DNA from: a virus
Reading direction: 5' to 3' (one strand)
Length of the DNA stretch: 64,000 nucleotides
IMG/VR virus record: IMGVR_UViG_3300042898_003434
Location: 1 to 64,000 of that record
Shown here: piece by piece, positions 1 through 64,000 of the stretch
Layout of the letters: each line of letters opens with the position of its first letter
How positions within the stretch are numbered: position 1 is the stretch's first letter
Program-made: the position numbers and the translations under genes
The notes under the pieces: generated by a model
What the model saw: the letters and a program-made list of their open reading frames with translations, nothing else
Databases searched by the model: none
Told to the model about the DNA's origin: nothing

Positions 1-53
1 TGAACCCAAACTTTTGAGTCTATAGCCTCATAACGTCTGCCAATTGTCGTAAC
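1..53 (-). tRNA. Partial tRNA-like sequence (possibly tRNA-Leu), cut by window edge
   Basis: The minus-strand sequence entering the window contains a D-arm-like stretch (AATTGGCAGACG) that closely resembles bacterial tRNA-Leu, and runs into GTTCA, the start of a T-arm, at base 1. The anticodon arm is ambiguous: TGAG/CTCA pair, but around an 8-nt loop. No anticodon can therefore be assigned safely. It may be a degenerate tRNA or a class II tRNA whose other half lies outside the window. Confidence 0.4.
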
Positions 54-70
54 TATATATGTAAAATTGA

Positions 71-173
71 TTCGCATGGTTGGATTCGAACCAACGGCAC
101 GTGCTTTATCACACTTTTGCGGTGTCATTTACCATCATAGTGAGCACTGGTCTACCTCTGAACTACATACGAA
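71..173 (-). tRNA. tRNA-Ile(GAT)-like gene with a 30-nt insertion in the anticodon loop
   Basis: The 103-nt unit has a 7-bp acceptor stem (TTCGTAT/ATGCGAA, one G-T pair), a D-arm, a perfect T-arm (GTTGG TTCGAAT CCAAC) and a perfect 5-bp anticodon stem (GTGCT/AGCAC). The anticodon loop is 37 nt instead of 7. Removing 30 nt (about 112-141) leaves CTGATAA, the loop of bacterial tRNA-Ile(GAT). The inserted segment can pair with itself (CACT/AGTG) directly on top of the anticodon stem. No CCA is encoded. The isoleucine call depends on removal of the insertion; otherwise this is a tRNA pseudogene. Confidence 0.6.
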
Positions 174-175
174 AC

Positions 176-251
176 TGGTGCAGTAGGCGGGACTCGAACC
201 CGCAGACCTCTTCGTTGGCAACGAAGCATTCTACCATTGAACTACTACTGC
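176..251 (-). tRNA. tRNA-Gly(GCC)
   Basis: Complete cloverleaf with acceptor GCAGTAG/CTACTGC, discriminator A and an encoded CCA end. The anticodon arm is CTTCG TTGCCAA CGAAG, giving anticodon GCC. The T-arm is canonical (GCGGG TTCGAGT CCCGC). Confidence 0.95.
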
Positions 252-259
252 ATATAAAT

Positions 260-335
260 TGGTGGCGATGGTAGGACTCTAACCTACAACCTGCTGTTTC
301 GAAGACAGTCGCTCTATACATTGAGCTACATCGCC
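260..335 (-). tRNA. tRNA-Arg(TCG)
   Basis: Acceptor GGCGATG/CATCGCC with encoded CCA. The anticodon loop CTTCGAA gives anticodon TCG; the outermost pair of the anticodon stem is an A-C mismatch. The T-loop reads TTAGAGT rather than TTCGAGT, a small departure from the usual consensus. Confidence 0.85.
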
Positions 336-341
336 ATATTC

Positions 342-416
342 TGGAGCCAGATACGAGAGTCGAACTCGTTTTTCAACTTTACAAGAGTTGCACATCACCA
401 CTTATGTTTATCCGGC
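342..416 (-). tRNA. tRNA-Thr(TGT)
   Basis: Acceptor GCCGGAT/ATCTGGC (one G-T pair), discriminator T, encoded CCA. Anticodon arm CAACT CTTGTAA AGTTG gives anticodon TGT. The T-arm ACGAG TTCGACT CTCGT is intact. Confidence 0.92.
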
Positions 417-420
417 ATAA

Positions 421-455
421 AAAAAGCGAAGAATTTAATCTTCGCTTTTGTTTTT
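421..455 (-). terminator. Intrinsic terminator downstream of the 473-916 gene
   Basis: An AAAAGCGAAGA/TCTTCGCTTTT stem with A/T runs on both flanks lies directly after the stop codon of the minus-strand gene at 473-916 and before tRNA-Thr. It could act in both directions. Confidence 0.8.
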
Positions 456-472
456 AAATTGTAAACAAAATC

Positions 473-916
473 TTATTCTTTGTTTTCTTCTTCTAGTCTT
501 TTATATTGATTCGAGATCGCCATAATACTAGACATAAATATTTTCTTGGTAGCGGCTCTGTCGATACCAACTGCTTCTGCTTCAATGAAAGCATCTCGCA
601 TTGCTTTTTTCATCTTGTTTTCAAAATCAACTTTGATCTTTTGAACTTTTTGTCTAGCACCGGCCCGCATCTTAGATTGCTTACCACCGCCAACGCCTGG
701 ATTTTTTGGATCAAACGCTTTCTTATATTTTACACCCTTGTCATGTGTTTGAGCAAATCTGTCGTAGTGGGATTTACCACTGTCTGGACTTTCTGGTGCA
801 AACGTTTTCTTGATGCCTTTCCACATATCGGATCCCCAACCTTCATCCATTTCGTGTTCTTGAACGACTTCTTGAACGCATTCAGCTATTAGTTTCTTTA
901 GATCTTCGTTTGTCAT
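473..916 (-). CDS. Small leader-bearing protein, putatively packaged in the head
   Basis: 147 aa, no recognised enzymatic domain. The N-terminus (MTNEDLKKLIAECVQEV) matches the leader shared by many proteins in this window: a short amphipathic helix followed by (L/I/V)-x-E sites (LIAE, VQE). In T4 this arrangement marks internal head proteins cleaved by the gp21 protease. The rest is highly charged: Lys-rich in the middle (residues 55-95) with a Glu-rich end, compatible with a DNA-associated internal protein. The gene sits alone among tRNA genes with its own TATTTATA box and terminator. The packaging role is inferred from the leader only. Confidence 0.75.
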   Translation of the reverse strand: MTNEDLKKLIAECVQEVVQEHEMDEGWGSDMWKGIKKTFAPESPDSGKSHYDRFAQTHDKGVKYKKAFDPKNPGVGGGKQSKMRAGARQKVQKIKVDFENKMKKAMRDAFIEAEAVGIDRAATKKIFMSSIMAISNQYKRLEEENKE

Positions 917-931
917 ATATTGTGTATTTTA

Positions 932-939
932 TATAAATA
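932..939 (-). promoter_or_regulatory. TATTTATA box upstream of the 473-916 gene
   Basis: On the coding strand TATTTATA lies 15 nt before the start codon. The same octamer recurs before many late-type genes in this window and may be this phage's late promoter. Confidence 0.45.
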
Positions 940-969
940 TACATATAATAACAAAAACATCTAATAATT

Positions 970-1057
970 TGGTAGAAGGAGAGGGATTCGAACCCACGGA
1001 AGCTTTCGCTTCGGGAGTTTAGTAAACTCCTGCTTTAAGCCACTCAGCCATCCTTCT
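970..1057 (-). tRNA. tRNA-Ser with anticodon ACT
   Basis: Class II tRNA with acceptor AGAAGGA/TCCTTCT, encoded CCA and a long variable arm (GAAGC GAAA GCTTC). The anticodon arm GGAGT TTACTAA ACTCC is perfectly paired and places ACT at the anticodon, reading AGU serine codons. Bacteria normally use GCT for this codon box, so an A34 tRNA is unusual. Confidence 0.88.
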
Positions 1058-1068
1058 ATGTACTAAAA

Positions 1069-1154
1069 TGGTGGGCACGCTTGGACTCGAACCAAGGGTT
1101 ATCCGAAGAGGGGAGATTTACAGTCTCCTGCAATAGCCGCTATGCGACGCGCCC
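1069..1154 (-). tRNA. tRNA-Tyr(GTA)
   Basis: Class II tRNA with acceptor GGGCGCG/CGTGCCC and encoded CCA. Anticodon arm GGAGA CTGTAAA TCTCC gives GTA. The T-arm CTTGG TTCGAGT CCAAG is canonical. Confidence 0.95.
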
Positions 1155-1164
1155 ATAAAATAGT

Positions 1165-1269
1165 GAACCGTATAGGAATCAAACCTATCGACATTCTGTT
1201 CCATGCTTTAGCGTCATGTTGAATGTTCAACGTATTAACACCCGTAAGTGTTAAGATCAGTTTCGGTCC
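1165..1269 (-). tRNA. Atypical tRNA-like gene, identity unresolved
   Basis: The 105-nt unit has a T-arm (ATAGG TTTGATT CCTAT) and an acceptor-like pairing GGACCGA/ACGGTTC with one A-A mismatch. The D-arm is replaced by two strong hairpins (TAACAC/GTGTTA and GTTGA/TCAAC). A CATG/CATG stem encloses CTA where an anticodon arm would sit, but position 33 is not T. It could be a tRNA pseudogene, a tRNA with an insertion, or a tRNA mimic. It lies next to a homing endonuclease gene. Confidence 0.35.
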
Positions 1270-1325
1270 AAAAAATTGTCATTTGAGTCAACCTCAATTT
1301 CGCCAATGACGTGGCGTTTGCAAAA

Positions 1326-2156
1326 TTATTCATATACTTTGATAAAATCTTTCCCATATTTTTGAATTGCATAATCAAGATACGGCTTTATCTTTTTTCT
1401 GTCGATGATTTCTAAATTGTGTTTAAATTGTGCATGTTTAGCCGCCCATTGTTTTGAGTTGTACCCTTTGACTTCGACGTAAGATTTATCCCCAACTATG
1501 AAATCGGGGTAGTATTTATGCGTCTGTGTTTCGAATTCATATTCAAATCCTTCGGTGTTTCTTTTGAATTTTATATCGTGGTCTAAAGCATAAATAACCC
1601 ACGCCAGTTCCCAAGAACTCTGACAATAGAATCCTTTATACCAACCTTGTTTACCTCTACCTCCTTTTTCTCGGAAACCTCCATTTCTTGACAAATCTCT
1701 CTTGGTATTGGAACATTTATGCGAACAAAATTTTCTCCTAGATGTCACAGGTTGAAATTTATTTCCACACCCTTTACATAGCACGGGTTTTAATTTTTTT
1801 TCGCCGTTGAACCAAGGATTTGTTTTTGATAAAATTGATTGCATCTTTTTCTCATTATCCGTCCAATGTCTGTGCCCGCCATCTTGTTGATTGAATGTTG
1901 CTGCACAAGCGGTGGAACAAAACTTGTTGTCTTTTTTGTTGTACGCCATGGAATCTCCACAGTATTTACATAGATTTGGATTATTCCTATATGCATTTTG
2001 TTTTTCAATATATTTTATTTCGTTTTTCTTTTTTAACGAAGATACTTGACAAATATTTGTACAATAGTGTATTCCTGTCTTTGACCTATTCACCTCGGAC
2101 TTTGATTTATTAAAGTCTATCCCACACTCTTCGCATTTACATTGTATCATATTCAT
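1326..2156 (-). CDS. Homing endonuclease, zinc-finger plus PD-(D/E)XK nuclease
   Basis: 276 aa. The N-terminal half carries three Cys4-type zinc-binding modules (starting CKCEECG, then CKYCG...CSTAC, then CKGCG...CSHKC), expected to bind DNA. The C-terminal part has a nuclease core reading YYPDFIV...YVEVKGY, the Asp and Glu-x-Lys pattern of PD-(D/E)XK enzymes as found in Vsr-like and other phage mobile nucleases. The position, wedged between tRNA genes, is typical of free-standing phage homing endonucleases, which cut intronless alleles nearby. Family assignment rests on motifs, and the exact subfamily is uncertain. Confidence 0.75.
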   Translation of the reverse strand: MNMIQCKCEECGIDFNKSKSEVNRSKTGIHYCTNICQVSSLKKKNEIKYIEKQNAYRNNPNLCKYCGDSMAYNKKDNKFCSTACAATFNQQDGGHRHWTDNEKKMQSILSKTNPWFNGEKKLKPVLCKGCGNKFQPVTSRRKFCSHKCSNTKRDLSRNGGFREKGGRGKQGWYKGFYCQSSWELAWVIYALDHDIKFKRNTEGFEYEFETQTHKYYPDFIVGDKSYVEVKGYNSKQWAAKHAQFKHNLEIIDRKKIKPYLDYAIQKYGKDFIKVYE

Positions 2157-2218
2157 ACTAATAAATAGTTAATATGGAGCGCAAAACGCTATTTGAACTT
2201 AATTATTTAAGTTTGATT

Positions 2219-2294
2219 TGGAGCATCGGACAGGGTTCGAACCTGCGACATCGAATTTGGAAAAATCGTACTCTACCAACTGAGCTACCGATGC
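2219..2294 (-). tRNA. tRNA-Gly(TCC)
   Basis: Acceptor GCATCGG/CCGATGC, discriminator T, encoded CCA. The anticodon loop TTTCCAA gives TCC; the 5-bp stem CGATT/ATTCG has one T-T mismatch. The alternative CCA (Trp) frame leaves an unpaired stem and was rejected. Confidence 0.85.
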
Positions 2295-2298
2295 AAAA

Positions 2299-2616
2299 TT
2301 ATTTTTTATTCAAGAAATCTTCTGGTTTCTTAGCAAACTTCTTTGAAAGAAGTGTTAAACCTTGAAGGATTTCTGGACTTATCACACCAGTTATGCCATA
2401 ACTGATTGCTTTTGTCAAGCTACTTACTTCAACTTGTTCTAAAATAAACCATGCTATTGTTGAACATATCGCAGCAGCGATGATTCGTTTGATTTGTTCG
2501 GTGCAAGTACGTTTTACACCATCCATGAAAGTTCTTGCCAACATGCCCAGTGCCCCAAGTAGAGCAACAATCCATCCGCCTCTTAAGAACTCCATGAGTA
2601 TATCTTTATCTTCCAT
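2299..2616 (-). CDS. Putative holin (LydA/phage holin family 3-like)
   Basis: 105 aa with three hydrophobic stretches (about residues 12-28, 45-62 and 66-85) and a charged Lys-rich C-terminus. The N-terminal pattern, a Gly-Gly-Trp followed by a small-residue helix and Ala-Arg, recalls LydA-type holins, which form inner-membrane lesions that release endolysin. No endolysin gene is next to it, so the function rests on topology and resemblance alone. It lies between tRNA-Gly(TCC) and tRNA-Lys with its own TATTTATA box 18 nt upstream. Confidence 0.6.
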   Translation of the reverse strand: MEDKDILMEFLRGGWIVALLGALGMLARTFMDGVKRTCTEQIKRIIAAAICSTIAWFILEQVEVSSLTKAISYGITGVISPEILQGLTLLSKKFAKKPEDFLNKK

Positions 2617-2633
2617 AAATTATAATGTATGTT

Positions 2634-2641
2634 TATAAATA
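2634..2641 (-). promoter_or_regulatory. TATTTATA box upstream of the putative holin
   Basis: The coding strand reads ATATTTATAAAC about 18 nt before the start codon, matching the recurrent octamer seen before other accessory and structural genes. Confidence 0.45.
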
Positions 2642-2688
2642 TGTTTCGTATCTAACAAAACTTCATTTTTATTTACTTTTTTTAAACT

Positions 2689-2772
2689 TGGTGGTGCCGA
2701 TGGGACTCGAACCCACGTTGTTTGTATATCTGGTTAAGAGCCAGAGCTATTCGCCGCTATAGGAACAGCACC
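2689..2772 (-). tRNA. tRNA-Lys(CTT)
   Basis: Acceptor GGTGCTG/CGGCACC (one T-G pair), encoded CCA. Anticodon arm TCTGG CTCTTAA CCAGA gives CTT. T-arm GTGGG TTCGAGT CCCAT. The span is longer than a standard class I tRNA because the variable region is extended. Confidence 0.85.
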
Positions 2773-2822
2773 ATGATAGTTTTTATTTATAGTCGCAACT
2801 AACAATAACGACTGTAAAATAT

Positions 2823-2876
2823 TTGGAGAAAAGCGCTCATCCTACGATCCGTAGGTAATATTGCGCCTTTCTCCAA
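2823..2876 (-). ncRNA. Two-tier RNA hairpin, candidate structured RNA
   Basis: The outer stem is 14 bp (TTGGAGAAAGGCGC pairing with GCGCTTTTCTCCAA). An asymmetric internal loop separates it from an inner stem CCTACG/CGTAGG closed by a 3-nt loop. The one imperfect outer pair is G-T on the minus strand but A-C on the plus strand, so the minus strand is the likely transcribed strand, as for the flanking genes. It lacks a T-run, so it is not an ordinary terminator. Function unknown; RNA processing or tRNA-array maturation is possible. Confidence 0.5.
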
Positions 2877-3106
2877 CTTTATACTAAAAATAACATGTCA
2901 CTTCGGCCTCACAACAGATAAACTATCTCTGTTGATATTGATTCCCACAAAACGGTCGCTATCGCGCCGGTGGCTATTTTAGTGCTTCGGGGTGCATTTT
3001 TACCCATCTAAATTGTACTGTGAAAAAACTTGAAATTGATACTTCCTCGACTCTACTTACTTTTTTTTATTTGTCAAACTTTTTTTATCAAATATCCTAA
3101 AATAAA

Positions 3107-3133
3107 AAACCCACCTCTTTTTAGGAAGGTGGG
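3107..3133 (-). terminator. Intrinsic terminator downstream of the curli/cyclase region
   Basis: On the minus strand a CCCACCT/AGGTGGG stem is followed directly by TTTTTTATTTT. It would end transcripts coming from the cyclase operon or from the short unit starting near 3299. Confidence 0.8.
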
Positions 3134-3138
3134 GCAAT

Positions 3139-3195
3139 TTAGGTTAGACTTTTTATAATCTCCTTATGCCACACCTTTCGTATCACGACCTTCAT
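3139..3195 (-). CDS. Possible 18-aa peptide reading frame
   Basis: ATG to TAA frame of 18 codons encoding a basic peptide (MKVVIRKVWHKE...). An AGGAG lies only 3 nt before the ATG; most genes here lack any such motif. It stops six bases before the terminator stem, between a TATTTATT box and that terminator. It could equally be part of a non-coding RNA. Too short to judge by coding statistics. Confidence 0.25.
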   Translation of the reverse strand: MKVVIRKVWHKEIIKSLT

Positions 3196-3298
3196 TGGCT
3201 CCTAGTGTCGGTTGCGCAATAAAGCACAAGCTCCAATAGGAGTTCGAATTTTGTGATTTATGTGCTACGCTGTTCATAGAAATGATGCTTTGTTATTT

Positions 3299-3306
3299 AA
3301 TAAATA
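3299..3306 (-). promoter_or_regulatory. TATTTATT box before a possible short transcript
   Basis: The minus strand reads TATTTATT about 100 nt before the small frame at 3139-3195 and about 170 nt before the terminator at 3107-3133, which together could define a short independent RNA. The octamer also lies close to the end of the cyclase gene, so it may be fortuitous. Confidence 0.3.
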
Positions 3307-3393
3307 CAACGATGATATGAAAAAAATCAAATGTCAAACACTTTTTTATTAAAAAAGTAATATTTTTTCACTTTTCTTGTTAAAAACGATGAA

Positions 3394-5469
3394 TTATTTG
3401 GAAGTTGCTCTAAAAACGCCGTCCCAATCTGGGGGAAGATTACTCTTTCTAAGCTCTCCGATTCTTTCTATCATCATCTCATAATAGTGTATAAGTTCTT
3501 TATTATGTTTCATTAACACTTCTGCTGTGCTAATTGCTTTATCCCAATTTTGCATTCTGTATTGATTCAAAAACTCGGAATGTACCGAAAAAACTGCACT
3601 TGGGAAGGGCATTCCTTGGTTTTCAAGTACGGTATAAATTTTCACGCCTTCTTTTTTACCTTTGACGGCAATCCAATCTAACTCAGTTATATTCGTAATT
3701 TTTACACCGTTTTGTTCTTTTTTGTATTTTTCTACAGTATTTTCTCCCAAAATAATCAACACGCCGTATGTTTTAGTTTGGCCTTCTAGTCGCGACGCAA
3801 GATTCACCGCGTCTCCAAGTATATCATAACTAAACCGCTCTTTCGATCCCATATTTCCAACAACAACCTCTCCGGTATTTATTCCTATACCAATTGAAAG
3901 AGTTGGAATTCCTTTTGCTTTCAATTCCGCGTTGAGTTGAGTTAATGCAATATTCATTTCACGCGCAGTTTTTATTGCAAGTGTTGCTTGATCTTCGACA
4001 TGAATTGGTGCCGACCACCACGCCATCACGGCGTCTCCGATAAGTTTTCCAACGGTACCTTCATTTTTCATTACTATGGGCAACATAGCATCCATATAAA
4101 GATTGATGAGCGACGTTAATCCTTGCACGTCTTTTCCAAAATGTTCAGATAACGCGGTATACCCTCTTATATCGGAAAATAATATAGTTAATTCTTTAGA
4201 TTCCCCTCCCAATTGTAATAAATTTGGATTCTTCTGCAACTTTTCCACCATTGCTGGGGCGAGATATGTACCGAACTGCTTCTTGATTTGCATCTTAAGT
4301 TTATATTCCATCACAAATCTCATGAATATTGCTCCTACCCACGGTAAAAACAAAGCAAGTGTTGGCCAAGTATAATCCAATAAGTAACCATGTTTGTTGA
4401 AAACATAAAATCCAACTGCGGTTGGTACGCACAACAGCGCAGTTACCAATACTCCGTTGTAAACATATCCGAGATATGCAGCGGCTAAAATTAAAAGTAT
4501 TCCAAAGGTTGCACCAACGATTAGTTCATACAAATCAAACTCGGCTTTTCTTTCCAGTCTGTTTCCATCTACCAACATCTGCAAAGTTTGCATACTAACT
4601 TCATATCCTTGAGATATTCCAACCGGCGTTGCTACTGTGTTCGCCAATCCTTCAGCCGTTAATGCCATCACAACAATCTTCCCACTTGCTTTAGACCAAT
4701 CTGCGTCGGTGTATGAAATACTCTCAAATTTGTATTTAAAATTGACCCACACTCTGCCGTTTGCATCGGTGTTTATCGGCGGTGTACCTTTTACTCGAAC
4801 CGCTTGTATTCCGGCGTCATTTATTTTCGCTTGATAGCTGGGTTCTCCACCAAAGACTCGTAGAATTTCTAACGGCAGGGTTGGATATGTTTCTTTTTTA
4901 ACTTGTATAATTAAAGGTAATCGTCTCACCACCCCATCCAGTTCCGGCGCTGTTAATAACATGCCCACACCGGCAGACGACTCTCCGATTTCTTTAACTG
5001 GACCGATTGCATTCGGATAATCATATAACCAACCGTCAGATTGACCTCCAACACTTGCTAGTCCTCTTGGAACAGGAACTCCTTTGCCTTTTACAGATGC
5101 AGATTGCGACGTGATAACAGGAACTTTTTGCAGAATGTCGATGAATTCTGGGTCTCCGCCCATTCTATCTTTTTCAGCGAAAATAATAGGAAGAACGACA
5201 AGCGCAGCCTCGTTTTCAAATGCTTTCTTTATACCGTCGGCCAACTCTGTTCTTGGCCATGGCCATTGACCTTTTTCTTCCAAACTTTTCTCGTCTATTT
5301 CAATTACAACCACATTTTCACTTTTAACTTTTGGTTGTGATCGTTGATAATAATCCAACCCTTTCAATCGTATTACTTCTATTGGGTATGGATCTACTAT
5401 TCGCAATGTTATTATAGAAACCAATATAATTGCGCCCACGGCAAATAATTTTAATAGATAAGATTTCAT
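3394..5469 (-). CDS. Membrane-bound class III adenylate cyclase with CHASE2 sensor
   Basis: 691 aa. An N-terminal membrane segment (5-22) leads into an extracytoplasmic CHASE2 sensor domain (about 30-310), then three membrane segments (312-333, 336-356, 364-387) and a cytoplasmic class III cyclase domain (about 425-620). The catalytic set is complete: metal-binding D433 and D479, adenine-selecting K475 and D549, and N556/R560 for the transition state, so it should make cAMP from ATP. The start overlaps the FecR gene stop as ATGA, implying translational coupling. In bacteria CHASE2 cyclases commonly neighbour FecR-domain proteins. Finding one in a phage operon is exceptional; raising host cAMP in response to an envelope signal is the inferred role. 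Confidence 0.93.
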   Translation of the reverse strand: MKSYLLKLFAVGAIILVSIITLRIVDPYPIEVIRLKGLDYYQRSQPKVKSENVVVIEIDEKSLEEKGQWPWPRTELADGIKKAFENEAALVVLPIIFAEKDRMGGDPEFIDILQKVPVITSQSASVKGKGVPVPRGLASVGGQSDGWLYDYPNAIGPVKEIGESSAGVGMLLTAPELDGVVRRLPLIIQVKKETYPTLPLEILRVFGGEPSYQAKINDAGIQAVRVKGTPPINTDANGRVWVNFKYKFESISYTDADWSKASGKIVVMALTAEGLANTVATPVGISQGYEVSMQTLQMLVDGNRLERKAEFDLYELIVGATFGILLILAAAYLGYVYNGVLVTALLCVPTAVGFYVFNKHGYLLDYTWPTLALFLPWVGAIFMRFVMEYKLKMQIKKQFGTYLAPAMVEKLQKNPNLLQLGGESKELTILFSDIRGYTALSEHFGKDVQGLTSLINLYMDAMLPIVMKNEGTVGKLIGDAVMAWWSAPIHVEDQATLAIKTAREMNIALTQLNAELKAKGIPTLSIGIGINTGEVVVGNMGSKERFSYDILGDAVNLASRLEGQTKTYGVLIILGENTVEKYKKEQNGVKITNITELDWIAVKGKKEGVKIYTVLENQGMPFPSAVFSVHSEFLNQYRMQNWDKAISTAEVLMKHNKELIHYYEMMIERIGELRKSNLPPDWDGVFRATSK

Positions 5470-6683
5470 CTTTGAGTAATGTTTACTTTCAGTTTTGATC
5501 CGAAATTCAATAGATAATCTTCAGTACCATTTTGATCCGTTACAGAGAATGTAGCATTTGTATCCACCTTTACTTTATAAAAAATCGTACCTTTTCCAGT
5601 GCTTATATTTAAAATCGCACTTATGCCGTCCGTAGTAAATCCGCCGTTTGTAATAACAGTTCCCATGGTGATCGCTCGGGTGGCCGCAGTTTGTAGTGCA
5701 GTAGGTATAGATTGTTTCAACAATGCATCTATAATCGCAATACCGGTTTCAGGTTGTAGTTTACTGATATCAAGAGTAACGGACGCCAATTCAACCGACA
5801 ATGAACTTGAAGCTTCTTCCGTTTGAACTTCCGCCACCGATGCTTCTTCGGATGACGTGCTGCTTTCTGAAGAATTTTCCACCTGTGCTACAGATGTCGA
5901 CTGGTTTGATACGGCAGTTGAATTACCTTTTGCATCTACTTTAGCAGATGCCGATTTTTTATTTGATGATCCGTCGTCTTCTTTACTTACTTGTACGGGG
6001 GCTTTTTTAGCTTCTTTTGCTGCCTGTGTTACCGATTTTGGCGTATCTAGTATCAACATATTGTTAACTTTTGTTTCGTCGTCGAAATTAAGAAGTACCG
6101 GTGCAGACGGTACTACATTTGACGATGCGACTAATGTGGCCTGATATGCTTTTGTTAACACCACCGTCCCAAGCCCGTTTGTAACTTGTATACTTCCCAC
6201 GACCGGTGGGCCATATTGCGCAAGTGATGGTAGTAGAATTATCAAACTTCTACCAAGCTCGTCTACGGTCAAGGAAAAGTCGGTCCCACGCACGGCCACC
6301 GACGCCGTAGGGGTGTTGATTTTTACTTCGTCTCTATTATTTTTTGCTATAAGTCCGGACGCGTATCTAATCGTTCCGAGTGAGGCTTTCAACCCCAATT
6401 TACCTTTGCCACTCGCTGGATCATATACAAACGTATCTATAACCAATTTACTGAATTCGGTGCATTGAACTCTGGTGCCGTCTACGAACGTAATACCTAC
6501 ACGAGATCTTAAAGTCTCGATAGTATCTTCCATTTCTATTTCGACATCAAGTTTACCGTCAATTTTATCGTAGTCTCTTGTCACTTGAGTAGGACCAGTC
6601 ACCTCGGTAATTTTACCGGCAGCACCGAATAAGTTGGAGCAAAATAATACCCCAACTAATATCAGTATAACTTTTTGAACCAT
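5466..6683 (-). CDS. Secreted FecR-domain protein
   Basis: 405 aa. A signal peptide (about 1-20) precedes a FecR domain (about 40-185) with the diagnostic tract INTPTASVAVRGTDFSLTVD. A Ser/Ala/Glu/Lys-rich linker (about 225-300) follows, then a small C-terminal domain. FecR proteins are periplasmic; in bacteria the same fold beside CHASE2 cyclases is thought to act as the signalling partner. It overlaps the cyclase gene by 4 nt downstream and starts 3 nt after the curlin-like gene, so it belongs to the same operon. Likely role: link the secreted fibre or envelope state to cyclase activity (inference). Confidence 0.88.
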   Translation of the reverse strand: MVQKVILILVGVLFCSNLFGAAGKITEVTGPTQVTRDYDKIDGKLDVEIEMEDTIETLRSRVGITFVDGTRVQCTEFSKLVIDTFVYDPASGKGKLGLKASLGTIRYASGLIAKNNRDEVKINTPTASVAVRGTDFSLTVDELGRSLIILLPSLAQYGPPVVGSIQVTNGLGTVVLTKAYQATLVASSNVVPSAPVLLNFDDETKVNNMLILDTPKSVTQAAKEAKKAPVQVSKEDDGSSNKKSASAKVDAKGNSTAVSNQSTSVAQVENSSESSTSSEEASVAEVQTEEASSSLSVELASVTLDISKLQPETGIAIIDALLKQSIPTALQTAATRAITMGTVITNGGFTTDGISAILNISTGKGTIFYKVKVDTNATFSVTDQNGTEDYLLNFGSKLKVNITQR

Positions 6684-6686
6684 TCC

Positions 6687-7487
6687 TTATGGATTTGGCG
6701 GAGCGATACTAGTAGTAGGATCGGCTGGACCCGTTGGGCCAGTTGTTCCGCCAGTTGTCATCACAGGAGCAGCGCCGCTTGTAGTTTGCACTATGCGAAC
6801 CGTGTTTCCACTTCCTACCAAACTATATTGGAATGTTTGTTTTTCTACACCCGACTGGTATACCGTTAGATCGTTTGTGCTTCCTTGGATGGTGACTTTC
6901 TGTTCGTGACCATCTTTAGCAGCAACTCCACCCGTTGATCCGATTTGAGTTGATTTGACAGTATTGGAATTACCAGTGATACTATAATCAATGTAGTTAT
7001 AGTCGGCATCTTTGATACCAAACTTCAATACATTAGAGTTACCAGTAACATCTAATATTACGTCAGAGTTAGCCATAGTCGCTTTGCTCTCATCGGTATT
7101 AGATGTATGATCAACGGTCGTGTCTTTGTTAAACAACACACTATTACTGTCACCGGTCAAAGCAATGTTCATGTTATTGCTTGCTCCATTCAAATAGTAT
7201 TTTTGTATATTACTGTTACCTGTTGCGACCGATAATAGTTTCAAGTTGTCCGCTCCGGTAATAGAGAAGTCCGTGGTATTATTATTGCCCATCTGCCGCA
7301 TTTCAAATAAGATGTTATCTCCCGTTATGTCCGAGGGTGTTCCACTGGAGACCCCAATTTTATTGAGACTTCCGACTTGTATCAACGTTGTGCTTCCAGC
7401 GGTGGTTATTTGATTTACGTATATTTGATTTTGACCGTATGCGGTCAATCCAAAGAATATAAACATTAGTGTTAGTATTTTTTTCAT
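6687..7487 (-). CDS. Secreted curlin-like repeat protein (putative amyloid subunit)
   Basis: 266 aa. A signal peptide ends near residue 18 (FFGLTAYGQ). The body is a run of short beta-strand/turn repeats marked by G-x-x-N at residues 67, 78, 90, 101, 112, 149, 172, 202 and 225, the spacing and composition expected of curlin-type (CsgA/CsgB-like) subunits or related beta-solenoids. The last 30 residues are collagen-like, rich in Thr-Gly-Pro. It lies 11 nt after the csgG-like gene, where the secreted substrate of a curli channel would be expected. Individual repeats diverge from CsgA (few Gln), so amyloid formation is inferred, not shown. Confidence 0.75.
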   Translation of the reverse strand: MKKILTLMFIFFGLTAYGQNQIYVNQITTAGSTTLIQVGSLNKIGVSSGTPSDITGDNILFEMRQMGNNNTTDFSITGADNLKLLSVATGNSNIQKYYLNGASNNMNIALTGDSNSVLFNKDTTVDHTSNTDESKATMANSDVILDVTGNSNVLKFGIKDADYNYIDYSITGNSNTVKSTQIGSTGGVAAKDGHEQKVTIQGSTNDLTVYQSGVEKQTFQYSLVGSGNTVRIVQTTSGAAPVMTTGGTTGPTGPADPTTSIAPPNP

Positions 7488-7498
7488 TTTATTTATTT

Positions 7499-8290
7499 TT
7501 AAGGGTTGAATCTCCAGAGCTTCATCTTTTCACCTTGTTGTATTATATCAATAACCGCTTTGTCTATGGCGCTTCTAACCGCAATGGTGTTTGGCTCGTT
7601 TGCGGTTAAACCCAATTCCGATTCTATAGGCAACGTTCCATGCTCATAGAATCTGAATAGATTACCTGACACTGCTACACTGGAAATTGTTTTTGTTACG
7701 GCGGTACTAAGTAACACTTCCCCCGTTTGAACACTTACAAATCTTAAAGATACGGTCACAACATCTTTTCTATACTGTGCGCTGGACGATATACCGAGCA
7801 CACTTGCCCCCGCGCCACCTGTCAGGATGTTAGAATCATATCCAATGATCCCGCCTTCAGCTATTATACCGGCAAATAGCATAGGCGTGAGTTTTTCTGC
7901 ATTCCTACCTTGAAAAGTTTCCCGTGTCTGACTAATCAACTGCCTTTCTTTTATTATATTATCCAGATTTGCTCGCTCTAACACTTGAAACCACGATCCT
8001 CCACCGGCGGTTCGCAATGAATCAATCAACCAGCTTTCTGCTCCTTGTGTTACTGCCGACGAAAATGATGCATAATTATCAATGATTTTTCTTTGACCGG
8101 TTTTATCTGTATACGAGTACACAGCAATTGTTATCTTTGGTCCATCAGGCGACGGCAATGCCATCAATTCTTTTTCCAACGGAGAATGTTGACTCCTTGG
8201 TACATCCAGTATACTGGGCGTTTTTGTTACAGAAGCACAGCCGCCAAACAATAAAGATAATAATATAACCGTGATAGCATATATTTTCAT
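7499..8290 (-). CDS. csgG: CsgG-like outer-membrane curli secretion channel
   Basis: 263 aa lipoprotein. The chosen ATG gives a clean lipoprotein signal (LLSLLFGGCAS, lipidated Cys18) and overlaps the csgF-like stop as ATGA; a longer upstream frame would bury the signal. The mature part follows CsgG order: KITIAVYSYTDKTGQRK near the N-terminus, WFQVLERANLDNIIKERQLI, then a Gly-rich segment GGIIGYDSNILTGGAGA in the pore-forming region and VVTVSLRFVSVQTGEVL. CsgG forms a nonameric outer-membrane channel that exports curlin subunits. The partner CsgF-like gene is directly upstream and a curlin-like gene downstream. Confidence 0.93.
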   Translation of the reverse strand: MKIYAITVILLSLLFGGCASVTKTPSILDVPRSQHSPLEKELMALPSPDGPKITIAVYSYTDKTGQRKIIDNYASFSSAVTQGAESWLIDSLRTAGGGSWFQVLERANLDNIIKERQLISQTRETFQGRNAEKLTPMLFAGIIAEGGIIGYDSNILTGGAGASVLGISSSAQYRKDVVTVSLRFVSVQTGEVLLSTAVTKTISSVAVSGNLFRFYEHGTLPIESELGLTANEPNTIAVRSAIDKAVIDIIQQGEKMKLWRFNP

Positions 8291-8754
8291 CCCTGTGGTA
8301 TAGGTGATAATGAACCGACTGGGACGGTTATTTGAGTTGTTCTTCCGCTTGCAGGATCTACGATATATAACGTAGCAAACTCGCCATTTCTCTGCCAAGT
8401 AACTGTGGATCCGCCCTGTAAGTTAATTACACCAAACGTTGCGCCAGAAGAATTGAATATCTGGTCTGTTACTTGCGATGCTAGTTGCGAGTATATTCTA
8501 GCTTGAAGATTGTTTATAAACGTGTTTAGGGGGGTGTTTGACTCTTGTATCTTAGTTTGTTCGGCTTCCGACTTGATAGTTTCTTTTATTGCTTGTTTTC
8601 GAGTTCTTGCTAAGTTTTCGACTGTCATCGCAGTATTTGAAAAATTAGCACCATTAAACGACGAAGATTTAAAAGAATATACCATGTCGCTGCCGTATAC
8701 AACTACGGTGCAAAGTGATATCAGTAAGAATGATATGTATTTTTTAATGTGCAT
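8287..8754 (-). CDS. csgF: CsgF-like curli assembly factor
   Basis: 155 aa with a signal peptide (about 1-21). The mature N-terminus MVYSFKSSSFNGANFSN parallels the CsgF N-terminus that inserts in the CsgG pore (aromatic strand, then N-P/G-N-rich segment). The middle LNTFINNLQARIYSQLASQV and the C-terminal LYIVDPASGRTTQITV match the CsgF helix and final strands. First gene of the five-gene operon, preceded by a TATTTATC box 5 nt before the ATG and by the terminator of the gene upstream. CsgF connects the channel to the nucleating fibre on the cell surface. No csgE or csgB homologue is visible in the window. Confidence 0.9.
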   Translation of the reverse strand: MHIKKYISFLLISLCTVVVYGSDMVYSFKSSSFNGANFSNTAMTVENLARTRKQAIKETIKSEAEQTKIQESNTPLNTFINNLQARIYSQLASQVTDQIFNSSGATFGVINLQGGSTVTWQRNGEFATLYIVDPASGRTTQITVPVGSLSPIPQG

Positions 8755-8759
8755 TTTAA

Positions 8760-8767
8760 AGATAAAT
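8760..8767 (-). promoter_or_regulatory. TATTTATC box, candidate promoter of the curli operon
   Basis: The coding strand reads ATATTTATCTTTAAAATG, placing the box 5 nt before the csgF-like start codon. No TTGACA element is seen. If this is a late promoter the operon would be expressed late and nearly leaderless. Confidence 0.45.
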
Positions 8768-8812
8768 ATCGTATATATTAGCCAGAATCACAAATTATTC
8801 ATACTTAAATAT

Positions 8813-8846
8813 AAAAAGCCCACGAAGCGTTAACCTCGTGGGCTTT
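8813..8846 (-). terminator. Bidirectional-type terminator before the curli operon
   Basis: Strong stem AAAGCCCACGA/TCGTGGGCTTT with flanking A and T runs, between the gene ending at 8950 and the csgF-like gene. It isolates the curli operon from upstream transcription. Confidence 0.85.
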
Positions 8847-8862
8847 ATTACATGATAACCAA

Positions 8863-8947
8863 TGGCGTCAACGGTCCCAGATTTTACTGGATACCAACAC
8901 ATTTACTTAGTGTGTCGTAGTTGGCACTAGATGTTAACTTGTGCCAA
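8863..8947 (-). ncRNA. Hairpin-rich 3' region, candidate small RNA
   Basis: Three hairpins follow one another: TTGGCAC/GTGCCAA (8921-8947), ACACA/TGTGT (8897-8915) and CCAG/CTGG (8877-8890), then the terminator at 8813-8846. They lie in the 3' untranslated part of the gene ending at 8950. A 3'-derived small RNA or an RNA-stabilising element is possible; no known family recognised. Confidence 0.35.
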
Positions 8948-8949
8948 AA

Positions 8950-9318
8950 TTACTTTACGATTGTCATGCGACAAGTACCCCAACCAGTCAAAACACCAAC
9001 CGTGGCATTATAAATAATATCTTCGGACGATATACCCGTTACTTTTTTATGTTGATTTGCAATTTCAACACTCCATTTCATCTTTACTTCTACACCATTC
9101 ACATCAAGTTTAATTCCCTGCGATACCTCGAATGTGTTTGGATCATATATACGATCCGTGATCAATAAAACTTTAATTTTATCATTTGAAAATGCAGTTT
9201 GTAACCTAGATTCTAGAGTTGATGCTATAGAATCGTTGTATTCTTTTTTATTATTTGTATCTTCAATGCTCGCGTTTTTATCTTCCACATCAACTATTTT
9301 TAATTTTTTCTTTGTCAT
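8950..9318 (-). CDS. Hypothetical protein
   Basis: 122 aa, no recognised domain. The first 30 residues are highly charged and Lys/Asp/Asn-rich; the rest looks like a small alpha/beta domain. It overlaps the start region of its downstream terminator cluster only at the stop, and its start overlaps the preceding gene end (9315), so it is probably co-transcribed with the receiver-like protein upstream. Confidence 0.6.
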   Translation of the reverse strand: MTKKKLKIVDVEDKNASIEDTNNKKEYNDSIASTLESRLQTAFSNDKIKVLLITDRIYDPNTFEVSQGIKLDVNGVEVKMKWSVEIANQHKKVTGISSEDIIYNATVGVLTGWGTCRMTIVK

Positions 9319-9689
9319 ATATTTTGGTTTTTAAATGAAGTTAAAATTGCGTTTATATTATCTCTTCCTATAGGATTCATTGAATGAACTGTATATTCCG
9401 GTATATCCAATTTATTGTCCATACAATATTCTATTAGCCATTGTGCGCAATGAAATCCTGTTCTTTCTTTGTATTTGTCATATGTTGGAGCTGTGCCAGC
9501 GGCACCTTGTGCATAATGTTCAGCGCCCAAGTCATGATCAAAAGTTATAAAATCTGGCAATCCATGTTGTGTAATATACTTAACAAAATGATCATAACTA
9601 CGAACCACAACCCAAGGACCGAGTGGGATCTCTATCCACTTTACATGCGTTGGATTTCTTTCGTCGTCAAGAAATAATTTATAACTCAT
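9315..9689 (-). CDS. Cyclic-phosphate-processing receiver-domain-like protein
   Basis: 124 aa. The start at 9689 overlaps the upstream stop as ATGA; the longer upstream frame is not needed. The sequence has LFLDDERNP at the N-terminus, FITFDHDLG at 48-55 and the C-terminal HSMNPIGRDNI, the three signature blocks of the receiver-like family predicted to act on cyclic phosphate groups. The function of that family is inferred from domain fusions, not biochemistry. Its presence with an RNA ligase, a 2H phosphoesterase and a polynucleotide kinase in the same 10 kb fits an RNA-end-processing role. Confidence 0.75.
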   Translation of the reverse strand: MSYKLFLDDERNPTHVKWIEIPLGPWVVVRSYDHFVKYITQHGLPDFITFDHDLGAEHYAQGAAGTAPTYDKYKERTGFHCAQWLIEYCMDNKLDIPEYTVHSMNPIGRDNINAILTSFKNQNI

Positions 9690-10210
9690 AGAAATGTTGC
9701 TCCAGCTCTTGCTTTCTTGCAAGCGTCAATTTCATTTTCTGTTATGGGATGTAGGTGTTCTTTACTAACTCGCCACGCTGGATTCCAGTTGTTGGGATTG
9801 AAATAGTATTTTGGCTGACGTACTTCTTTACCATACATCCAACCGTAGAAATAATACTCGTTGTTAGAACTGAACTTTGCAAAAATATATTTACGATCTA
9901 TCGAGTCGTTTTCTCTAACAATTAATCCACCGGACGGGTGGGCGCTAGAACGAATTTCGTGAATACCGTCGTCCGGTATTTCGTGAAATTCATTCATGTT
10001 GTGTTTGAACTCCACGCCACAAATTTTCGACCATGCGATTTCTGCGCCATATCCAACAATACCCCAACCCAGAGCCTCAGACTTATTTGCTTTCTTGACT
10101 GTAAACGAGTTGAGTTTTGATTTTCTAGATTCGTTGTAAACATAGGTTGCATAATCTTTGGCAAATTGCATTTCCTCTGGTTTCATTTTATATATAATTG
10201 GCATTTTCAT
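9686..10210 (-). CDS. Hypothetical protein, possible nuclease-like fold
   Basis: 174 aa. Family not recognised. An internal stretch runs YGAEIAWSKICGVEF, then a DDGIHEIRSSAH segment and a later D-x-I-D-R-K-Y-I-F-A strand, which loosely resembles a PD-(D/E)XK core, but the catalytic Lys is not convincing. Overlaps the receiver-like gene by 4 nt and follows the RNA ligase by 18 nt, so it is probably in the ligase operon. Confidence 0.55.
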   Translation of the reverse strand: MKMPIIYKMKPEEMQFAKDYATYVYNESRKSKLNSFTVKKANKSEALGWGIVGYGAEIAWSKICGVEFKHNMNEFHEIPDDGIHEIRSSAHPSGGLIVRENDSIDRKYIFAKFSSNNEYYFYGWMYGKEVRQPKYYFNPNNWNPAWRVSKEHLHPITENEIDACKKARAGATFL

Positions 10211-10228
10211 AAATTTTATACATCTATA

Positions 10229-11251
10229 TTATTCTTTATACTTCTCAAGGAAGCGATTCGATATTGTCTTAAAACTCATACGACCTTTAAGAACGTCGCT
10301 GTAAATTTCACAAGCAGAACGCCAAACAATGCCTTCGGCTGGTGTACCATTGTCATAGTTTAGATTGTTGGCAATATTAAGCAAATGACTAGTATCTATT
10401 GGAACAACAGCCCCGCCAAAATCAAGACGATGTACGGTTGGAACCACATTCAGTCCATGCTTTTTTGCAAAAACGGAAAGTTCATTATGAGAAAGATATT
10501 TTCCAGTGTCTATATCAAATAGATTGAATAGATACAACTTAGATTCCGATAAACCAAGACGATTTGCTTGAATAGATGGGCCGCATATTTCTCCTTGAAT
10601 AGAAAGATTACGAGGTTCGTTACGAAGAATTTCTTCAAGTTTCAACTTGCGCGCCATTCTCCAATGAGCATTACCTTCCGTTTCCTTTAAGTCAAGGTTG
10701 CGAGAACAAACACCAAACTCATCATCGCGTCGGTATGCAGTAAAGCTTGTACCGTCCATTTTGAGTGTGCCAACGAGCACAAGACCCTTGGATACAGCTT
10801 CGTCAAGTACTCTTGGCTCAGATTGTAAACGAGTTTCATCGGTTTTATGTAGAAATGCAGGAAAGTTGCCTTTAGCCATGCCAGATAGGTGAGCGGGCAC
10901 AATAGGCTCGTATTTTTCAACGCCAACGAGCTGTGTAACATCTTGTCCCACTTCATATTCACCTAACGGAATAATAGACAGTGGCATAGCCAAGCCTTGC
11001 GACAATTGGCCACGAAGACGAATTGTACGTACTCGTAGTTTCTTACCTTCTTCTTTGCGTAGATGGTCATTCCATTGTGCAATAGGAAGAACACTATCGA
11101 TTTCAAAATAGACACATCGGTCCCCGACTTGAAACTCTGACTTTTTTACAACGCATTCCCATCCAAGAACCTTGGCGCAAAGAATAGCGTCTGCCCCGTT
11201 TATTGGAGACAGTTCCTTTATAACTTGAATTGATGCTAGTTTACGGTCCAC
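10229..11251 (-). CDS. ATP-dependent RNA ligase, Rnl5-like
   Basis: 340 aa. Nucleotidyltransferase motif I KMDGTS places the adenylated lysine at K164; motif IV SIQGEICGP (E221) and motif V EGIVWR follow. An N-terminal OB-like module (about 1-115) precedes the ligase core, as in the Deinococcus-type Rnl5 family rather than T4 Rnl1 or Rnl2. It would seal 3'-OH/5'-phosphate nicks in RNA. The start is GTG, 6 nt after a TAAAGT -10 box with TTGACA 16 nt further up, suggesting a leaderless message. Likely partners are the kinase at 19169 and the 2H protein at 14468. Confidence 0.88.
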   Translation of the reverse strand: MDRKLASIQVIKELSPINGADAILCAKVLGWECVVKKSEFQVGDRCVYFEIDSVLPIAQWNDHLRKEEGKKLRVRTIRLRGQLSQGLAMPLSIIPLGEYEVGQDVTQLVGVEKYEPIVPAHLSGMAKGNFPAFLHKTDETRLQSEPRVLDEAVSKGLVLVGTLKMDGTSFTAYRRDDEFGVCSRNLDLKETEGNAHWRMARKLKLEEILRNEPRNLSIQGEICGPSIQANRLGLSESKLYLFNLFDIDTGKYLSHNELSVFAKKHGLNVVPTVHRLDFGGAVVPIDTSHLLNIANNLNYDNGTPAEGIVWRSACEIYSDVLKGRMSFKTISNRFLEKYKE

Positions 11252-11257
11252 GACAGC

Positions 11258-11285
11258 ACTTTATACTGCCACAGACCATTGTCAA
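11258..11285 (-). promoter_or_regulatory. Sigma70-type promoter of the RNA ligase gene
   Basis: TTGACA, 16-nt spacer, TAAAGT, then 6 nt to the GTG start codon. The geometry puts the transcription start at about the first base of the gene. Confidence 0.7.
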
Positions 11286-12031
11286 CTAGATTTTTTAGGA
11301 ACTTGCGCGTCTGGTACTATGTTTGGTACTTCAGGTGCAGGTTTTAAATCATTTGAAGAATATTTCCAAATATACCAAGTAACTGCTTGAATTGCTTGGA
11401 CGGGTACGTTGAGCTTGGTCGAAGCTTCTTGATAGGCATTTATCATTTCAATTCTCTCTTCTTTAGAGGGGGTTTTTAACCCTTTTAAGGGTAATTTTTC
11501 GCCTCTCCATATGTTTATGGCATGCCCATCTAACACCATCCGTGTTTCAACAGATTTCGGGTCCAATAAAGATTGAAAAAACACTTCAACTTTTGGCCCC
11601 GTTACTAAACTGGTGTCTCCAGTTAGTTTAATAAAATTTGCTTTGAATGCATTTTTTGGATATGCATTCACTCGTCGCGCATTGCTCATTATCCTCTCTG
11701 CCGCCATATAATTGTCTTTCCAGTTATTTCCGGGCGATAAAACCGCGACAATCGCCGCCATAACTTCAAATGGGGTTTCCGAGGTTACAAATCCTTGCAA
11801 TTCGCCAATGTATTTTTCAGTTAATTCTTCTACATCTTTTTTTGCATGATGATACCATTTTCCCCAATAGTCTTTTTCCTCGGGTGTAGCAGCATTGTAT
11901 ACATTTATTATATTATCGACCCCTTTTCCAAGTTTTACAAGAGTTGAAATTCCGACAGGGTCTTTTCTCTTTGGTTCAACCAATACTTCATCTATATACT
12001 CCGTCAGCAAGGACTTTAAAGATATATGCAT
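11282..12031 (-). CDS. Conserved phage protein with head-targeting-like leader
   Basis: 249 aa. The N-terminus MHISLKSLLTEYIDEVLVE belongs to the window's leader family, with LTE and IDE as candidate protease sites. The body resembles an all-helical, DNA-glycosylase-like phage family of unknown function (tracts VLSPGNNWKDN, VTGPKVEVFF, MVLDGHAINIW), but I cannot name an activity. Sits between two terminators and shares leader type with the 13062-14216 protein. Confidence 0.65.
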   Translation of the reverse strand: MHISLKSLLTEYIDEVLVEPKRKDPVGISTLVKLGKGVDNIINVYNAATPEEKDYWGKWYHHAKKDVEELTEKYIGELQGFVTSETPFEVMAAIVAVLSPGNNWKDNYMAAERIMSNARRVNAYPKNAFKANFIKLTGDTSLVTGPKVEVFFQSLLDPKSVETRMVLDGHAINIWRGEKLPLKGLKTPSKEERIEMINAYQEASTKLNVPVQAIQAVTWYIWKYSSNDLKPAPEVPNIVPDAQVPKKSS

Positions 12032-12054
12032 ATTCTATAAGTATATATAAAAAC

Positions 12055-12085
12055 AAAAAAGCCCACCTTTCGGCGGGCTTTTTTG
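12055..12085 (-). terminator. Intrinsic terminator after the 12086-12973 gene
   Basis: GCCCGCC GAAA GGTGGGC stem with T-runs on both sides, directly at the end of the minus-strand gene at 12086. Confidence 0.9.
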
Positions 12086-12973
12086 TTATCCATTCCAACC
12101 TTTTGGCGGAGTGCAATAATTTCCAAATGCTTTTGGCATAACTGGCTCTTTTGCTATCTTGGGCGTGTTTTGTAAATCTACGCCCATTTCAATGAGTGCT
12201 TCTTTACTAGCATAATACACACTTATTTCTACAAGCATGTCGCCTTTTTCAAAGCTTACTCTTGTAACTTTATCTTCAAGCTTACTTCCCCAACCAGTAC
12301 CAGTATCAAACTGTTTATGACTTAATGGTGTGCTTGTGTCGGAACTAACATTCATTGAACGTAAAATTCCAGATGGCGCATTCAGACTTGTGTTCGATGC
12401 TAGAGTGGTGTTAAAATAATTAGAACAATTATTTGCAGCGGTTATTGTTCCATTCGTAGTTGTTACATTGCCAACCGTGTATGTACACGGCGCGGAAGTT
12501 GTGTATGTGAGTGGAACAGACGTTGTGTATGTGGGTGGGACCAAAGTTGTATATGGCACACGCGAATCTAGTACCCACCCAGAATAATACGGAACTTTTT
12601 CTTTGAATGTTCGCAATCCAATAACTCCTGCATTGGCGGCATTACCCTTGGTTTGCTGCACATAGCTATTACCTTTGCTTGTGAATATAAACGAGGCAGA
12701 GTTATCATCGCTGATTCTATAGCCTTTTACATCCAAGCTGCTATAAGCATCTATAATGTATCCAGTGTTGGTTTCTTCTGCCGGTTTTCCAGTTACAACG
12801 TCCAATCCATCAACCGACAATACAGCCATTACTCTGTATGGATTATCGTTCTTTATTTTAACGGTATAATTAGTACCGGAGCGAGCTTCGATGAAGCTCA
12901 TACCCTTGTGGGTATATTCTTTGCAAGCACGACCATTTACTTGGACGTGCATACTTACGTTATGCATATTCAT
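12086..12973 (-). CDS. Hypothetical protein with short Thr/Pro/Tyr repeats
   Basis: 295 aa. The N-terminal 110 residues form a beta-rich domain (VMAVLSVDGLDVVTGKP, a tract seen in a conserved but uncharacterised family). Three to four repeats of YTTxVPxTYTTS follow at about 140-166, then an Asn/Thr/Ser-rich linker and a second beta-rich domain ending in a Cys-Pro-Pro-Lys tail. A structural or surface role is possible. It has a TTGACA promoter with a 50-nt leader containing a CCGC/GCGG hairpin (13001-13013), unlike the leaderless genes nearby. Confidence 0.65.
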   Translation of the reverse strand: MNMHNVSMHVQVNGRACKEYTHKGMSFIEARSGTNYTVKIKNDNPYRVMAVLSVDGLDVVTGKPAEETNTGYIIDAYSSLDVKGYRISDDNSASFIFTSKGNSYVQQTKGNAANAGVIGLRTFKEKVPYYSGWVLDSRVPYTTLVPPTYTTSVPLTYTTSAPCTYTVGNVTTTNGTITAANNCSNYFNTTLASNTSLNAPSGILRSMNVSSDTSTPLSHKQFDTGTGWGSKLEDKVTRVSFEKGDMLVEISVYYASKEALIEMGVDLQNTPKIAKEPVMPKAFGNYCTPPKGWNG

Positions 12974-13026
12974 ATTTTTAACCTTTTGTTAGATGTCTAG
13001 CCGCACAATGCGGACTTCGGGTTATA

Positions 13027-13054
13027 ACTATAGATTAAAAAATGTTTTTGTCAA
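13027..13054 (-). promoter_or_regulatory. Sigma70-type promoter of the 12086-12973 gene
   Basis: TTGACA, 16-nt spacer, TATAGT. The start codon is about 50 nt downstream, and the leader includes the hairpin CCGCATTGTGCGG. Confidence 0.65.
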
Positions 13055-13061
13055 TATATAA

Positions 13062-14216
13062 TTAATGTTTCAACAAAAATACGTGTTTAACGTCTTTTCT
13101 TTGAGCTGGTCTATCACTGTCGCCACCGGGAAGTATGATGCAACTATATTTTCTTTCGTCATCTTCTTTTGAAGGCATTTCGTCTGTATATTTTATTGTA
13201 TCAATATTCAAATCCTTGAACTCAGGATCGTTCTTGTATGCATCAAATACTGCTTGTCTTAATCCCTCCTTTGCTTCGGGAGTAATTTTTGTTTTTCCCG
13301 ACACTGGGTCTTTTTCAAATCCTCTACCTTTAGTTGATGTTAAAAATTTCCTGAATACTGGCGATGGTACGATGACCGACTTTTTCTTAGCGTCTTTAAC
13401 TTGATCGGTACCACCCAACGAGTATGTAACTTCAATTCCCATTTGTTGACCAAGTTCAACGAATTTGCCCATCTTGGTATAGAAGTATGATTTTATTGGG
13501 AATCCCGCTTCTAGTAATTGGCGTGTAACTGCCATCGCGGATTGGAAATATCTATCACTGAAAAAATCTCCAGCGTCATTCCAACGTATTTCTAGAATCT
13601 TGTTGTCCCATTTTGCGTCTTGAGCAAGGCGTCTAGCTTCACGGAATGCTTGTTCGATATATTCAGATGGTTTCTCCAATATCAACTGAAGACGTTGTGC
13701 AAGTTTTAGGTTCTTACCATCATTCATGATATAAAAACCCTGAAGAGCATAGCAATCAACCGCACAACTACCAGCCGATGGACATGTATTTATAATTTTA
13801 AAATCGCGAGCTTCTGGATCCCAAATAATTCCTCTCAACGCGGGTATTCCGGTGTTGATCGTCATTGTGTTTTTATCTCCAGTATGCAGAGATTTTTCAC
13901 CAACGTCAAAAATTGTTTTCGGTGGCGTTGATAGTATTCTTATAAATTGATCAATCTTTACTTCCCTTGTTCCACTTTCGTCTTTTACAACCAACCCTCT
14001 AACCGTGGTACCTGTAAGTCTCGGCATATTTTTTGCAGCTTTGCCACCGGATTCATATCTATCCAACTCGGAACTTAACCAATCTTTAACAGCTTGTACA
14101 GACATGCAACGAGTCTTATTCTCTGGCGCTGATGGGTCTACATCTTTTAAATCGGTAGACTTCCAATCAATTTCGTTCATTGACTCGGCCAAAATGGATT
14201 TTAACTTAATATGCAT
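13062..14216 (-). CDS. Gp88-like protein with head-targeting-like leader
   Basis: 384 aa. The leader MHIKLKSILAESMNEI carries an LAE site. The body contains a cluster NTCPSAGSCAVDCYALQGFY (about 143-161) followed by an RWNDAGDFFSDRYF segment, the pattern of the actinophage 'gene product 88' family, whose Cys-rich start looks like a metal or iron-sulfur site; its activity is not known to me. TATATATACTTATA lies just upstream, as it does for the gene at 11282. Carrying a head-targeting leader would make this a packaged protein. Confidence 0.65.
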   Translation of the reverse strand: MHIKLKSILAESMNEIDWKSTDLKDVDPSAPENKTRCMSVQAVKDWLSSELDRYESGGKAAKNMPRLTGTTVRGLVVKDESGTREVKIDQFIRILSTPPKTIFDVGEKSLHTGDKNTMTINTGIPALRGIIWDPEARDFKIINTCPSAGSCAVDCYALQGFYIMNDGKNLKLAQRLQLILEKPSEYIEQAFREARRLAQDAKWDNKILEIRWNDAGDFFSDRYFQSAMAVTRQLLEAGFPIKSYFYTKMGKFVELGQQMGIEVTYSLGGTDQVKDAKKKSVIVPSPVFRKFLTSTKGRGFEKDPVSGKTKITPEAKEGLRQAVFDAYKNDPEFKDLNIDTIKYTDEMPSKEDDERKYSCIILPGGDSDRPAQRKDVKHVFLLKH

Positions 14217-14252
14217 ACTATATAAGTATATATAAAAAGTAAAAACTTCTTT

Positions 14253-14471
14253 TTATAACCACTTTTTCACTTCGTCGCTGTTTTTATATCCACCGGCTTT
14301 AGCAGCAGCTTTGATTTCTTTGAGTTTAGCACCCTTGATTTCTTCTGCCATTATATTGATCGGGTGCATGTCATAGAACTTTTTGTCAGAGCCGAGATAA
14401 AACTTACCATCATCTGTCTCTAATCTCACAGTCTTATTGTCTATGAAAAATATAGCGTCAGTCACTTTCAT
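14253..14471 (-). CDS. Hypothetical protein
   Basis: 72 aa from an ATG that overlaps the upstream stop (ATGA). Beta-rich N-terminal half followed by a Lys/Ala-rich helix and a final NSDEVKKWL helix. No family recognised. Translationally coupled to the 2H phosphoesterase-like gene, so a joint function is possible. Confidence 0.6.
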   Translation of the reverse strand: MKVTDAIFFIDNKTVRLETDDGKFYLGSDKKFYDMHPINIMAEEIKGAKLKEIKAAAKAGGYKNSDEVKKWL

Positions 14472-14869
14472 TGTAGTTCTTTTACCGTACCACGAAGTTT
14501 TGGACCATTCTCGACCGCTACCCAATCTTTGATCATATTGCTCATAGCTGGCTTACCTCCACCACGAACATTAACTGCAACGGTGATGTGTGGGATTTTG
14601 TTTTCACTTGGAAATCCAACTACACGCACAGCAACTACTTTATCACTGATACCAACGTGAGTAACCTCAAGGTGCTGTTCTGTGTCAAGATATTGTTTAA
14701 CAAACTCCGGTGTGCCGGGATATTTGATGGTCATATGATGACACACCATTTCCCAACCATTGTCTCGAACTAAAATAGGAAGGCGGACAGCATCCACTTT
14801 GATGTTTTTATCTGCCCAAGCAGACAATGATAATTGAGATTTTTCGTCTAGTAATATTGCGGAATACAT
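14468..14869 (-). CDS. 2H phosphoesterase-like protein
   Basis: 133 aa with two H-x-T motifs, HMT at 45-47 (in CHHMTIKYPG) and HIT at 94-96 (in IPHITVAVN), placed in strands about 50 residues apart as in 2H phosphoesterases. These enzymes open 2',3'-cyclic phosphates or act on 2'-5' linkages; the closest functional analogy is the cyclic phosphodiesterase domain of fungal tRNA ligase. Located 6 nt before the clamp-loader gene in transcription order is gp44, so it is likely co-expressed with replication genes. Family call from motifs only. Confidence 0.7.
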   Translation of the reverse strand: MYSAILLDEKSQLSLSAWADKNIKVDAVRLPILVRDNGWEMVCHHMTIKYPGTPEFVKQYLDTEQHLEVTHVGISDKVVAVRVVGFPSENKIPHITVAVNVRGGGKPAMSNMIKDWVAVENGPKLRGTVKELQ

Positions 14870-14875
14870 ATGTTT

Positions 14876-15829
14876 TTATTTGATTGCTCTCAAGAGTTTA
14901 ATAATTGTTGCCATAAAGCAGATTTCTTTATCCACGACGGACACATCTTGAAATTGTCCATCAGCAATAATAATTATAACGTCGGCAACATTGTCGGGTG
15001 CATATTCATTCACCTTTTCAAATAATACCGTATAAAAGTCAGCGAAGCTCTTTACACTGTTATCGGCAAGTAGTTGGCGGATGTTTGTAAATGCTTGTTT
15101 TTTGTTGGAATCCTTTAGCATCTCAATTATCTTAGCTTTAATATCACCCTCCAATACATCCTCACGTGCCAGTGTCAGTACCCCATTAACCACGTTGCGC
15201 TGTGCGGTATTGATGATAGCACGAATATCTGGATAATGTGTATTGACAAGCAATATCACACCGTCTTTGTCGAACTTTACGTTTTCTTTCTTGAGAATAT
15301 TAACGAGATTAGCGGCGACATCCTTCTTTGCCGGAGGATGAATAGCAAATGCTTGACAGCGCGATTGGATTGGTTCAATGATGCGTTCATGGTAATTACA
15401 GGTCAAGATGAACCGCGTGTGCTCACTAAATGTTTCCATCGTATTTCTCAATCCGGCTTGACCGGCAGGAGTGAAATAGTCTGCTTCATCCAAAATGATG
15501 ACTTTTAGTGGATTAAACCCGATGTTACAAGCAAAGTTCTTGATTTTGACACGAACAGTATCAATGCCATTTTCATCCGATGCGTTGATATAAAGCATAT
15601 CACACTTTATGGAGTTTGTAATAAGTTTAGCAAGAGTCGTCTTGCCAGTGCCCGCGCTACCATATAACAGCAAATGTGGTAGATCATTAGTTTCAATATA
15701 TTGCTTTACTTTGGCTTTGAGTGTATCATTGCCAACATAATCATCTAGTTTGAATGGTCTATATCGTTCTGTCCAAATGCTATGAGTAGAAACTTCCGGC
15801 TCATTGTTGTCTTCGATTAAAAAATTCAT
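14876..15829 (-). CDS. 44: Clamp loader ATPase subunit (T4 gp44-like)
   Basis: 317 aa AAA+ protein. WTERYRPFKLDDYVGND opens the domain, Walker A is GSAGTGKTT (58-66), Walker B is VIILDEAD, and the arginine-finger region SRC follows, exactly as in T4 gp44 and RFC small subunits. It opens and loads the sliding clamp encoded one base upstream. The partner gp62 is not recognisable in the window. Confidence 0.95.
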   Translation of the reverse strand: MNFLIEDNNEPEVSTHSIWTERYRPFKLDDYVGNDTLKAKVKQYIETNDLPHLLLYGSAGTGKTTLAKLITNSIKCDMLYINASDENGIDTVRVKIKNFACNIGFNPLKVIILDEADYFTPAGQAGLRNTMETFSEHTRFILTCNYHERIIEPIQSRCQAFAIHPPAKKDVAANLVNILKKENVKFDKDGVILLVNTHYPDIRAIINTAQRNVVNGVLTLAREDVLEGDIKAKIIEMLKDSNKKQAFTNIRQLLADNSVKSFADFYTVLFEKVNEYAPDNVADVIIIIADGQFQDVSVVDKEICFMATIIKLLRAIK

Positions 15830-15830
15830 T

Positions 15831-16559
15831 TTACTTGTTGACCTTGGTTAAGTAGTAATTCGCTTCGTACTCGTCAGTCTTGAAGTTGATACTCGCCAGA
15901 CCTGCGGAATTTACCTTTAGCACAGACCCAATCGTCCCACGATTCTTTAACAGTATTTCCTTGAAAAACATTGCGCTGAAACTAACCTCCTTGGCGGGTT
16001 TATCCTTTCCTGCCAACGGTGTTACTTCCAGACGAATGCGATTGTTATTTGCATCGCCGTCGCCAATCACAAGCTCAACTTTGTCGCCTTTCTTGTTTAA
16101 TCCAAGAGTAAAAGCAGCAACGTCAGGAAGTGCGTTTTTGGCTTTGACGAACCGTTCGATGAAAGACTCGGTTAACTCGATTTCCAAATCAAAATTACAA
16201 TTGGAGTTTACAGCTGGTACCTTTGGTATAACGGACATATCCGCCAACGTGATGATAGACTCGGTGTTCTTATCTGATATCGCAAAGCTGATTGCTCGGT
16301 CATCATCCAACTTATTTACAACAACTTCAATTTCTTCGTCCAAAATCCCAAGCATTTTCTTTAATTGAGCAGTGTCGTGCACACCATACTCTCCTTTTTC
16401 AATACTCAAGTTGTTGAACTTTATGTTACCAGCCATTGTACGGTCGTCCGCAACAATACCGGTTTTTAGATGCTTTCCGTCGGATTCGAACTTTACTCGC
16501 TCAATGTTTCCATTTAAGTTGTATAGCTCAATAAACTTTACTAGACTTGATTTATTCAT
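15831..16559 (-). CDS. 45: Sliding clamp (T4 gp45-like)
   Basis: 242 aa, similar in length to T4 gp45 (228 aa), with the acidic and alternating strand pattern of the trimeric phage clamp. It tethers the polymerase to DNA and, in T4, also activates late promoters. First gene of the gp45-gp44 unit; TTGACA-N16-TAATAT ends 6 nt before the ATG, so the message appears leaderless. Confidence 0.92.
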   Translation of the reverse strand: MNKSSLVKFIELYNLNGNIERVKFESDGKHLKTGIVADDRTMAGNIKFNNLSIEKGEYGVHDTAQLKKMLGILDEEIEVVVNKLDDDRAISFAISDKNTESIITLADMSVIPKVPAVNSNCNFDLEIELTESFIERFVKAKNALPDVAAFTLGLNKKGDKVELVIGDGDANNNRIRLEVTPLAGKDKPAKEVSFSAMFFKEILLKNRGTIGSVLKVNSAGLASINFKTDEYEANYYLTKVNK

Positions 16560-16565
16560 GGTGGT

Positions 16566-16593
16566 ATATTATTAAAAAGGGCGTCGATGTCAA
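16566..16593 (-). promoter_or_regulatory. Sigma70-type promoter of the clamp gene
   Basis: TTGACA, 16-nt spacer, TAATAT, 6 nt to the ATG. Confidence 0.75.
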
Positions 16594-16596
16594 TAG

Positions 16597-19107
16597 TCAA
16601 TTAAAATTAAAAAACTCATCGATAGTCTCGGAGTTTTCACTGTACATGTTCCAACGTAGCGCGGCGTAAAAGTCTTTGAACTTACCTTCCAATTCAGAAT
16701 TCCAAATTCGGTTTCTGTCTATATATTTATTGATAAAATTCATAATCACCTCAGGATCTTTTCCATCATCCTTGAATGCCATGCCATCCAGACCGTATGG
16801 ATTTTCTCTAAGATATACCCACTTGATCTTTCCACCGTGCATGATAGGCTCGGTGTCGGCCAATTCAAACTTTTTAAGCATATCGTTATATGCCAATGCA
16901 GCTTTGCATTGAGCTGTAGAACCGTGAGCAAAATTAAACAATTCTCGATCTGTTGGATTAAAATTAGTCTGAGCCTCAGTAGCCGATATGAACTTAACCG
17001 ACGTATTCTTAGCAATATCTTCCAATGCAAATTCTCCCATTTGACTCTTGAATTCAACCACCTTTTTGTTAACTTCCGAGTTTGGGACACCCTTTAAAAT
17101 GTCGGTAAGCACACTCTTCATGAAATCTCTAAACTTTTTTGGGTAAGAAGAGCGTACAACGTCCAAGCCTTTGATTTCAATCTCTTCCACGTCTTTGTTT
17201 AGCTCCATGTTGTATACCTTGAACATGGCGTAGCGTTTCTTGACAACCCAGAATGCCGATTTAGCCACCACGTCAGATGCAATCTTGATACGATTGTCTG
17301 TGGAGTTGAAGAACCTGACCATCATTATTTTATAGAAGTTGTTTAGGTCGTCGGATACTTCACCAATCGTTTTTATCGCAAACGGCTTAACGTCTTCAAC
17401 TTTTTCGTAATTGGCGAGGGACTTTATGTCCAAATATAAACTATCCGTGTCAATGTAAACAACATAATCCTTATCTTTTGTATTGCAACGCTTATTAAAC
17501 TTATTATTTACATACTTGGCGCTAGTTTTGATGATCTCTTGTCCAGTAAGTGTAACCGCAGCTGCGTTATCCAAATCGTAAAATCTAAAAATACTCAATC
17601 CAAGCACGCCGTAGAGTGAGTTAAGCAAAATCTTCTGTACTTGTTGGCGTCGTTTCCAAAACGTAGTTCCTTCTTTGTCGCCTTTATCCGAGCATTCTTT
17701 CATCTTGTTCTTAAACTCGACACGCTCGGAAAACCATTTCTTTAGAATGTCCGGTACACAGCCGACCTTCTTTTGGTCATATACAACACCGTTGGCACTC
17801 ACGGATAGATTGTATTCCACCATAAGCTTTGCGAAATCTTCGTAAGTATACAGCTCGTTATCAAAGATTATCTTGTCGGAACTATGCTTGACAAGCTTCT
17901 CACTATCCCAGTCTTTGATAACAGCAACCTTGGTTTCTGGGCTGATATTTAGACTCATGATCACGGACGGATACAGAGAATTGATGTCCGCACTGCAAAT
18001 CCAATCATAGCGGCCGGGTATAGGGTCTTTTACATACGCACCTTCAAACCCAACATCACCGTCCAGTTTGTCGTCGTCGGGTTTTTCGACCTCAATCTTC
18101 TTGTTCGGAGCAACCATCTTCTTTCTGCGAAGATATGTGAGCAATGCGCCCTCAAGAATTTTAGACGATACGCTAAATTCTTCGTATCCAGTGTGGCAAA
18201 CATGGCAAATGCTTTGTGCAAGCTCGATAAACTGCAACTGGTCGTTCATTTTCTTGACCAGAATAACGTCGTGTAAGTTGTATTCTATAAACTTCTTAAT
18301 ATCGGTCCTTTTCAAATTATCGATAGAACCTTCGAATTCAACTTTACCGATCTTCAATTCTTCTTTTGCGACGGTGTCGAGCCGATAATTGGTAAGACTC
18401 TTGCCGCTATACTTCTTATACAACAGCAGGTAATCTAAGCAGTTTATACCCGCAATCGTCATCTTGTTCTTATATTTATTCCAATAACAAATATTTATAG
18501 GAGACAGTTCACTCGCGGCTTCTTCACCGAGTGCTACAACCATACGAGCGTGCAAGTATGGAAAGTCGAAGCCGTCAATATTCCACCCGCTGGCAATAGT
18601 AGGATTTATTTCTCGCCATTTTTTTAAGAATTCAATTAATAAATCTTGTTCGGTACGAAATGCAATGACACTGCTATTATCTTTTTCCTCGTTACTCACA
18701 TTACCGTCTTCATCGAGAACAAGGCAATAATAGCGATTATTCTTGGCATCATATAACGCTATGGCGGTGATTTTCTTTTGTGGGTCTTGTATGTTTGGAT
18801 AACCACCGACAGAATCAACTTCGATATCTATGACTGCAATACGATGATTTACGCTAATTTCATCACTTTCTCCGTATGCATCTACCAACACTCTTGTATC
18901 TAGTGGAACGTCGGATTCAAACAAGTTTGGATCGCGAGGATTATATCTTTCAACACGCTCAAGCTTATCACCGTAAATAGATGTATACTTACCATCTCTA
19001 GCCTTCTTGAAGGCGTATGGCTTAAACTTAAATGATGTATATGAGTGTACGTCGTCCCACAAGTGTACGATACCTGTTTTTCTGTCGCAATATATTGATT
19101 GGTACAT
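16597..19107 (-). CDS. 43: Family B DNA polymerase (T4 gp43-like)
   Basis: 836 aa. The proofreading domain is intact: DIEVD (94-98), NIDGFD (176-181) and YNLHD (276-280). Polymerase motif A is ADINSLYPSVI (from 373), motif B is KILLNSLYGVLG and motif C is YIDTDSLY. This is the replicative polymerase. It has its own TTGACA-N16-TAGTAT promoter ending 6 nt before the ATG. The phage also carries a family A-like polymerase at 37348. Confidence 0.97.
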   Translation of the reverse strand: MYQSIYCDRKTGIVHLWDDVHSYTSFKFKPYAFKKARDGKYTSIYGDKLERVERYNPRDPNLFESDVPLDTRVLVDAYGESDEISVNHRIAVIDIEVDSVGGYPNIQDPQKKITAIALYDAKNNRYYCLVLDEDGNVSNEEKDNSSVIAFRTEQDLLIEFLKKWREINPTIASGWNIDGFDFPYLHARMVVALGEEAASELSPINICYWNKYKNKMTIAGINCLDYLLLYKKYSGKSLTNYRLDTVAKEELKIGKVEFEGSIDNLKRTDIKKFIEYNLHDVILVKKMNDQLQFIELAQSICHVCHTGYEEFSVSSKILEGALLTYLRRKKMVAPNKKIEVEKPDDDKLDGDVGFEGAYVKDPIPGRYDWICSADINSLYPSVIMSLNISPETKVAVIKDWDSEKLVKHSSDKIIFDNELYTYEDFAKLMVEYNLSVSANGVVYDQKKVGCVPDILKKWFSERVEFKNKMKECSDKGDKEGTTFWKRRQQVQKILLNSLYGVLGLSIFRFYDLDNAAAVTLTGQEIIKTSAKYVNNKFNKRCNTKDKDYVVYIDTDSLYLDIKSLANYEKVEDVKPFAIKTIGEVSDDLNNFYKIMMVRFFNSTDNRIKIASDVVAKSAFWVVKKRYAMFKVYNMELNKDVEEIEIKGLDVVRSSYPKKFRDFMKSVLTDILKGVPNSEVNKKVVEFKSQMGEFALEDIAKNTSVKFISATEAQTNFNPTDRELFNFAHGSTAQCKAALAYNDMLKKFELADTEPIMHGGKIKWVYLRENPYGLDGMAFKDDGKDPEVIMNFINKYIDRNRIWNSELEGKFKDFYAALRWNMYSENSETIDEFFNFN

Positions 19108-19113
19108 ATTGAT

Positions 19114-19141
19114 ATACTACAAGTGTCCAGTAGATTGTCAA
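19114..19141 (-). promoter_or_regulatory. Sigma70-type promoter of the DNA polymerase gene
   Basis: TTGACA, 16-nt spacer, TAGTAT, 6 nt to the ATG. Confidence 0.75.
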
Positions 19142-19168
19142 GACCCGTTCAAAGAACAATCATAAATT

Positions 19169-19615
19169 TCATATGGTAATAACACTGTCGAACCCCTCTG
19201 CCTTTGTGGGTGAATGCAGTTTATTAGCTTGTTTGTCTATAACAAACTCTGGAACTTTACGAGTTCTGTGTGAATTTTGTTGTTTTGCCACATCAACCGG
19301 CGTATCAATAAAATACGCTCGCACCTCTGCATTATTTACCTTTCCAATTTCGATCCAGTCCTTACGGTCTTTTACACTAAGACTTGTGGCGTCGATTATT
19401 GTATTCTTTCCTTGAGAAAGAGAATTATCTACGCGGTGTTTTGCAACATCAAATACCCTGCCGTTTTGTGTTTGATCTCCGGCGTCTCCCGTCAACTCTT
19501 GGCGTATCGCATCAGTCTCAATCAATTGAGCATTTAAAGATGTCTTTAGTCCATTGGCATAGGTGGTTTTTCCGGAGCCGCTAATGCCAATCATTACTGC
19601 TAAAATAGGTTTCAT
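19169..19615 (-). CDS. Polynucleotide 5'-kinase-like P-loop kinase
   Basis: 148 aa. Walker A GISGSGKTT (10-18), then ETDAIRQEL, the lid-region NTIIDATSLSVKDR and a C-terminal R-x-x-x-V-P-E helix, the layout of the kinase domain of T4 Pnkp. The C-terminal phosphatase domain of T4 Pnkp (301 aa) is absent, so 3'-end healing must come from elsewhere, perhaps the 2H protein at 14468. It would phosphorylate 5'-OH RNA ends before ligation. Own promoter TTGACA-N16-TATTCT ends 7 nt before the ATG. Confidence 0.82.
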   Translation of the reverse strand: MKPILAVMIGISGSGKTTYANGLKTSLNAQLIETDAIRQELTGDAGDQTQNGRVFDVAKHRVDNSLSQGKNTIIDATSLSVKDRKDWIEIGKVNNAEVRAYFIDTPVDVAKQQNSHRTRKVPEFVIDKQANKLHSPTKAEGFDSVITI

Positions 19616-19622
19616 TTTGCAC

Positions 19623-19650
19623 AGAATAGACCAGTTTTATTAAATGTCAA
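19623..19650 (-). promoter_or_regulatory. Sigma70-type promoter of the kinase gene
   Basis: TTGACA, 16-nt spacer, TATTCT, 7 nt to the ATG. Confidence 0.65.
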
Positions 19651-19669
19651 CTAATCTATGAATCAACCG

Positions 19670-19990
19670 TTATTTATTTTTGTCTTCTTGGGATTCTTCT
19701 TTTTTACTGTCAATTCTATCCTTCTTGGTTTCGTCGGGTGCGGTAGTTTTGTCCGGTCTATAACATCTTTTTAATTTCCATCCCATCGTCGGACTTAATT
19801 CAAAATAAAATATCGTGCATTTCTTTGGTAAATTTGCAATAGTTGCACCGACAAAATTCAATGACCCGTATGAAACCGGCTCGCCCATGTCAGAATCGTA
19901 TAAAGCATATGTCGAAGCGTCTAATTTAAAATTAAAAAATGTAACTTCCCTTACGTCAATTTTTTTGAAATGCAATGGTTTTTGTTTCAT
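19670..19990 (-). CDS. Hypothetical protein
   Basis: 106 aa, beta-rich first 75 residues and a highly charged Lys/Asp/Glu tail. No domain recognised. TATTTATA sits 4 nt upstream of the ATG, directly after the terminator of the preceding gene, so it is an independent unit. Confidence 0.6.
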   Translation of the reverse strand: MKQKPLHFKKIDVREVTFFNFKLDASTYALYDSDMGEPVSYGSLNFVGATIANLPKKCTIFYFELSPTMGWKLKRCYRPDKTTAPDETKKDRIDSKKEESQEDKNK

Positions 19991-19994
19991 AATA

Positions 19995-20002
19995 TATAAA
20001 TA
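19995..20002 (-). promoter_or_regulatory. TATTTATA box before the 19670-19990 gene
   Basis: The coding strand reads CTATTTATATATTATG; the box is 4 nt from the start codon and immediately downstream of a terminator, so this is the only room for a promoter. Confidence 0.45.
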
Positions 20003-20003
20003 G

Positions 20004-20038
20004 AAAACCGCCGAAGTTTTTACGCTTCGGCGGTTTTA
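20004..20038 (-). terminator. Intrinsic terminator after the 20062-20448 gene
   Basis: AAAACCGCCGAAG/CTTCGGCGGTTTT stem with T-rich flank. Confidence 0.9.
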
Positions 20039-20061
20039 ATATAACCATTTATCCAACCAAA

Positions 20062-20448
20062 TTATACAGCAGCTTGATTGATAACTTGACTCTTGGTAGA
20101 GTCGATAGCAACTTCTGTTGTTTGTTTGACGGAAGTAGAGGCTTTTACGTCGCCAACAGCAACCGTGGCCCTCGGCGAATCTGTGGAAATAACACCCGCA
20201 GCGGTTGCAGCGGCTAGAACTTCCTCGGACGGGTTGGCCTTGGTATACACCTTACGCGGTCGACCAATTGCTGGCTTGATCTTGCCGATCAGCACGATCT
20301 CTTTTGCTTCTTCGGCTTTCTTTACGCGGAAGCGCAGAGTGATGTTAATGGCGGCTGGATATTTTACCTGAATATCCTCGATTGTAAAATGGCTTTCTGG
20401 CCATTCGATATTTGTGCGACTCTTTTCTGTTTTATTATTTTTTAACAT
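20062..20448 (-). CDS. Hypothetical protein with AT-hook-like motif
   Basis: 128 aa. The first 65 residues look like a small folded domain; residues about 72-78 read IGRPRKVY, an AT-hook-like GRPRK core that could bind the minor groove of AT-rich DNA. The rest is an Ala/Ser/Thr/Val-rich tail. The leader contains tandem TTAAACAT repeats. DNA binding is a guess from the one motif. Confidence 0.55.
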   Translation of the reverse strand: MLKNNKTEKSRTNIEWPESHFTIEDIQVKYPAAINITLRFRVKKAEEAKEIVLIGKIKPAIGRPRKVYTKANPSEEVLAAATAAGVISTDSPRATVAVGDVKASTSVKQTTEVAIDSTKSQVINQAAV

Positions 20449-20507
20449 AATTTTATTAATGTTTAATGTTTAATGTTTACTGCGATTATTAGTTATACAA
20501 CTAAAGT

Positions 20508-21836
20508 TTAGAGACTGGCGTCTTCACCACGACTATAACCGTCGCGGTATCCATCTTTGAAATTCTGACTGTAATATTTGTTCAGCGAGAAACCGAACCC
20601 ATGTCCATGGTCGAAATCACGTTGGCCAGTCGAGAATCCAACGCGGAATTCTTCTTCCGCAGGTGAATCTTTGGCGGAATCTTCAGTATGATACTCGCCG
20701 GTGAAATATTGCTCATTAGACAGTTGCGATGCGTCGGTTTCTTTATCGGAATCACAACTGCAATTATCGCAGTTGTGATTGTCACCACAATTATCATGAG
20801 ACCCATCTTCCGCAGATTTAGTAAATTCGGGTGAATTGTATTCTTCACCAAAATAACCATCCTCGTATCCGCTCGCATAATCGCCGCCACGGGCGGTATC
20901 CAAACTATAACCATACAAACGGTGATCTAGTGTATCACTTTCGCCCACCGCATAACCTTCATCGTAAGGACCAACGCCACCGTCACCATCATGCGATTCA
21001 TCATGCTCGGACTCTTCTTCACAACTCGTTTCGTCATATGTGCGGTCTGGATCTAGATTTTCTGCATTGCTCGTATAAACAACCTTATCTAGCTCTTTTA
21101 CGATGTCTTTAATCTCGGAAACAACCAAATATTGGGTTACGCGCATCTTTGGGTGATTTTCATACTTTGGAACGCTCACAACGTCTTTTGGGTTGACCTT
21201 GACAATAAGCAGTCGATTGCCATTTACGTTAATTTCCGCACCCTTGACAAAGTGTCCATATTGAACAACGTAATCAAGAGCGCCGACATGCAGACCAGTG
21301 GAGCAATCACGCTCGTAATTTTCGTCAACCATGTTACGTGGAATAGATGGAGCACAGCCAACACGGTTGTCGAGCTTGCCACTATAAATATCCATATAGT
21401 CATTCCGAACTGCCTTGTATGCAAGGAAGCAACCATCGTCGGTTATTGGAAGACCATAATTCTCAAGGAATGTATAGGTTTCATTAACCGCACGATTACT
21501 TGGATTTTGCATGAGATTCTCAAGAAATTTGACCATGTGATCAAACTTGAATCCTTCGTGCATCATCGACAAGATACGATTGGTTAAGGTATTGTGCAGA
21601 GGGAATGAACCATAGAAAACTTGACCGTTTTGCACGGTAATTTGTCCACTGGCATACTGCGTTACTGCTTTCGCGATGTTGACAAGATTTTCAATAATGT
21701 CAAACTCGCCTTTCTTTAGCGCCTCGACTATCTTATTATAGTTTGGATGGTCGTTAGCAACAGTCAAGCACTCATCTTTTAGAAAAAGTGTGACGGAACC
21801 GTTTGTTTTGATGACGTATGGGATATTATTTTTCAT
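20508..21836 (-). CDS. rIIB: rIIB-like protein
   Basis: 442 aa from ATG (448 if the in-frame TTG at 21854 is used; that TTG lies exactly 6 nt after the -10 box, as for leaderless genes nearby). Residues 20-250 follow T4 RIIB: LVNRIL-type helix, FLENLMQNPS, GCFLAYKAVRNDYMDIYSG and the RDCSTGLHVG and VKVNPKDVVSVP tracts. The C-terminal 190 residues are an added acidic, Tyr/Gly/Asp/His-rich extension with a Cys-rich cluster (DNCGDN...CDNCSCD). rIIA lies directly upstream, as in T4. RIIA/RIIB influence lysis timing and superinfection exclusion. Confidence 0.9.
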   Translation of the reverse strand: MKNNIPYVIKTNGSVTLFLKDECLTVANDHPNYNKIVEALKKGEFDIIENLVNIAKAVTQYASGQITVQNGQVFYGSFPLHNTLTNRILSMMHEGFKFDHMVKFLENLMQNPSNRAVNETYTFLENYGLPITDDGCFLAYKAVRNDYMDIYSGKLDNRVGCAPSIPRNMVDENYERDCSTGLHVGALDYVVQYGHFVKGAEINVNGNRLLIVKVNPKDVVSVPKYENHPKMRVTQYLVVSEIKDIVKELDKVVYTSNAENLDPDRTYDETSCEEESEHDESHDGDGGVGPYDEGYAVGESDTLDHRLYGYSLDTARGGDYASGYEDGYFGEEYNSPEFTKSAEDGSHDNCGDNHNCDNCSCDSDKETDASQLSNEQYFTGEYHTEDSAKDSPAEEEFRVGFSTGQRDFDHGHGFGFSLNKYYSQNFKDGYRDGYSRGEDASL

Positions 21837-21860
21837 GGTATTTTTATTTAACAAAGTGAT

Positions 21861-21888
21861 ATATTATGTACGTTTTATAGTTTGTCAA
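21861..21888 (-). promoter_or_regulatory. Sigma70-type promoter of rIIB
   Basis: TTGACA, 16-nt spacer, TAATAT. An in-frame TTG follows 6 nt later and the ATG 24 nt later. Confidence 0.7.
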
Positions 21889-21895
21889 CTATATT

Positions 21896-24061
21896 TTATG
21901 ATTTTTCGTCAATAAAGTTTATAATATTTGCCAATGCGTTTAAAGAATTGTATTCTCCGGCAATTTCAAAGATGTCCATATATTTTGTTTCCAACGTTTT
22001 GGAAAATTCTAAAAAGTCAAAGTCAAAATCTTTCGGTTTTTCTGCTTCGATGTCAAATACATTATAAAATACAATACTGCGGCTGGAACGATGCACAGCG
22101 TTGTTGTAGAGTTTATAAAACTTTGTGAGCATAGATTTTGTGGCCGGGTTTTTTATATTGGGAATGATATAGCTGTTGCGGTTCAGTTTATCATACACGC
22201 CGTTTAAAAAACGAAGATTGTCGTACAACGAACTATTAAACAATTCATTCGCATAAACAGATTTATTTTGTTGGATATGATCGTTGACTGCATCAAATAC
22301 GTTGATCCACGTTCCTACTTTACGAAGACGGTTGTTTGTTTTATTGATGCCATACACCACATCGACACTATTATTGAGTTTGTTTGCAACGAAAATTTTA
22401 AAAACTTCTTGTAAAACACCGGATGTCTGTTTTCCTTTCCACATATCAGGCGATTCTCTAACTAAATCAATATAATAATACGTCTGTGATGGATCAATTG
22501 TAGCTTTTACACGGCGGCACGATTGATCGGTTAGTGAATATGTAATTACACTGTTGGTGATTGTCTCACGTTTCTCGCGTGGCTTAGACGGTACTTTTGG
22601 TAACGTGTCAACGTCGACCATCCACTCATCCTTCCATCCAAAATATTTTTTATGCGCGTTCAACGTTGCAAAATTGGCAGATTGATCGGATATAACAAAG
22701 CACGACGGTACGTTATCAAACGTGTATTTAGAATTGATATAATGTAAGATGCGAGAATTTTTCACGGCTTCTTTTCCTGTAAAAAAGAAAACATACTCCC
22801 GATTTAAATCGGCAGACGGATAGTATGTCTGACACTTTCTGATTGTGTGTTTTCCATTGATAAGATCGATGGAAAAAAACTTGAATGGAGGAAGGAACCC
22901 TACGGTATCACGGCACTTAGTTTCGGAGTGAACAAAATTTACGCTCTGACCTCGTCCGTTTATGATATTACCGTTAAACTTAACGTCAATTCCACCAATA
23001 ACATACTGAAGGTTTTTTAGATCAGAATCACCGTCGTTGTATTTGTGATAAATAGCCATAGCTTCCCACCGCGTTGTTGGGATTTCAACGGAAGAATGTA
23101 CCGTCTGTTTCAATTCTTCATATGCAGTGGCGATGGCTTCAATTATCCTAGCAACGGTCTTATTGTTGTCGTCATATTGAAGTTGCTCTTTGTTTGGGGC
23201 AACGTCAAGATCGCCGATATTAAAAAATAAATCGACCCCGCCGCTTGTAAGCAATGTTTCCAACTTATAGTTGGATTCGCTCGACTTGCTAAGATAAAGC
23301 GCATTTCTGATAGCAGTTGTGCTAATTGGATAACAGTAGTTGCCCATAATAGCGTTGCAATTTTTTGCAGAAAAAGAATGTGGCGATTGAGCCGATGTCC
23401 GACACGCCCAGTTTTTTCCCTTATATGAATAAACTCGTTCGGGGTAAACAATGTTTGCCCCCTTGATGATGGGACGGTTGCGGAAAGGTTCAAATGCGCG
23501 TGTAATCTTATCCACAAACATAGAAATATCTGATATCTTAACTCCAAACTTGACTTCCAAACCGGAGTGTTCGGTAGAAGCGGACGAGCTAACATGCATG
23601 ATGTTCGGGCTGCCAGCCTCATCAATAAAGCAGTTGTATACGTTCTTTTCACCGCCAAACCAACTAGTAACTGTAAAATTCTCGGTATAATTGAATGGGG
23701 TCTTGCTACCAAGGCCCATACAACCATCGCTGTCGTTATCGTTGGTCTTGGTAGACTCAAAATATGTGGTATAAATAGTGTCAACGTGTGCTGCCGAAAG
23801 GCCAGTACCAAAGTCACGAACAGAGAACCACGGTTCGAGTGTGTTTGGGGCATGAACTTCAAACATCCTACCAGTGTTACCGGCTTTTACGTGAGAGTCC
23901 CATGCATTGGCACCCAGTTCACGTGGAATGGCCAGAATTGGCTCGGAATAGAAGCCAGACAGGATTTTAAACGCCTTTGCAGACGCCTTGATCTTAAAAC
24001 GAGATGGCGCAGAGGCAATACTCGTGATTACGGGGGATGATGTTGCTTCGGTGATGATCAT
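21896..24061 (-). CDS. rIIA: rIIA-like protein with GHKL ATPase domain
   Basis: 721 aa, near the T4 RIIA length (725). The N-terminus carries a GHKL/HATPase fold: IPRELGANAWDSHVKAG (N box), VRDFGTGLS (G1) and DGCMGLGSKTPF (G2), the ATP-binding motifs shared with gyrase B-type ATPases. The rest follows RIIA length and has no further domain I can name. Own promoter upstream with a leader of about 20 nt. Confidence 0.9.
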   Translation of the reverse strand: MIITEATSSPVITSIASAPSRFKIKASAKAFKILSGFYSEPILAIPRELGANAWDSHVKAGNTGRMFEVHAPNTLEPWFSVRDFGTGLSAAHVDTIYTTYFESTKTNDNDSDGCMGLGSKTPFNYTENFTVTSWFGGEKNVYNCFIDEAGSPNIMHVSSSASTEHSGLEVKFGVKISDISMFVDKITRAFEPFRNRPIIKGANIVYPERVYSYKGKNWACRTSAQSPHSFSAKNCNAIMGNYCYPISTTAIRNALYLSKSSESNYKLETLLTSGGVDLFFNIGDLDVAPNKEQLQYDDNNKTVARIIEAIATAYEELKQTVHSSVEIPTTRWEAMAIYHKYNDGDSDLKNLQYVIGGIDVKFNGNIINGRGQSVNFVHSETKCRDTVGFLPPFKFFSIDLINGKHTIRKCQTYYPSADLNREYVFFFTGKEAVKNSRILHYINSKYTFDNVPSCFVISDQSANFATLNAHKKYFGWKDEWMVDVDTLPKVPSKPREKRETITNSVITYSLTDQSCRRVKATIDPSQTYYYIDLVRESPDMWKGKQTSGVLQEVFKIFVANKLNNSVDVVYGINKTNNRLRKVGTWINVFDAVNDHIQQNKSVYANELFNSSLYDNLRFLNGVYDKLNRNSYIIPNIKNPATKSMLTKFYKLYNNAVHRSSRSIVFYNVFDIEAEKPKDFDFDFLEFSKTLETKYMDIFEIAGEYNSLNALANIINFIDEKS

Positions 24062-24086
24062 AGGTTTATTTTTTAACTATGACCAA

Positions 24087-24114
24087 ACTCTACCACACGA
24101 ATATAAAAAGTCAA
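24087..24114 (-). promoter_or_regulatory. Sigma70-type promoter of rIIA
   Basis: TTGACT, 16-nt spacer, TAGAGT; the start codon follows about 25 nt later, so unlike its neighbours this message has a short leader. Confidence 0.65.
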
Positions 24115-24143
24115 GTAGTTTTTAAAAAAAGTTGGTACTTTTA

Positions 24144-26141
24144 TTATTTTTTTTGCAGAAACTTCTTATTTAAAGTATTTGCAATATCCATCATATTTTC
24201 CAAATTTATGAAATGAGAGTCATTGCCATACATCTGTGTAAAAATGTCTTTATTGGAAAATTGACCTGCAAGAGCAAACATTGGTCGATTCTCGGCTCCT
24301 ATAAAATAACTAGTTACGTAAACTCCCATTTTACGAATAGTGTTTATTTGTTTACGAGTATGAAGCGCAGCAATCACACCGCTGTATCTACCACGTTGGA
24401 AATATGGCTCGCCGTCGGATATGTTTACAAAATAACTATCTAGCGTTGGGGTGGATGGTTCTATCATATCAAGAATGGCTTCAAATGCCAATCCTTCGGG
24501 GGTTGTACCCGATGGGAAAATTTTTGAAAACAAGTTATTTATTTTACTAAGCTTATCAACTCGGCTGTCATATGCAATAACAACATATGGTTTTTCACTG
24601 TTCTCTCTTTCGATGCCACTGCGGAACGAAATAGTAACCCCCAAATTACTCGTGGTAGACGCCGCTTTGGCAATTGCAACCAAAGTTTTCATTGTAATTT
24701 TCCAATTTGCTTCCATAGAACTAGAGGCGTCAACCGACACATGTACATGCGCATTTTTATATATGTCCGTCGTCATTCGATAAAATACATCTTCTTTCTC
24801 AAACCCAAGTCCATATACCATTCGACGATCAAACTTACCTTGTATCTGTTTATTATATTTTAATGTTTTTACCTCGCCTCGAACTTGCAATTTTGCACCG
24901 AGCATTGCTCCAGCCATCATACCTTCTCGCACCGAGTCACTGTGGTTGCTTGTCAATGCAGCGATAGTATATTTATTTATCCCGCTGTAAGGAAATCCAT
25001 CCGACTTCATCAACTCTGAGGTCATTTTTTTCACAACAATACATTCGACTGAATAGTGTGGTCCGATTCCCACAGTTTTTATTTCCACACCGTTCTTTTC
25101 CAACTCTTCTAACGCTCTCAACGACTTCGAATCAATTGACTTCTGTTTTATTTGACGATTTATAAATTCGTCTTGTTTTTCTACGGTGGATTTTAGATCC
25201 GCTTCTGCTTTTGCGTCTTTGTCGTCGGACGACTCCTCACTCGGATGCTCAGCGGGGTCGTCGTTGGTCGATTGTTCATTATCGCTTGAGGCTGTGGGCG
25301 ATTGGTCGTTTCGTAGAGAATCTTCTTTACCCGAACTATTATCTTTTTCACCGGAAGATTCCGACTTTTCGTCACTCTTCGATTTTTCTTTTTTCTTGCT
25401 GTCCTCTTCCATCTTAGAAGCAACATTTTGAAAAATAATTTCACACACATCGATGGTGGTTTCAAATCTGTCCATAAACGTTCCCAGTCTAAGTATAGAA
25501 TCAACCGCCAACATTTCACTTATCTTTCTTAAATCCGGCAATGCATCTGGGTCGGAGTTTTTATTTACTAGATTTACAATTCTAAATTTGTATGCAAAGA
25601 GTGTGCATTTTCTTAATGCGTCCGATTTTAATGCTTTGTTTATCTTTGGAGTATTGAAATATTTATCATACAAAGCATCGTAATATCCTTTGTAGCCCGG
25701 TGCCGTTTCACATGCATATGCATCAATATATCTATCCTCTACAACATTCAACATATACTTCACAAAATCTGCAACAAATGATTTTGAAAATTTACCATCG
25801 GTCAATGTATAAATTCTCGTAGGAATTTTTTGCCATAGATTTTTTAATGTCGTAAAATCCGATTTTACAATATGCATTGCCTCGTGCAAAGATAATCCGA
25901 CGGTAGAATCAACTTCGCCTTTGGAAAGTTCCCCCCCGATGTAAATTACTTTGCCGTCCGTCAACGAAGTTAATTTTTCCGTGAATTTAACAGGAATATT
26001 TTTTCCTGTAAGAATATAAACAAAGTTGGATACAGCTCTTCTATATGCTGCCAACTTTATTAAATCTAAATCTTGGTTGGTGTCTGTTACAGAAAAATCT
26101 CCATCTAACCAAAACTTAGAATGTTTTGCTTTATCTTTCAT
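24144..26141 (-). CDS. VWA-domain protein with N-terminal HExxH motif (CobT-like)
   Basis: 665 aa. An N-terminal metallopeptidase-like domain carries HEAMH at 86-90. A disordered acidic/Ser-rich region (about 250-330) leads to a C-terminal VWA domain with an intact MIDAS start (VDASSSM, D-x-S-x-S). VWA proteins paired with MoxR ATPases act as chaperone or remodelling complexes; T4-like marine phages carry comparable genes annotated cobS/cobT. It begins at the stop of the MoxR-type gene (TAATG overlap), so the two are translated as a pair. Substrate unknown. Confidence 0.82.
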   Translation of the reverse strand: MKDKAKHSKFWLDGDFSVTDTNQDLDLIKLAAYRRAVSNFVYILTGKNIPVKFTEKLTSLTDGKVIYIGGELSKGEVDSTVGLSLHEAMHIVKSDFTTLKNLWQKIPTRIYTLTDGKFSKSFVADFVKYMLNVVEDRYIDAYACETAPGYKGYYDALYDKYFNTPKINKALKSDALRKCTLFAYKFRIVNLVNKNSDPDALPDLRKISEMLAVDSILRLGTFMDRFETTIDVCEIIFQNVASKMEEDSKKKEKSKSDEKSESSGEKDNSSGKEDSLRNDQSPTASSDNEQSTNDDPAEHPSEESSDDKDAKAEADLKSTVEKQDEFINRQIKQKSIDSKSLRALEELEKNGVEIKTVGIGPHYSVECIVVKKMTSELMKSDGFPYSGINKYTIAALTSNHSDSVREGMMAGAMLGAKLQVRGEVKTLKYNKQIQGKFDRRMVYGLGFEKEDVFYRMTTDIYKNAHVHVSVDASSSMEANWKITMKTLVAIAKAASTTSNLGVTISFRSGIERENSEKPYVVIAYDSRVDKLSKINNLFSKIFPSGTTPEGLAFEAILDMIEPSTPTLDSYFVNISDGEPYFQRGRYSGVIAALHTRKQINTIRKMGVYVTSYFIGAENRPMFALAGQFSNKDIFTQMYGNDSHFINLENMMDIANTLNKKFLQKK

Positions 26142-27076
26142 TAAAATGGAGGTTCGATATCTTGTTCATCGGACGAAAGTTGTGCAAGATTTGCGGGTAC
26201 AGCGACTGTGTCGGTTATAAATTTTTGAACCACTTGCTTAATCATAGTTCGTTCGCTGTCAATATCGCCATCCGATGGATATTCAGGATAAATAACCATA
26301 TCCGCTAACTCGGAAAGCGTAAATCCGTCCGAAGTAAGTTCTGCCATCTCAACAACACTGCGAGTTGACAATCCCTTGTTAACTTTCCCATCTTTAAAAT
26401 ATTGGCGAGTTATACTTGCAATCTCGGTAATTTTTTGCATAGTTTCTATATCTGCCGATGTATGTTGGTTTTTTATAATAGTCAATTCTTCTTCACTAGT
26501 CAGCATGTCCATTTCAATTTTCACCGTAAATCGATCAAGCAGCGCTCTGTCCATTACTCTAGTATTAGTGTATTCATTTCCGACATTAGCCGTAGCAAAA
26601 AAAGTAACACCGTCCGCGACTTTTACAATCGACCCATCCTTTTCGTCTAATCTAAGATATCTTTGGTTATAATCAAGAACTGTGAGTAAGATATTGGCAG
26701 CGTCTGGGTGTGCTCTGCTCAATTCATCTAAAAGTATTATGGAGTTTGGAGTAGTAATCGCGGTTACAAACGGAGACTGTTGGAAATATGTACCAGATTC
26801 TTTTGAGAAATGGGTGTTTCCGACTAAAGTTGCCCTTGGGTCTTGCGTACTGCCCAAACTTATATAAAAAAATGGATGTGTATCTTTGAGAACTTCTGCC
26901 AAACATTGAACCGACAACGTCTTTCCTTGACCAGCCGGTCCTATGATCAACGTGTTTTTTCCACGCATAGCACTTCGGATTAGATACTTCCACTTCAGCT
27001 CATTCATGATAAGCTTACTTGGTTTTAATTTATAACAATCGTTTATAAAGGCAGAGATGTCTTCTTTACTTTTCAT
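26141..27076 (-). CDS. MoxR/CobS-like AAA+ ATPase
   Basis: 311 aa. Walker A GPAGQGKT (46-53), Walker B SIILLDELSRAHPDAAN, sensor FATANVGNEYT and an Arg-finger tract VMDRALLDRFTVKIEM are all present, characteristic of MoxR-type AAA+ ATPases. It should power remodelling by the VWA protein encoded immediately downstream. Promoter TTGACG-N17-TAAAGT ends 8 nt before the ATG. Confidence 0.9.
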   Translation of the reverse strand: MKSKEDISAFINDCYKLKPSKLIMNELKWKYLIRSAMRGKNTLIIGPAGQGKTLSVQCLAEVLKDTHPFFYISLGSTQDPRATLVGNTHFSKESGTYFQQSPFVTAITTPNSIILLDELSRAHPDAANILLTVLDYNQRYLRLDEKDGSIVKVADGVTFFATANVGNEYTNTRVMDRALLDRFTVKIEMDMLTSEEELTIIKNQHTSADIETMQKITEIASITRQYFKDGKVNKGLSTRSVVEMAELTSDGFTLSELADMVIYPEYPSDGDIDSERTMIKQVVQKFITDTVAVPANLAQLSSDEQDIEPPF

Positions 27077-27084
27077 TTATAGCC

Positions 27085-27113
27085 ACTTTACCAAAAAAGA
27101 ATGTAGCCGTCAA
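27085..27113 (-). promoter_or_regulatory. Sigma70-type promoter of the MoxR/VWA pair
   Basis: TTGACG, 17-nt spacer, TAAAGT, 8 nt to the ATG. Confidence 0.6.
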
Positions 27114-27124
27114 GGTCAATGTAA

Positions 27125-27153
27125 TAAAAAACCCCGCTAAAAGCGGGGTTTTG
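27125..27153 (-). terminator. Intrinsic terminator after the 27173-27637 gene
   Basis: AAAACCCCGC/GCGGGGTTTT stem with T-rich flank, between this gene and the MoxR promoter. Confidence 0.9.
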
Positions 27154-27172
27154 TGATAGTTAAATATCGATC

Positions 27173-27637
27173 TCAATAATCCCCTGCCGCGTCGTTTAAT
27201 TTATCGGCACCTTCGTCATAAATATTTTCTAAGTCTTTAGGAAGAATAAATTCTTTTTTTATCTCTTCCCCCGCTTTAAATAACAACTGGGCTGTTTGGT
27301 TTCCGTTTTCGTCAAACACGTAAATGTCTTCCGGCGCAATAATTTTAATTCCCTCAACTTCAAACCCACTACCTGGGTCATGTGTTCCTCTTTCACTACC
27401 GTATTCATAATCAAACCTGTTGTCGGCGTATGCACCTTGGACTTCAACTTTAACTTCAACGTCATGCTGTGCTGGGACATCCTTCCCCATTTTCTTCGGA
27501 TCTATTGTAACATTCGTAATAAATTGCGCTTCTATATTTTCATTAAGAAGTTTCTTTTTTGTATTTAAGTGCTCAAGTACCAATTTCCTGTGCTTATTAA
27601 ACGTGGCGTCGAACGTTGATATTTTTTTTTGTTCCAT
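27173..27637 (-). CDS. Hypothetical protein with alternative N-terminal leader
   Basis: 154 aa. The N-terminus (STFDATFNKHRKLVLEHLN, about 7-25) closely matches that of the flavoprotein at 57807 (TFEDTLLKHKKLLFEHFN), although the bodies are unrelated. LNE sites follow at about residue 30. This looks like a second version of the head-targeting leader. The body is beta-rich and acidic (VEVKVEVQGAY, FEVEGIKIIAPEDIYVF). Follows the leader-bearing 27639 gene by one base. Confidence 0.65.
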   Translation of the reverse strand: MEQKKISTFDATFNKHRKLVLEHLNTKKKLLNENIEAQFITNVTIDPKKMGKDVPAQHDVEVKVEVQGAYADNRFDYEYGSERGTHDPGSGFEVEGIKIIAPEDIYVFDENGNQTAQLLFKAGEEIKKEFILPKDLENIYDEGADKLNDAAGDY

Positions 27638-27638
27638 A

Positions 27639-28343
27639 TTATTTTTTTCCTTTCAACGCAGGTGTATCTTTCAGTTTGGTTGTTAGCTTGTCCGAACTTT
27701 CCATATCCTTATCAGTTTTTAAGTGTGCAGTTGTTGGCTCTGCTTTAGACTTTAACAAACGGTCAACAATCTTCTCGATCTTGTCAACGATTGAACCACC
27801 CAATTGAGCGGAACCATCTTTACCAATCGGAGCAGTTTGTTTATCAACTTTTTCGTCCGCTTTAACCGTCGAATCGTCCGCAATATCAATCTGCAATTCT
27901 TCATCAACATCATCCATTTTATCATCTTCTTTTTTATCATCGACCTTGACTGGCTTCTTTCCAAAACCCTTTAAACTCTTATCATATGCTTTTTGAACAT
28001 ATGTCTTTTCAGAATCACCCGCATGTTTCTTGACCAATTCCATAGCAGCTTCGAGAGAAACACCGCGTGCGATTTTTTTCTCGGATTCATTGGTAATAGA
28101 CACAACATCATAGCAGTCATCGGAATTTTTATTTAATTGAATTTCTTGATTTTTAGTTATTCCCACCGTTTTTCCCGTTCCGCGAGCATGCATAACTGTT
28201 GACTCTTTACCCATTGATTTATTTAATGCATCCTCACCAGTTGTATCTTTTTTATCTGAATGGATCGATGTACCAAACTGATTATTGGTAATCTCTTGTA
28301 TTATAAGTTTCTTGATGGCTTTTTTAAGAATGTCTCTGTTCAT
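27639..28343 (-). CDS. Charged leader-bearing protein
   Basis: 234 aa, extremely rich in Lys, Asp and Glu, with long coil-like stretches and little predicted core. The leader MNRDILKKAIKKLIIQEIT has an IQE site. Composition and leader match what is expected of an internal head or scaffold-core protein that is proteolysed during maturation. TATTTATA lies 20 nt upstream, consistent with late expression. Function inferred from leader and composition. Confidence 0.65.
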   Translation of the reverse strand: MNRDILKKAIKKLIIQEITNNQFGTSIHSDKKDTTGEDALNKSMGKESTVMHARGTGKTVGITKNQEIQLNKNSDDCYDVVSITNESEKKIARGVSLEAAMELVKKHAGDSEKTYVQKAYDKSLKGFGKKPVKVDDKKEDDKMDDVDEELQIDIADDSTVKADEKVDKQTAPIGKDGSAQLGGSIVDKIEKIVDRLLKSKAEPTTAHLKTDKDMESSDKLTTKLKDTPALKGKK

Positions 28344-28363
28344 AGTGTATATATGGTTTATTA

Positions 28364-28371
28364 TATAAATA
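28364..28371 (-). promoter_or_regulatory. TATTTATA box before the 27639-28343 gene
   Basis: The coding strand reads CTATTTATATAAT about 20 nt before the ATG, just after the ribonucleotide reductase terminator. Confidence 0.45.
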
Positions 28372-28384
28372 GTTCAATACACAA

Positions 28385-28414
28385 AGAAACCGCCAATTTA
28401 TCGGCGGTTCTTGT
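28385..28414 (-). terminator. Intrinsic terminator after nrdA
   Basis: AACCGCC/GGCGGTT stem with A-rich and T-rich flanks following the nrdA stop codon. Confidence 0.85.
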
Positions 28415-28439
28415 TATTTTTTGAGCTTATTATAATATA

Positions 28440-30089
28440 TTATGCCTCGCAGCTCTTGCACTCCAAAATACTGCGGCCAAGTTCTTGAGCAGGGTTGGTA
28501 CCGCGTTGATAATAAAGACACTTTACGCCTTGTTCCCATGCGAATATAAGCAGTTCGTTGGCATCCTTGGCCGAGACTTTGGTGTGTATCTTTAAATTGA
28601 TAGATTGACCTTGGTCGATGAACTTTTGACGAGCAGCAGCCTGAATTATGATTTCCTTTTGAGAAATCTCGCCAAAGGTCTTGAATACATCCTTTTCGTC
28701 GTTGGTCAGAAATGTCAAATGCTGTGCACTTCCGCCCTTGATCATGATAGATTTCCAAACCTCGGCGGTATTTTTTTCGTATTTCTTCAATACTTCTATT
28801 AGGTATGGGTTCTTGTAAGTAAACTTACCTTTAGCCAAGTCCTTGGTGTAGTAGTTGGATTCAAGTGGTTCGACGGACGGGGATACTTGACCAAGAATAA
28901 ATGAACTACTTGTGGTCGGTGCAATAGCCATTGTAGTAACATTTCGCAACCCATAACCTTTTAGGAGTGGTGGCTCACCATATTCCTTGGCCATTTCTTT
29001 ACTAGCGGCAATACTCTTGTCGCGAATAAAACGATGAATTTGGGTGTTGAGCATTTTCGCTTCAAGAGATTCAAATGCGACCATTTTACTCTGTAAATAA
29101 GAGTGCCAACCAAGAGAACCAATACCAAGTGCACGTTGGTTTTTTGCGAAATTGTGAGCGGAGCGCATGAATTGAATGTTTTCAGTCGCCTTAATATAAT
29201 CTTCCATAACAGCATCTAGGAAGTATGTAAGTGTTTCAACGGCATCTGAATTCTTCCATTGCTCGTAATGAAGTAAGTTCATAGACGATAAATTACAAAC
29301 AAATGTTTCGTCCGGTGAAGAACTCAAACAGATTTCGGAACAAAGATTTGAAGCGTGAATTTTCATCTTCTTATCTTTATATACTTGGGGAGCGTTATTG
29401 TTTACATTGTCCGTAAAGAAAATATACGGGTACCCACTCTCAAACCGCTTCTTAATAACTCGTGCCCAAATTTTGCGACAATCCGTATCACCGGCAACCA
29501 TCTTTTTCATCCAATAGTCTGGCACACAAACTCCGATACTTAAATCTTGGATAGCATGGCCTTCTTCGCGAATATCAAGAAACTCGCTAATGTCAGGATG
29601 ATCTATTGGTAGATATGCAGCAAAACTGCCACGACGAACGTTTGATTGTGACACCACGCGAGTGACACCATCAAACAATTCCATAAAGTGCACAGGCCCA
29701 GAACTTGATCCACCTACACTGATGCTTGCGCCTCGGCCACGCAATTCTCCGAAATAACCAGATGTACCAGCGCCGTATTTTGTTAACATACCAACTTCGG
29801 CAGTCTTTTCAAGAATTGACGCCATGTTGTCGGATATATATGAACCGTTGCATGAAATGGATAAACCACGGCCACTGCCAAAGTTTGCCCAAATAGGCGA
29901 TGATAAACTATACCATCCCTTGTGCATATAATCTTCAAACTTGTCGGCAAATCCCTTTTTATTCAAAATCTTTTCAGCAGATTCTGCAATTTGACGAATA
30001 CGTTCAAGTGCAGTCTGGCCTTTTGCCAAATATCCTCTTTCAAGAAAGGTGATTGCTTCCTTGTTTAACCAATAAATTTCCTTTTGCAT
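28440..30089 (-). CDS. nrdA: Class I ribonucleotide reductase large subunit
   Basis: 549 aa, shorter than T4 NrdA because the N-terminal ATP-cone is missing, so allosteric shutdown by dATP is not expected. The active-site tract NLCSEICL, the redox Cys in SCNGSYIS, CNLSSMNL and the C-terminal shuttle pair CKSC are all present. It reduces ribonucleotides to deoxyribonucleotides with NrdB, encoded 5 nt upstream. Class I (oxygen-dependent) assignment follows from the partner. Confidence 0.95.
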   Translation of the reverse strand: MQKEIYWLNKEAITFLERGYLAKGQTALERIRQIAESAEKILNKKGFADKFEDYMHKGWYSLSSPIWANFGSGRGLSISCNGSYISDNMASILEKTAEVGMLTKYGAGTSGYFGELRGRGASISVGGSSSGPVHFMELFDGVTRVVSQSNVRRGSFAAYLPIDHPDISEFLDIREEGHAIQDLSIGVCVPDYWMKKMVAGDTDCRKIWARVIKKRFESGYPYIFFTDNVNNNAPQVYKDKKMKIHASNLCSEICLSSSPDETFVCNLSSMNLLHYEQWKNSDAVETLTYFLDAVMEDYIKATENIQFMRSAHNFAKNQRALGIGSLGWHSYLQSKMVAFESLEAKMLNTQIHRFIRDKSIAASKEMAKEYGEPPLLKGYGLRNVTTMAIAPTTSSSFILGQVSPSVEPLESNYYTKDLAKGKFTYKNPYLIEVLKKYEKNTAEVWKSIMIKGGSAQHLTFLTNDEKDVFKTFGEISQKEIIIQAAARQKFIDQGQSINLKIHTKVSAKDANELLIFAWEQGVKCLYYQRGTNPAQELGRSILECKSCEA

Positions 30090-30094
30090 ATATA

Positions 30095-31069
30095 TTAAAA
30101 AATGTCGTCTGATGTGATTGATTGTGTTTTCTTGGCATACTCGACTGGGCGCTTATGAAAGAAATCAGTCATCGTGCTGCCCATTACATCCTCATCCATC
30201 CACATAGTCAATTCGATAATATCATTATCTACTTCAAATATTTTTTTGAATCCAATCATCTCCAAGGAGGAATTCAAACGATTCTTTACATATTCCTTTA
30301 AGATTTCAGCACTGATCTTTTCGTCGCTGTAATCGCCAATCATCCAATCAATGATCTTACACTCAGCTTTATATGACTCAGCGGCTTCGTGTAAGATACG
30401 AGCTTCGAGTTCGTCGTCAAACAACTCTGGTAATTCTTCTCGGATTGTATTTACGATCTTTACACCGGCAAGAGCATGTAGAGTTTCTTCTTTGGCAGTA
30501 TATGCAACTTGTTGTGCAGTATCCTTGAGCAATCCCTTGTAGCGATTGAACCAATTGATAATGTAAAATTGACTGAATAGCGACACATTCTCCACATACA
30601 GCGTGAAGAGAATAAGCGAGTATATATACTGCTTGCGACTATCTTTATAGTGCTTGTCAAGATATTTGCGAAGATACTTAACGCGGCCTTGGATAATGTC
30701 AAGTTTAAGATTTTCTTCAAATACATCCTGTAGTTGGAGTACGTCTAGAAGCTTTTCGTAAGCATTATTGTGAATAACTTCGATATTACCCATGGTAATA
30801 CCCAAATCGGACAATGCCGGATGTGGCAAATTGTCACCTAACTTGGTCCAGAATTTTTTGACGGAGATTTCTATCTGTCCAATGGCACTTAAAGCATTCT
30901 TAATGATTACTTGTTCTTCCGGTGTCATTTCAGTTTTGTACTGCTGTAAATCACTTGTAAATGTGAATTCGTTTGGTGTCCAATGACCCGACCACATAGC
31001 ATCAATATATTCTTGTGCCCAAGGGTAGCGGGTTGGTTTTCTTGCAATCTGCTCGTCAAATATGGTCAT
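30095..31069 (-). CDS. nrdB: Class I ribonucleotide reductase small subunit
   Basis: 324 aa from the ATG at 31069 (a longer TTG frame was rejected). Di-iron ligands are visible as GQIE, EVIH, VEN and EETLH. The Tyr seven residues after the EVIH Glu matches the radical tyrosine of class Ia enzymes. Supplies the tyrosyl radical to NrdA. TATTTATT lies 28 nt upstream of the ATG. Confidence 0.94.
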   Translation of the reverse strand: MTIFDEQIARKPTRYPWAQEYIDAMWSGHWTPNEFTFTSDLQQYKTEMTPEEQVIIKNALSAIGQIEISVKKFWTKLGDNLPHPALSDLGITMGNIEVIHNNAYEKLLDVLQLQDVFEENLKLDIIQGRVKYLRKYLDKHYKDSRKQYIYSLILFTLYVENVSLFSQFYIINWFNRYKGLLKDTAQQVAYTAKEETLHALAGVKIVNTIREELPELFDDELEARILHEAAESYKAECKIIDWMIGDYSDEKISAEILKEYVKNRLNSSLEMIGFKKIFEVDNDIIELTMWMDEDVMGSTMTDFFHKRPVEYAKKTQSITSDDIF

Positions 31070-31097
31070 AATATTTCTTATAGTTTGTTGGTGTGGC

Positions 31098-31105
31098 AAT
31101 AAATA
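31098..31105 (-). promoter_or_regulatory. TATTTATT box before nrdB
   Basis: The coding strand reads CATATTTATTGCC, 28 nt before the nrdB start; no TTGACA element was found here. Confidence 0.4.
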
Positions 31106-31140
31106 TGTTTTAGAAAAAGTAAATTTCTAAAAAATAAAAA

Positions 31141-32538
31141 TTATAAACTCGAATTATTTCCCTTTTCGTTATGACGATGAGAATTCCATTTATTCTTCAA
31201 TAAATTTTTTACCGAATTACTATCTTCCTGCATATTCGACTGAATTGCCATAGATTCTCTTGATTTTGCATCAAATATCTGAATATTTCCTGTGCTGGTG
31301 TCCATATTTGAATATAAAGTTATACCGTCTGGACCAAATCGATTTTTAATTACGTGGAACCTCGCGGTATTATTGGCTTTATCGTCTATATTACGCGAAA
31401 GGCTTAGTACAAAGTCGGCAGTCATGATCTTCCTGTAACTATCAGACACATTCTGTGCTTGTACGATGTCTTCACCTAAAGCAGTACGATTGGCTTGACT
31501 TGCTGTCCAAATTGGAAGTTGCAATTCACCGGCAATCTGTCTAAGTTCTTCATATATACTACCACCTTCTGAATAGCTGTTGCTATTCTTTTCTTTTTCA
31601 AGTGGACGGAGAATATCTGCATAATCCACAATAATTTCATCAATCTTGAAATTGTTTAGCGTCTGAATGCGTTCGACATGAAATTTCAAAGATTGAGCGC
31701 ACACCGTTTTCAGCGGGAAATACTTAACAAAAAGACGGCCCTTGATACTCTTCAATTTTGCCTCGACGGTGGCTTGATGGTGTTTGATATCTTGAAAATT
31801 GATTCCAGTAAAACAACAATCGTATCTCAATCCGACATAATTTTCATTTAATTCCAACGTAAAATGTGCGACGTTTTTACCCGCCGCCATAGCCTTGGCA
31901 CCGAGGGAGCATAACAACCATGATTTACCAACACCAGCGGGTGCCACCACAACACCCAGCTCCCCCGGCCCAAGGCCACCGTCCATGAGGGAGTCGACGA
32001 CATCCCATCCGGTCGGTACAACTTTACGACACATTTCACTCATGCGTGTTGCCACGTCAACGTTGTAATCGTGTCCTAAATTTCTTTCCATGCCAGCCTT
32101 CATTGCCTTATCGACTAGCGACTTGATCTTATCATAATCACCGGACTTCAAATGGTCGACGGACTCGACGATGGCTCCCTTGAGTTTTTGATTTTTGCAA
32201 AACTCCAAAAATTGTTCTTTGACAAATTGTAGATCGCTATCCTTGATCTTGAAATGAACTGCTTTCAGGTGTTCTACTACAGATGCTTTAAATTGATCTG
32301 ATTTAATAGTATCCATTCTCACGGAGAATACTTGACTACTTGGCATTCCTCGGTATTGGTTATAATACTGGATTACTTCATTTACGATCCATCGATGTGC
32401 TTCATTTTCGAAAGAATCTATTTCAACGATATCAAGGATTCGCTCCAAAAAAGATTTGTCGGTTAAAATTCCCGCGATAATCTTGATTTGAAATTCAATT
32501 CCGTATTTTTGTAGGTTGTCTATGATTACTGGTGCCAT
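31141..32538 (-). CDS. 41: DnaB-type replicative helicase (T4 gp41-like)
   Basis: 465 aa. RecA-like core with Walker A VVAPAGVGKSW, Walker B IIVDYADIL and a later SQANRTA tract (H3-like), preceded by a helical N-terminal domain. It unwinds DNA at the fork; the primase partner gp61 is not in the window. Promoter TTGACG-N17-TATATT ends 8 nt before the ATG. Confidence 0.92.
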   Translation of the reverse strand: MAPVIIDNLQKYGIEFQIKIIAGILTDKSFLERILDIVEIDSFENEAHRWIVNEVIQYYNQYRGMPSSQVFSVRMDTIKSDQFKASVVEHLKAVHFKIKDSDLQFVKEQFLEFCKNQKLKGAIVESVDHLKSGDYDKIKSLVDKAMKAGMERNLGHDYNVDVATRMSEMCRKVVPTGWDVVDSLMDGGLGPGELGVVVAPAGVGKSWLLCSLGAKAMAAGKNVAHFTLELNENYVGLRYDCCFTGINFQDIKHHQATVEAKLKSIKGRLFVKYFPLKTVCAQSLKFHVERIQTLNNFKIDEIIVDYADILRPLEKEKNSNSYSEGGSIYEELRQIAGELQLPIWTASQANRTALGEDIVQAQNVSDSYRKIMTADFVLSLSRNIDDKANNTARFHVIKNRFGPDGITLYSNMDTSTGNIQIFDAKSRESMAIQSNMQEDSNSVKNLLKNKWNSHRHNEKGNNSSL

Positions 32539-32546
32539 GATTTTGG

Positions 32547-32575
32547 AATATATGGTAATAGGTGGTGCCCGTCAA
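32547..32575 (-). promoter_or_regulatory. Sigma70-type promoter of the helicase gene
   Basis: TTGACG, 17-nt spacer, TATATT, 8 nt to the ATG. Confidence 0.6.
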
Positions 32576-32583
32576 TGAAAAAA

Positions 32584-33633
32584 TTAAGATCTGGCCGAAA
32601 TCGACAATGGCCAGAATACTTCTTGGAGCCAAACATGATAGTTTGATATGGACGCTTGCATGCGGCTTCGAGTCATTTTTTGAATGAATTGAATCTTGTT
32701 GTATTCAAAAATTCTTTCTGCTGAACTCTCGACGTTCATTTGCAACGATGGTGAGAAGTCTGGATCTTTAAGTTGCATCAATTTATAATTTCTACGAATG
32801 ATTTCATGACTATCAAGTACTTTTGCGAATATCTTCTTCTCGTTGTATTGATCCTTGCTACGAGCGAGTATTTCTTCTACCGAACTTTCTTTTTCTTCGG
32901 TAAGCATAGGAAAAGATTTAATAGCAGTCTTAAGACCGATTCCATTAACACCGTCAATGTTGTCAGAATTGTCACCTTCTAAAATTCGATAATATATAAA
33001 ATTGGTTGGATGTACACCATACTCATTAATAATATCTTGTACTCCATAGATTTTTTTCTTGATTGGACTCCAAACACTAACTCTCTCGTTTACCAATTGT
33101 AAAAAATCCTTATCGCTGCTCATGATGGTAATCTTGGCATCTTTGTGCATCTGTGTGGATATATACGCAATAGCATCATCTGCTTCAATATAGTCCACGC
33201 AAACCAAGCTAATTGGCAATTCTCGCAAGAAATCAATCAACAATGACATCTGTTGCAACATAGCCTTTTTTTCTGTGTCTGGTGTTCCCATATCCTCATA
33301 CGCACGGTTTACGCGCACCGACATTGCTCGCTTGTCTTTATATTCTGGGTATATCTTCTTTCTCTTCAAGCTACCACCTTTACCGTCAAACACAATAATG
33401 ACTCTGGTTGGTTTCAACATCTTTATAGCATAACCCATACTAGTAAGAAATCCACTTATCCCACCCACGTGCTCACCGTTATCGTTTAACGTTGGAACGA
33501 CCGTCCAGCATCTGATGAATGAATTTGTACCATCGACCACCAAGATATTACTGTTTTTGGTACGAGTAGAATTTGCAGGAGCATTAGTATGCTCTTGTTT
33601 TATTTGCTCAAATATAGATTTAAATTTATTCAT
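32584..33633 (-). CDS. rnh: 5'-3' exonuclease / RNase H (T4 Rnh-like, FEN family)
   Basis: 349 aa. Flap-endonuclease fold with ILVVDGTNSFIR, VIIVFDGKGGSLKR, the acidic cluster YIEADDAIAY, TIMSSDKDFLQLV and the helix-hairpin-helix tract GDNSDNIDGVNGIG. Removes RNA primers and 5' flaps during lagging-strand synthesis. Placed between helicase and UvsX with the rest of the replisome. Confidence 0.92.
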   Translation of the reverse strand: MNKFKSIFEQIKQEHTNAPANSTRTKNSNILVVDGTNSFIRCWTVVPTLNDNGEHVGGISGFLTSMGYAIKMLKPTRVIIVFDGKGGSLKRKKIYPEYKDKRAMSVRVNRAYEDMGTPDTEKKAMLQQMSLLIDFLRELPISLVCVDYIEADDAIAYISTQMHKDAKITIMSSDKDFLQLVNERVSVWSPIKKKIYGVQDIINEYGVHPTNFIYYRILEGDNSDNIDGVNGIGLKTAIKSFPMLTEEKESSVEEILARSKDQYNEKKIFAKVLDSHEIIRRNYKLMQLKDPDFSPSLQMNVESSAERIFEYNKIQFIQKMTRSRMQASISNYHVWLQEVFWPLSISARS

Positions 33634-33678
33634 TTAATGAGAATCGCGTGGAGGTATTTCACTCCACACGACTGTTTA

Positions 33679-34899
33679 TTATTCGTCTACCCCGTCGGCA
33701 CCCGTATCATATTCTATGTCTTCCGACATTTCAGAATTTGGAGCCTTATACTTCATAACGAAGTTTTCGCATATCTTCGCATACAAGTAATCCTTGCAAT
33801 CCGAACGTTGAGCTAGAAGTTTTGGCAAATCTTTCTTTTCAAAAATGACTGTTTCGGGTTCTTTACCTTCAACGACCATGATGAATTGAAGACTCTTTGC
33901 CTTCTTATCTTCTTCCTTCTCGTCTTCGAGTTGCTTTTTTGTCTTTTTCTCGGCAGACTTAACCTTCTTGGCATTAGTAACAATGTCCCATTCGATTAGA
34001 CGTTCCAACCAATTGCCGTAATTGTCAATACCACGGTCGAAGAAAACGTCAAATTCGACGCTTCTCATCGGCGGTCCCATGCGATTTTTGATAACAGTGC
34101 ATTTAGTTTTAATACCAATAGCTTGTTTATCTGAGTTTTTTATTTGACCAATCGACTTCAAGCGGAGTCTTAGTGATGAATGGAAAGCAATGGCCTTACC
34201 TCCGCTAGTTGTATATGGATCTCCCAAGCCAATAAATCCAACCTTCTGACGAAGTTGATTTGTAAACACTAAACAGATTCGTTGTTTAGAAATCAGTCCG
34301 GTGATTTTTCGCATCGCTTTACTGATAGCAATAGCTTTACCAGTTGCATATCCGTCCGCGCCGTGATCACTTGCCATTTCCTTCTTGGTAGAAGCTGCGG
34401 CAACAGAATCAACAAGAATTGTGACCAAACGATTTTTGTTGGATTTACGTACAAGTGCAATGATTTCTTCGATCTTATCAAAAATATCTTCGACTGTGTC
34501 AAGCGCAAGATACATCATTTTATCTGTGTCAACGCCAATCGCGATCAAGAAAGGGCGATCTACGGATGATTCGGTATCAATGAAAATAGCCAAGCCGCCT
34601 TTGCGTTGAGTTTCTGCGAGCAAGTGCGCTCCCATTAAACTTTTACCAGAGGCTTCAAGACCTGTCAGTTCAGTGATACGACCAACTGGCAATCCTGCGT
34701 TTGCGCGATTGGCAATGGCTAAGTCAACTAAACTATTTCCGGTAGAGACCCAATCAACAATTTGCGAAGGATCATCCTCCGCGTCTAAAAAAAATGCAAC
34801 TTTTCCATCACTATTTTTATTGAGTGATGCGGCCAAGGCATCTGCTAATTCATCGCGCACCGGAGTAGATTCGTCGGTGTTATTTTTCTTATCTTTCAT
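33679..34899 (-). CDS. uvsX: UvsX recombinase
   Basis: 406 aa from the ATG at 34899; the longer frame runs back through the gp32 terminator and is rejected. RecA-family core: Walker A GLEASGKSL, Walker B LVTILVDSVAA, and the DNA-binding-loop region following FTNQLRQKVG. An acidic C-terminus ends the protein, as in T4 UvsX. Catalyses strand invasion for recombination-dependent replication together with gp32. Confidence 0.94.
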   Translation of the reverse strand: MKDKKNNTDESTPVRDELADALAASLNKNSDGKVAFFLDAEDDPSQIVDWVSTGNSLVDLAIANRANAGLPVGRITELTGLEASGKSLMGAHLLAETQRKGGLAIFIDTESSVDRPFLIAIGVDTDKMMYLALDTVEDIFDKIEEIIALVRKSNKNRLVTILVDSVAAASTKKEMASDHGADGYATGKAIAISKAMRKITGLISKQRICLVFTNQLRQKVGFIGLGDPYTTSGGKAIAFHSSLRLRLKSIGQIKNSDKQAIGIKTKCTVIKNRMGPPMRSVEFDVFFDRGIDNYGNWLERLIEWDIVTNAKKVKSAEKKTKKQLEDEKEEDKKAKSLQFIMVVEGKEPETVIFEKKDLPKLLAQRSDCKDYLYAKICENFVMKYKAPNSEMSEDIEYDTGADGVDE

Positions 34900-34927
34900 A
34901 ATTTTAAATTTATAGAGGTTTATATAA

Positions 34928-34967
34928 AAACGCCTATACACCAATTTGATATGGTGAATAGGCGTTT
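34928..34967 (-). terminator. Intrinsic terminator between gp32 and uvsX
   Basis: On the minus strand ACGCCTAT...CACCA pairs with TGGTG...ATAGGCGT and is followed by TTTTTATATA. Confidence 0.85.
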
Positions 34968-34997
34968 ATACTTTTTAATTAACCAAAACGACTATTC

Positions 34998-35801
34998 TTA
35001 GGAACCGAAAAGGTCTTTGAATTCGTCGGCGATATCTTTGTTGGAAGGAGCCTTGACAGCGACCTTGGTAGTCGCACTCTTGACCGGTTCGGAAACTTGT
35101 TCCGTTTCTTCAACAGTAGGAACGGGTGTTTCGCCATCTGGATCCGCTGCATTTAACCATGCGTCCATGGCGGTTGCCAATTCGTCATAAGTAAGTTCAG
35201 GAAACAATTCAGTGACGTTCTTTTGATTCTTCACCTTGTCGACAAGGTTCTTGTCGTTGATGTCGAATGCGGGGGATTGGTTTGGCTTGACGCGAATGGC
35301 TGTTTCTGGGAAGGACTTTCCGGTCTCTTCTGCGGATTTAAATTCCACTACAATATCACGACCGGCTTTTAGATCTGTAATATCGCCATAATCAGCATCA
35401 GCGCAAATGCTCAAGATTTCTTGATAGACTTGCTTACCCATGCCCCAGAACTTAACACCTTCGTGTTCTAGTCCACGAACAAGAACGGGAACATAAGTCC
35501 GCATCTTTGGTTCTAATGCACGACCACGCTTCCATTCTTCCTTATCCTTAGATTGCTTGAGTCTGTTTGCAAACTCAACAATAGGGTCGGGACGATTAAA
35601 TGAGGATGGACTCAAATAAGTCTTTCCGTTCATGTTATAGTGAAAATACAATTCGATGAATGGATTTTCGGTATTGTGAGAGTACGGGACAATGCGAACA
35701 ACTTGCTTGCCAGCGCTCGGTTTCCACAGACTTGTGGACTTTGTTGTAGTGGTCTTGAGTGCTTCAAGACGCGACTTTACTTTTGATAGATCTAATGCCA
35801 T
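34998..35801 (-). CDS. 32: Single-stranded DNA-binding protein (gp32-like)
   Basis: 267 aa. An N-terminal basic LAST-like segment (LSKVKSRLEALKTT), an OB-fold core with aromatic strands (FIELYFHYNM) and the acidic C-terminal tail DEFKDLFGS that recruits replication partners. The zinc-binding Cys/His set of T4 gp32 is not evident, as in cyanophage homologues. This gene has a true SD-like AAGGA 5 nt before the ATG and a structured leader with two abutting hairpins (35842-35897), unlike most genes here. Confidence 0.92.
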   Translation of the reverse strand: MALDLSKVKSRLEALKTTTTKSTSLWKPSAGKQVVRIVPYSHNTENPFIELYFHYNMNGKTYLSPSSFNRPDPIVEFANRLKQSKDKEEWKRGRALEPKMRTYVPVLVRGLEHEGVKFWGMGKQVYQEILSICADADYGDITDLKAGRDIVVEFKSAEETGKSFPETAIRVKPNQSPAFDINDKNLVDKVKNQKNVTELFPELTYDELATAMDAWLNAADPDGETPVPTVEETEQVSEPVKSATTKVAVKAPSNKDIADEFKDLFGS

Positions 35802-35841
35802 AATATTCCTTAACTTTTAACTTTTTAATGTTTAACTTGCC

Positions 35842-35897
35842 GACTGGTTGAAAAACCAGTCAGTCAATTGATGTGTAGAATGCATCAACGATTGACT
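35842..35897 (-). promoter_or_regulatory. Tandem hairpins in the gp32 mRNA leader
   Basis: Two hairpins abut: GACTGGTT/AACCAGTC with a 4-nt loop (35842-35861), and AGTCAAT/ATTGACT continuing into TGATG/CATCA (35862-35897). They lie 40-100 nt upstream of the gp32 start. T4 gp32 represses its own translation by binding a structured leader; an analogous operator is the likely role. Confidence 0.6.
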
Positions 35898-35972
35898 ATT
35901 GTCAACTTATAATAAGAACTTTTAAATTTTTACTAGCAACTGATAACTGAGCAATCGTTAATTTATTCAATA

Positions 35973-35980
35973 TATAAATA
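35973..35980 (-). promoter_or_regulatory. TATTTATA box upstream of the gp32 leader
   Basis: The coding strand reads GATATTTATATATTG about 75 nt before the hairpins. A TTGACA (about 35909-35914) with a weak -10 closer to the gene could be a second promoter. Confidence 0.35.
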
Positions 35981-36018
35981 TCGAATAACATTAACAATAC
36001 TGCACGTTTTGTATTATT

Positions 36019-36414
36019 TTACAAGAAAAAAATACGCAATAATTTTGTAGGCATAATTTTTATTTTGCCGTCGTTTACAACAATTATTGAATCTTTAAAT
36101 TTGGTCCAATCAACCTGATATGTATGAGAAAATAATCCGCCGTTCTCTTGCTTGATCAATTCATTGAGAGCGTTGATCGAATATAATATATTAAAATCTT
36201 TTTTACGATGAACAGATATTGTTTTCGGAAAATATTTGCCGTTATTTTTCTCTACGTTATACGTAAGAAAAATTTCAGTCGGGTTTTCCGAGTTTTTTAA
36301 AATATACACTTTGCCGCCGTCGATCTTGTAAAATTCTTTCATTAATTCAATATCGGATTGATATGAAGCAACGTCGGAGAAAGTGCAAAGCAACTGCGTA
36401 TTTGAGTTGTGCAT
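36019..36414 (-). CDS. Hypothetical protein
   Basis: 131 aa from an ATG one base after the upstream stop (TAACATG). Mixed alpha/beta, no recognised motif; Lys-rich with an aromatic C-terminus (KLLRIFFL). Coupled to the 36416 gene. Confidence 0.6.
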   Translation of the reverse strand: MHNSNTQLLCTFSDVASYQSDIELMKEFYKIDGGKVYILKNSENPTEIFLTYNVEKNNGKYFPKTISVHRKKDFNILYSINALNELIKQENGGLFSHTYQVDWTKFKDSIIVVNDGKIKIMPTKLLRIFFL

Positions 36415-36415
36415 G

Positions 36416-37288
36416 TTACCCCTGTTTACCCGCAAATAGTTTCAATTCGTCTCTATCGTTCGATTTAATAGGAGCAACTTCACCACTCAAACTGACAACG
36501 GCGGCGACAGAACCGGAAGAATCTCTCCATTCTCCGTATGGAGTCGATGACCAATTTTTACTCTTTGCGAATTGTATAGTAATATCAACTTTCGGTTGAA
36601 TAGCCGGTACAACTGGCGTCGTTGGTTCTGGTCTTGGTGCCGATGCAGTTGTAGCTACTCCTTGTGAATCGTCTGTACCTTTGCTTGCAGGTTCCGTGGA
36701 TGGCGTGGATGCTGGATCCGATTGAGTGGCTGCTGGAGCTTCTGCTGATGGTTTTGAGCTTGTAGATGCCGCTGCTGCTTTTTCCGGTGCATCTGCACTG
36801 GCGGCAGTCGGCTCTGTTGCTGGCGGCAAACCGGACGGTGTTGCGTCTGGGGTGGACGCTTGCGATCCGTCCACAGGCGCTTGTTTTTCTTTAGCACTTG
36901 GATCGGTCTGAGAAGTTGTTTGTTGCGTAACTCTCTTTTGCTTTCCTCTTTTCTTGTAATAAAGATTCATACCGCCCTTGCCATGTGTAGGATCAGCAAT
37001 CGCATGAGTTCCTTTTTTCAACGCCGCATCTCTATATTCTTTGGATGGGAAAGTAACCAACCAACCTTCTTTGTTATACGCTTGTCTTTCTGGATGCTTG
37101 CCCTCGTGTCTAAGCGCTTTAATAACTTCAGACACCGTCGCATCATCAAATTTCTTTTCTATCAAACTTTCCATCAATAAAAACATATGTTCTGTATTTT
37201 GTACGTCAAACGTACCATCCTCAACCAACGGATGAACGCATATGTCTAAGATTGAACCATTAACTGCTTCTAGGATGTCTTGTTTCAT
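36416..37288 (-). CDS. Two-domain protein with Pro/Ala/Ser/Thr linker
   Basis: 290 aa. The N-terminal 110 residues form a helical domain ending in a basic KKRGKQKR stretch; a low-complexity linker rich in Pro, Ala, Ser, Thr (about 118-230) leads to a 60-residue C-terminal domain with an aromatic YGEWRDSSGSV strand pair. No family recognised. TATTTATA lies 13 nt upstream. Confidence 0.65.
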   Translation of the reverse strand: MKQDILEAVNGSILDICVHPLVEDGTFDVQNTEHMFLLMESLIEKKFDDATVSEVIKALRHEGKHPERQAYNKEGWLVTFPSKEYRDAALKKGTHAIADPTHGKGGMNLYYKKRGKQKRVTQQTTSQTDPSAKEKQAPVDGSQASTPDATPSGLPPATEPTAASADAPEKAAAASTSSKPSAEAPAATQSDPASTPSTEPASKGTDDSQGVATTASAPRPEPTTPVVPAIQPKVDITIQFAKSKNWSSTPYGEWRDSSGSVAAVVSLSGEVAPIKSNDRDELKLFAGKQG

Positions 37289-37301
37289 GAATTATTATAC
37301 C

Positions 37302-37309
37302 TATAAATA
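37302..37309 (-). promoter_or_regulatory. TATTTATA box before the 36416-37288 gene
   Basis: The coding strand reads ATATTTATAGGTATAATAATTC, 13 nt before the ATG; the following TATAAT may also serve as a -10 element. Confidence 0.4.
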
Positions 37310-37347
37310 TACGTATATATAACAAATATACAATATAATTATAAATA

Positions 37348-38718
37348 TCAGTTCATCTCTATCTTTTGCATTTCGGCGTAATTTTTTCCTATATAAACTT
37401 TAACCGGAAGATCGTCCGCTTCCATAATTTTTTTAAGTGCTTTTATAATATCTAGCTTATCGCCTCTATGAGCGTCAAACAATATACTATCATATGTGTA
37501 TAAGATTGGCTTAGTCTTTTTATCCGCGCAGTACCCAAGTAACTCTTTCAATGTCTTAACAGCCATCTCAGTTTCGTATGCTTGTAAAATATAATTAAAC
37601 AGCTTGTTTGGCGTTGGACTTTCAATATGACAATCTCTAATTTTACGTTTAAATACAGGAGTTTCTATATATCCATTCTGTTCAAAGAACTTCCAGCGGT
37701 GATCGATATATTCCTGCGCTTTTTTAAAATAAGGTATATACATCCACCTACCATCAATTCCACCATACATTTGATGAAAGGTCAGTCCTTTTGACACCGC
37801 AAGGTCTTCTTCGTCGGCTTCCGGCTTGTTGAAGTAGTACTTGGCAAGATATTCATATGGGTTTACGTCATAAGATATTGGATAATTTATCAAACGCGCA
37901 ACCAATCTTGGGTGGAACGCATTATAATCCATCATCACCAACATACCGTCATCTCCGTGCCTAGAAATAAAAGAATCTCTAGATCCGTTGGTCTTGTTTA
38001 GTGCCGCGTAATTGACGCCACCAAATCGATTGGAAGGTCTTCCGGTGGATGTAAATAGATTGTATTGAGAGTATACCATGTTATTACTGATATGCCTCGT
38101 CTGTTCGGGACCAAACACGTCAATAAACTTGTCAACATCGATGGCCATGCCTATTGACTCCAATTCCGCAAAACAGTTAGTCATCGTGTCGTTAACAAAC
38201 TTGAAACCGTCTTCGTTTAGATATTTCAAAGAGAACTTGTCCGCGAGGCGCAAGTTTTTAAACAACGACGCATGTTTGTATAATGGCACCGAACGATTTA
38301 TATTCGACACTTCTCTGAAGTTTTTTTTTATAAAAACGTGGGCATTTGTTTCTCGTGAAGTTTTATCTGATACGTCGCCCCTCCCAAGGTATTCGATTAC
38401 ACTCAAGTCAACAAACCCAAAGTCTTTACCAATGAGATGGATAACATCTTTCTTATTATTGACCAATTTTACCGCATTTGATTTTTTAAGTGCATTTTTA
38501 AATGCATCAAACGCTATGGGAACGGTGATTGCCTCGTTGTGATTGATTGGCAAGCACCAATATTCGTCGTCGGCGATAAACTTGATGAAAATCAGCGAGA
38601 TGGTGTTGTTGTATGAATGCTTCTCATCGTCGGACATAACCAATTCCATATAAAACGTGTCGGTAGAGACACGGTTTAACAGTAATTCTAGATTTTCAAT
38701 TGACTCGACTATGTTCAC
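37348..38718 (-). CDS. Family A-like DNA polymerase with altered motif A
   Basis: 456 aa. The fingers/palm order of Pol I is clear: TSTGRPSNRFGGVNY (223-237), motif A MDYNAFHPR (263-271) with metal Asp264, motif B K310-x3-F314-x3-Y318-G and motif C TYDSILFD with Asp410. The steric-gate Glu of motif A is His269 and the HDE of motif C is YDS. The N-terminal 3'-5' exonuclease domain is degenerate and lacks the DxE pair. A phage with a full gp43 does not need this for replication, so repair, translesion or primer-processing roles are possible. GTG start exactly 6 nt after a -10 box. Activity unproven. Confidence 0.82.
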   Translation of the reverse strand: MNIVESIENLELLLNRVSTDTFYMELVMSDDEKHSYNNTISLIFIKFIADDEYWCLPINHNEAITVPIAFDAFKNALKKSNAVKLVNNKKDVIHLIGKDFGFVDLSVIEYLGRGDVSDKTSRETNAHVFIKKNFREVSNINRSVPLYKHASLFKNLRLADKFSLKYLNEDGFKFVNDTMTNCFAELESIGMAIDVDKFIDVFGPEQTRHISNNMVYSQYNLFTSTGRPSNRFGGVNYAALNKTNGSRDSFISRHGDDGMLVMMDYNAFHPRLVARLINYPISYDVNPYEYLAKYYFNKPEADEEDLAVSKGLTFHQMYGGIDGRWMYIPYFKKAQEYIDHRWKFFEQNGYIETPVFKRKIRDCHIESPTPNKLFNYILQAYETEMAVKTLKELLGYCADKKTKPILYTYDSILFDAHRGDKLDIIKALKKIMEADDLPVKVYIGKNYAEMQKIEMN

Positions 38719-38724
38719 TGTGGC

Positions 38725-38752
38725 AACTTACCACGTGTTCGGTCGAAGTCAA
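38725..38752 (-). promoter_or_regulatory. Sigma70-type promoter of the family A-like polymerase gene
   Basis: TTGACT, 16-nt spacer, TAAGTT, 6 nt to the GTG start codon. Confidence 0.7.
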
Positions 38753-38753
38753 G

Positions 38754-39143
38754 TCAATATCCGCGCCAATACTCAACTAGGTTTGACAAGGCGAATGATA
38801 AATCCACTTCAGTTTCAATCTTCACTCGATTAATTTCGGCTGCGTTATTTTCAGAAACACTTGACTTTTCGACAATACCGTTAACAATTTTCTTTTCTTT
38901 TGATCCCGATATTTTCCAATTTAAACTGACTACCACATACAAATTTTTGTCTAATCCGTTTATTTTAGATGGGTCTATTTCAATTATTTTATCCTCATTT
39001 ACTTTTTTTACAAAGTATCTAATTAAAATTCCCGACTGATATTGCTCCTTTGTTGGTACCGGATTATATTTTACAGGAGGATTTCGAGTTAACATGCCCG
39101 ATATAATCCCATACTCAGATGTTAATTTGTCATTATATATCAT
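38754..39143 (-). CDS. Hypothetical protein, probably tail/baseplate associated
   Basis: 129 aa from the ATG that overlaps the stop of the upstream baseplate gene (ATGA). Beta-rich, ends in a helix with VDLSFALSNLVEYW. No family recognised. Translational coupling to the large baseplate protein suggests a structural or assembly role. Confidence 0.6.
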   Translation of the reverse strand: MIYNDKLTSEYGIISGMLTRNPPVKYNPVPTKEQYQSGILIRYFVKKVNEDKIIEIDPSKINGLDKNLYVVVSLNWKISGSKEKKIVNGIVEKSSVSENNAAEINRVKIETEVDLSFALSNLVEYWRGY

Positions 39144-41440
39144 TGTTGAGTCCTCGATATTTGTCTTAATTCTGCACCAATCGAAGTTTTCCACACACCG
39201 GATGAAATAGTATGGCTGACCGATTTTATTGAAAAAATGGCATTTTTATAAGAATACTGTTCTGGTACATGATCTACTGTAAACATGCCAAGAAAAGTAA
39301 ATCCGGCTATCCCCAAAACTTCAAATTCAAAAATTGTATTTGGCATCACGGGAGTATTGACATATGCAGCGGCAGAATTCTTATCTTCCATTACGATTTG
39401 TTTCATCAGTGTGTCAGACGGTTCATTCAAATAATAATCTATTCCGCTGCTGGGAGAGCTTGAATATATGTTAAAACCCTCGTCGTTAGTATTTCTACTA
39501 AGATCACTTTTTTTATTCGTGGCGTCTGTATTTGATGTTGTGGCCGGAGATTTATAAGCTTTATCCGCCAATCTATCGTTCGAGACAAACCTTCCAAAAG
39601 AGTTTGAATCTTGTGTCGGTTTTGTTTTGTCACTGTCGTTATCCTTGGTGTCGTTCGGAGCTTTCGCGTCTCTAGCTGCAAGCTCCGCTGATCCAGCAGT
39701 AAATAACACTTGGCTTGCCATTTCAGGACTCATTTTTACATCCATGCCCGCACTTAATAAATATGCGTGATTAACTGAGCCGAGCACAATTCTAGTTAAT
39801 TCAGATGCGGTTTTTTCATTTAGCACCGGTGCAAATTTTATATCCATGACTGTTACATAATTTTGATTCGCGTTTGTGTCTGGCATCAACCTCAATTCAT
39901 TTACTCCGGAAAGTGCCTGTGATATCTTACTTAAAATCGAAGTCATCATTGATTTCACCGTAGAATTTTCTTTCGCCGAAGATTTTATAAAATCTGTAGA
40001 AATATAAACATCTTTTAAATAACCAAAATATCCAAAACTTTGTTTATAAAAATCTTTGCTAGTCGCGTCTGTTACATCGGCGTCTGAAAATATAGGAAAC
40101 GATTTTCCTTTAAATTCTGGGTCAACTCTTTCGTTTAAAATAGCTTGTAAATCATCATATTGATCAGTAAATCCAAATTCCTTCAATATAGATGGAATTC
40201 TTCCGTATTTTTTATAATGTTCACCGTTTTCAATTTCGCTTAAATTTCCAGTAGAAGCAGTCTTGCCCGTTGTTTCTTTTTTTATATATTTAGGCGCAAA
40301 TTTGTTGGGGATAATGACGTCCGGATCTATTGATTTTAAACCGGGATGCGCGCCGATTAATACATTTGTAATATCTATTTTTTGCCAACTAAATTGTTTT
40401 TCTTTTTTATTTTCGTCTAATACAACAACCGGAAATTGAGTTTCAAAAAAATGATTTAATATTTCCACAAAATAATCCATTCTGACCCACTGTCTAGTGG
40501 TTGTAAATGTTGCCCCCGACTCAAATCTAAATATACGACCATGCGACTTGGGAAAATTGGGCTGAATGTCTGACTGATCAGTATCGTTCAATGCAATAGA
40601 ATCCCATTTACTGTATTTATTAAACTCGCTGAAGCTTTCTATTTTTTCGACATTTCCATTTTTATTTTTACGTTGGAGAGTTTCTTCTCCATAATTCTGG
40701 CCTTCGAATAACCAAGCAACGCTTGTAATTGTCGTACTACACTCGTATACTCCGTTTCCAGAAAGTTTATATGCATAGTCGGTTATAATTCCCATATGCG
40801 CATCATAGTTTCCGTCTGACATTTTTGATTTTTCTAAAATAGCCTTGGGATTACCAAATATTGGGCGCAATTTGTCTACATCATAGTCAATCAATGATGC
40901 TGGGTTATAATTATCCCATCCCCATTCAACGACACATGTTACTCTCGGCGAAAGAAAATACGGAGATAAATAATTTAGTTGTTCTAACGAATATGCTTTC
41001 CATTTAATTACCGCCTTTCTGCAAACAGCAGCAAACGGTGCCGATTGTCCTCCTAAAAGCTCGACGCGTATTTCATCAACTGACGGTGGCGGTCTATGTG
41101 GAAATGTTGTCGAAGTGTCACTTGATATAGTATGAGGGTTGCCCCTAGCATCCAATCCGATAGTAGAAATTTTTTGAGTATTAAAACCAAGGCTGTCGTC
41201 AAACCCATTAACTCCAAACATCAAAAATCCATCAAGATTTTTTGATGTGTCATTTTCTTTCAAATTATTTTTAACAACCGTCGGTATTCCATTTGAAAAA
41301 AATCTTGCCCACGCAGTTTTAACCGTGTTTCGTTTTTCGGCACCATTGAATCCATAATCACTAGATCGATTTTGTAATTCTGCTACTACCCACGGTTTGA
41401 TAGGATGTAAACCCCACGGAATAAATGTGTCTTGATCCAT
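39140..41440 (-). CDS. Large baseplate structural protein
   Basis: 766 aa. Starts with a tract (FIPWGLHPIKPWVVAELQNRS) and continues with RVELLGGQSAPFAAVCRKAVIKWKA, followed by VVEWGWDNYNP, features I associate with large baseplate or hub proteins of T4-like marine phages. Residues about 590-660 are a polar, Asp/Ser/Asn-rich linker. The order tape measure, gp48-like, gp53-like, then this gene supports a baseplate hub or wedge role. The precise T4 counterpart is not certain. Confidence 0.7.
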   Translation of the reverse strand: MDQDTFIPWGLHPIKPWVVAELQNRSSDYGFNGAEKRNTVKTAWARFFSNGIPTVVKNNLKENDTSKNLDGFLMFGVNGFDDSLGFNTQKISTIGLDARGNPHTISSDTSTTFPHRPPPSVDEIRVELLGGQSAPFAAVCRKAVIKWKAYSLEQLNYLSPYFLSPRVTCVVEWGWDNYNPASLIDYDVDKLRPIFGNPKAILEKSKMSDGNYDAHMGIITDYAYKLSGNGVYECSTTITSVAWLFEGQNYGEETLQRKNKNGNVEKIESFSEFNKYSKWDSIALNDTDQSDIQPNFPKSHGRIFRFESGATFTTTRQWVRMDYFVEILNHFFETQFPVVVLDENKKEKQFSWQKIDITNVLIGAHPGLKSIDPDVIIPNKFAPKYIKKETTGKTASTGNLSEIENGEHYKKYGRIPSILKEFGFTDQYDDLQAILNERVDPEFKGKSFPIFSDADVTDATSKDFYKQSFGYFGYLKDVYISTDFIKSSAKENSTVKSMMTSILSKISQALSGVNELRLMPDTNANQNYVTVMDIKFAPVLNEKTASELTRIVLGSVNHAYLLSAGMDVKMSPEMASQVLFTAGSAELAARDAKAPNDTKDNDSDKTKPTQDSNSFGRFVSNDRLADKAYKSPATTSNTDATNKKSDLSRNTNDEGFNIYSSSPSSGIDYYLNEPSDTLMKQIVMEDKNSAAAYVNTPVMPNTIFEFEVLGIAGFTFLGMFTVDHVPEQYSYKNAIFSIKSVSHTISSGVWKTSIGAELRQISRTQQ

Positions 41441-41455
41441 ATTATAAAACCGATA

Positions 41456-41755
41456 TTATGAATTTGCCCTGTTGAATTTTGCAACGATTGTTGATATGTT
41501 GGACGGTATTCTTAATTGTTGACCAACCGCTGGCTTCATCGTACCTTTTATATAGTTTGCTTGAGCGATGACCCACCATAGTGTAGAATCTTTATAAAAC
41601 TTATTTGCTAACGAGTCAAGAAAATCCGCATCCGTTGCGGTAACATATATGTCATCCGAGTTTACCGGTATTGCCGGATATCGGGTAGTAATAAATACGC
41701 GTTTACCGTCATATCTATTTTTTATATTGTTAAAATTTATGTTATATCTGTTCAT
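41456..41755 (-). CDS. 53: Baseplate wedge protein with LysM-like domain (gp53-like)
   Basis: 99 aa. DFLDSLANKFYKDSTLWWVIAQANYIKG...VGQQLRIP is a LysM-type pattern seen in T4 gp53, which clamps adjacent baseplate wedges. Shorter than T4 gp53 (196 aa), so only the core domain is present. Sits 2 nt after the gp48-like gene. Confidence 0.75.
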   Translation of the reverse strand: MNRYNINFNNIKNRYDGKRVFITTRYPAIPVNSDDIYVTATDADFLDSLANKFYKDSTLWWVIAQANYIKGTMKPAVGQQLRIPSNISTIVAKFNRANS

Positions 41756-41757
41756 AG

Positions 41758-43905
41758 TTAAACCCTAGCCGTTACATTATAGTGGTCGGCGCTTGTAGTC
41801 GATCTTTCTTTTTCCAATAGGCTCATTCCGACATTCACATCGACCTTAGTTGGCAATTGTAAAGATTTTGTTTTTGCATCGTAATATTGTTTTCCAATAT
41901 ATTGATTGTATTGTTCGCCGTCTCCTCGAAAACTTTCCCACATAGAATCATCCGGAATGCTTATACCGACAGATGTAATTATCGATGGTTGATCTTCATA
42001 CAAGTCTCCCATTGTTAAAGTGACCATGGGGGGGTACATAAATTGAGACATGATACCGCCACCGTCGGCGGTCTTGCCTTTGGTGTATGCCGGAGGTCTC
42101 GTTAACCCAACCAAATAATTGATTCTCGACCACATCGGCACAAGTTCTTCTAAACTGTTAGCGTATACCGTAAAATTGAAATTCAAAGTTCTTTCAAACC
42201 CTTTATACATATATAATTTATCAGCTCTTCCGAGGTATTGAACAGTATCCCATTCCGGAGAATGTACTTCATTTATAGAAGTAAGCGTGGCTCTAAATGG
42301 AATGTATATGTTGTTCACCAAATCAAAAAAATGAAAAAAGATTAAATCTTTGGATTGGCCATTTCCTAATGTCAAGTCGGGTGGAATTGTGTTTCTATCG
42401 CCGGTGATTACTTCCAATACATTAATCTTGTCCGCAACACTGTTAGTATTTCCATCTTTTTTATAAGACGCAAATCCGCGTTTTGCTAATGTGATTTTTT
42501 CACTAATGGTATTGGTAAATTTTGTTTTGCCGATTTCAATAGCGGAATATCCAGCCACAACTTTTTCTAACTTAGAAACTTGTTCTTTTTTAATAGACCC
42601 TGCAATCTCGTCGGCCCCTGTAATAGCAGTGGGATATCTCTTCTCGGTCGTACCAATTTCTGGATATGTTATGTATTTCTTCGGGGTGTTGCTGTCATTG
42701 CGGTAATCCTCCACAGTCTTTAACTGTTCGGTAGATTTTCTAAATTGCGGGGGTTTGGCCCAAACATCCGTGGTAATTCCTACAGTATTTATTATATCAC
42801 GCTGTTTTTGTATACTAAAATTACGAATTCTTGCATTCTCAGAATTTGCACGATCTCCCGCAGTTAAAACACTATATCGTAATGTCGGTGTATATCTATG
42901 AAATTCACCCACGTTAATTGCGTCATCCGCAACCCCGGGCGGCGCTTTGGCGGGTGCACCAAGAAATGCGGCACTCAAAGAAGATTTTATTGTATCGATA
43001 AATCCCATTTGACTCTGCGCATCTGTTTGTGGAGTATTTTTTGCAGCCAACATTCCACCTTTATCCGTATACATTGATTCATATGCGCCAATTATTCCGT
43101 TATATTCTGGACGAATTTCCCATTTATTGTCCGCCCCGCCACCAAAACCAAACGGATTTGTACTTGGTATGAAACTCTTCAGTTTACTGACAAGAGCTTT
43201 ACCTAACGCACTTCCAAAACTTGGCGTTTTTTGGCCAACTTGGTCGGTACCAGCGTCTGGAAAAACCGTATTAAATCTATTGCGACCACTATCACCACTT
43301 TCATAGCGTATAAGTCCCTTGGCTGGTAGACCATTCATCTTTGCGTAACTAGACAAAGCCGGACCAGTCGCTGTTCCGTCCGGGTTGTTTTCTATGGCTT
43401 TGCTTTGTATACCAACAACACTCAACAATGATGTCGCAACGAAATTACCAACACCACCGCTGACAGGCAAAAATCTAACAGGTCTATCAATGAGTCCGGT
43501 AGATCCTTTAGCGGCGGTTGCGCTTAATAGACTAAGTGGGTTGTATATTCTAGTTTCATTGAAGCTGTTTTGTTTCTGTAACAGATACTGTTTTCCGATA
43601 TATAGCAAACCAGTTCCACTCGTTGCAAATTTTGAGACTCTTTGTATATCGAGTAGTGTTGACCCAAACGGCATCGCTTGAGAATCCGCCCGTGTAATAT
43701 TCTTTGAAAATTCACTACTAGCAACATCTATAAATACATACGGTTGAGAGCTACCGATCTTTATACCTGGCCCAGTCGATTGCGTATACACCGAATACTT
43801 CTTATAAATAGAATTTGATTCTTTATTAAAAGTGGCCAATCTATCCGCAGGTGTCAGTCTTTTTATAGGCGACAGTGGATTTGAGATTGTTAGGTCGGAT
43901 AGCAT
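41758..43905 (-). CDS. 48: Baseplate tail-tube junction protein (gp48-like)
   Basis: 715 aa. The C-terminal 230 residues carry the gp48/gp54-type tract: PFRATLTSINEVHSPEWD, YLGRADKLYMYKGFERT, FTVYANSLEELVPMW and a final ITSVGISIPDDSMWE. This fold tops the baseplate hub and starts the tail tube. The N-terminal 400 residues are an extension with Ser/Gly/Ala-rich segments not in T4 gp48. TATTTATA lies 4 nt before the ATG. Confidence 0.8.
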   Translation of the reverse strand: MLSDLTISNPLSPIKRLTPADRLATFNKESNSIYKKYSVYTQSTGPGIKIGSSQPYVFIDVASSEFSKNITRADSQAMPFGSTLLDIQRVSKFATSGTGLLYIGKQYLLQKQNSFNETRIYNPLSLLSATAAKGSTGLIDRPVRFLPVSGGVGNFVATSLLSVVGIQSKAIENNPDGTATGPALSSYAKMNGLPAKGLIRYESGDSGRNRFNTVFPDAGTDQVGQKTPSFGSALGKALVSKLKSFIPSTNPFGFGGGADNKWEIRPEYNGIIGAYESMYTDKGGMLAAKNTPQTDAQSQMGFIDTIKSSLSAAFLGAPAKAPPGVADDAINVGEFHRYTPTLRYSVLTAGDRANSENARIRNFSIQKQRDIINTVGITTDVWAKPPQFRKSTEQLKTVEDYRNDSNTPKKYITYPEIGTTEKRYPTAITGADEIAGSIKKEQVSKLEKVVAGYSAIEIGKTKFTNTISEKITLAKRGFASYKKDGNTNSVADKINVLEVITGDRNTIPPDLTLGNGQSKDLIFFHFFDLVNNIYIPFRATLTSINEVHSPEWDTVQYLGRADKLYMYKGFERTLNFNFTVYANSLEELVPMWSRINYLVGLTRPPAYTKGKTADGGGIMSQFMYPPMVTLTMGDLYEDQPSIITSVGISIPDDSMWESFRGDGEQYNQYIGKQYYDAKTKSLQLPTKVDVNVGMSLLEKERSTTSADHYNVTARV

Positions 43906-43909
43906 ATGT

Positions 43910-43917
43910 TATAAATA
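43910..43917 (-). promoter_or_regulatory. TATTTATA box before the gp48-like gene
   Basis: The coding strand reads ATATTTATAACATATG; the box is 4 nt from the start codon, implying a nearly leaderless message if used. Confidence 0.4.
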
Positions 43918-43933
43918 TCGATACATGCCAGTT

Positions 43934-46900
43934 TTAGTCTCTTGCGCTGGATGCCATCGCCGAGGATACTTTTCTTCCGTCTAGATTTACAGCAATTGCA
44001 CCACTTCGCATTAAAGATATAAGTTCGTCTAACTTGCCACCAAGAACACCAACACTTGTGTCGGTTGGAGCGGCGGCGGTTGTTGGAGCGGCGGTCGGCG
44101 CGGCGGCGGATATTACCGCCAGCGCTGCCATTTTAATGGTACTCATACTTTCTACTTGGTCGTTTAGTTTAGACAGCGACAATGTTAACTTATCGACTGA
44201 CGCCGCGAATGAGTCAACTGCTCCAAAATTAGACATCGACGTGGATATCTTTTGGATAGAATCGGCAGTAAGTTGCAATTGACTTCCCATCGACGACAGC
44301 TCTTTTATTTTTTTAATCGGGTCGCCACCCAACAGTCCACCAACAAAATTACCAATACCAGCAACCGCCGATCCAGTGCCAAATGCGGCCAGTGCAATTC
44401 CGATTGCCCCAATGCCGCCCGCCGCTAGATACAAACCCCCCGCTGTGCTTGCTAGGGATGTAAGTGGCGTTATCATTTTTTCAATACCGGTTGCAAGTAC
44501 CGGCAATCCTTCTGCTAATGCAGTCGTCCCAATTCCAAATACCCCAATCGCTAGGCCAAGTACGCCAATTGCGAGCGATCCGGCGAATATGAGCGGCGCG
44601 ATATAACCAAGACCAGCAGCGGCAAGTCCCAAGCCAACGATAGCAACACCCACTTTGGCTAAGGTACCCCATTCCAATTCCGCAAATTGTTTAAATCCAT
44701 ATGCGATACCTGCAAATGCTAAGGCGAGTAAGCCCATAGAAACGATACCCGCCATCACTGTGCCCTTACCCATTGCCTTTAAACCCGAGGCAAGCAATTC
44801 AAGACCAGCTCCAGCAGGGCCACCTAAAAATGCGACTGCCGCAAGACCAATTGCTCCCACGGTCATAATTGCAAACGCTAAGGCAGCAGCGGTGAGTGAA
44901 CCAGCTCCAAGTAAAACGTCTCCCTTTGCCATCTTTTTCAACCCTTTCGCAATTCCTTCTAACGCAGCAGAAAGCTTTTCACCATCTACCATAGACAATA
45001 GTTTTGCACCAAGCACACCGGGTATCATCACTACAAGGCCAATTGAGGCCGGTATTAAATTAAGCGCACCCTTCAAAACTTCGACACCGGCCATCTTTTT
45101 TAATCCCGCCGCAAGGTTTGTTAAAAACGACTTGATTCCGGAACCGTTGTTTGACTTCATCGATCTTGAAGATTTTTCTGTTTTTTCCACTCCTTTTGAA
45201 ATATCAGGAGTGCCAGTCGTAGTGCTCGGACCCTTAACTTTTTCAACAAGCGATTTTGCAAACGACCCTACGGCCTTGAATGGTTTTGCAATCATGCTCA
45301 TGACTGCACCAACACCGCCAGAACCAAAAAAGATATTGGTAATTAAACCTGCGCCAGCAATTTGTATCAAAGTGCCAACAAATGTTCCTAAATCTTTAAC
45401 TTGTTCTTTGGCAAATTCTACAGTTTTCGACCAAGATCCAGTACCATCTACGATGGAGGCAACGCCATCTGCTATCCATTTTATAGGACTTAATACCCAA
45501 GCAAGCCCCGCTGCTATTAAACCGACCAATTGTGCTATACGAGAAAAAATAGGAACAACTATTGTTACCAGCGGGGTAATTATTGGTTCTAGTATGTTTC
45601 CAATCGCAACAACCATTGATTCCAAACTAGTTTTTAACTTTGTAATCAAGCCTTGAATTTTCTGTTGCATCAACGCTTTTTCGTTTTGTTTTACCAAGTC
45701 AGCAGAATCCAAATCGTTTATCTTCTTCAAAGCTGCTAACTCTTTTTCTTGTGCTTTTAACGTGGCTTTTTTAGCTTCGTCGCTACCCATTAATATAGCA
45801 TCACGCTGTGCTTCAACTGCCATCATCTTAGTCAAATCTTTAAGTTCCATGCCAGCCGCTTTAGCCAATGCTTCGCGCTGATACACATTCATCTTGTTGA
45901 AGTCACCCGCATTCTTTACCGTTTCCAAAGTGGCTCTGGCAGAATCCTCAACTCTTCCTTCAAACGCCAATTGTCTTGCCAATTGAAAATTAACATTTCT
46001 GCCAAGCAATGCACTTGCTTCCATTTCGTCATTTATACTTGCGCTAAAATCAAGAAGTTTTCTTTGAGAAGATACAAGCTTGTTTAATTCCATTCCCATC
46101 GATCTTGCCGCAATTGCGGATTTCATCAGTTTTGACGGGTTTGCACCTAGCATACTGAGAGTATCTTCCGATGCACTTGCCACGTCTTGCATAACCAGTT
46201 TGAAAGGAATACCCGCTTTGTCAGATATACCGGCACCAACTTTGATGATATTCATCGCGGCTTGCTCAGATGCACCACCCAACCCTTGGAATGTAGCCAG
46301 TACAGCAGCCGAATTTTCTTGAGCTACACCAAGGTTTACACTCAACAAAGAAACATTCTGCAATGCTTCTTTACTGATAAGCGATGTTCTGCCAAATGTG
46401 TCCGTTAAAGCTTGCGCGGATTTATATGCAACCTCAATTGAAACTCCCATCGAAGCAAATTCAACATTTAAAGCCTCCGCGTCTTTGCGAAGGTCTTTCA
46501 TTTGTGTGGCACTAAAACCGGTCTGTTTTCTAAATTCTTCGGCGGCTTTATCTAGTTCGACAAACCGATCATAGCCCAGTTTAATGAGTTTCCAAAAATT
46601 TAATTTGGCTGTCAACCCTTGTATCTCACTCAACAATTTACTTGCTTTCAATGCCTCGTTGTTTAAATCACCTTCCAATTTTAAATTTTTACTTTCCAGC
46701 CCAGATTTTTTTATCGATAGTTCATTTAACTCTTCATCAATCGCTTTGATTTTTTCTTTATGTATCAACTCGTGTACAAATTGTTCGTTCAACCGGTCTA
46801 TCAACCTGCCCCTTTCGTCCGTCAATGCACCATGTTTTAATTCGGCGGAAATATTTTTCATAACAATACTGTTTCCAACTAGTGCAGCAAGATTTTGTCT

Positions 46901-47440
46901 ATTTTTTAAATCGGCAATCATCTCATCAAAATGCGCGGTATTTTCTCCAGACTTATTTCGTGTTTCTTGGAGAATTGCCATTTGCTTTGCCAAATCAACT
47001 TGCTCTTCGTTGTTCTTTGTTATTTTTTCAGACAACTCTTTACGAAGTTTTTCATTCGCCTCCATGTCGTTTGTCACTCGACCCAAAGTACCCATAGTTT
47101 TTTTAATGTGCTGTTCTATGTTCAGCAACTCGGCAGCTTCTTTTTTCTTTTGTGATAAAAGCTTGAGTTCTAATCTACCCATGGATTCTATTTCAATCTT
47201 GTTCTCGGAGATTTGTGCACCTATTGACTTAATCGCTTCTTTTGTCTTATCGTACTCACCCAGCGCGTTTACTAACGATTTCTTGGTAATATCGTATTGA
47301 TTTGTTATCTGCTTCGATATATCGAATATATCCGTCAACGATTCATGGAAGTCTTTTACTCGCGATTTTGCTTCTTCGACTGATTTTTTAACATCGTCGA
47401 AGCCGTCGGCTAAATCTTTGGTTGGATCGTCCTTTGCCAT
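43934..47440 (-). CDS. Tail tape measure protein
   Basis: 1168 aa, the longest gene in the window. The N-terminal third is coiled coil (KKSVEEAKSRVKDF onward, to about 300). A helical middle region follows, then a long series of Gly/Ala-rich hydrophobic segments (about 600-1090), the typical layout of tape measures that set tail length and may enter the host membrane. Placed between the gp26-like pair and the gp48-like protein, as expected. Box TATTTATA lies 5 nt before the ATG. Confidence 0.9.
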   Translation of the reverse strand: MAKDDPTKDLADGFDDVKKSVEEAKSRVKDFHESLTDIFDISKQITNQYDITKKSLVNALGEYDKTKEAIKSIGAQISENKIEIESMGRLELKLLSQKKKEAAELLNIEQHIKKTMGTLGRVTNDMEANEKLRKELSEKITKNNEEQVDLAKQMAILQETRNKSGENTAHFDEMIADLKNRQNLAALVGNSIVMKNISAELKHGALTDERGRLIDRLNEQFVHELIHKEKIKAIDEELNELSIKKSGLESKNLKLEGDLNNEALKASKLLSEIQGLTAKLNFWKLIKLGYDRFVELDKAAEEFRKQTGFSATQMKDLRKDAEALNVEFASMGVSIEVAYKSAQALTDTFGRTSLISKEALQNVSLLSVNLGVAQENSAAVLATFQGLGGASEQAAMNIIKVGAGISDKAGIPFKLVMQDVASASEDTLSMLGANPSKLMKSAIAARSMGMELNKLVSSQRKLLDFSASINDEMEASALLGRNVNFQLARQLAFEGRVEDSARATLETVKNAGDFNKMNVYQREALAKAAGMELKDLTKMMAVEAQRDAILMGSDEAKKATLKAQEKELAALKKINDLDSADLVKQNEKALMQQKIQGLITKLKTSLESMVVAIGNILEPIITPLVTIVVPIFSRIAQLVGLIAAGLAWVLSPIKWIADGVASIVDGTGSWSKTVEFAKEQVKDLGTFVGTLIQIAGAGLITNIFFGSGGVGAVMSMIAKPFKAVGSFAKSLVEKVKGPSTTTGTPDISKGVEKTEKSSRSMKSNNGSGIKSFLTNLAAGLKKMAGVEVLKGALNLIPASIGLVVMIPGVLGAKLLSMVDGEKLSAALEGIAKGLKKMAKGDVLLGAGSLTAAALAFAIMTVGAIGLAAVAFLGGPAGAGLELLASGLKAMGKGTVMAGIVSMGLLALAFAGIAYGFKQFAELEWGTLAKVGVAIVGLGLAAAGLGYIAPLIFAGSLAIGVLGLAIGVFGIGTTALAEGLPVLATGIEKMITPLTSLASTAGGLYLAAGGIGAIGIALAAFGTGSAVAGIGNFVGGLLGGDPIKKIKELSSMGSQLQLTADSIQKISTSMSNFGAVDSFAASVDKLTLSLSKLNDQVESMSTIKMAALAVISAAAPTAAPTTAAAPTDTSVGVLGGKLDELISLMRSGAIAVNLDGRKVSSAMASSARD

Positions 47441-47445
47441 TTATA

Positions 47446-47453
47446 TATAAATA
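47446..47453 (-). promoter_or_regulatory. TATTTATA box before the tape measure gene
   Basis: The coding strand reads GTATTTATATATAAATG; the box ends 5 nt before the start codon. Confidence 0.4.
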
Positions 47454-47477
47454 CTTACATATAAATATTATAATTGA

Positions 47478-48398
47478 TCACTTTTTGACCGTTGGTGGCT
47501 TGGATATTTTATTAGAGCCACCGCCTTTAGATGCACTCTTATTGGCTTCTGCCTCGGCTTTCTTGGCTTCTACTAGTTTTTTTATGTAAAACGCACGCAG
47601 CATTGTTGGCATTTTATACACACCGTCTTGAGTAAATGCGCCATTACTATAATAACAAAGGTCAAATATCTCAGAGTGTATGTTCATTTTGCTTTCTGAG
47701 TTTATACCAAATATGTCCGGATTTATTTCTATCCGCGACTTCTTGGAAACAGAACATGATGGGCATGTGAAAGATATTTCATTTATATATCCAGGTATGC
47801 TCTTATTATAATAAGACCTGAAAGAATTACTATCCACCGCGCCTAATTGTTGATCATAAAAATCTTCTATACCATCTTTTTCGACACCGTCGATACTCAA
47901 TGTCATGCATTTTATAAATGTTAACCAACTATATTCATCATATATCTTATGCTCTGCACAAGTTGGCAGTTTGAAATATACAGTTCGTTTGCATCTAGGA
48001 AATGTATATGATAGCTTATTCACGCCTTTCTCGCATCTAGAAAAATCAAACTGAACAGATCTAAATGCAAAAGAAATGTCACCCTCGTGTTCTTGTTCGC
48101 ACGACTCGCATTTGTATTTTGTTTTAGCGACTGCACCGTAGTTTGCAATTCGTAAATTCAATAATATAGAATCACGGTCGCACTTCAACAGCGTGTCATA
48201 ATCAATACCACCCACCACAACTTCGTTCAGAAATTCTTTATCAAGGATTCCTCGTTTAGCAAAGTTTGAATTGGATAGCAATTCTTCTTGCTTTGCTGTG
48301 ATTGGGTATATACTGACCTTACCAGAAGATAATATATGCTCTTTGGGATAGAAATATCCCTCAGATGCCAACTCTATTATCTCATAGTTTAAACTCAC
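47478..48398 (-). CDS. Baseplate hub assembly protein, gp26-like, copy 2
   Basis: 306 aa. Shares its plan with the next gene upstream: a Y-P-K-E start (ASEGYFYPKEHILSSGKVSIYPITAKQEELLSN), a D-R-D-S-I-L-L-N-L-R-I-A-N-Y-G stretch and a two-part zinc ribbon (CESC and later CPSC). T4-type gp26/base-plate family proteins have the same N-terminal pattern. The pair probably arose by duplication. C-terminal tail rich in Ala/Lys/Ser/Gly. Confidence 0.75.
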   Translation of the reverse strand: MSLNYEIIELASEGYFYPKEHILSSGKVSIYPITAKQEELLSNSNFAKRGILDKEFLNEVVVGGIDYDTLLKCDRDSILLNLRIANYGAVAKTKYKCESCEQEHEGDISFAFRSVQFDFSRCEKGVNKLSYTFPRCKRTVYFKLPTCAEHKIYDEYSWLTFIKCMTLSIDGVEKDGIEDFYDQQLGAVDSNSFRSYYNKSIPGYINEISFTCPSCSVSKKSRIEINPDIFGINSESKMNIHSEIFDLCYYSNGAFTQDGVYKMPTMLRAFYIKKLVEAKKAEAEANKSASKGGGSNKISKPPTVKK

Positions 48399-48407
48399 AC
48401 ACAGCTA

Positions 48408-49244
48408 TCAATCAGTGATGTTTGGCCAGAAGAAGTTTGCACCAAGTGGAATAGATACTTTAGCTTGATGTCCACATGCTGGGCATGTAAATTCAAATGT
48501 CATATCCAAATCGGGTGTACTTTCTCTGATAAATCTGCGTAATGCCAAACTATCTTTTGCGGTTAATTGAGTATCAACGAAGTTTTTGACTTTGGATCTA
48601 TCAGAGTCACCTTCAATAGACTTAATTGTGTATTTAAGTCTAGTTGTGATTTCTGGAGATGCGGCATTTGCTCCCAGCTTGGCCAGCGCTTTTAATTCTT
48701 GCTCGATTTCTGATTCATCTTTGTGAGTAAGCAAACCGAACGTAATGGACTTACCTGATGTTGGCAGCGTAAATGCAAATCTGTTATCTCCCTTTGTTAA
48801 CTTGGAAGTATCGATGTCTTTTTCAACAACGTTGTCTAGATTAATATCAACCAAAGATTCAACGCCACATTCTGTGCATTTTACCTTTGTGGTATAAATT
48901 TCGCCATATGCACTCTTTCTGGCTGCAATAAATAACGAGTTTTTGTCACCAATTAAAAGGTCGTTTATTGTAACATTTGGAGTAGCGATCAACGCTTTCA
49001 AGAATTCATCAAGAACAGTTCCTTTCTTCAGCAAGTTGGCGTTGCTAAGAATATCTTCGTGCTTGGCGGTGACTTGATATATTTCAATCGTTCCGCTGGA
49101 CAATGGGCTGTTTTCTGGATAGAACAATCCCTTGGACGGCAACTTTACCGTGATTGTTGGTAAAGTTGATTTTGTTGATTCTGATTGAGCAGCCACCGGT
49201 TTTGGTGCTGCGTTATTTTTAGCGACGGGTATATTTGATTCCAT
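48408..49244 (-). CDS. Baseplate hub assembly protein, gp26-like, copy 1
   Basis: 278 aa. After a 30-residue polar tail the family pattern reads LPSKGLFYPENSPLSSGTIEIY, TAKHEDILSNANLLKKGTVLD and LLIGDKNSLFIAARKSAYGEIY, with CTECG and CPACG zinc-binding pairs. This is the T4 base-plate protein (gp26-type) signature. Upstream of the tape measure together with its paralogue at 47478. Confidence 0.82.
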   Translation of the reverse strand: MESNIPVAKNNAAPKPVAAQSESTKSTLPTITVKLPSKGLFYPENSPLSSGTIEIYQVTAKHEDILSNANLLKKGTVLDEFLKALIATPNVTINDLLIGDKNSLFIAARKSAYGEIYTTKVKCTECGVESLVDINLDNVVEKDIDTSKLTKGDNRFAFTLPTSGKSITFGLLTHKDESEIEQELKALAKLGANAASPEITTRLKYTIKSIEGDSDRSKVKNFVDTQLTAKDSLALRRFIRESTPDLDMTFEFTCPACGHQAKVSIPLGANFFWPNITD

Positions 49245-49309
49245 ATTATTATAACGTTTACTTTATCATATATATGAATTACAATAAGTTTTTCATATAT
49301 ATAAAAAGT

Positions 49310-49450
49310 TTATTTACTATTTTTATTTTCGGTCAAGTTTTTCTTTCTACCAAGCTTTGGTATAAGTACCGATGCTATCAACGAAACTACCGCCGAAACG
49401 CCTATAATCCACATAGGAACGCTGACGGCGGTGCATGAATTGTCTACCAC
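49310..49450 (-). CDS. Possible small single-span membrane protein
   Basis: 46 aa from GTG (34 aa from an internal ATG at 49414). One hydrophobic span (about 17-36: VPMWIIGVSAVVSLIASVLI) followed by a basic KLGRKK stretch, an inside-positive tail. The GTG overlaps the end of the spanin-like lipoprotein gene. It fills the otherwise empty 200 bases here. Short and unsupported by an RBS, so uncertain; a lysis accessory (e.g. holin or antiholin-like) is conceivable. Confidence 0.35.
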   Translation of the reverse strand: MVDNSCTAVSVPMWIIGVSAVVSLIASVLIPKLGRKKNLTENKNSK

Positions 49451-50394
49451 GACGCAGACGGCGTGGCTGGTCGTTTTAGTATATCACACTTACCCGTCCT
49501 AGGGTTAACTATAACCATTGCAATTATAATAACTCCCATTGATACTGCTACTATCCAGAACGGTACCATCACTGCTATATAAGCCATCCCTAGAGTAAAA
49601 ACCCCAGCAATAATAAAAGTGGGACTCTTTAAAAGTAAACCACCCACTAATTGTAGTATACCCACAATTGCTAAGGCTTTTACTATCCAGCGTAGCATTT
49701 CCATACGTTGTTCTTCTTTAGCTGAAGCAATCTTAGCTTCGGTTTCTTTTTGAATGCGTTCTATTTCAACTTGTCTTGCAGCTTCTAAACGTTGTATTGT
49801 GACTTTGTTTTCTTCTCTCAACTTACGTTTTTCTTCTTCTTTTTCTTCGATTAATCTAGTTGCGCTTTCGTAAGCAGCCGCAGCAAGCAAACCTTCTCTA
49901 ACTTTTTCTTCATATTTTTTAAGTAACTCTTCAACAGCTTTTTTTCTATCTAAGTCGACTTCTGCTCTTATATTAAGTCTTGTATCTTCGGGCAGTTGAT
50001 CCAAACGAGCCATATTTTCTTTAGCTCGTAAATGAGCAATAAGAAAGTCTAAATCTGTATCTTTTTTATTATTATCTGTAACGTAATAGATACCATAGTT
50101 AACTTTGCTTATTTCGGCAAAGTTTGCAAAGTCCACTTGTTCTCTCTTTTTATATGTTTCTTCTAACTCTTTGCGGAATTCGTCATACTCTTGCTCCATC
50201 TTAAGTTTAGCTTCTTGTAATTTTTTATCTGAATCGGCTATTTGACCCAAAGCTTCATTGGTTGCTTGACCCCCAACAATTGCTTTGTCTGGAGTACTTC
50301 CCAAACTTTTCCATGCCTCAGGCATTTTTAGACCTGGTATTATAGAACAACCGGTTAAGAATACCAATATAAATATTAGTGCATATACTCGCAT
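49444..50394 (-). CDS. Lipoprotein with coiled coil and C-terminal membrane spans, possibly a u-spanin
   Basis: 316 aa. Lipobox FILVFLTGCSII (Cys16), then a long charged coiled coil (about 50-240, KKREQ..., EEKEEEKRKLREE), then two to three hydrophobic spans (about 240-300) and a short tail. Lipid anchor in the outer membrane at one end and membrane spans at the other is the arrangement of unimolecular spanins (T1 gp11), which fuse the two membranes at lysis. It is longer than known u-spanins and has more than one span, so a tail or envelope role is also possible. Confidence 0.55.
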   Translation of the reverse strand: MRVYALIFILVFLTGCSIIPGLKMPEAWKSLGSTPDKAIVGGQATNEALGQIADSDKKLQEAKLKMEQEYDEFRKELEETYKKREQVDFANFAEISKVNYGIYYVTDNNKKDTDLDFLIAHLRAKENMARLDQLPEDTRLNIRAEVDLDRKKAVEELLKKYEEKVREGLLAAAAYESATRLIEEKEEEKRKLREENKVTIQRLEAARQVEIERIQKETEAKIASAKEEQRMEMLRWIVKALAIVGILQLVGGLLLKSPTFIIAGVFTLGMAYIAVMVPFWIVAVSMGVIIIAMVIVNPRTGKCDILKRPATPSASW

Positions 50395-50433
50395 GACTAT
50401 ATAACAATTAATATTGCGCTCGGTATTTTCATA

Positions 50434-51333
50434 TTATTTCGCAACCACCGACGGTTCTCCGAGTTTGGATTTATCAACTACTAAATCAAGTGTTGAGCCT
50501 TGAAGTAGTTTATCGTCATAGAACAATTCCTCTAATTCTTGATACTTAGCTGAAACAGACGGAGTTAAATTATAATTTGCTAGATCTTCGATTCTATAAA
50601 GATTCTTTTCCATCTTGTCGTTACTGATCTTACCAGACGGTAAACGGAAATCAAAATTTCCAATTTTTTTACCGTTTAATTTTACAATGACTTTAGAATT
50701 CGGTTTAGCGGATGTCATTGGTTGATCATCACCGTCGTCTTCGGCGTCGTCTTCACTGGCATCCTCACTGTCGTCGGCACCCACGTTCGTTGATGGTGCC
50801 GCCGATGGTATCGTCGATGGTGCCGCTGCATCTTTCTTTGGACGACCCATTCCCTGAATACCTTTTGGAACATATGGTCCTTTTGGCGCTTCGGTTGGCA
50901 TTCCGTCTGGATACAGCTCTGAATTTGGGTGTCCTTTTATTGACCATCCGGTTGGTGAGTTTGTATCTTCGACTTTGAATTTATTTCCGATACCGTATGC
51001 AACACCGTCTCTGATACTGGCTGGGGTTCTTGACATTTCATCTGTGCGATGTTTCTCTAGTTCTTCACGTATCATAGCAACAATATCTTCTTTCATTACG
51101 CTAGGCGTTGCTGGTTTTTTTACAACTGGCAGTTTCTTACCTTCTTGTTTTTCTTTTGGCTCGGAATTTGACGTGAGATTTTTATCGGTCGCAATTTTTT
51201 CTGTGTGTTCTACAGAATCGGATGTCTTTTTAAATCCAGACAAGCCTTTTGACTCTTCTAGTTTTTGTTGTCTAACGACAACAGCTTCTTGTACGATCAC
51301 TTTAATTAGTTGTTTTAGTTCTGATTTTTTCAT
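50434..51333 (-). CDS. Leader-bearing protein with Pro/Ala/Asp-rich middle
   Basis: 299 aa from the ATG at 51333, which begins with the family leader MKKSELKQLIKVIVQEAVV (VQE site). A charged Lys/Glu region follows, then a Pro/Ser/Ala/Asp-rich linker (ATSAPSTNVGADDSEDASEDD-type, about 190-215) and a compact C-terminal domain (KVIVKLNGKKIGNFDFRLPSG...). First of six consecutive genes with this leader (50434-54026). Putative packaged or prohead protein. Confidence 0.65.
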   Translation of the reverse strand: MKKSELKQLIKVIVQEAVVVRQQKLEESKGLSGFKKTSDSVEHTEKIATDKNLTSNSEPKEKQEGKKLPVVKKPATPSVMKEDIVAMIREELEKHRTDEMSRTPASIRDGVAYGIGNKFKVEDTNSPTGWSIKGHPNSELYPDGMPTEAPKGPYVPKGIQGMGRPKKDAAAPSTIPSAAPSTNVGADDSEDASEDDAEDDGDDQPMTSAKPNSKVIVKLNGKKIGNFDFRLPSGKISNDKMEKNLYRIEDLANYNLTPSVSAKYQELEELFYDDKLLQGSTLDLVVDKSKLGEPSVVAK

Positions 51334-51343
51334 AATTATAAAT

Positions 51344-51580
51344 TTATTGATTGGGTTGAGCTGGATCTGCATTAACTGTCATATACAAAATACCATTGTT
51401 ACTGTATACTTCGATGATTTCTAAATCATGAGATCCATAATGAGTAAGAATTTTTACTTCTTTTACATTTTCACCTTGAATAATATCATTTAACTTACTC
51501 GCAATATCTTGTCCCTTAGATTCGGTTATCTTACGACGAATTACTTCTCCTATTAGTTTTTTTAATTCCGATTTTTTCAT
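51344..51580 (-). CDS. Small leader-bearing protein
   Basis: 78 aa from the ATG two bases after the upstream stop. Leader MKKSELKKLIGEVIRRKITES with IGE site, followed by one small alpha/beta domain (VKILTHYGSHDLEIIEVYSN). No known fold recognised. Confidence 0.6.
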   Translation of the reverse strand: MKKSELKKLIGEVIRRKITESKGQDIASKLNDIIQGENVKEVKILTHYGSHDLEIIEVYSNNGILYMTVNADPAQPNQ

Positions 51581-51582
51581 AA

Positions 51583-51939
51583 TCACTTTGCGTATTTTTT
51601 TTGCAACGATTCGATTTCTTTAGCAATCTTTGCTGAGTTTTGTTGGACCTTGGCTTTTTGTTGCTCTAGGTCTTGGGTCTTTCGCATAACAGGAGCTTTT
51701 AATTTTTGAATAGCACCATCGATCTTCTGATTGTCATTATTCAATTTATCTTGTTGCTTTTTCAAGTTGGCCATCTTAACTTTATCTGAGTCCGACATAT
51801 TCGAAGAGTCGTCCGCCGACTTTTTCTCGTCCTGTGGTACGTTTGATTGTAATGGAGCGTCTGTTGCTCCCAACGTTGCCTCTTTTAACTTTCTTTTTAC
51901 CATTTCTTTTATAAATTCTTTCAACTCTTCTTTATTCAT
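51583..51939 (-). CDS. Leader-bearing coiled-coil protein
   Basis: 118 aa. Leader MNKEELKEFIKEMVKRKLKEA with IKE and LKE sites, then Ser/Asp-rich linker and a C-terminal coiled coil (about 55-117). Resembles a scaffold-core component in composition. Promoted by a perfect TTGACA/TATAAT pair 100 nt upstream. Confidence 0.6.
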   Translation of the reverse strand: MNKEELKEFIKEMVKRKLKEATLGATDAPLQSNVPQDEKKSADDSSNMSDSDKVKMANLKKQQDKLNNDNQKIDGAIQKLKAPVMRKTQDLEQQKAKVQQNSAKIAKEIESLQKKYAK

Positions 51940-52005
51940 ATTTTATTTTTTGTTTTTTTAATTTAGTTGAAATTTATATATAATATATATATTAAGACAT
52001 TCTTA

Positions 52006-52035
52006 ATTATACACAGGTGCGTCGGAGTATGTCAA
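52006..52035 (-). promoter_or_regulatory. Sigma70-type promoter of the leader-protein cluster
   Basis: TTGACA, 18-nt spacer, TATAAT, the best consensus match in the window, followed by a leader of about 65 AT-rich nt to the ATG at 51939. Confidence 0.7.
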
Positions 52036-52062
52036 GACAAATTAAATGTTTTTGATTTTATT

Positions 52063-52896
52063 TTACTTACCGTGCATTTTTAGCAATTGAATAGCAAGTT
52101 TCTTTATTTCGGTTGCATGATCAACTTCTTTTTTTTCATTAGGATCATTCATGTCAATTTCGCCGCCAACTTCGTCTAGTTGACCGTGCATTTTCAAAAA
52201 CGCATCGATGTGTTTTTTCATCTTCTTCGCAATACCAACTTCTTGTTTTTCTTCCGGATTACTCATGTCGGCTTCGTCATGATTTTCTTTGATATTATAC
52301 ATTTTTCTAAATGCATCATATGCATACGTAACGTCTCCGGAAAATGCATAAACACCAATGTCCTTCTTTCCGTTTGGATATTTTGCGTTAACAAATTCAA
52401 ATTTTTGACCACTCATCATAAACGGTTCTTCGTCTCTCATTTGGCTTATATATTCAACATACAAAGGGGCTTCTTCTGTAGATTCATATAAACCTTCTTC
52501 GCGGTCAGCGCAAGCAGAGCATTGATACCCCTTTTTCTTTTCCCAAGAACTTAATGCATCTGGTGTATTACATGTTGGACATTCGTGACGAGATTTGTCT
52601 TTTTTGTTATGCGAACTTATCTTATCGTTATATTTCATGCGCTCTTCCGCATCTGGATCATAATCTTCATTCTTACCTTTCTCTTCATAGGCCATCCACA
52701 TTTCACTGATTCTTTGGTCGCCCTCATTCTTTTTATTATGAATAGTCCACATTGTGGCATATGCTCTGGCTGGATTTTTTTTGTATTTAGACAACAGCTG
52801 CTTTTCTAACGCACGAGGAAACTTTGGTGGGGCAGCTTCCGTCATAGCTTCACCAATAGCTTCGTTGATAAGATTCTTTAATTCCGATTTATTCAT
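52063..52896 (-). CDS. Leader-bearing protein with zinc ribbon
   Basis: 277 aa. Leader MNKSELKNLINEAIGEAMTEA with INE and IGE sites. Residues 28-70 form a helical segment (ALEKQLLSKYKKNPARAYATMW). A zinc ribbon CPTC...CSAC (about 107-128) follows, then an alpha/beta domain and two copies of a short C-terminal motif (EKKEV...KKxxxxxLKMHG) near 220-242 and 255-277. Ends 4 nt inside the HNH endonuclease gene start (ATGA-type overlap). Likely packaged; role unknown. Confidence 0.65.
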   Translation of the reverse strand: MNKSELKNLINEAIGEAMTEAAPPKFPRALEKQLLSKYKKNPARAYATMWTIHNKKNEGDQRISEMWMAYEEKGKNEDYDPDAEERMKYNDKISSHNKKDKSRHECPTCNTPDALSSWEKKKGYQCSACADREEGLYESTEEAPLYVEYISQMRDEEPFMMSGQKFEFVNAKYPNGKKDIGVYAFSGDVTYAYDAFRKMYNIKENHDEADMSNPEEKQEVGIAKKMKKHIDAFLKMHGQLDEVGGEIDMNDPNEKKEVDHATEIKKLAIQLLKMHGK

Positions 52897-53504
52897 AATG
52901 TTTTACATTTATTTGAGTGTTTTGTTAAATTTCCTTTATCCAAGCATTTACCGCAATTTGGACAAGGATACTTTTGTCTTTTTATCGCTGCTTGGGATTT
53001 TTTTGAACGAGCTAATTCTGGATCCGATAGTGTCATTTTAATTCCTTTGTTCCACGATGGTTTTCCTCGTCTTGATTTTCCTGGATCTCCAGCAGATATC
53101 TTCTTACTCACGGTATCTGAATCATACATTTCAGTCCAGTGCTTTATTTCTCCACTATTAAGTTTCATTTTGAGAGTTTTTGATGTCTTCAATTTGGTCA
53201 ATTCGGAATGAGTTCTTCCCTTACTTGCCACAGACCTTTGTTCGAACGTCCACCCGCAAAATCCAAGTTTTTCTTTTTTGGATTTTTGTCCTCCAAGTTT
53301 TCCTCCGATGGACGCCCATTTGATCCCGTCGTGATTATGTATTTTTGCATGTTCCTCCGCCGACACCGCAATAAGGTTATGTATATCATTGTTGTATGGA
53401 TTTCCGTCAACATGATGGATATGATAGCCATCTGGAATAGCGCATTTATGAGCCTCATACAAAGCTCTATAATTAACATTTGCTAATTTGTGGTGCTTAC
53501 TCAT
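52893..53504 (-). CDS. HNH homing endonuclease
   Basis: 203 aa. HNH core HIHHVDGNPYNNDIHNLIAV...EEHAKIH (about 28-55), then NUMOD-like GRTHSELTKLKTS and GKPSWNKG DNA-binding repeats, and a C-terminal zinc finger CPNCG...H-x-x-x-C. A free-standing phage mobile endonuclease inserted between two leader-protein genes, with overlapping or nearly abutting ends, so it co-opts their transcription. Confidence 0.88.
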   Translation of the reverse strand: MSKHHKLANVNYRALYEAHKCAIPDGYHIHHVDGNPYNNDIHNLIAVSAEEHAKIHNHDGIKWASIGGKLGGQKSKKEKLGFCGWTFEQRSVASKGRTHSELTKLKTSKTLKMKLNSGEIKHWTEMYDSDTVSKKISAGDPGKSRRGKPSWNKGIKMTLSDPELARSKKSQAAIKRQKYPCPNCGKCLDKGNLTKHSNKCKTL

Positions 53505-53507
53505 GAC

Positions 53508-54026
53508 TCACCATTTTCTACAACTCCAATATCTCGCAGATGTTCTATCTTTCGCAGAAGAACATTTATGTCTTGCCCTGAAACTCTTGCGGCGCTTTGG
53601 ATTGCTCTTTTTGATTCTCATATTTGGATCACCAAAATTGACTTTCTTTACTTTTCCGGTTTTTGGATTCTTAACAAAAACTTTCGATTTTTTTACATCG
53701 CCCTTCATAGGAACGCCAAGTTTAACTTTACGACCACGATATTCTGCCTCTTCAATCTTAGCATCTGCATTAAAATCTCCATACATTTCATAGAATTCAT
53801 TGCCTTCACATGTATGCTCATCGCCCTCTGGAATCATGTCCCATTTTGGTGATTCGTAGTATTCTTCCAAATCTTCCTCCTCGTTGACTGGTACACAGTT
53901 TGGTACTTCTTTCCCATTCTTTTTCTTTGTGCCGTATGCTGTGTAGCCTTTCCAACACGGATTTTCCATTTTAGTTACTTCTTCAACAGCCTCACGGATC
54001 AAAAGTTTAAGTTCGGATTTAGTCAT
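53508..54026 (-). CDS. Leader-bearing conserved phage protein
   Basis: 172 aa. Leader MTKSELKLLIREAVEEVTK with IRE and VEE sites. Two blocks familiar from T4-like marine phages follow: PCWKGYTAYGTKKKNGKEVPNCVP (23-46) and the C-terminal basic block VKKVNFGDPNMRIKKSNPKRRKSF...RARH...ARYWSCRKW. The Cys-rich, basic end would suit nucleic-acid binding. Probably head-associated. TATTTATA lies 15 nt upstream. Confidence 0.7.
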   Translation of the reverse strand: MTKSELKLLIREAVEEVTKMENPCWKGYTAYGTKKKNGKEVPNCVPVNEEEDLEEYYESPKWDMIPEGDEHTCEGNEFYEMYGDFNADAKIEEAEYRGRKVKLGVPMKGDVKKSKVFVKNPKTGKVKKVNFGDPNMRIKKSNPKRRKSFRARHKCSSAKDRTSARYWSCRKW

Positions 54027-54041
54027 AGTTTGCGATGTGTA

Positions 54042-54049
54042 TATAAATA
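54042..54049 (-). promoter_or_regulatory. TATTTATA box before the 53508-54026 gene
   Basis: The coding strand reads TTATATTTATATACAC, 15 nt before the ATG and just after the tail tube terminator. Confidence 0.45.
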
Positions 54050-54083
54050 TAACTCCCTATGTAAAAAAAGTATAAGTGCAAAA

Positions 54084-54112
54084 AAAATCCCCCTCAAAAC
54101 GAAGGGGATTGT
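54084..54112 (-). terminator. Intrinsic terminator after the tail tube gene
   Basis: ATCCCC/GGGGAT stem with T-run on the minus strand, at the end of the tail tube gene. Confidence 0.8.
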
Positions 54113-54131
54113 ATATAAAAAAGAATATATC

Positions 54132-54629
54132 TTAGTATTCCAATACGCAATAGTCCATTGCGATGGTGATGCTAACCATTAGTGGGTCGCCACCGTTACT
54201 CCAATCAAGAGCTGTGGTGTTGAAATTAACCGATGATGGGAAAGCGCCGTAAATAGACCACTTTTCAACTTTATCGCCCACTGGACCAAGAACGTCGATG
54301 GTTAGAGTCTTCTTATAGAAGTCTGCATATCCGTTACGACCAGTAACAGACTCGTGACCTAGACGTACCCATTCCATAACAGCTTGAGCTGCGGATGGAA
54401 CGATTGGGTCGTATAGAGTCACTTCAATGTCTTGCCATTCAGATTTACCCTTCAACTTACGTTTCAAGTTGATGTGGTCTAGTGTGATTGGATTGTTGTT
54501 GATTTGAGGACGACCCACGGCTTTAATTAAATAAGCTGGGATACCGTCGATACCCATGATGAAGCGGTTAGCCACCTTTGGTTCGAAGGCCGTAAAGAAG
54601 ATTTCGTTTGATGCTAGTAGTTCTGCCAT
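54132..54629 (-). CDS. 19: Tail tube protein (gp19-like)
   Basis: 165 aa, same size as T4 gp19 (163). The pattern ANRFIMGIDGIPAYLIKAVGRP, DIEVTLYDPIVPSAAQAVMEWV and the closing beta strands VSITIAMDYCVLEY is typical of contractile-tail tube subunits. Forms the inner tube around which the sheath (61003-63990) contracts. TATTTATC lies 40 nt upstream. Confidence 0.93.
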   Translation of the reverse strand: MAELLASNEIFFTAFEPKVANRFIMGIDGIPAYLIKAVGRPQINNNPITLDHINLKRKLKGKSEWQDIEVTLYDPIVPSAAQAVMEWVRLGHESVTGRNGYADFYKKTLTIDVLGPVGDKVEKWSIYGAFPSSVNFNTTALDWSNGGDPLMVSITIAMDYCVLEY

Positions 54630-54669
54630 AATATTTTAAATGATTAGTTGTTATTTTACCTTGACAATA

Positions 54670-54677
54670 GATAAATA
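54670..54677 (-). promoter_or_regulatory. TATTTATC box before the tail tube gene
   Basis: The coding strand reads TTATTTATCTATTG, 40 nt before the ATG. Confidence 0.35.
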
Positions 54678-54722
54678 AACATTACAATCAAGAAATCATA
54701 TAATATTTAATAACTATTTTAC

Positions 54723-54730
54723 TATTTATC
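54723..54730 (+). promoter_or_regulatory. TATTTATC box before the plus-strand endonuclease
   Basis: The plus strand reads CTATTTATCCTTATATAAAC 25 nt before the ATG. This is the only plus-strand gene block, and the octamer flips with it, supporting orientation-specific function. Confidence 0.5.
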
Positions 54731-54755
54731 CTTATATAAACTAAAAGTATATAAT

Positions 54756-56342
54756 ATGGCAAGACTCACAAATCCATCGAGTATTTTAAATAAAATTTGC
54801 CCAACGTGCAAAAAACAATTCATCTGCAAGAGTTGGAAACCAAAAACATATTGCTGTAAACGTTGTGCGGCGTCTTCACAAGAAGTAAAAGAAAAAAATA
54901 GAGCCGGTGTCAAAAATACATTTGATTATAAATACGGTGGTCATCCGATGTCAACAAATGCCGGTACTAAAGAAAAGTTAAAACAAACTTTAACCGATGT
55001 ATATGGAGTAAGCCACTACAGCAAGACCGACAACTTTGTTAATCAAGTACGAGAAACCAAACTTGAGAAATATGGAAATCCAAACTATAATAACGTCGAA
55101 AAAATAAAATCGACTTGTTTGGAAAAATACGGAGTAGACAATTACAGAAAAACTGAAGAATATAAAAAACAATACAGAGAAACGTGTTTGAAGAAGTATG
55201 GCGTGGCACATGCATCACAGTCAAATGATGTTAAATTTGGTGGCAAAAGTTTAACGTTTAAGCATACACACAAACTCTCTATGTTTAAAAAATTCTGTGA
55301 TTCTGACAAATTCAAAAACTTCACGCCTCTTTTTGATTTGACTGAGTATGACGGTGTAACCGTAAAATATAATCGCCCGTATAAATTTAAATGTATAAGA
55401 TGTAGTGGTGAAAATGAATATGATCTCACCAGACAGTATTTAAGATGCCCAGTTTGTGACAAAAGCATGTCCACATTTCAAAGCGAAGTGGAAGATTTTA
55501 TAAAAGAAATACTGCCAAGTGAAGCGATTGTATCAAATAATAGAGCGATCTTGTCTCCGCTTGAGATAGACATATACATACCAAATAAGAATATAGCTAT
55601 AGAAACTAATGGAGTATATTGGCACTCGGAAGTATCAGGATCAAAAAATAAAAACTACCATTTGAATAAAACTAAAATGTGTTTAACAAAAGGAATACGG
55701 TTAATCCACATATTTGAAAGTGAATGGAACCATCAAAAAGAAATAGTAAAATCTATTTTAAAAAAGATTCTGCTAATTAACACTCGACATATAAACGCGG
55801 ATGAATGTGAAATCAAAGAGATATCTCCGGAAATTAAATCGGAGTTCTTAAAAGAGAATCATTTGGATAGTAACGATAACTCGGAAGTTAGACTGGGTCT
55901 TTATTATAAGAAATTATTAATTCAAGTAATGACGTTTTCCAAGTCCAAGTTTAAAAAAGACATTCATTGGGAAATATCAAGAAACTGCACCAAACTTGGG
56001 TATCAAATTGAAGAAGGTATGACTAAGTTATTTCAATGGTTTGTGAATAGTCACAGTCCTATCACGGTATCTGCATACAGCGACCGCCGATACTTCTCGG
56101 GTGAGACTTATATTAAGCTAGGGTTCAATTTTCACTCAAACACCCCACCTAACTATCATTATATCATCGACAGCTACGATACTCTTCAAAGCCGCATAAA
56201 TTGGCAAAAAGGAAAATTAGAAAGAAAGTTATTATCATTTGACAAATCCATTTCTGAGTGGGAGAATATGAAAATGAATAACTTTGACAGAATCTGGGAC
56301 TGTGGACATTCTAAATGGATATACAACAATAAAAAATTATGA
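54756..56342 (+). CDS. Vsr-type homing endonuclease
   Basis: 528 aa. An N-terminal zinc finger (CPTCKKQFICKSW...CCKRC) and repeated Lys/Tyr/Gly modules (KYG-V/N-x-x-Y) resemble DNA-binding repeats. The nuclease core (about 240-350) reads EVEDFIKEILPS, EIDIYIPNKNIAIETNGVYWH and CLTKGIRLIHIFESEW, the E-D-x-H-type Vsr-like (I-Bth0305I) pattern. A further C-terminal domain follows. Only large gene on the plus strand; a recent mobile arrival in the tail-gene region is likely. Confidence 0.85.
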   Translation: MARLTNPSSILNKICPTCKKQFICKSWKPKTYCCKRCAASSQEVKEKNRAGVKNTFDYKYGGHPMSTNAGTKEKLKQTLTDVYGVSHYSKTDNFVNQVRETKLEKYGNPNYNNVEKIKSTCLEKYGVDNYRKTEEYKKQYRETCLKKYGVAHASQSNDVKFGGKSLTFKHTHKLSMFKKFCDSDKFKNFTPLFDLTEYDGVTVKYNRPYKFKCIRCSGENEYDLTRQYLRCPVCDKSMSTFQSEVEDFIKEILPSEAIVSNNRAILSPLEIDIYIPNKNIAIETNGVYWHSEVSGSKNKNYHLNKTKMCLTKGIRLIHIFESEWNHQKEIVKSILKKILLINTRHINADECEIKEISPEIKSEFLKENHLDSNDNSEVRLGLYYKKLLIQVMTFSKSKFKKDIHWEISRNCTKLGYQIEEGMTKLFQWFVNSHSPITVSAYSDRRYFSGETYIKLGFNFHSNTPPNYHYIIDSYDTLQSRINWQKGKLERKLLSFDKSISEWENMKMNNFDRIWDCGHSKWIYNNKKL

Positions 56343-56626
56343 AAAAACCGCTTGCAACTTATAATATCGAAATAAACGAAACTGATAGTAGGGGTGATTC
56401 CTCCTTGATTTGGGTGGCAATCCTTGACCGCCGATTTAAGTGTGAAGTTCAACGCACTGGTACTCGCCAAGCAAACCTTTTCATATTTGATTCAAAGAAT
56501 AATGACAATATGATATATGAGTCTAGAGTTCCATTGTCATATGACGCGAAGTTTGGGCCTGATATTAGCGACGTTGCTGAATGGCAAGATATGTGTGCAA
56601 AAGTAGTCGACGGGATAATAAACTGA
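56339..56626 (+). CDS. Hypothetical protein
   Basis: 95 aa, starts inside the endonuclease stop (ATGA overlap). Alpha/beta, no domain recognised. Travels with the endonuclease and the HAD-like gene on the plus strand. Confidence 0.6.
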   Translation: MKKPLATYNIEINETDSRGDSSLIWVAILDRRFKCEVQRTGTRQANLFIFDSKNNDNMIYESRVPLSYDAKFGPDISDVAEWQDMCAKVVDGIIN

Positions 56627-56633
56627 TAGGTTT

Positions 56634-57068
56634 ATGAACATATTCAACATCGAAAGAGCATTTAGTGATAAAACTACTAAAAAGTGGGAGAAGCTTTTTA
56701 TTTGTGTGGATTTACATGATACTATTATTCAGGGAAAATACTCGTCGAAAACCGAAGATGTGAAGTATCTACCGAACGCAATAAATGTTCTACGGAACTT
56801 GAGTAAAAGAAAAGATATTGTACTTATTCTTTGGACTAGTTCACATGTTGCTCATATAAAAGATATACTAGACCAATTGGAAAAACAAAGAGTATATTTC
56901 AAGTATGTAAACTGTAATCCGGAATGTCCTGATGATAAGCTATGTGACTTTGGGCACAAGTTTTATATGAACATAGGACTAGATGATAAATTTGGCTTCG
57001 ACGGTCTCGGTGGCGATTGGTTCCTTGTTGAAAAAGAACTAAAACGAATTGGGGAATGGAAAGAGTAA
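56634..57068 (+). CDS. HAD-like hydrolase
   Basis: 144 aa. HAD motif I FICVDLHDTI (D26, D29), motif II LILWTSS, and a C-terminal GLDDKFGFDG acidic motif, in the order of small HAD phosphatases. Substrate unknown; a nucleotide or RNA 3'-phosphate would fit the repair genes elsewhere. Last plus-strand gene, converging 1 nt from the minus-strand gene at 57070. Confidence 0.72.
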   Translation: MNIFNIERAFSDKTTKKWEKLFICVDLHDTIIQGKYSSKTEDVKYLPNAINVLRNLSKRKDIVLILWTSSHVAHIKDILDQLEKQRVYFKYVNCNPECPDDKLCDFGHKFYMNIGLDDKFGFDGLGGDWFLVEKELKRIGEWKE

Positions 57069-57069
57069 T

Positions 57070-57759
57070 TTAAAGTTTCTCAATAAAACATTCCAGTTCG
57101 TCTTTTGAACTAAAACGAAACGCTGATTTTTGAGACATAACATTTTTGTTGTTTTTGTCAAACATATGAGACATTGTGAATTTCCTGCTTTCGTGCATTT
57201 CTTTTTCTAAAGCTGTGCGATAATCTTGAACAGTTGATTTGCACCATTCTCCTTTGGTGGCTAGTATTTGATGTTGTTTTAAGTGTTCACCTAAATGATG
57301 CCATAGTTCTCCGTCATATGTAAAAATCCGTGGAGATGGTTTTGTTACCAAAATAAATTTAGGTAGGTTTAACAATTTCCATTTAGCGTCAAACTCGTCA
57401 CAATCAAGATTCTCGTTTTCCTTTAAAAACTCGTTATATTCACTGGATTCTATTGACCAGAATTTATTTCTGTCACAATAAACAGACTCATATTCAGGAT
57501 GTAAGTCGGTAATAATATTATTTTTATTGTCGCGCACATACATAAACTTTGCACCGGTTACTTTTGGATTTTTTGTGCAATCTGCTCCAAGTAAAAACAT
57601 TTCGTAATGTGGCCACACAAAGCAATAAAATCCACGTGTTGATGGTGGAGAATGAAAGGTTTCCGGAATACACTTGTAACCACGTTGGTTAACAGAACTT
57701 AATCCACCAAACCGTGCAAATTTAAGCTTGCTTGTTTTGCTTATGTCGTATTTAGCCAT
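57070..57759 (-). CDS. Conserved hypothetical protein
   Basis: 229 aa. Contains ETFHSPPSTRGFYCFVWPHYEMFLLG, a block I recall in other phage and bacterial proteins of unknown function, and a YDGELWHHLGEHL tract. No enzymatic family assigned. TTGACA lies about 32 nt upstream but the -10 is weak (CAATCT). Confidence 0.6.
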   Translation of the reverse strand: MAKYDISKTSKLKFARFGGLSSVNQRGYKCIPETFHSPPSTRGFYCFVWPHYEMFLLGADCTKNPKVTGAKFMYVRDNKNNIITDLHPEYESVYCDRNKFWSIESSEYNEFLKENENLDCDEFDAKWKLLNLPKFILVTKPSPRIFTYDGELWHHLGEHLKQHQILATKGEWCKSTVQDYRTALEKEMHESRKFTMSHMFDKNNKNVMSQKSAFRFSSKDELECFIEKL

Positions 57760-57806
57760 ACGATAGCAAGATTGACCAACAATTATAAAATGTCAAGCAA
57801 ATCGTA

Positions 57807-58577
57807 CTAATCTTTTATCTTAACACCAAAGTCTTTTTCAAATTGTTTTGGAGCGGCTTTATAGCTTTCAGCCGTTTCGTCTTTTGGATCTTTTAGATAT
57901 TGCCAGTTTAAACTTAATACGTCGGGTACTTTGAATCCAAAAAATTTCAATACTTGTTTTTGAATGTCAACAACCGAAGACCCGTTCCAATTTTGTCCAA
58001 TTACAACTAATCCTGCTTCTTTATCTGCTATGATGTTGTCTTCTTTAAGAGTGCTATGACGATTTTCCAACCAAGCCAAGCGTTCAATCAATTTTTGATA
58101 AATTCCATTGGTTTGTCCCCAACGAGTACTAACAAAAAATACAATTGCATCTGCTTCAAATAAAGGTTTGGTTATTTCCCACAACTCGTCGTCTTTATTA
58201 TTAAAGCTACACCAACATCTATGATTTCCAGTTGGATTTTTCGCATCGTCTTTTAATTTAGAAGCCTTTACTCCACAGTTATTTCCTTCGTGTTTACTTA
58301 CATTACCTTCACAGTCGTATATTTTTAATTTACTGGCGTCTATTACTGTGGTATTGCCTAATTGTTCTGAGATATATTCAGCTAAAATTGTACTTTTTGC
58401 TTTTTGTTTATCTCCAACCCAACGGTTGCTAGTTGTGACAAATAACACTTTATTTTTATTCTTTAAATGGTTTATTAGTTTATCAACCTCGGAAACCATG
58501 TTCTCTGATTCATTTAAATTAAAATGTTCAAACAATAGTTTTTTGTGTTTTAAAAGTGTATCTTCAAATGTATTCAT
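57807..58577 (-). CDS. Flavodoxin/FMN-reductase-like protein with N-terminal leader
   Basis: 256 aa. After a 20-residue leader like that of the 27173 protein (TFEDTLLKHKKLLFEHFN), residues 40-230 follow the flavodoxin-like NAD(P)H-dependent FMN reductase pattern: VLFVTTSNR (phosphate loop), VIDASKLKIYDCEGNVS with a C...C...CWC cluster as in iron-sulfur flavoproteins, ADAIVFFVSTRWGQTN and GLVVIGQNWNG. If the leader targets it to the head, the phage packages a redox enzyme. The catalytic partner is unknown. Confidence 0.72.
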   Translation of the reverse strand: MNTFEDTLLKHKKLLFEHFNLNESENMVSEVDKLINHLKNKNKVLFVTTSNRWVGDKQKAKSTILAEYISEQLGNTTVIDASKLKIYDCEGNVSKHEGNNCGVKASKLKDDAKNPTGNHRCWCSFNNKDDELWEITKPLFEADAIVFFVSTRWGQTNGIYQKLIERLAWLENRHSTLKEDNIIADKEAGLVVIGQNWNGSSVVDIQKQVLKFFGFKVPDVLSLNWQYLKDPKDETAESYKAAPKQFEKDFGVKIKD

Positions 58578-58581
58578 TTTG

Positions 58582-59520
58582 TCAAAAGCCCCAAGTAAAT
58601 TTTATCTTGTTATGTTCGCGTGGATCCTCAATGAAGTAAACTTTAGATCTACCGCTCATGAAACTGCCAGATTGTCCTTTGAGAAATTTCATTTGGGCGG
58701 GTGATGGAGTTACATGCATTGTCATTGTATTTCCATTTCTATCTGGGCGTTGAAATGAGTTTACCGCGTTTATAAAAACAGTATATGCAATATTACCAGC
58801 CCCTTCATCCAATACATTTTCTTTTACACTGACCTTCTTGTCATATATCTTGTCGATATTGTCCTTGAGTTTATCTAAACTACCGGCATATCTTAAAATT
58901 TTAAAAACAATGTTTTCTTCAGACAACTCACCATTTGAATCAAGTCCTGCTTGTCTGTATTTATACAGTTTCTGTAACAATTTCTTTAAACCGACATCGT
59001 CGCTAGAATTTACCAAGGTGTTGATTTTCTTGTGAAACTCTTTATATTTCTTTTTGATAAGCTCTTTGTTTAAATTTAACTTTTGCTTGATCGGTTCTTT
59101 CAACCATTCATTCTTTAACACAGAATATTCAGATGAAGAAACAGCAACATGTTGTATGTCCTGAACATATAGCTCAACGTCATGTCCTTTTACGGTTATA
59201 TCGTGTTTCAAGTTCCACGCTGTCTTTATAGCGTCAAACATTGTTTGTGCATCTTCTTTGGACATATCAAGTTTTGAGTAGTCTGTTTTAATGTGCAAGT
59301 CTATGTCTGAATATATGGTCCAATTATAGTTGGTTATTGATCCAATCATAACAACGTCTTCTGCTTTTATGTTGATCTGCTTCTCTACCTTCAATTCTTT
59401 AACAAAATCTAATGCAACCTTCAATAGACCGGCGCGAACATCTTGTTTGATTCTCGGACCATCTTCATTAATGTCCCATACTTTGGGACAAAGAGTTTCG
59501 TTATATAATGGATAGTTCAT
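58582..59520 (-). CDS. Nucleotidyltransferase-like protein (Pol beta superfamily)
   Basis: 312 aa. VVMIGSITNYNWTIYSDIDLHI (57-77) is the nucleotidyltransferase G-S...S-D-x-D motif with metal ligands D72 and D74; a third acidic position lies in HDVELYVQD. A helical domain and a C-terminal basic segment follow. Could transfer NMP to RNA, protein or a small molecule; substrate not predictable. Sits between two leader-bearing genes and ends with a variant helical linker. Confidence 0.72.
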   Translation of the reverse strand: MNYPLYNETLCPKVWDINEDGPRIKQDVRAGLLKVALDFVKELKVEKQINIKAEDVVMIGSITNYNWTIYSDIDLHIKTDYSKLDMSKEDAQTMFDAIKTAWNLKHDITVKGHDVELYVQDIQHVAVSSSEYSVLKNEWLKEPIKQKLNLNKELIKKKYKEFHKKINTLVNSSDDVGLKKLLQKLYKYRQAGLDSNGELSEENIVFKILRYAGSLDKLKDNIDKIYDKKVSVKENVLDEGAGNIAYTVFINAVNSFQRPDRNGNTMTMHVTPSPAQMKFLKGQSGSFMSGRSKVYFIEDPREHNKIKFTWGF

Positions 59521-59528
59521 ATTTAATT

Positions 59529-60128
59529 TTACACGTCTGGTAAAAATGCCTTTAATTGATTAATACTACTTGCCGCGCTCGTGTGCAATATACCAATGCG
59601 ATGCAATGCTTGGTTGTCCCACACCGTTATATTTCTTTCCATGTCGTCAACCAACACATGTGTGACTCTTCCCTTTGATGGAAGAATATATTCTGGTTTC
59701 TTTTCTCCGGCAGATGCAATTATTACTTTAACAGTTGGATCAATATGCTTGCGTATCCAAGCGGTTTTTTGTTGTGCGATGTCTGCACCTTGACCAGCAC
59801 TTAAAATAACTGCCGGTGGAGTTTTGAAATTATCTTTTACAAAATCCCATAAGACTTTTGAGTCTGGCATAGGTTCTAGGTTCAACCAAAAGTTGGGTGT
59901 GTTGTTGATCAATTGCCAAAACTTTTTCTTTGCTGCTTTTTTATCGCCTTTTAGTTCTGGGGATGTATGCAAATCTTCTGGAGTAAAGCCACCGGATATT
60001 TTTTTGAATCCTTTGTTCATGTCGGTTAAAACTCCATCCATGTCCACGTAGCATTGTATTTTTAGCGGCGCACCTTCAACGGAATCCTCAACGGCTTCTC
60101 GTAACAATTCTTTTAATAATATACTCAT
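59529..60128 (-). CDS. HAD phosphatase with head-targeting-like leader
   Basis: 199 aa. Leader MSILLKELLREAVEDS with LRE site, then HAD motif I CYVDMDGVLTDMN (D29, D31), motif II VILSAG and motif IV VLVDDMERN, similar to 5'(3')-deoxyribonucleotidases and phage HAD phosphatases. The stop of the GIY-YIG gene overlaps its start by 4 nt. A packaged phosphatase is the striking implication. Confidence 0.8.
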   Translation of the reverse strand: MSILLKELLREAVEDSVEGAPLKIQCYVDMDGVLTDMNKGFKKISGGFTPEDLHTSPELKGDKKAAKKKFWQLINNTPNFWLNLEPMPDSKVLWDFVKDNFKTPPAVILSAGQGADIAQQKTAWIRKHIDPTVKVIIASAGEKKPEYILPSKGRVTHVLVDDMERNITVWDNQALHRIGILHTSAASSINQLKAFLPDV

Positions 60129-60877
60129 GTTTGTTTTTTTAAAATTAATTTTTTATTTACCATATCCAAGTCGGTGGTCAATCGCCAAAAGAATCCTCCC
60201 GATTTCCATTTTTTATTTATGGTTGCACACCCCGATATATTTCCGTGATTCATATTTAATTTTTTTGCAGCATCTCTTGCCGATTTCCACGTTGCCACGA
60301 TGTTTCCGTCCGTGTCAATTTGATAAATAGACTTTGAAGTTTTCATTCCACCCGAGTTTAAGTTTTTTAATTTTTCTTTATGCTGATCGGTGTGTAAATA
60401 AACAAATTTTTTATCGCGTGCAATTTTCTTTTGTGATATAATTTTTTTAGAATTTTGACTGTGTAATTTCCCAAACATTGGATTTTTATTACCGAGCATA
60501 CGTTGACTCCTAATTTTTTTTGTACTGTCTGTACAGATTAAACCGGATACACCTTCACCACCGTCCGTCAAATTACACAATGGACCCAATCCCAAATCAG
60601 ATCGTCCAATTTTTGATATCCGACTTGCCTCTTCGTTCAATATTAAAAATTCGTCTACACTTTCTAAAATTTTATTATATATAATAAAGTTTCCATCGTC
60701 TAATATTTTTTTTATCTTATAATAAAGGTGTTTATTTCTTAATTTTTTCCCATTTTTTACCAATTTCTCGTGACTGAACATTCTATCTCCATTCCCTTTT
60801 CCAACATAAAAAGGAACATTGTCCGCCGAGTTGACGAGTATATAAACATAGAAAATCTTGTGTCTTTTTTTTCTCAT
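60125..60877 (-). CDS. GIY-YIG homing endonuclease
   Basis: 250 aa. The GIY-YIG core reads FYVYILVNS...PFYVGKGNGDRM with E at NEEASRI; NUMOD3-like (GNKNPMFGK) and NUMOD1-like (SIYQIDTDGNIVATWKSARDAAKKL) DNA-binding modules follow. Free-standing, overlapping the HAD gene. TATTTATA lies about 31 nt upstream. Confidence 0.9.
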   Translation of the reverse strand: MRKKRHKIFYVYILVNSADNVPFYVGKGNGDRMFSHEKLVKNGKKLRNKHLYYKIKKILDDGNFIIYNKILESVDEFLILNEEASRISKIGRSDLGLGPLCNLTDGGEGVSGLICTDSTKKIRSQRMLGNKNPMFGKLHSQNSKKIISQKKIARDKKFVYLHTDQHKEKLKNLNSGGMKTSKSIYQIDTDGNIVATWKSARDAAKKLNMNHGNISGCATINKKWKSGGFFWRLTTDLDMVNKKLILKKQT

Positions 60878-60908
60878 TTAAATTATTGCAATAAAATTTG
60901 CATATAGT

Positions 60909-60916
60909 TATAAATA
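60909..60916 (-). promoter_or_regulatory. TATTTATA box before the GIY-YIG gene
   Basis: The coding strand reads TATATTTATAACTATATGC, 31 nt before the ATG and just after the sheath terminator. Confidence 0.4.
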
Positions 60917-60952
60917 TATACCCACTCGAATAAAACTCAAGCTTTTAAGCAA

Positions 60953-60984
60953 TAAAAAAGCCCACCGATTACGGTGGGCTTTGT
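60953..60984 (-). terminator. Intrinsic terminator after the tail sheath gene
   Basis: GCCCACCG/CGGTGGGC stem with A/T runs on both sides, directly after the sheath stop codon. Confidence 0.9.
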
Positions 60985-61002
60985 GTTTTAACTTGCTAGT
61001 AA

Positions 61003-63990
61003 TTAGGCTCCTGGGAAGGTAGCGCCTGTTGGAAGAACCGAGAAGTCGAGAACGATGAATTCAGCGGTCTTGCTTGGTTTCAGATAAATTTGTCCGTATA
61101 GAATATTACGGTCAACTAGATCTGGTGTATTGTTACTGTCATCCATTACAACCTTGAAGGCATACAAACCTGAGCGTTGTTGAACACCATCCAAGTATGG
61201 ATTTACAATGTTCAAGAAGCGTTGGCGTGTTGATGCAACGTTTTGTTCGAATACTAGGTATCTCGAAGAAGAAGCGATGAACTTCTTCAACGCGATCAAT
61301 AGACGACGCACGTTGATGCGATCCAATGCGGAAGGTTGACGTTGCAGGGTCTTTTGGCCCCATGCTACGATACCTTGACCTGGGAATGCGGCAATCGGAT
61401 TAACTCTTCCTTCATATAGACTATCACGTTCCGAGTGTGTCAAGCGGTCGACTACTTGAACTGCGGCAGGAATACCACCACGGTTTAGACCGGCAGGAGC
61501 AAACCATTCAGCAGCTACTTGGTCGTTAGCGGCGAATACGCTCATCATAACAACCGAAGGAGGAACTGGAATTACTCTGTTAGAGTTTGTGTCAACAATC
61601 TTGACCCAAGGATAGTATGTGGCACCGTAGTTTGAATCGAACTGCGAAGCCATAGACACTACGTTTTCGATAGCGGCCGCGCCAGCAGTTTGGTTTGGAG
61701 CGATATCGAAGATATAGAATGCGTCGCCACGGTTTTCACAAACTTCTAGTACCAATGATATTAGATATGGATTGTATTGATAGTTTAGACCGGGAGTTGT
61801 GATTAGATTAAAATCAAACTCGTCGGCGTTACTTAATGCAGCCATTGCTTGTCTGTATCCGTAAGAGCCACGTGAAACGTTCGTCGAGCAATTCAAGCCT
61901 TGTTGGTTAGTTGGGATGATATCATTGCCACTTAGTACTGGAACAGATGGGCTTTGACCATCGAATCCACCTTGGAAACCAAGAATGAAGCGGCGTTTCT
62001 TAACGTTTGTATTTTCTTGAGAAGCAACGTAAACTGGACTTAGTCCGCAGTTATCTTCTAGACTGAATTCAACATTGTTGCCAACACTAGAACCGTATGG
62101 AACTGGGGCGAAGTATTGTTTGTTGTCTAGTTCAACACCGGCGGATGAACCGTTTGGATATAGAGCGGCTAGTTCAGCATCAGCTGTCGAAGGAGCCGGT
62201 TGGAACACGACGCCAGAAGCATAACGACCGGGTTGCGCCGAGTAAATCGAAGCACTGGTGTATTGCATTACTGGAACCTTGCCCAAGCGAGCATAATCGC
62301 CACTGATTGGTGCAGCATATGCACCGAAGCCGAATGGAATTGCATCTACTGGCCATGGCGATGTTGCCATTTCAATGCGGATGTATTTACTGATATTGTT
62401 GTAATCACCGAATTGAAGAATCTTACCGTTGCTATCGATATATGTGAATACATCGCCGATACGACGAGCAATATAGTTTGCACTTGTTTCGTCTAGGTTT
62501 AGATTGTCGTAGCGTTCAATGACACTTGGCTTTGCGTCAGCGTCCGTGAATGAGCGTAGAGACAAGGTGAATGTTCCGTGTTTAGAACCTGGGATTGATC
62601 CGGCAGATTTTACGTTCGAGATTTCAACTTTGAATTGAGTGTTTGTGTTTGTACCATCGGACAAGGTATGAACCTTAAACAAATCGTAAGAAGCTGCGGT
62701 TGGAGCACCAACCGATCCACTGAATGGAGCAACTTTTTGAGATTTGATGAATGGTGTTTCAGCTTGACGTAGGTCAAACAATGAATCGCCTTGGTCTGGT
62801 GTTACACCGTCAGCGAATACCATAGCATTACGGCTAGATACTTCAATCTTCCAGCTACCAGAAACAATCATATCAGCAACGATTTCAGCAGCTTTGTTGT
62901 CGAAGTGTTTATAGCTATAAGCAGATTCAATCTTTTGACCGGATGCGACTGGGGTGAAGCCAGCTTCTGCATCAGTACCGAATACCGATGTGATATATGA
63001 TGTACTTGTTGGGTCAATTGAGAATTCGTATGTGCCATATGAAGCGGATGCATAAACGCCCAAATCTAGATCGAAGTGAGTTTCGTTTAGTGCTAGTCTA
63101 AAGTCGGTTCCAACAACAGTTGCATTTTTTGCTGTTAGCACAGATCCACTGAAACCGTATAGGTTTTGACCACGGTCATATGCAGTGTTAGCTAGAACAG
63201 CCAATACAACTTCATCACGACCGGAAACAGCAGAGCCACTTCCACAACCGTCTTCAGAAGAAACACTGTCGGCGGTCCAAGAACTAACATCGAATCTTCC
63301 GTAATCTCCGGTAACTTTTCCGGCGAATGAGTATGTGTATCCACATGAACCAACTGCACCACGTGTGATGGTGGCTTGTAGTGTCAATGTATCAGATGGA
63401 TTGTGTGGCAACAATGAGTTGGATAGAGAAGCAGTAATACTACCTCCCAATAGAGCAGAACCGGTATAAGTAACGTTGTCAACAGATGCACTGATTGCTC
63501 CGATTACTTGCGTAGAACCAACATAGTATCCACTTAAGAAAGTAGCTAGTACAGATCCTTGTACGTTAAAGTTACCAGCAGAAATTTCTGTTACGGTAAA
63601 TCCAACGCTGCTACCAGTAATTGAACCTGATTCTGTGAATCTATCATAAGCGCCCGGTATAGCCGAAACTATGAGAGCTTGGTCTTGTTCATATCCGCCC
63701 AAACCACCGACGCGGCAAACGGTCACTTGACCTTGCTGACGGATATATTGTTGGGCTGTGTATGGTCCATAAAGGACTCCGTCGGGTTCACCGAAGATTG
63801 CGTTAAGATCTGCCTCGCTTGTTACCGTTGTAGGTGCAAATCCCGGTCCTTTTGGGAAGGGAGCTACGACGACGCCGCCGATAGCTGCTACTCCTTGAGC
63901 GAGGAACGATTGATCGATTTCACGAGTGAATACGCCGGGACTGACGATTCTTTCGCTTGGTTGGAATGTGCCATTTTGTTCTAGTGCCAT
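61003..63990 (-). CDS. 18: Tail sheath protein (gp18-like)
   Basis: 995 aa, longer than T4 gp18 (659). The N-terminus SPGVFTREIDQSF and FPKGP...VTSEADLNAIFG are typical sheath starts, and the C-terminal 350 residues carry the conserved sheath core (WVKIVDTNSNRVIPVPPSVVMM, GLNRGGIPAAVQVVDRLT, INVRRLLIALKKFI, TAEFIVLDFSVLPTGA). The middle has large inserted beta-rich domains (about 120-560) probably displayed on the tail surface. The protein contracts to drive the tube through the envelope. Start lies 10 nt from the window end. Confidence 0.95.
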   Translation of the reverse strand: MALEQNGTFQPSERIVSPGVFTREIDQSFLAQGVAAIGGVVVAPFPKGPGFAPTTVTSEADLNAIFGEPDGVLYGPYTAQQYIRQQGQVTVCRVGGLGGYEQDQALIVSAIPGAYDRFTESGSITGSSVGFTVTEISAGNFNVQGSVLATFLSGYYVGSTQVIGAISASVDNVTYTGSALLGGSITASLSNSLLPHNPSDTLTLQATITRGAVGSCGYTYSFAGKVTGDYGRFDVSSWTADSVSSEDGCGSGSAVSGRDEVVLAVLANTAYDRGQNLYGFSGSVLTAKNATVVGTDFRLALNETHFDLDLGVYASASYGTYEFSIDPTSTSYITSVFGTDAEAGFTPVASGQKIESAYSYKHFDNKAAEIVADMIVSGSWKIEVSSRNAMVFADGVTPDQGDSLFDLRQAETPFIKSQKVAPFSGSVGAPTAASYDLFKVHTLSDGTNTNTQFKVEISNVKSAGSIPGSKHGTFTLSLRSFTDADAKPSVIERYDNLNLDETSANYIARRIGDVFTYIDSNGKILQFGDYNNISKYIRIEMATSPWPVDAIPFGFGAYAAPISGDYARLGKVPVMQYTSASIYSAQPGRYASGVVFQPAPSTADAELAALYPNGSSAGVELDNKQYFAPVPYGSSVGNNVEFSLEDNCGLSPVYVASQENTNVKKRRFILGFQGGFDGQSPSVPVLSGNDIIPTNQQGLNCSTNVSRGSYGYRQAMAALSNADEFDFNLITTPGLNYQYNPYLISLVLEVCENRGDAFYIFDIAPNQTAGAAAIENVVSMASQFDSNYGATYYPWVKIVDTNSNRVIPVPPSVVMMSVFAANDQVAAEWFAPAGLNRGGIPAAVQVVDRLTHSERDSLYEGRVNPIAAFPGQGIVAWGQKTLQRQPSALDRINVRRLLIALKKFIASSSRYLVFEQNVASTRQRFLNIVNPYLDGVQQRSGLYAFKVVMDDSNNTPDLVDRNILYGQIYLKPSKTAEFIVLDFSVLPTGATFPGA

Positions 63991-64000
63991 ATGTTATTTT

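Follow-up and report, generated by a model that had tools for sequence, protein, structure and literature searches.

A curli-type secretion cassette with FecR and CHASE2 cyclase genes in a freshwater T4-like phage lineage

The locus analyzed in this study lies in the window, a 64,000-nucleotide stretch of viral DNA (positions 1 to 64,000 of the IMG/VR record IMGVR_UViG_3300042898_003434). It is formed by five minus-strand genes at 3394-8754, that is, csgF, csgG, a curlin-like repeat gene, fecR, and a gene for a CHASE2 class III adenylate cyclase. The csgF/csgG and fecR/cyclase junctions are ATGA overlaps (8287-8290 and 5466-5469, respectively), and the repeat gene is spaced by 11 nt from csgG and by 3 nt from fecR. 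The intrinsic terminator of the upstream gene, a hairpin with a 14-bp stem and a T tail (8815-8846, minus strand), sets that gene apart from the operon, and another hairpin with a T tail (3110-3133, minus strand) is the terminator at the 3' end. The original prediction of five such genes joined by overlaps or gaps of 3-11 nt into one operon between two terminators agrees with this layout at every junction. A gene downstream (2299-2616, minus strand) is holin-like (phrog_6384 holin match, 1.4e-7); it forms its own transcription unit and adjoins the cassette in the window lineage.

A TATTTAT box (8762-8768, minus strand) is situated 8-14 nt ahead of csgF and also precedes several structural genes of the same phage. 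Since TATTTATA is found in 11 of 41 upstream regions versus 1.1 expected, the box is a candidate late promoter of the phage. Enrichment of Bacteroidota-type TAnnTTTG promoters was looked for and not found, nor was a Shine-Dalgarno signal (9/75 versus a 9.7% background). The corresponding value of 0.10 for the lineage, compared with 0.00 in Flavobacteria, 0.15 in Caulobacteraceae, 0.40 in marine cassette phages, and 0.63 in Shewanella, is compatible with a Bacteroidota host and also with other low-SD hosts.

Both CsgF, the chaperone or anchor of type VIII (curli) secretion, and CsgG, its channel, are present by profile. The csgF product (8287-8754, minus strand) has a signal peptide followed by a CsgF domain (PF10614, 3.2e-14), and its conserved N-terminal segment F[KR]S..F.G occupies the position of the segment by which E. 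coli CsgF binds CsgG. The csgG gene (7499-8290, minus strand; PF03783, 4.1e-49) encodes the curli export channel lipoprotein of the outer membrane, in which Cys18 is invariant; the family profile matches E. coli CsgG structures (3x2r) with E 1.6e-65. The periplasmic gate CsgE (PF10627) was found neither in the window's record nor in four relatives or both Caulobacteraceae genomes, with a positive E. coli control. Because the pelagiphage type VIII system is likewise reported without CsgE (PMC9599517), we do not treat this protein as essential to the phage-type system. All Pfam matches were judged against curated cut-offs, and the CsgF, CsgG, FecR, CHASE2, and Guanylate_cyc domains expected from the original prediction all score above them.

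The third gene (6687-7487, minus strand) encodes the curlin-like substrate. A signal peptide and GxxN repeats had been noticed previously and both are there, although the repeats number ten rather than nine; residue shuffles contain 2.4 motifs on average, and 0 of 20,000 reach ten. The protein has no Pfam match, curlin included. A profile of its family does, however, match PDB 8c50, the "Curlin associated repeat-containing protein" (E 5.6e-5), and this match together with the ten GxxN turns identifies it as a curlin-repeat substrate of type VIII secretion. The AlphaFold model, built strand by strand of beta structure (pLDDT 78, pTM 0.74), predicts a stacked-strand solenoid; a Foldseek search with it against PDB returned no solved structure at E 0.001. 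In a separate profile comparison with column-permuted controls, the FecR C-terminus with its invariant terminal [VI]x[VI]xQ was considered as a curlin-like strand and rejected (score 15.4 versus a control maximum of 19.2).

The FecR-domain protein (5466-6683, minus strand; PF04773, 1.1e-7) is periplasmic, and a Foldseek search with its model matched the PupR signalling domain, which is likewise periplasmic (6ovk, E 4.8e-4). Its single hydrophobic segment is the N-terminal signal; no cytoplasmic anti-sigma domain or transmembrane helix was found in it, and there is no sigma gene among the five genes of the operon. Without these components, a role as anti-sigma regulator of an ECF partner was rejected. 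The last gene (3394-5469, minus strand) encodes the inner-membrane cyclase (CHASE2, 6.4e-39; Guanylate_cyc, 1.5e-19). Its catalytic residues D433, K475, D479, D553, and R560 are intact and kept in 21/21 cyclases, N556 being kept in 18/21, so that judged from its residues the protein has the two metal-binding aspartates, the adenine Lys/Asp pair, and the transition-state Asn/Arg pair of a class III enzyme. Related arrangements are known in bacteria. For instance, CHASE2 cyclases of S. meliloti raise cAMP when a protein is sensed via an outer-membrane beta-barrel (PMC13001267), and a Burkholderia biofilm operon encodes a FecR protein together with a CHASE2 kinase (PMC5192318).

The T4-like affiliation proposed originally is borne out by genes for PolB, a DnaB-type helicase, UvsX, the clamp loader, SSB, RIIA/RIIB, and the tail sheath; the window lineage is a freshwater T4-like one, and probably jumbo. 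The gene order recurs in about 65 viral loci, of which some 20-25 are distinct at 85% identity, and the five genes are strictly co-inherited. The cassette moves as one block, and does so even between phage lineages so distant that their polymerases are only 30-33% identical. Purifying selection acts on each of the five genes, with omega of about 0.05-0.16 for csgF, csgG, the repeat gene, and fecR (close pairs, dS < 1) and 0.06-0.12 for the cyclase gene at dS > 1. This selection and the conserved residues support a substrate accompanied by a catalytically intact cyclase. In one relative, an exported TPS-domain protein is encoded near the cassette.

A cNMP-binding protein, probably attached to the membrane and hydrophobic in segments of its C-terminal part, is encoded in six contigs of the window lineage with sufficient reach and in two of another lineage. 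The window's own record stops 3.4 kb beyond the cyclase and lacks the gene, and no such protein was found in HTVC008M. Pycsar joins a PycC-type cyclase and a cNMP-binding effector in one defence locus. The window cyclase matches PycC models at 8.3e-26 through the catalytic domain common to both, and the cNMP-binding protein of the relatives matches PycTIR/PycC models at 2e-12 to 1e-7 and has no TIR domain; in the window lineage the two genes do not share a locus. Weak PF00027 matches (the second in G260, and that in G265) were set aside, the frame looking cupin-like by eye. The cNMP-binding protein is a concrete candidate for a cAMP receiver, and such a partner in relatives lends some support to the idea that host cAMP is rewired during infection.

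We consider it probable that the cassette encodes a working curli exporter, coupled to a periplasm-to-cAMP arm, that remodels the surface of the infected cell. It would have been acquired from alphaproteobacterium-like bacteria and then exchanged among phages. During infection, probably late, CsgG and CsgF would open the host outer membrane with a pore, through which the repeat protein may be exported to build fibres on the cell. The periplasmic FecR protein and the inner-membrane cyclase could translate periplasmic conditions or export status into cAMP, which in the window lineage may act both on host regulators and on the cNMP-binding protein of the phage. The benefit, we would guess, is a remodelled surface that lets the cell aggregate with other cells and phages or shields it from them; the original prediction had proposed that an altered surface, a block to superinfection, or easier release might be the purpose. 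Melnitz-infected cultures show no clumping (PMC9004378); this observation, the lack of CsgE, the lack of a solved-structure match for the repeat model, and the absence of the cNMP-binding gene from the window's record were counted against this reading. A phage-owned cAMP relay, in which FecR and the cyclase sense export or the envelope and the membrane cNMP-binding protein triggers lysis, growth arrest, or phage exclusion, is possible but rather doubtful; if real, it would be a phage-owned second-messenger circuit coupled to an amyloid export pore.

A lysis role, put forward for Melnitz (PMC9004378), would make the CsgG/CsgF pore a lysis or lysis-timing device that breaks through the outer membrane in concert with holin-like proteins, with cAMP as a clock and the curlin as a plug or leftover. 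In many other lineages a tandem pair of one-helix proteins of about 95-118 aa (phrog_18771), perhaps the published upstream "histidine kinases", directly precedes csgF, the Melnitz copy having weak holin likeness; an exported SLT-type transglycosylase comes after the cassette in some loci (as in L030), and a holin gene lies just downstream in the window lineage. However, this holin is in a separate unit past the terminator, no phrog_18771 pair turned up in the window lineage, and in close pairs purifying selection constrains the curlin gene as strongly as csgG, which would not be so for a leftover. We regard this explanation as unlikely. Still less probable is an open pore that lets nutrients or signal molecules in through the outer membrane, their uptake being regulated by FecR and the cyclase: suggested elsewhere (PMC7029224, PMC9599517) and in line with the absent CsgE gate, it leaves the conserved curlin-like substrate and CsgF unexplained.

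Similar cassettes in Caulobacteraceae MAG contigs could point to passive cargo or, as the original prediction had allowed, to a misassembled bacterial contig. Yet independent metagenomes reproduce both the genes and their flanks, the window's own neighbors accompanying the cassette on one or both sides in separate IMG/VR contigs (L007-L011, L017, L019, and others). Moreover, the cassette genes are under purifying selection, and the window CsgG falls inside a phage-only clade of 16 CsgG (support 99/94). Cargo or misassembly is strongly disfavoured.

Surface remodelling by an exporter remains our preferred reading, and its parts can be compared with known systems. E. coli curli (csgBAC/csgDEFG) shares CsgG and CsgF homologs and a GxxN-repeat substrate with the window, where no CsgE was found, and where FecR and the CHASE2 cyclase are present. 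In Caulobacteraceae MAG cassettes (L091, CANGCO010000005; L092, CANGEH010000001) the order is csgF-csgG-curlin-curlin-fecR-cyclase, with CsgG 48-49% identical and two curlins ahead of fecR versus one in the window. The L091 neighbors are bacterial-type genes, among them one for a calcineurin-like phosphoesterase, putatively a cAMP phosphodiesterase. Because these chromosomal-looking contigs carry the same module, FecR and the cyclase are not phage additions; the cellular counterpart already has them. Several further genome contigs with the cassette, the FZLS "Water_Bin34" and Pelagibacter MAG ones among them, were not accepted as cellular evidence, as they resemble phage contigs in MAG bins (L089), and a Salmonella phage record with csgG (OR851715) is an unverified contig of 1.5 kb that most likely stems from the host.

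Among phages, a full set with substrate and cyclase, thought unfamiliar in the original prediction, had been overtaken by the 2022 description of the order csgF-csgG-csgA/B-fecR-(csgA/B)-cyclase in SAR11 phages (PMC9599517), and cultured HTVC008M and Melnitz both carry this five-gene-type order, to which the window operon conforms. The window CsgG and cyclase are 45.6% and 40.1% identical to those of the pelagiphage HTVC008M (KC465899; the pelagiphage system also occurs in HTVC023P-type podoviruses). The pelagiphage module has two curlin genes and the small-protein pair ahead of csgF; the second curlin and the pair are optional in the published set and both absent from the window cassette. The Methylophilales phage Melnitz (MZ577097, host OM43; PMC9004378), with CsgG 47.9% identical, also differs from the window in having both. 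The T4-like virus TARA_ERS488589_N000003, with a predicted Bacteroidetes host, is reported to have three curli genes (PMC7198788); the passages describing it name no FecR or cyclase. A phage curli set with FecR and cyclase was therefore already known, and the new element is a freshwater, one-curlin version in a T4-like lineage that differs from the pelagiphages and has close relatives encoding the cNMP-binding protein. The range of phage curli, marine in the SAR11 and OM43 phages, now takes in T4-like phages that are common in fresh water and probably jumbo, and the parts now defined make their role testable.

The curli-type operon occupies positions 3394-8754 on the minus strand and comprises csgF, csgG, a curlin-like repeat gene, fecR, and a gene for a CHASE2 class III cyclase. 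The five reading frames of the original prediction, with their starts, stops, overlaps, and gaps, held on re-examination, as did the terminators flanking the operon at both ends. The products of four of the five genes score above the curated Pfam cut-offs: CsgF (PF10614), CsgG (PF03783), FecR (PF04773), and the cyclase, with both CHASE2 (PF05226) and Guanylate_cyc (PF00211) domains. The repeat protein has the predicted signal peptide and GxxN repeats, the latter numbering ten, not nine as originally counted, against an average of 2.4 in shuffled sequences. Its family profile retrieves one convincing solved structure, 8c50, a "Curlin associated repeat-containing protein" (E 5.6e-5), and its AlphaFold model consists of stacked beta strands, mostly of 7-11 residues each; Foldseek comparison of this model with solved structures gave no match at E 0.001 or better. 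Searches of the window's record, of four relatives, and of the two Caulobacteraceae genomes revealed no CsgE.

All five genes are under purifying selection, with omega of 0.05-0.16 for csgF, csgG, the repeat gene, and fecR in close pairs (dS <1), and of 0.06-0.12 for the cyclase, whose dS values are larger and less reliable. The window cyclase matches solved bacterial adenylate cyclases, and both metal aspartates, the adenine-selecting Lys/Asp pair, and the transition-state Arg are retained in 21 of 21 cyclase sequences. FecR has a signal segment only and lacks a cytoplasmic part; its model has a well-predicted FecR core but only modest confidence overall (pLDDT 67), and it matches the cell-surface signalling domain of PupR (6ovk, E 4.8e-4). 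In the relative G004, a homing-endonuclease-like ORF (DUF723, T5orf172; L024 11623-12410, the same region being L177 1203-2006) interrupts the cyclase gene after the catalytic domain, and the C-terminal part of the cyclase lies beyond the insertion.

A TATTTAT box lies upstream of csgF. The TATTTATA motif occurs in 11 of 41 upstream regions, structural genes among them, against 1.1 expected, while three replication-region genes carry TTGACA in its place. From these promoter-type signals we infer that the operon may be expressed late.

The locus is likely to be a working curli exporter with an arm leading from the periplasm to cAMP. Such periplasmic sensing is modelled on the operon architecture and on two published precedents, the CHASE2 cyclases of S. 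meliloti, which respond through an outer-membrane barrel (PMC13001267), and a Burkholderia biofilm operon combining FecR with a CHASE2 kinase (PMC5192318). The benefit to the phage could lie in aggregation, shielding, or lysis timing; cultures of Melnitz, a Methylophilales phage carrying the cassette, showed no clumping (PMC9004378). Lysis timing is the main competing explanation and would agree with the holin-like and transglycosylase neighbours of the cassette in other lineages, though we regard it as rather improbable and retain the exporter with a cAMP arm.

The surroundings of the cassette vary. A tandem pair of proteins of about 95-118 aa with one hydrophobic stretch each (phrog_18771, annotated as hypothetical) directly precedes csgF in pelagiphage HTVC008M (KC465899, 6900-7462), in Melnitz, and in many other lineages, both freshwater and marine, for instance at L003 5927-6583 and L030 5927-6540. 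The two proteins have no kinase domain, and we suspect them to be the upstream "histidine kinases" of PMC9599517. The pair was not found in the window lineage, where the operon is followed by a holin gene instead. Another lineage encodes an exported SLT-type transglycosylase beyond the downstream end of its cassette (L030 12165-12623). In several relatives of the window lineage a glycine-zipper lipoprotein gene immediately follows the cyclase (L020 8091-8534, L025 11749-12216); it is absent from the corresponding place in the window.

The window belongs to a 90,628-bp IMG/VR record with phage genes for PolB, a DnaB-type helicase, UvsX, clamp loader, SSB, RIIA/RIIB, RNA ligase, and tail sheath. 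The possibility of a misassembled bacterial contig, raised originally, could be addressed without read coverage: the cassette is truly on a phage, since independent contigs carry it with the same neighbours. L007, with a CsgG 100% identical to that of the window, shares the upstream neighbours, which also occur in L009-L011, L017, and L019; the downstream holin gene is present in L008 and L012-L020, so that L017 and L019 have both flanks. The DNA polymerase of the 297-kb G004 is 76% identical to that of the window phage, so the record probably represents part of a jumbo phage genome. When helicase and polymerase are compared with those of named phages, the closest are an uncultured 484-kb phage and Microcystis phage Mel-JY01 (42%), together with Flavobacterium phage immuto for the helicase. 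Judged by their IMG numbers alone, most related contigs come from lake-type sources, which points to a freshwater habitat. At window positions 71-2772, an endonuclease-like gene and the holin gene lie among seven tRNA genes (ARAGORN) and an eighth found by Rfam (71-172). Elsewhere in the record (64501-73427), a row of paralogous genes of about 350 aa, sharing the start motif M[SA]L.P/Q.[LV][EQ]WR[KR]LP, apparently represents repeated structural or tail genes.

One scan yielded 158 viral contigs with a CsgG relative, of which 80 were kept; about 65 loci, some cut at a contig edge, have all five gene types in the same order. A second curlin between fecR and the cyclase is present only in some marine loci, and at least three different neighbourhoods surround the cassette. 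The CsgG proteins of G005 and G006 are 73-77% identical to that of the window and their polymerases only 32-33%, unlike G004 (80% and 76%, respectively); the simplest reading of this mismatch is that the whole cassette was transferred between phage lineages. A tree of CsgG proteins places every cassette carrier in one clade (support 99/96); the window copy lies inside a clade of 16 made up of phages only (99/94), while the wider cassette-carrier group also includes two Caulobacteraceae contigs as branches. One of these loci, L091, lies in a 2.6-Mb MAG among bacterial-type neighbours (HbpS-like, Vgb-lyase, TetR, calcineurin-like phosphoesterase); thus, fecR and the cyclase are part of a cellular module as well. 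A cyclase match at E 1e-120 or better was obtained in only five of 249 sampled Caulobacteraceae genomes, and, the two cassette contigs excepted, the short stretches fetched around the cyclase contained no curli genes. A predicted lipoprotein at window 49444-50394 has homologues (37-49% identical) in a different phage lineage (L030, L035, L040, L067, and others), where their genes lie on the strand opposite to the curli cassette and about 2-4 kb upstream of it.

A search for a cAMP receiver identified, in relatives, a protein of 215-218 aa with a cNMP-binding domain (PF00027, 1e-16 to 3e-18), an intact phosphate-binding cassette GEGALV..xPRNA, and one or two short C-terminal hydrophobic segments; no DNA-binding domain was found in it. 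Its gene accompanies the cyclase in six contigs of the window lineage (G004, G260, G269, G274, G276, and G278), 13-15 kb past the cyclase where measured (G004, G260, G269), and directly adjoins csgF, divergently, in another lineage (L196, L197). G265, with no such gene, is borderline because its sequence past the cyclase spans only about 13.8 kb, and the six contigs with the protein and without the cyclase end or start short of the expected cassette place, judged by match position. Because the window record extends only 3.4 kb beyond the cyclase, the gene is a prediction for its own phage. In G004, a 657-aa protein with a two-partner secretion (TPS), filamentous-haemagglutinin-like domain (L177 11680-13653, E 3.7e-14) is encoded between the cassette and the cNMP gene and is a candidate second exported surface protein. 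No cNMP-binding protein was found in further cassette phages, HTVC008M and Melnitz among them, and 50,697 phage records gave one distant match only.

Curli genes in phages have been reported before: csgF and csgG in pelagimyophages (PMC7029224, 2020) and in Melnitz (PMC9004378, 2022), and curli genes in a T4-like virus with a predicted Bacteroidetes host (PMC7198788, 2020). A full set with substrate and cyclase, unfamiliar to the original prediction, is already published for pelagiphages, with curlin, FecR, and adenylate cyclase (PMC9599517, 2022), and the locus belongs to this kind; the HTVC008M and Melnitz records have the same gene order as the window cassette. Beyond these known systems, the new elements are the phage lineage and its probable freshwater habitat, the evidence for cassette transfer and a cellular counterpart, and the upstream small protein pair and cAMP-binding partner.
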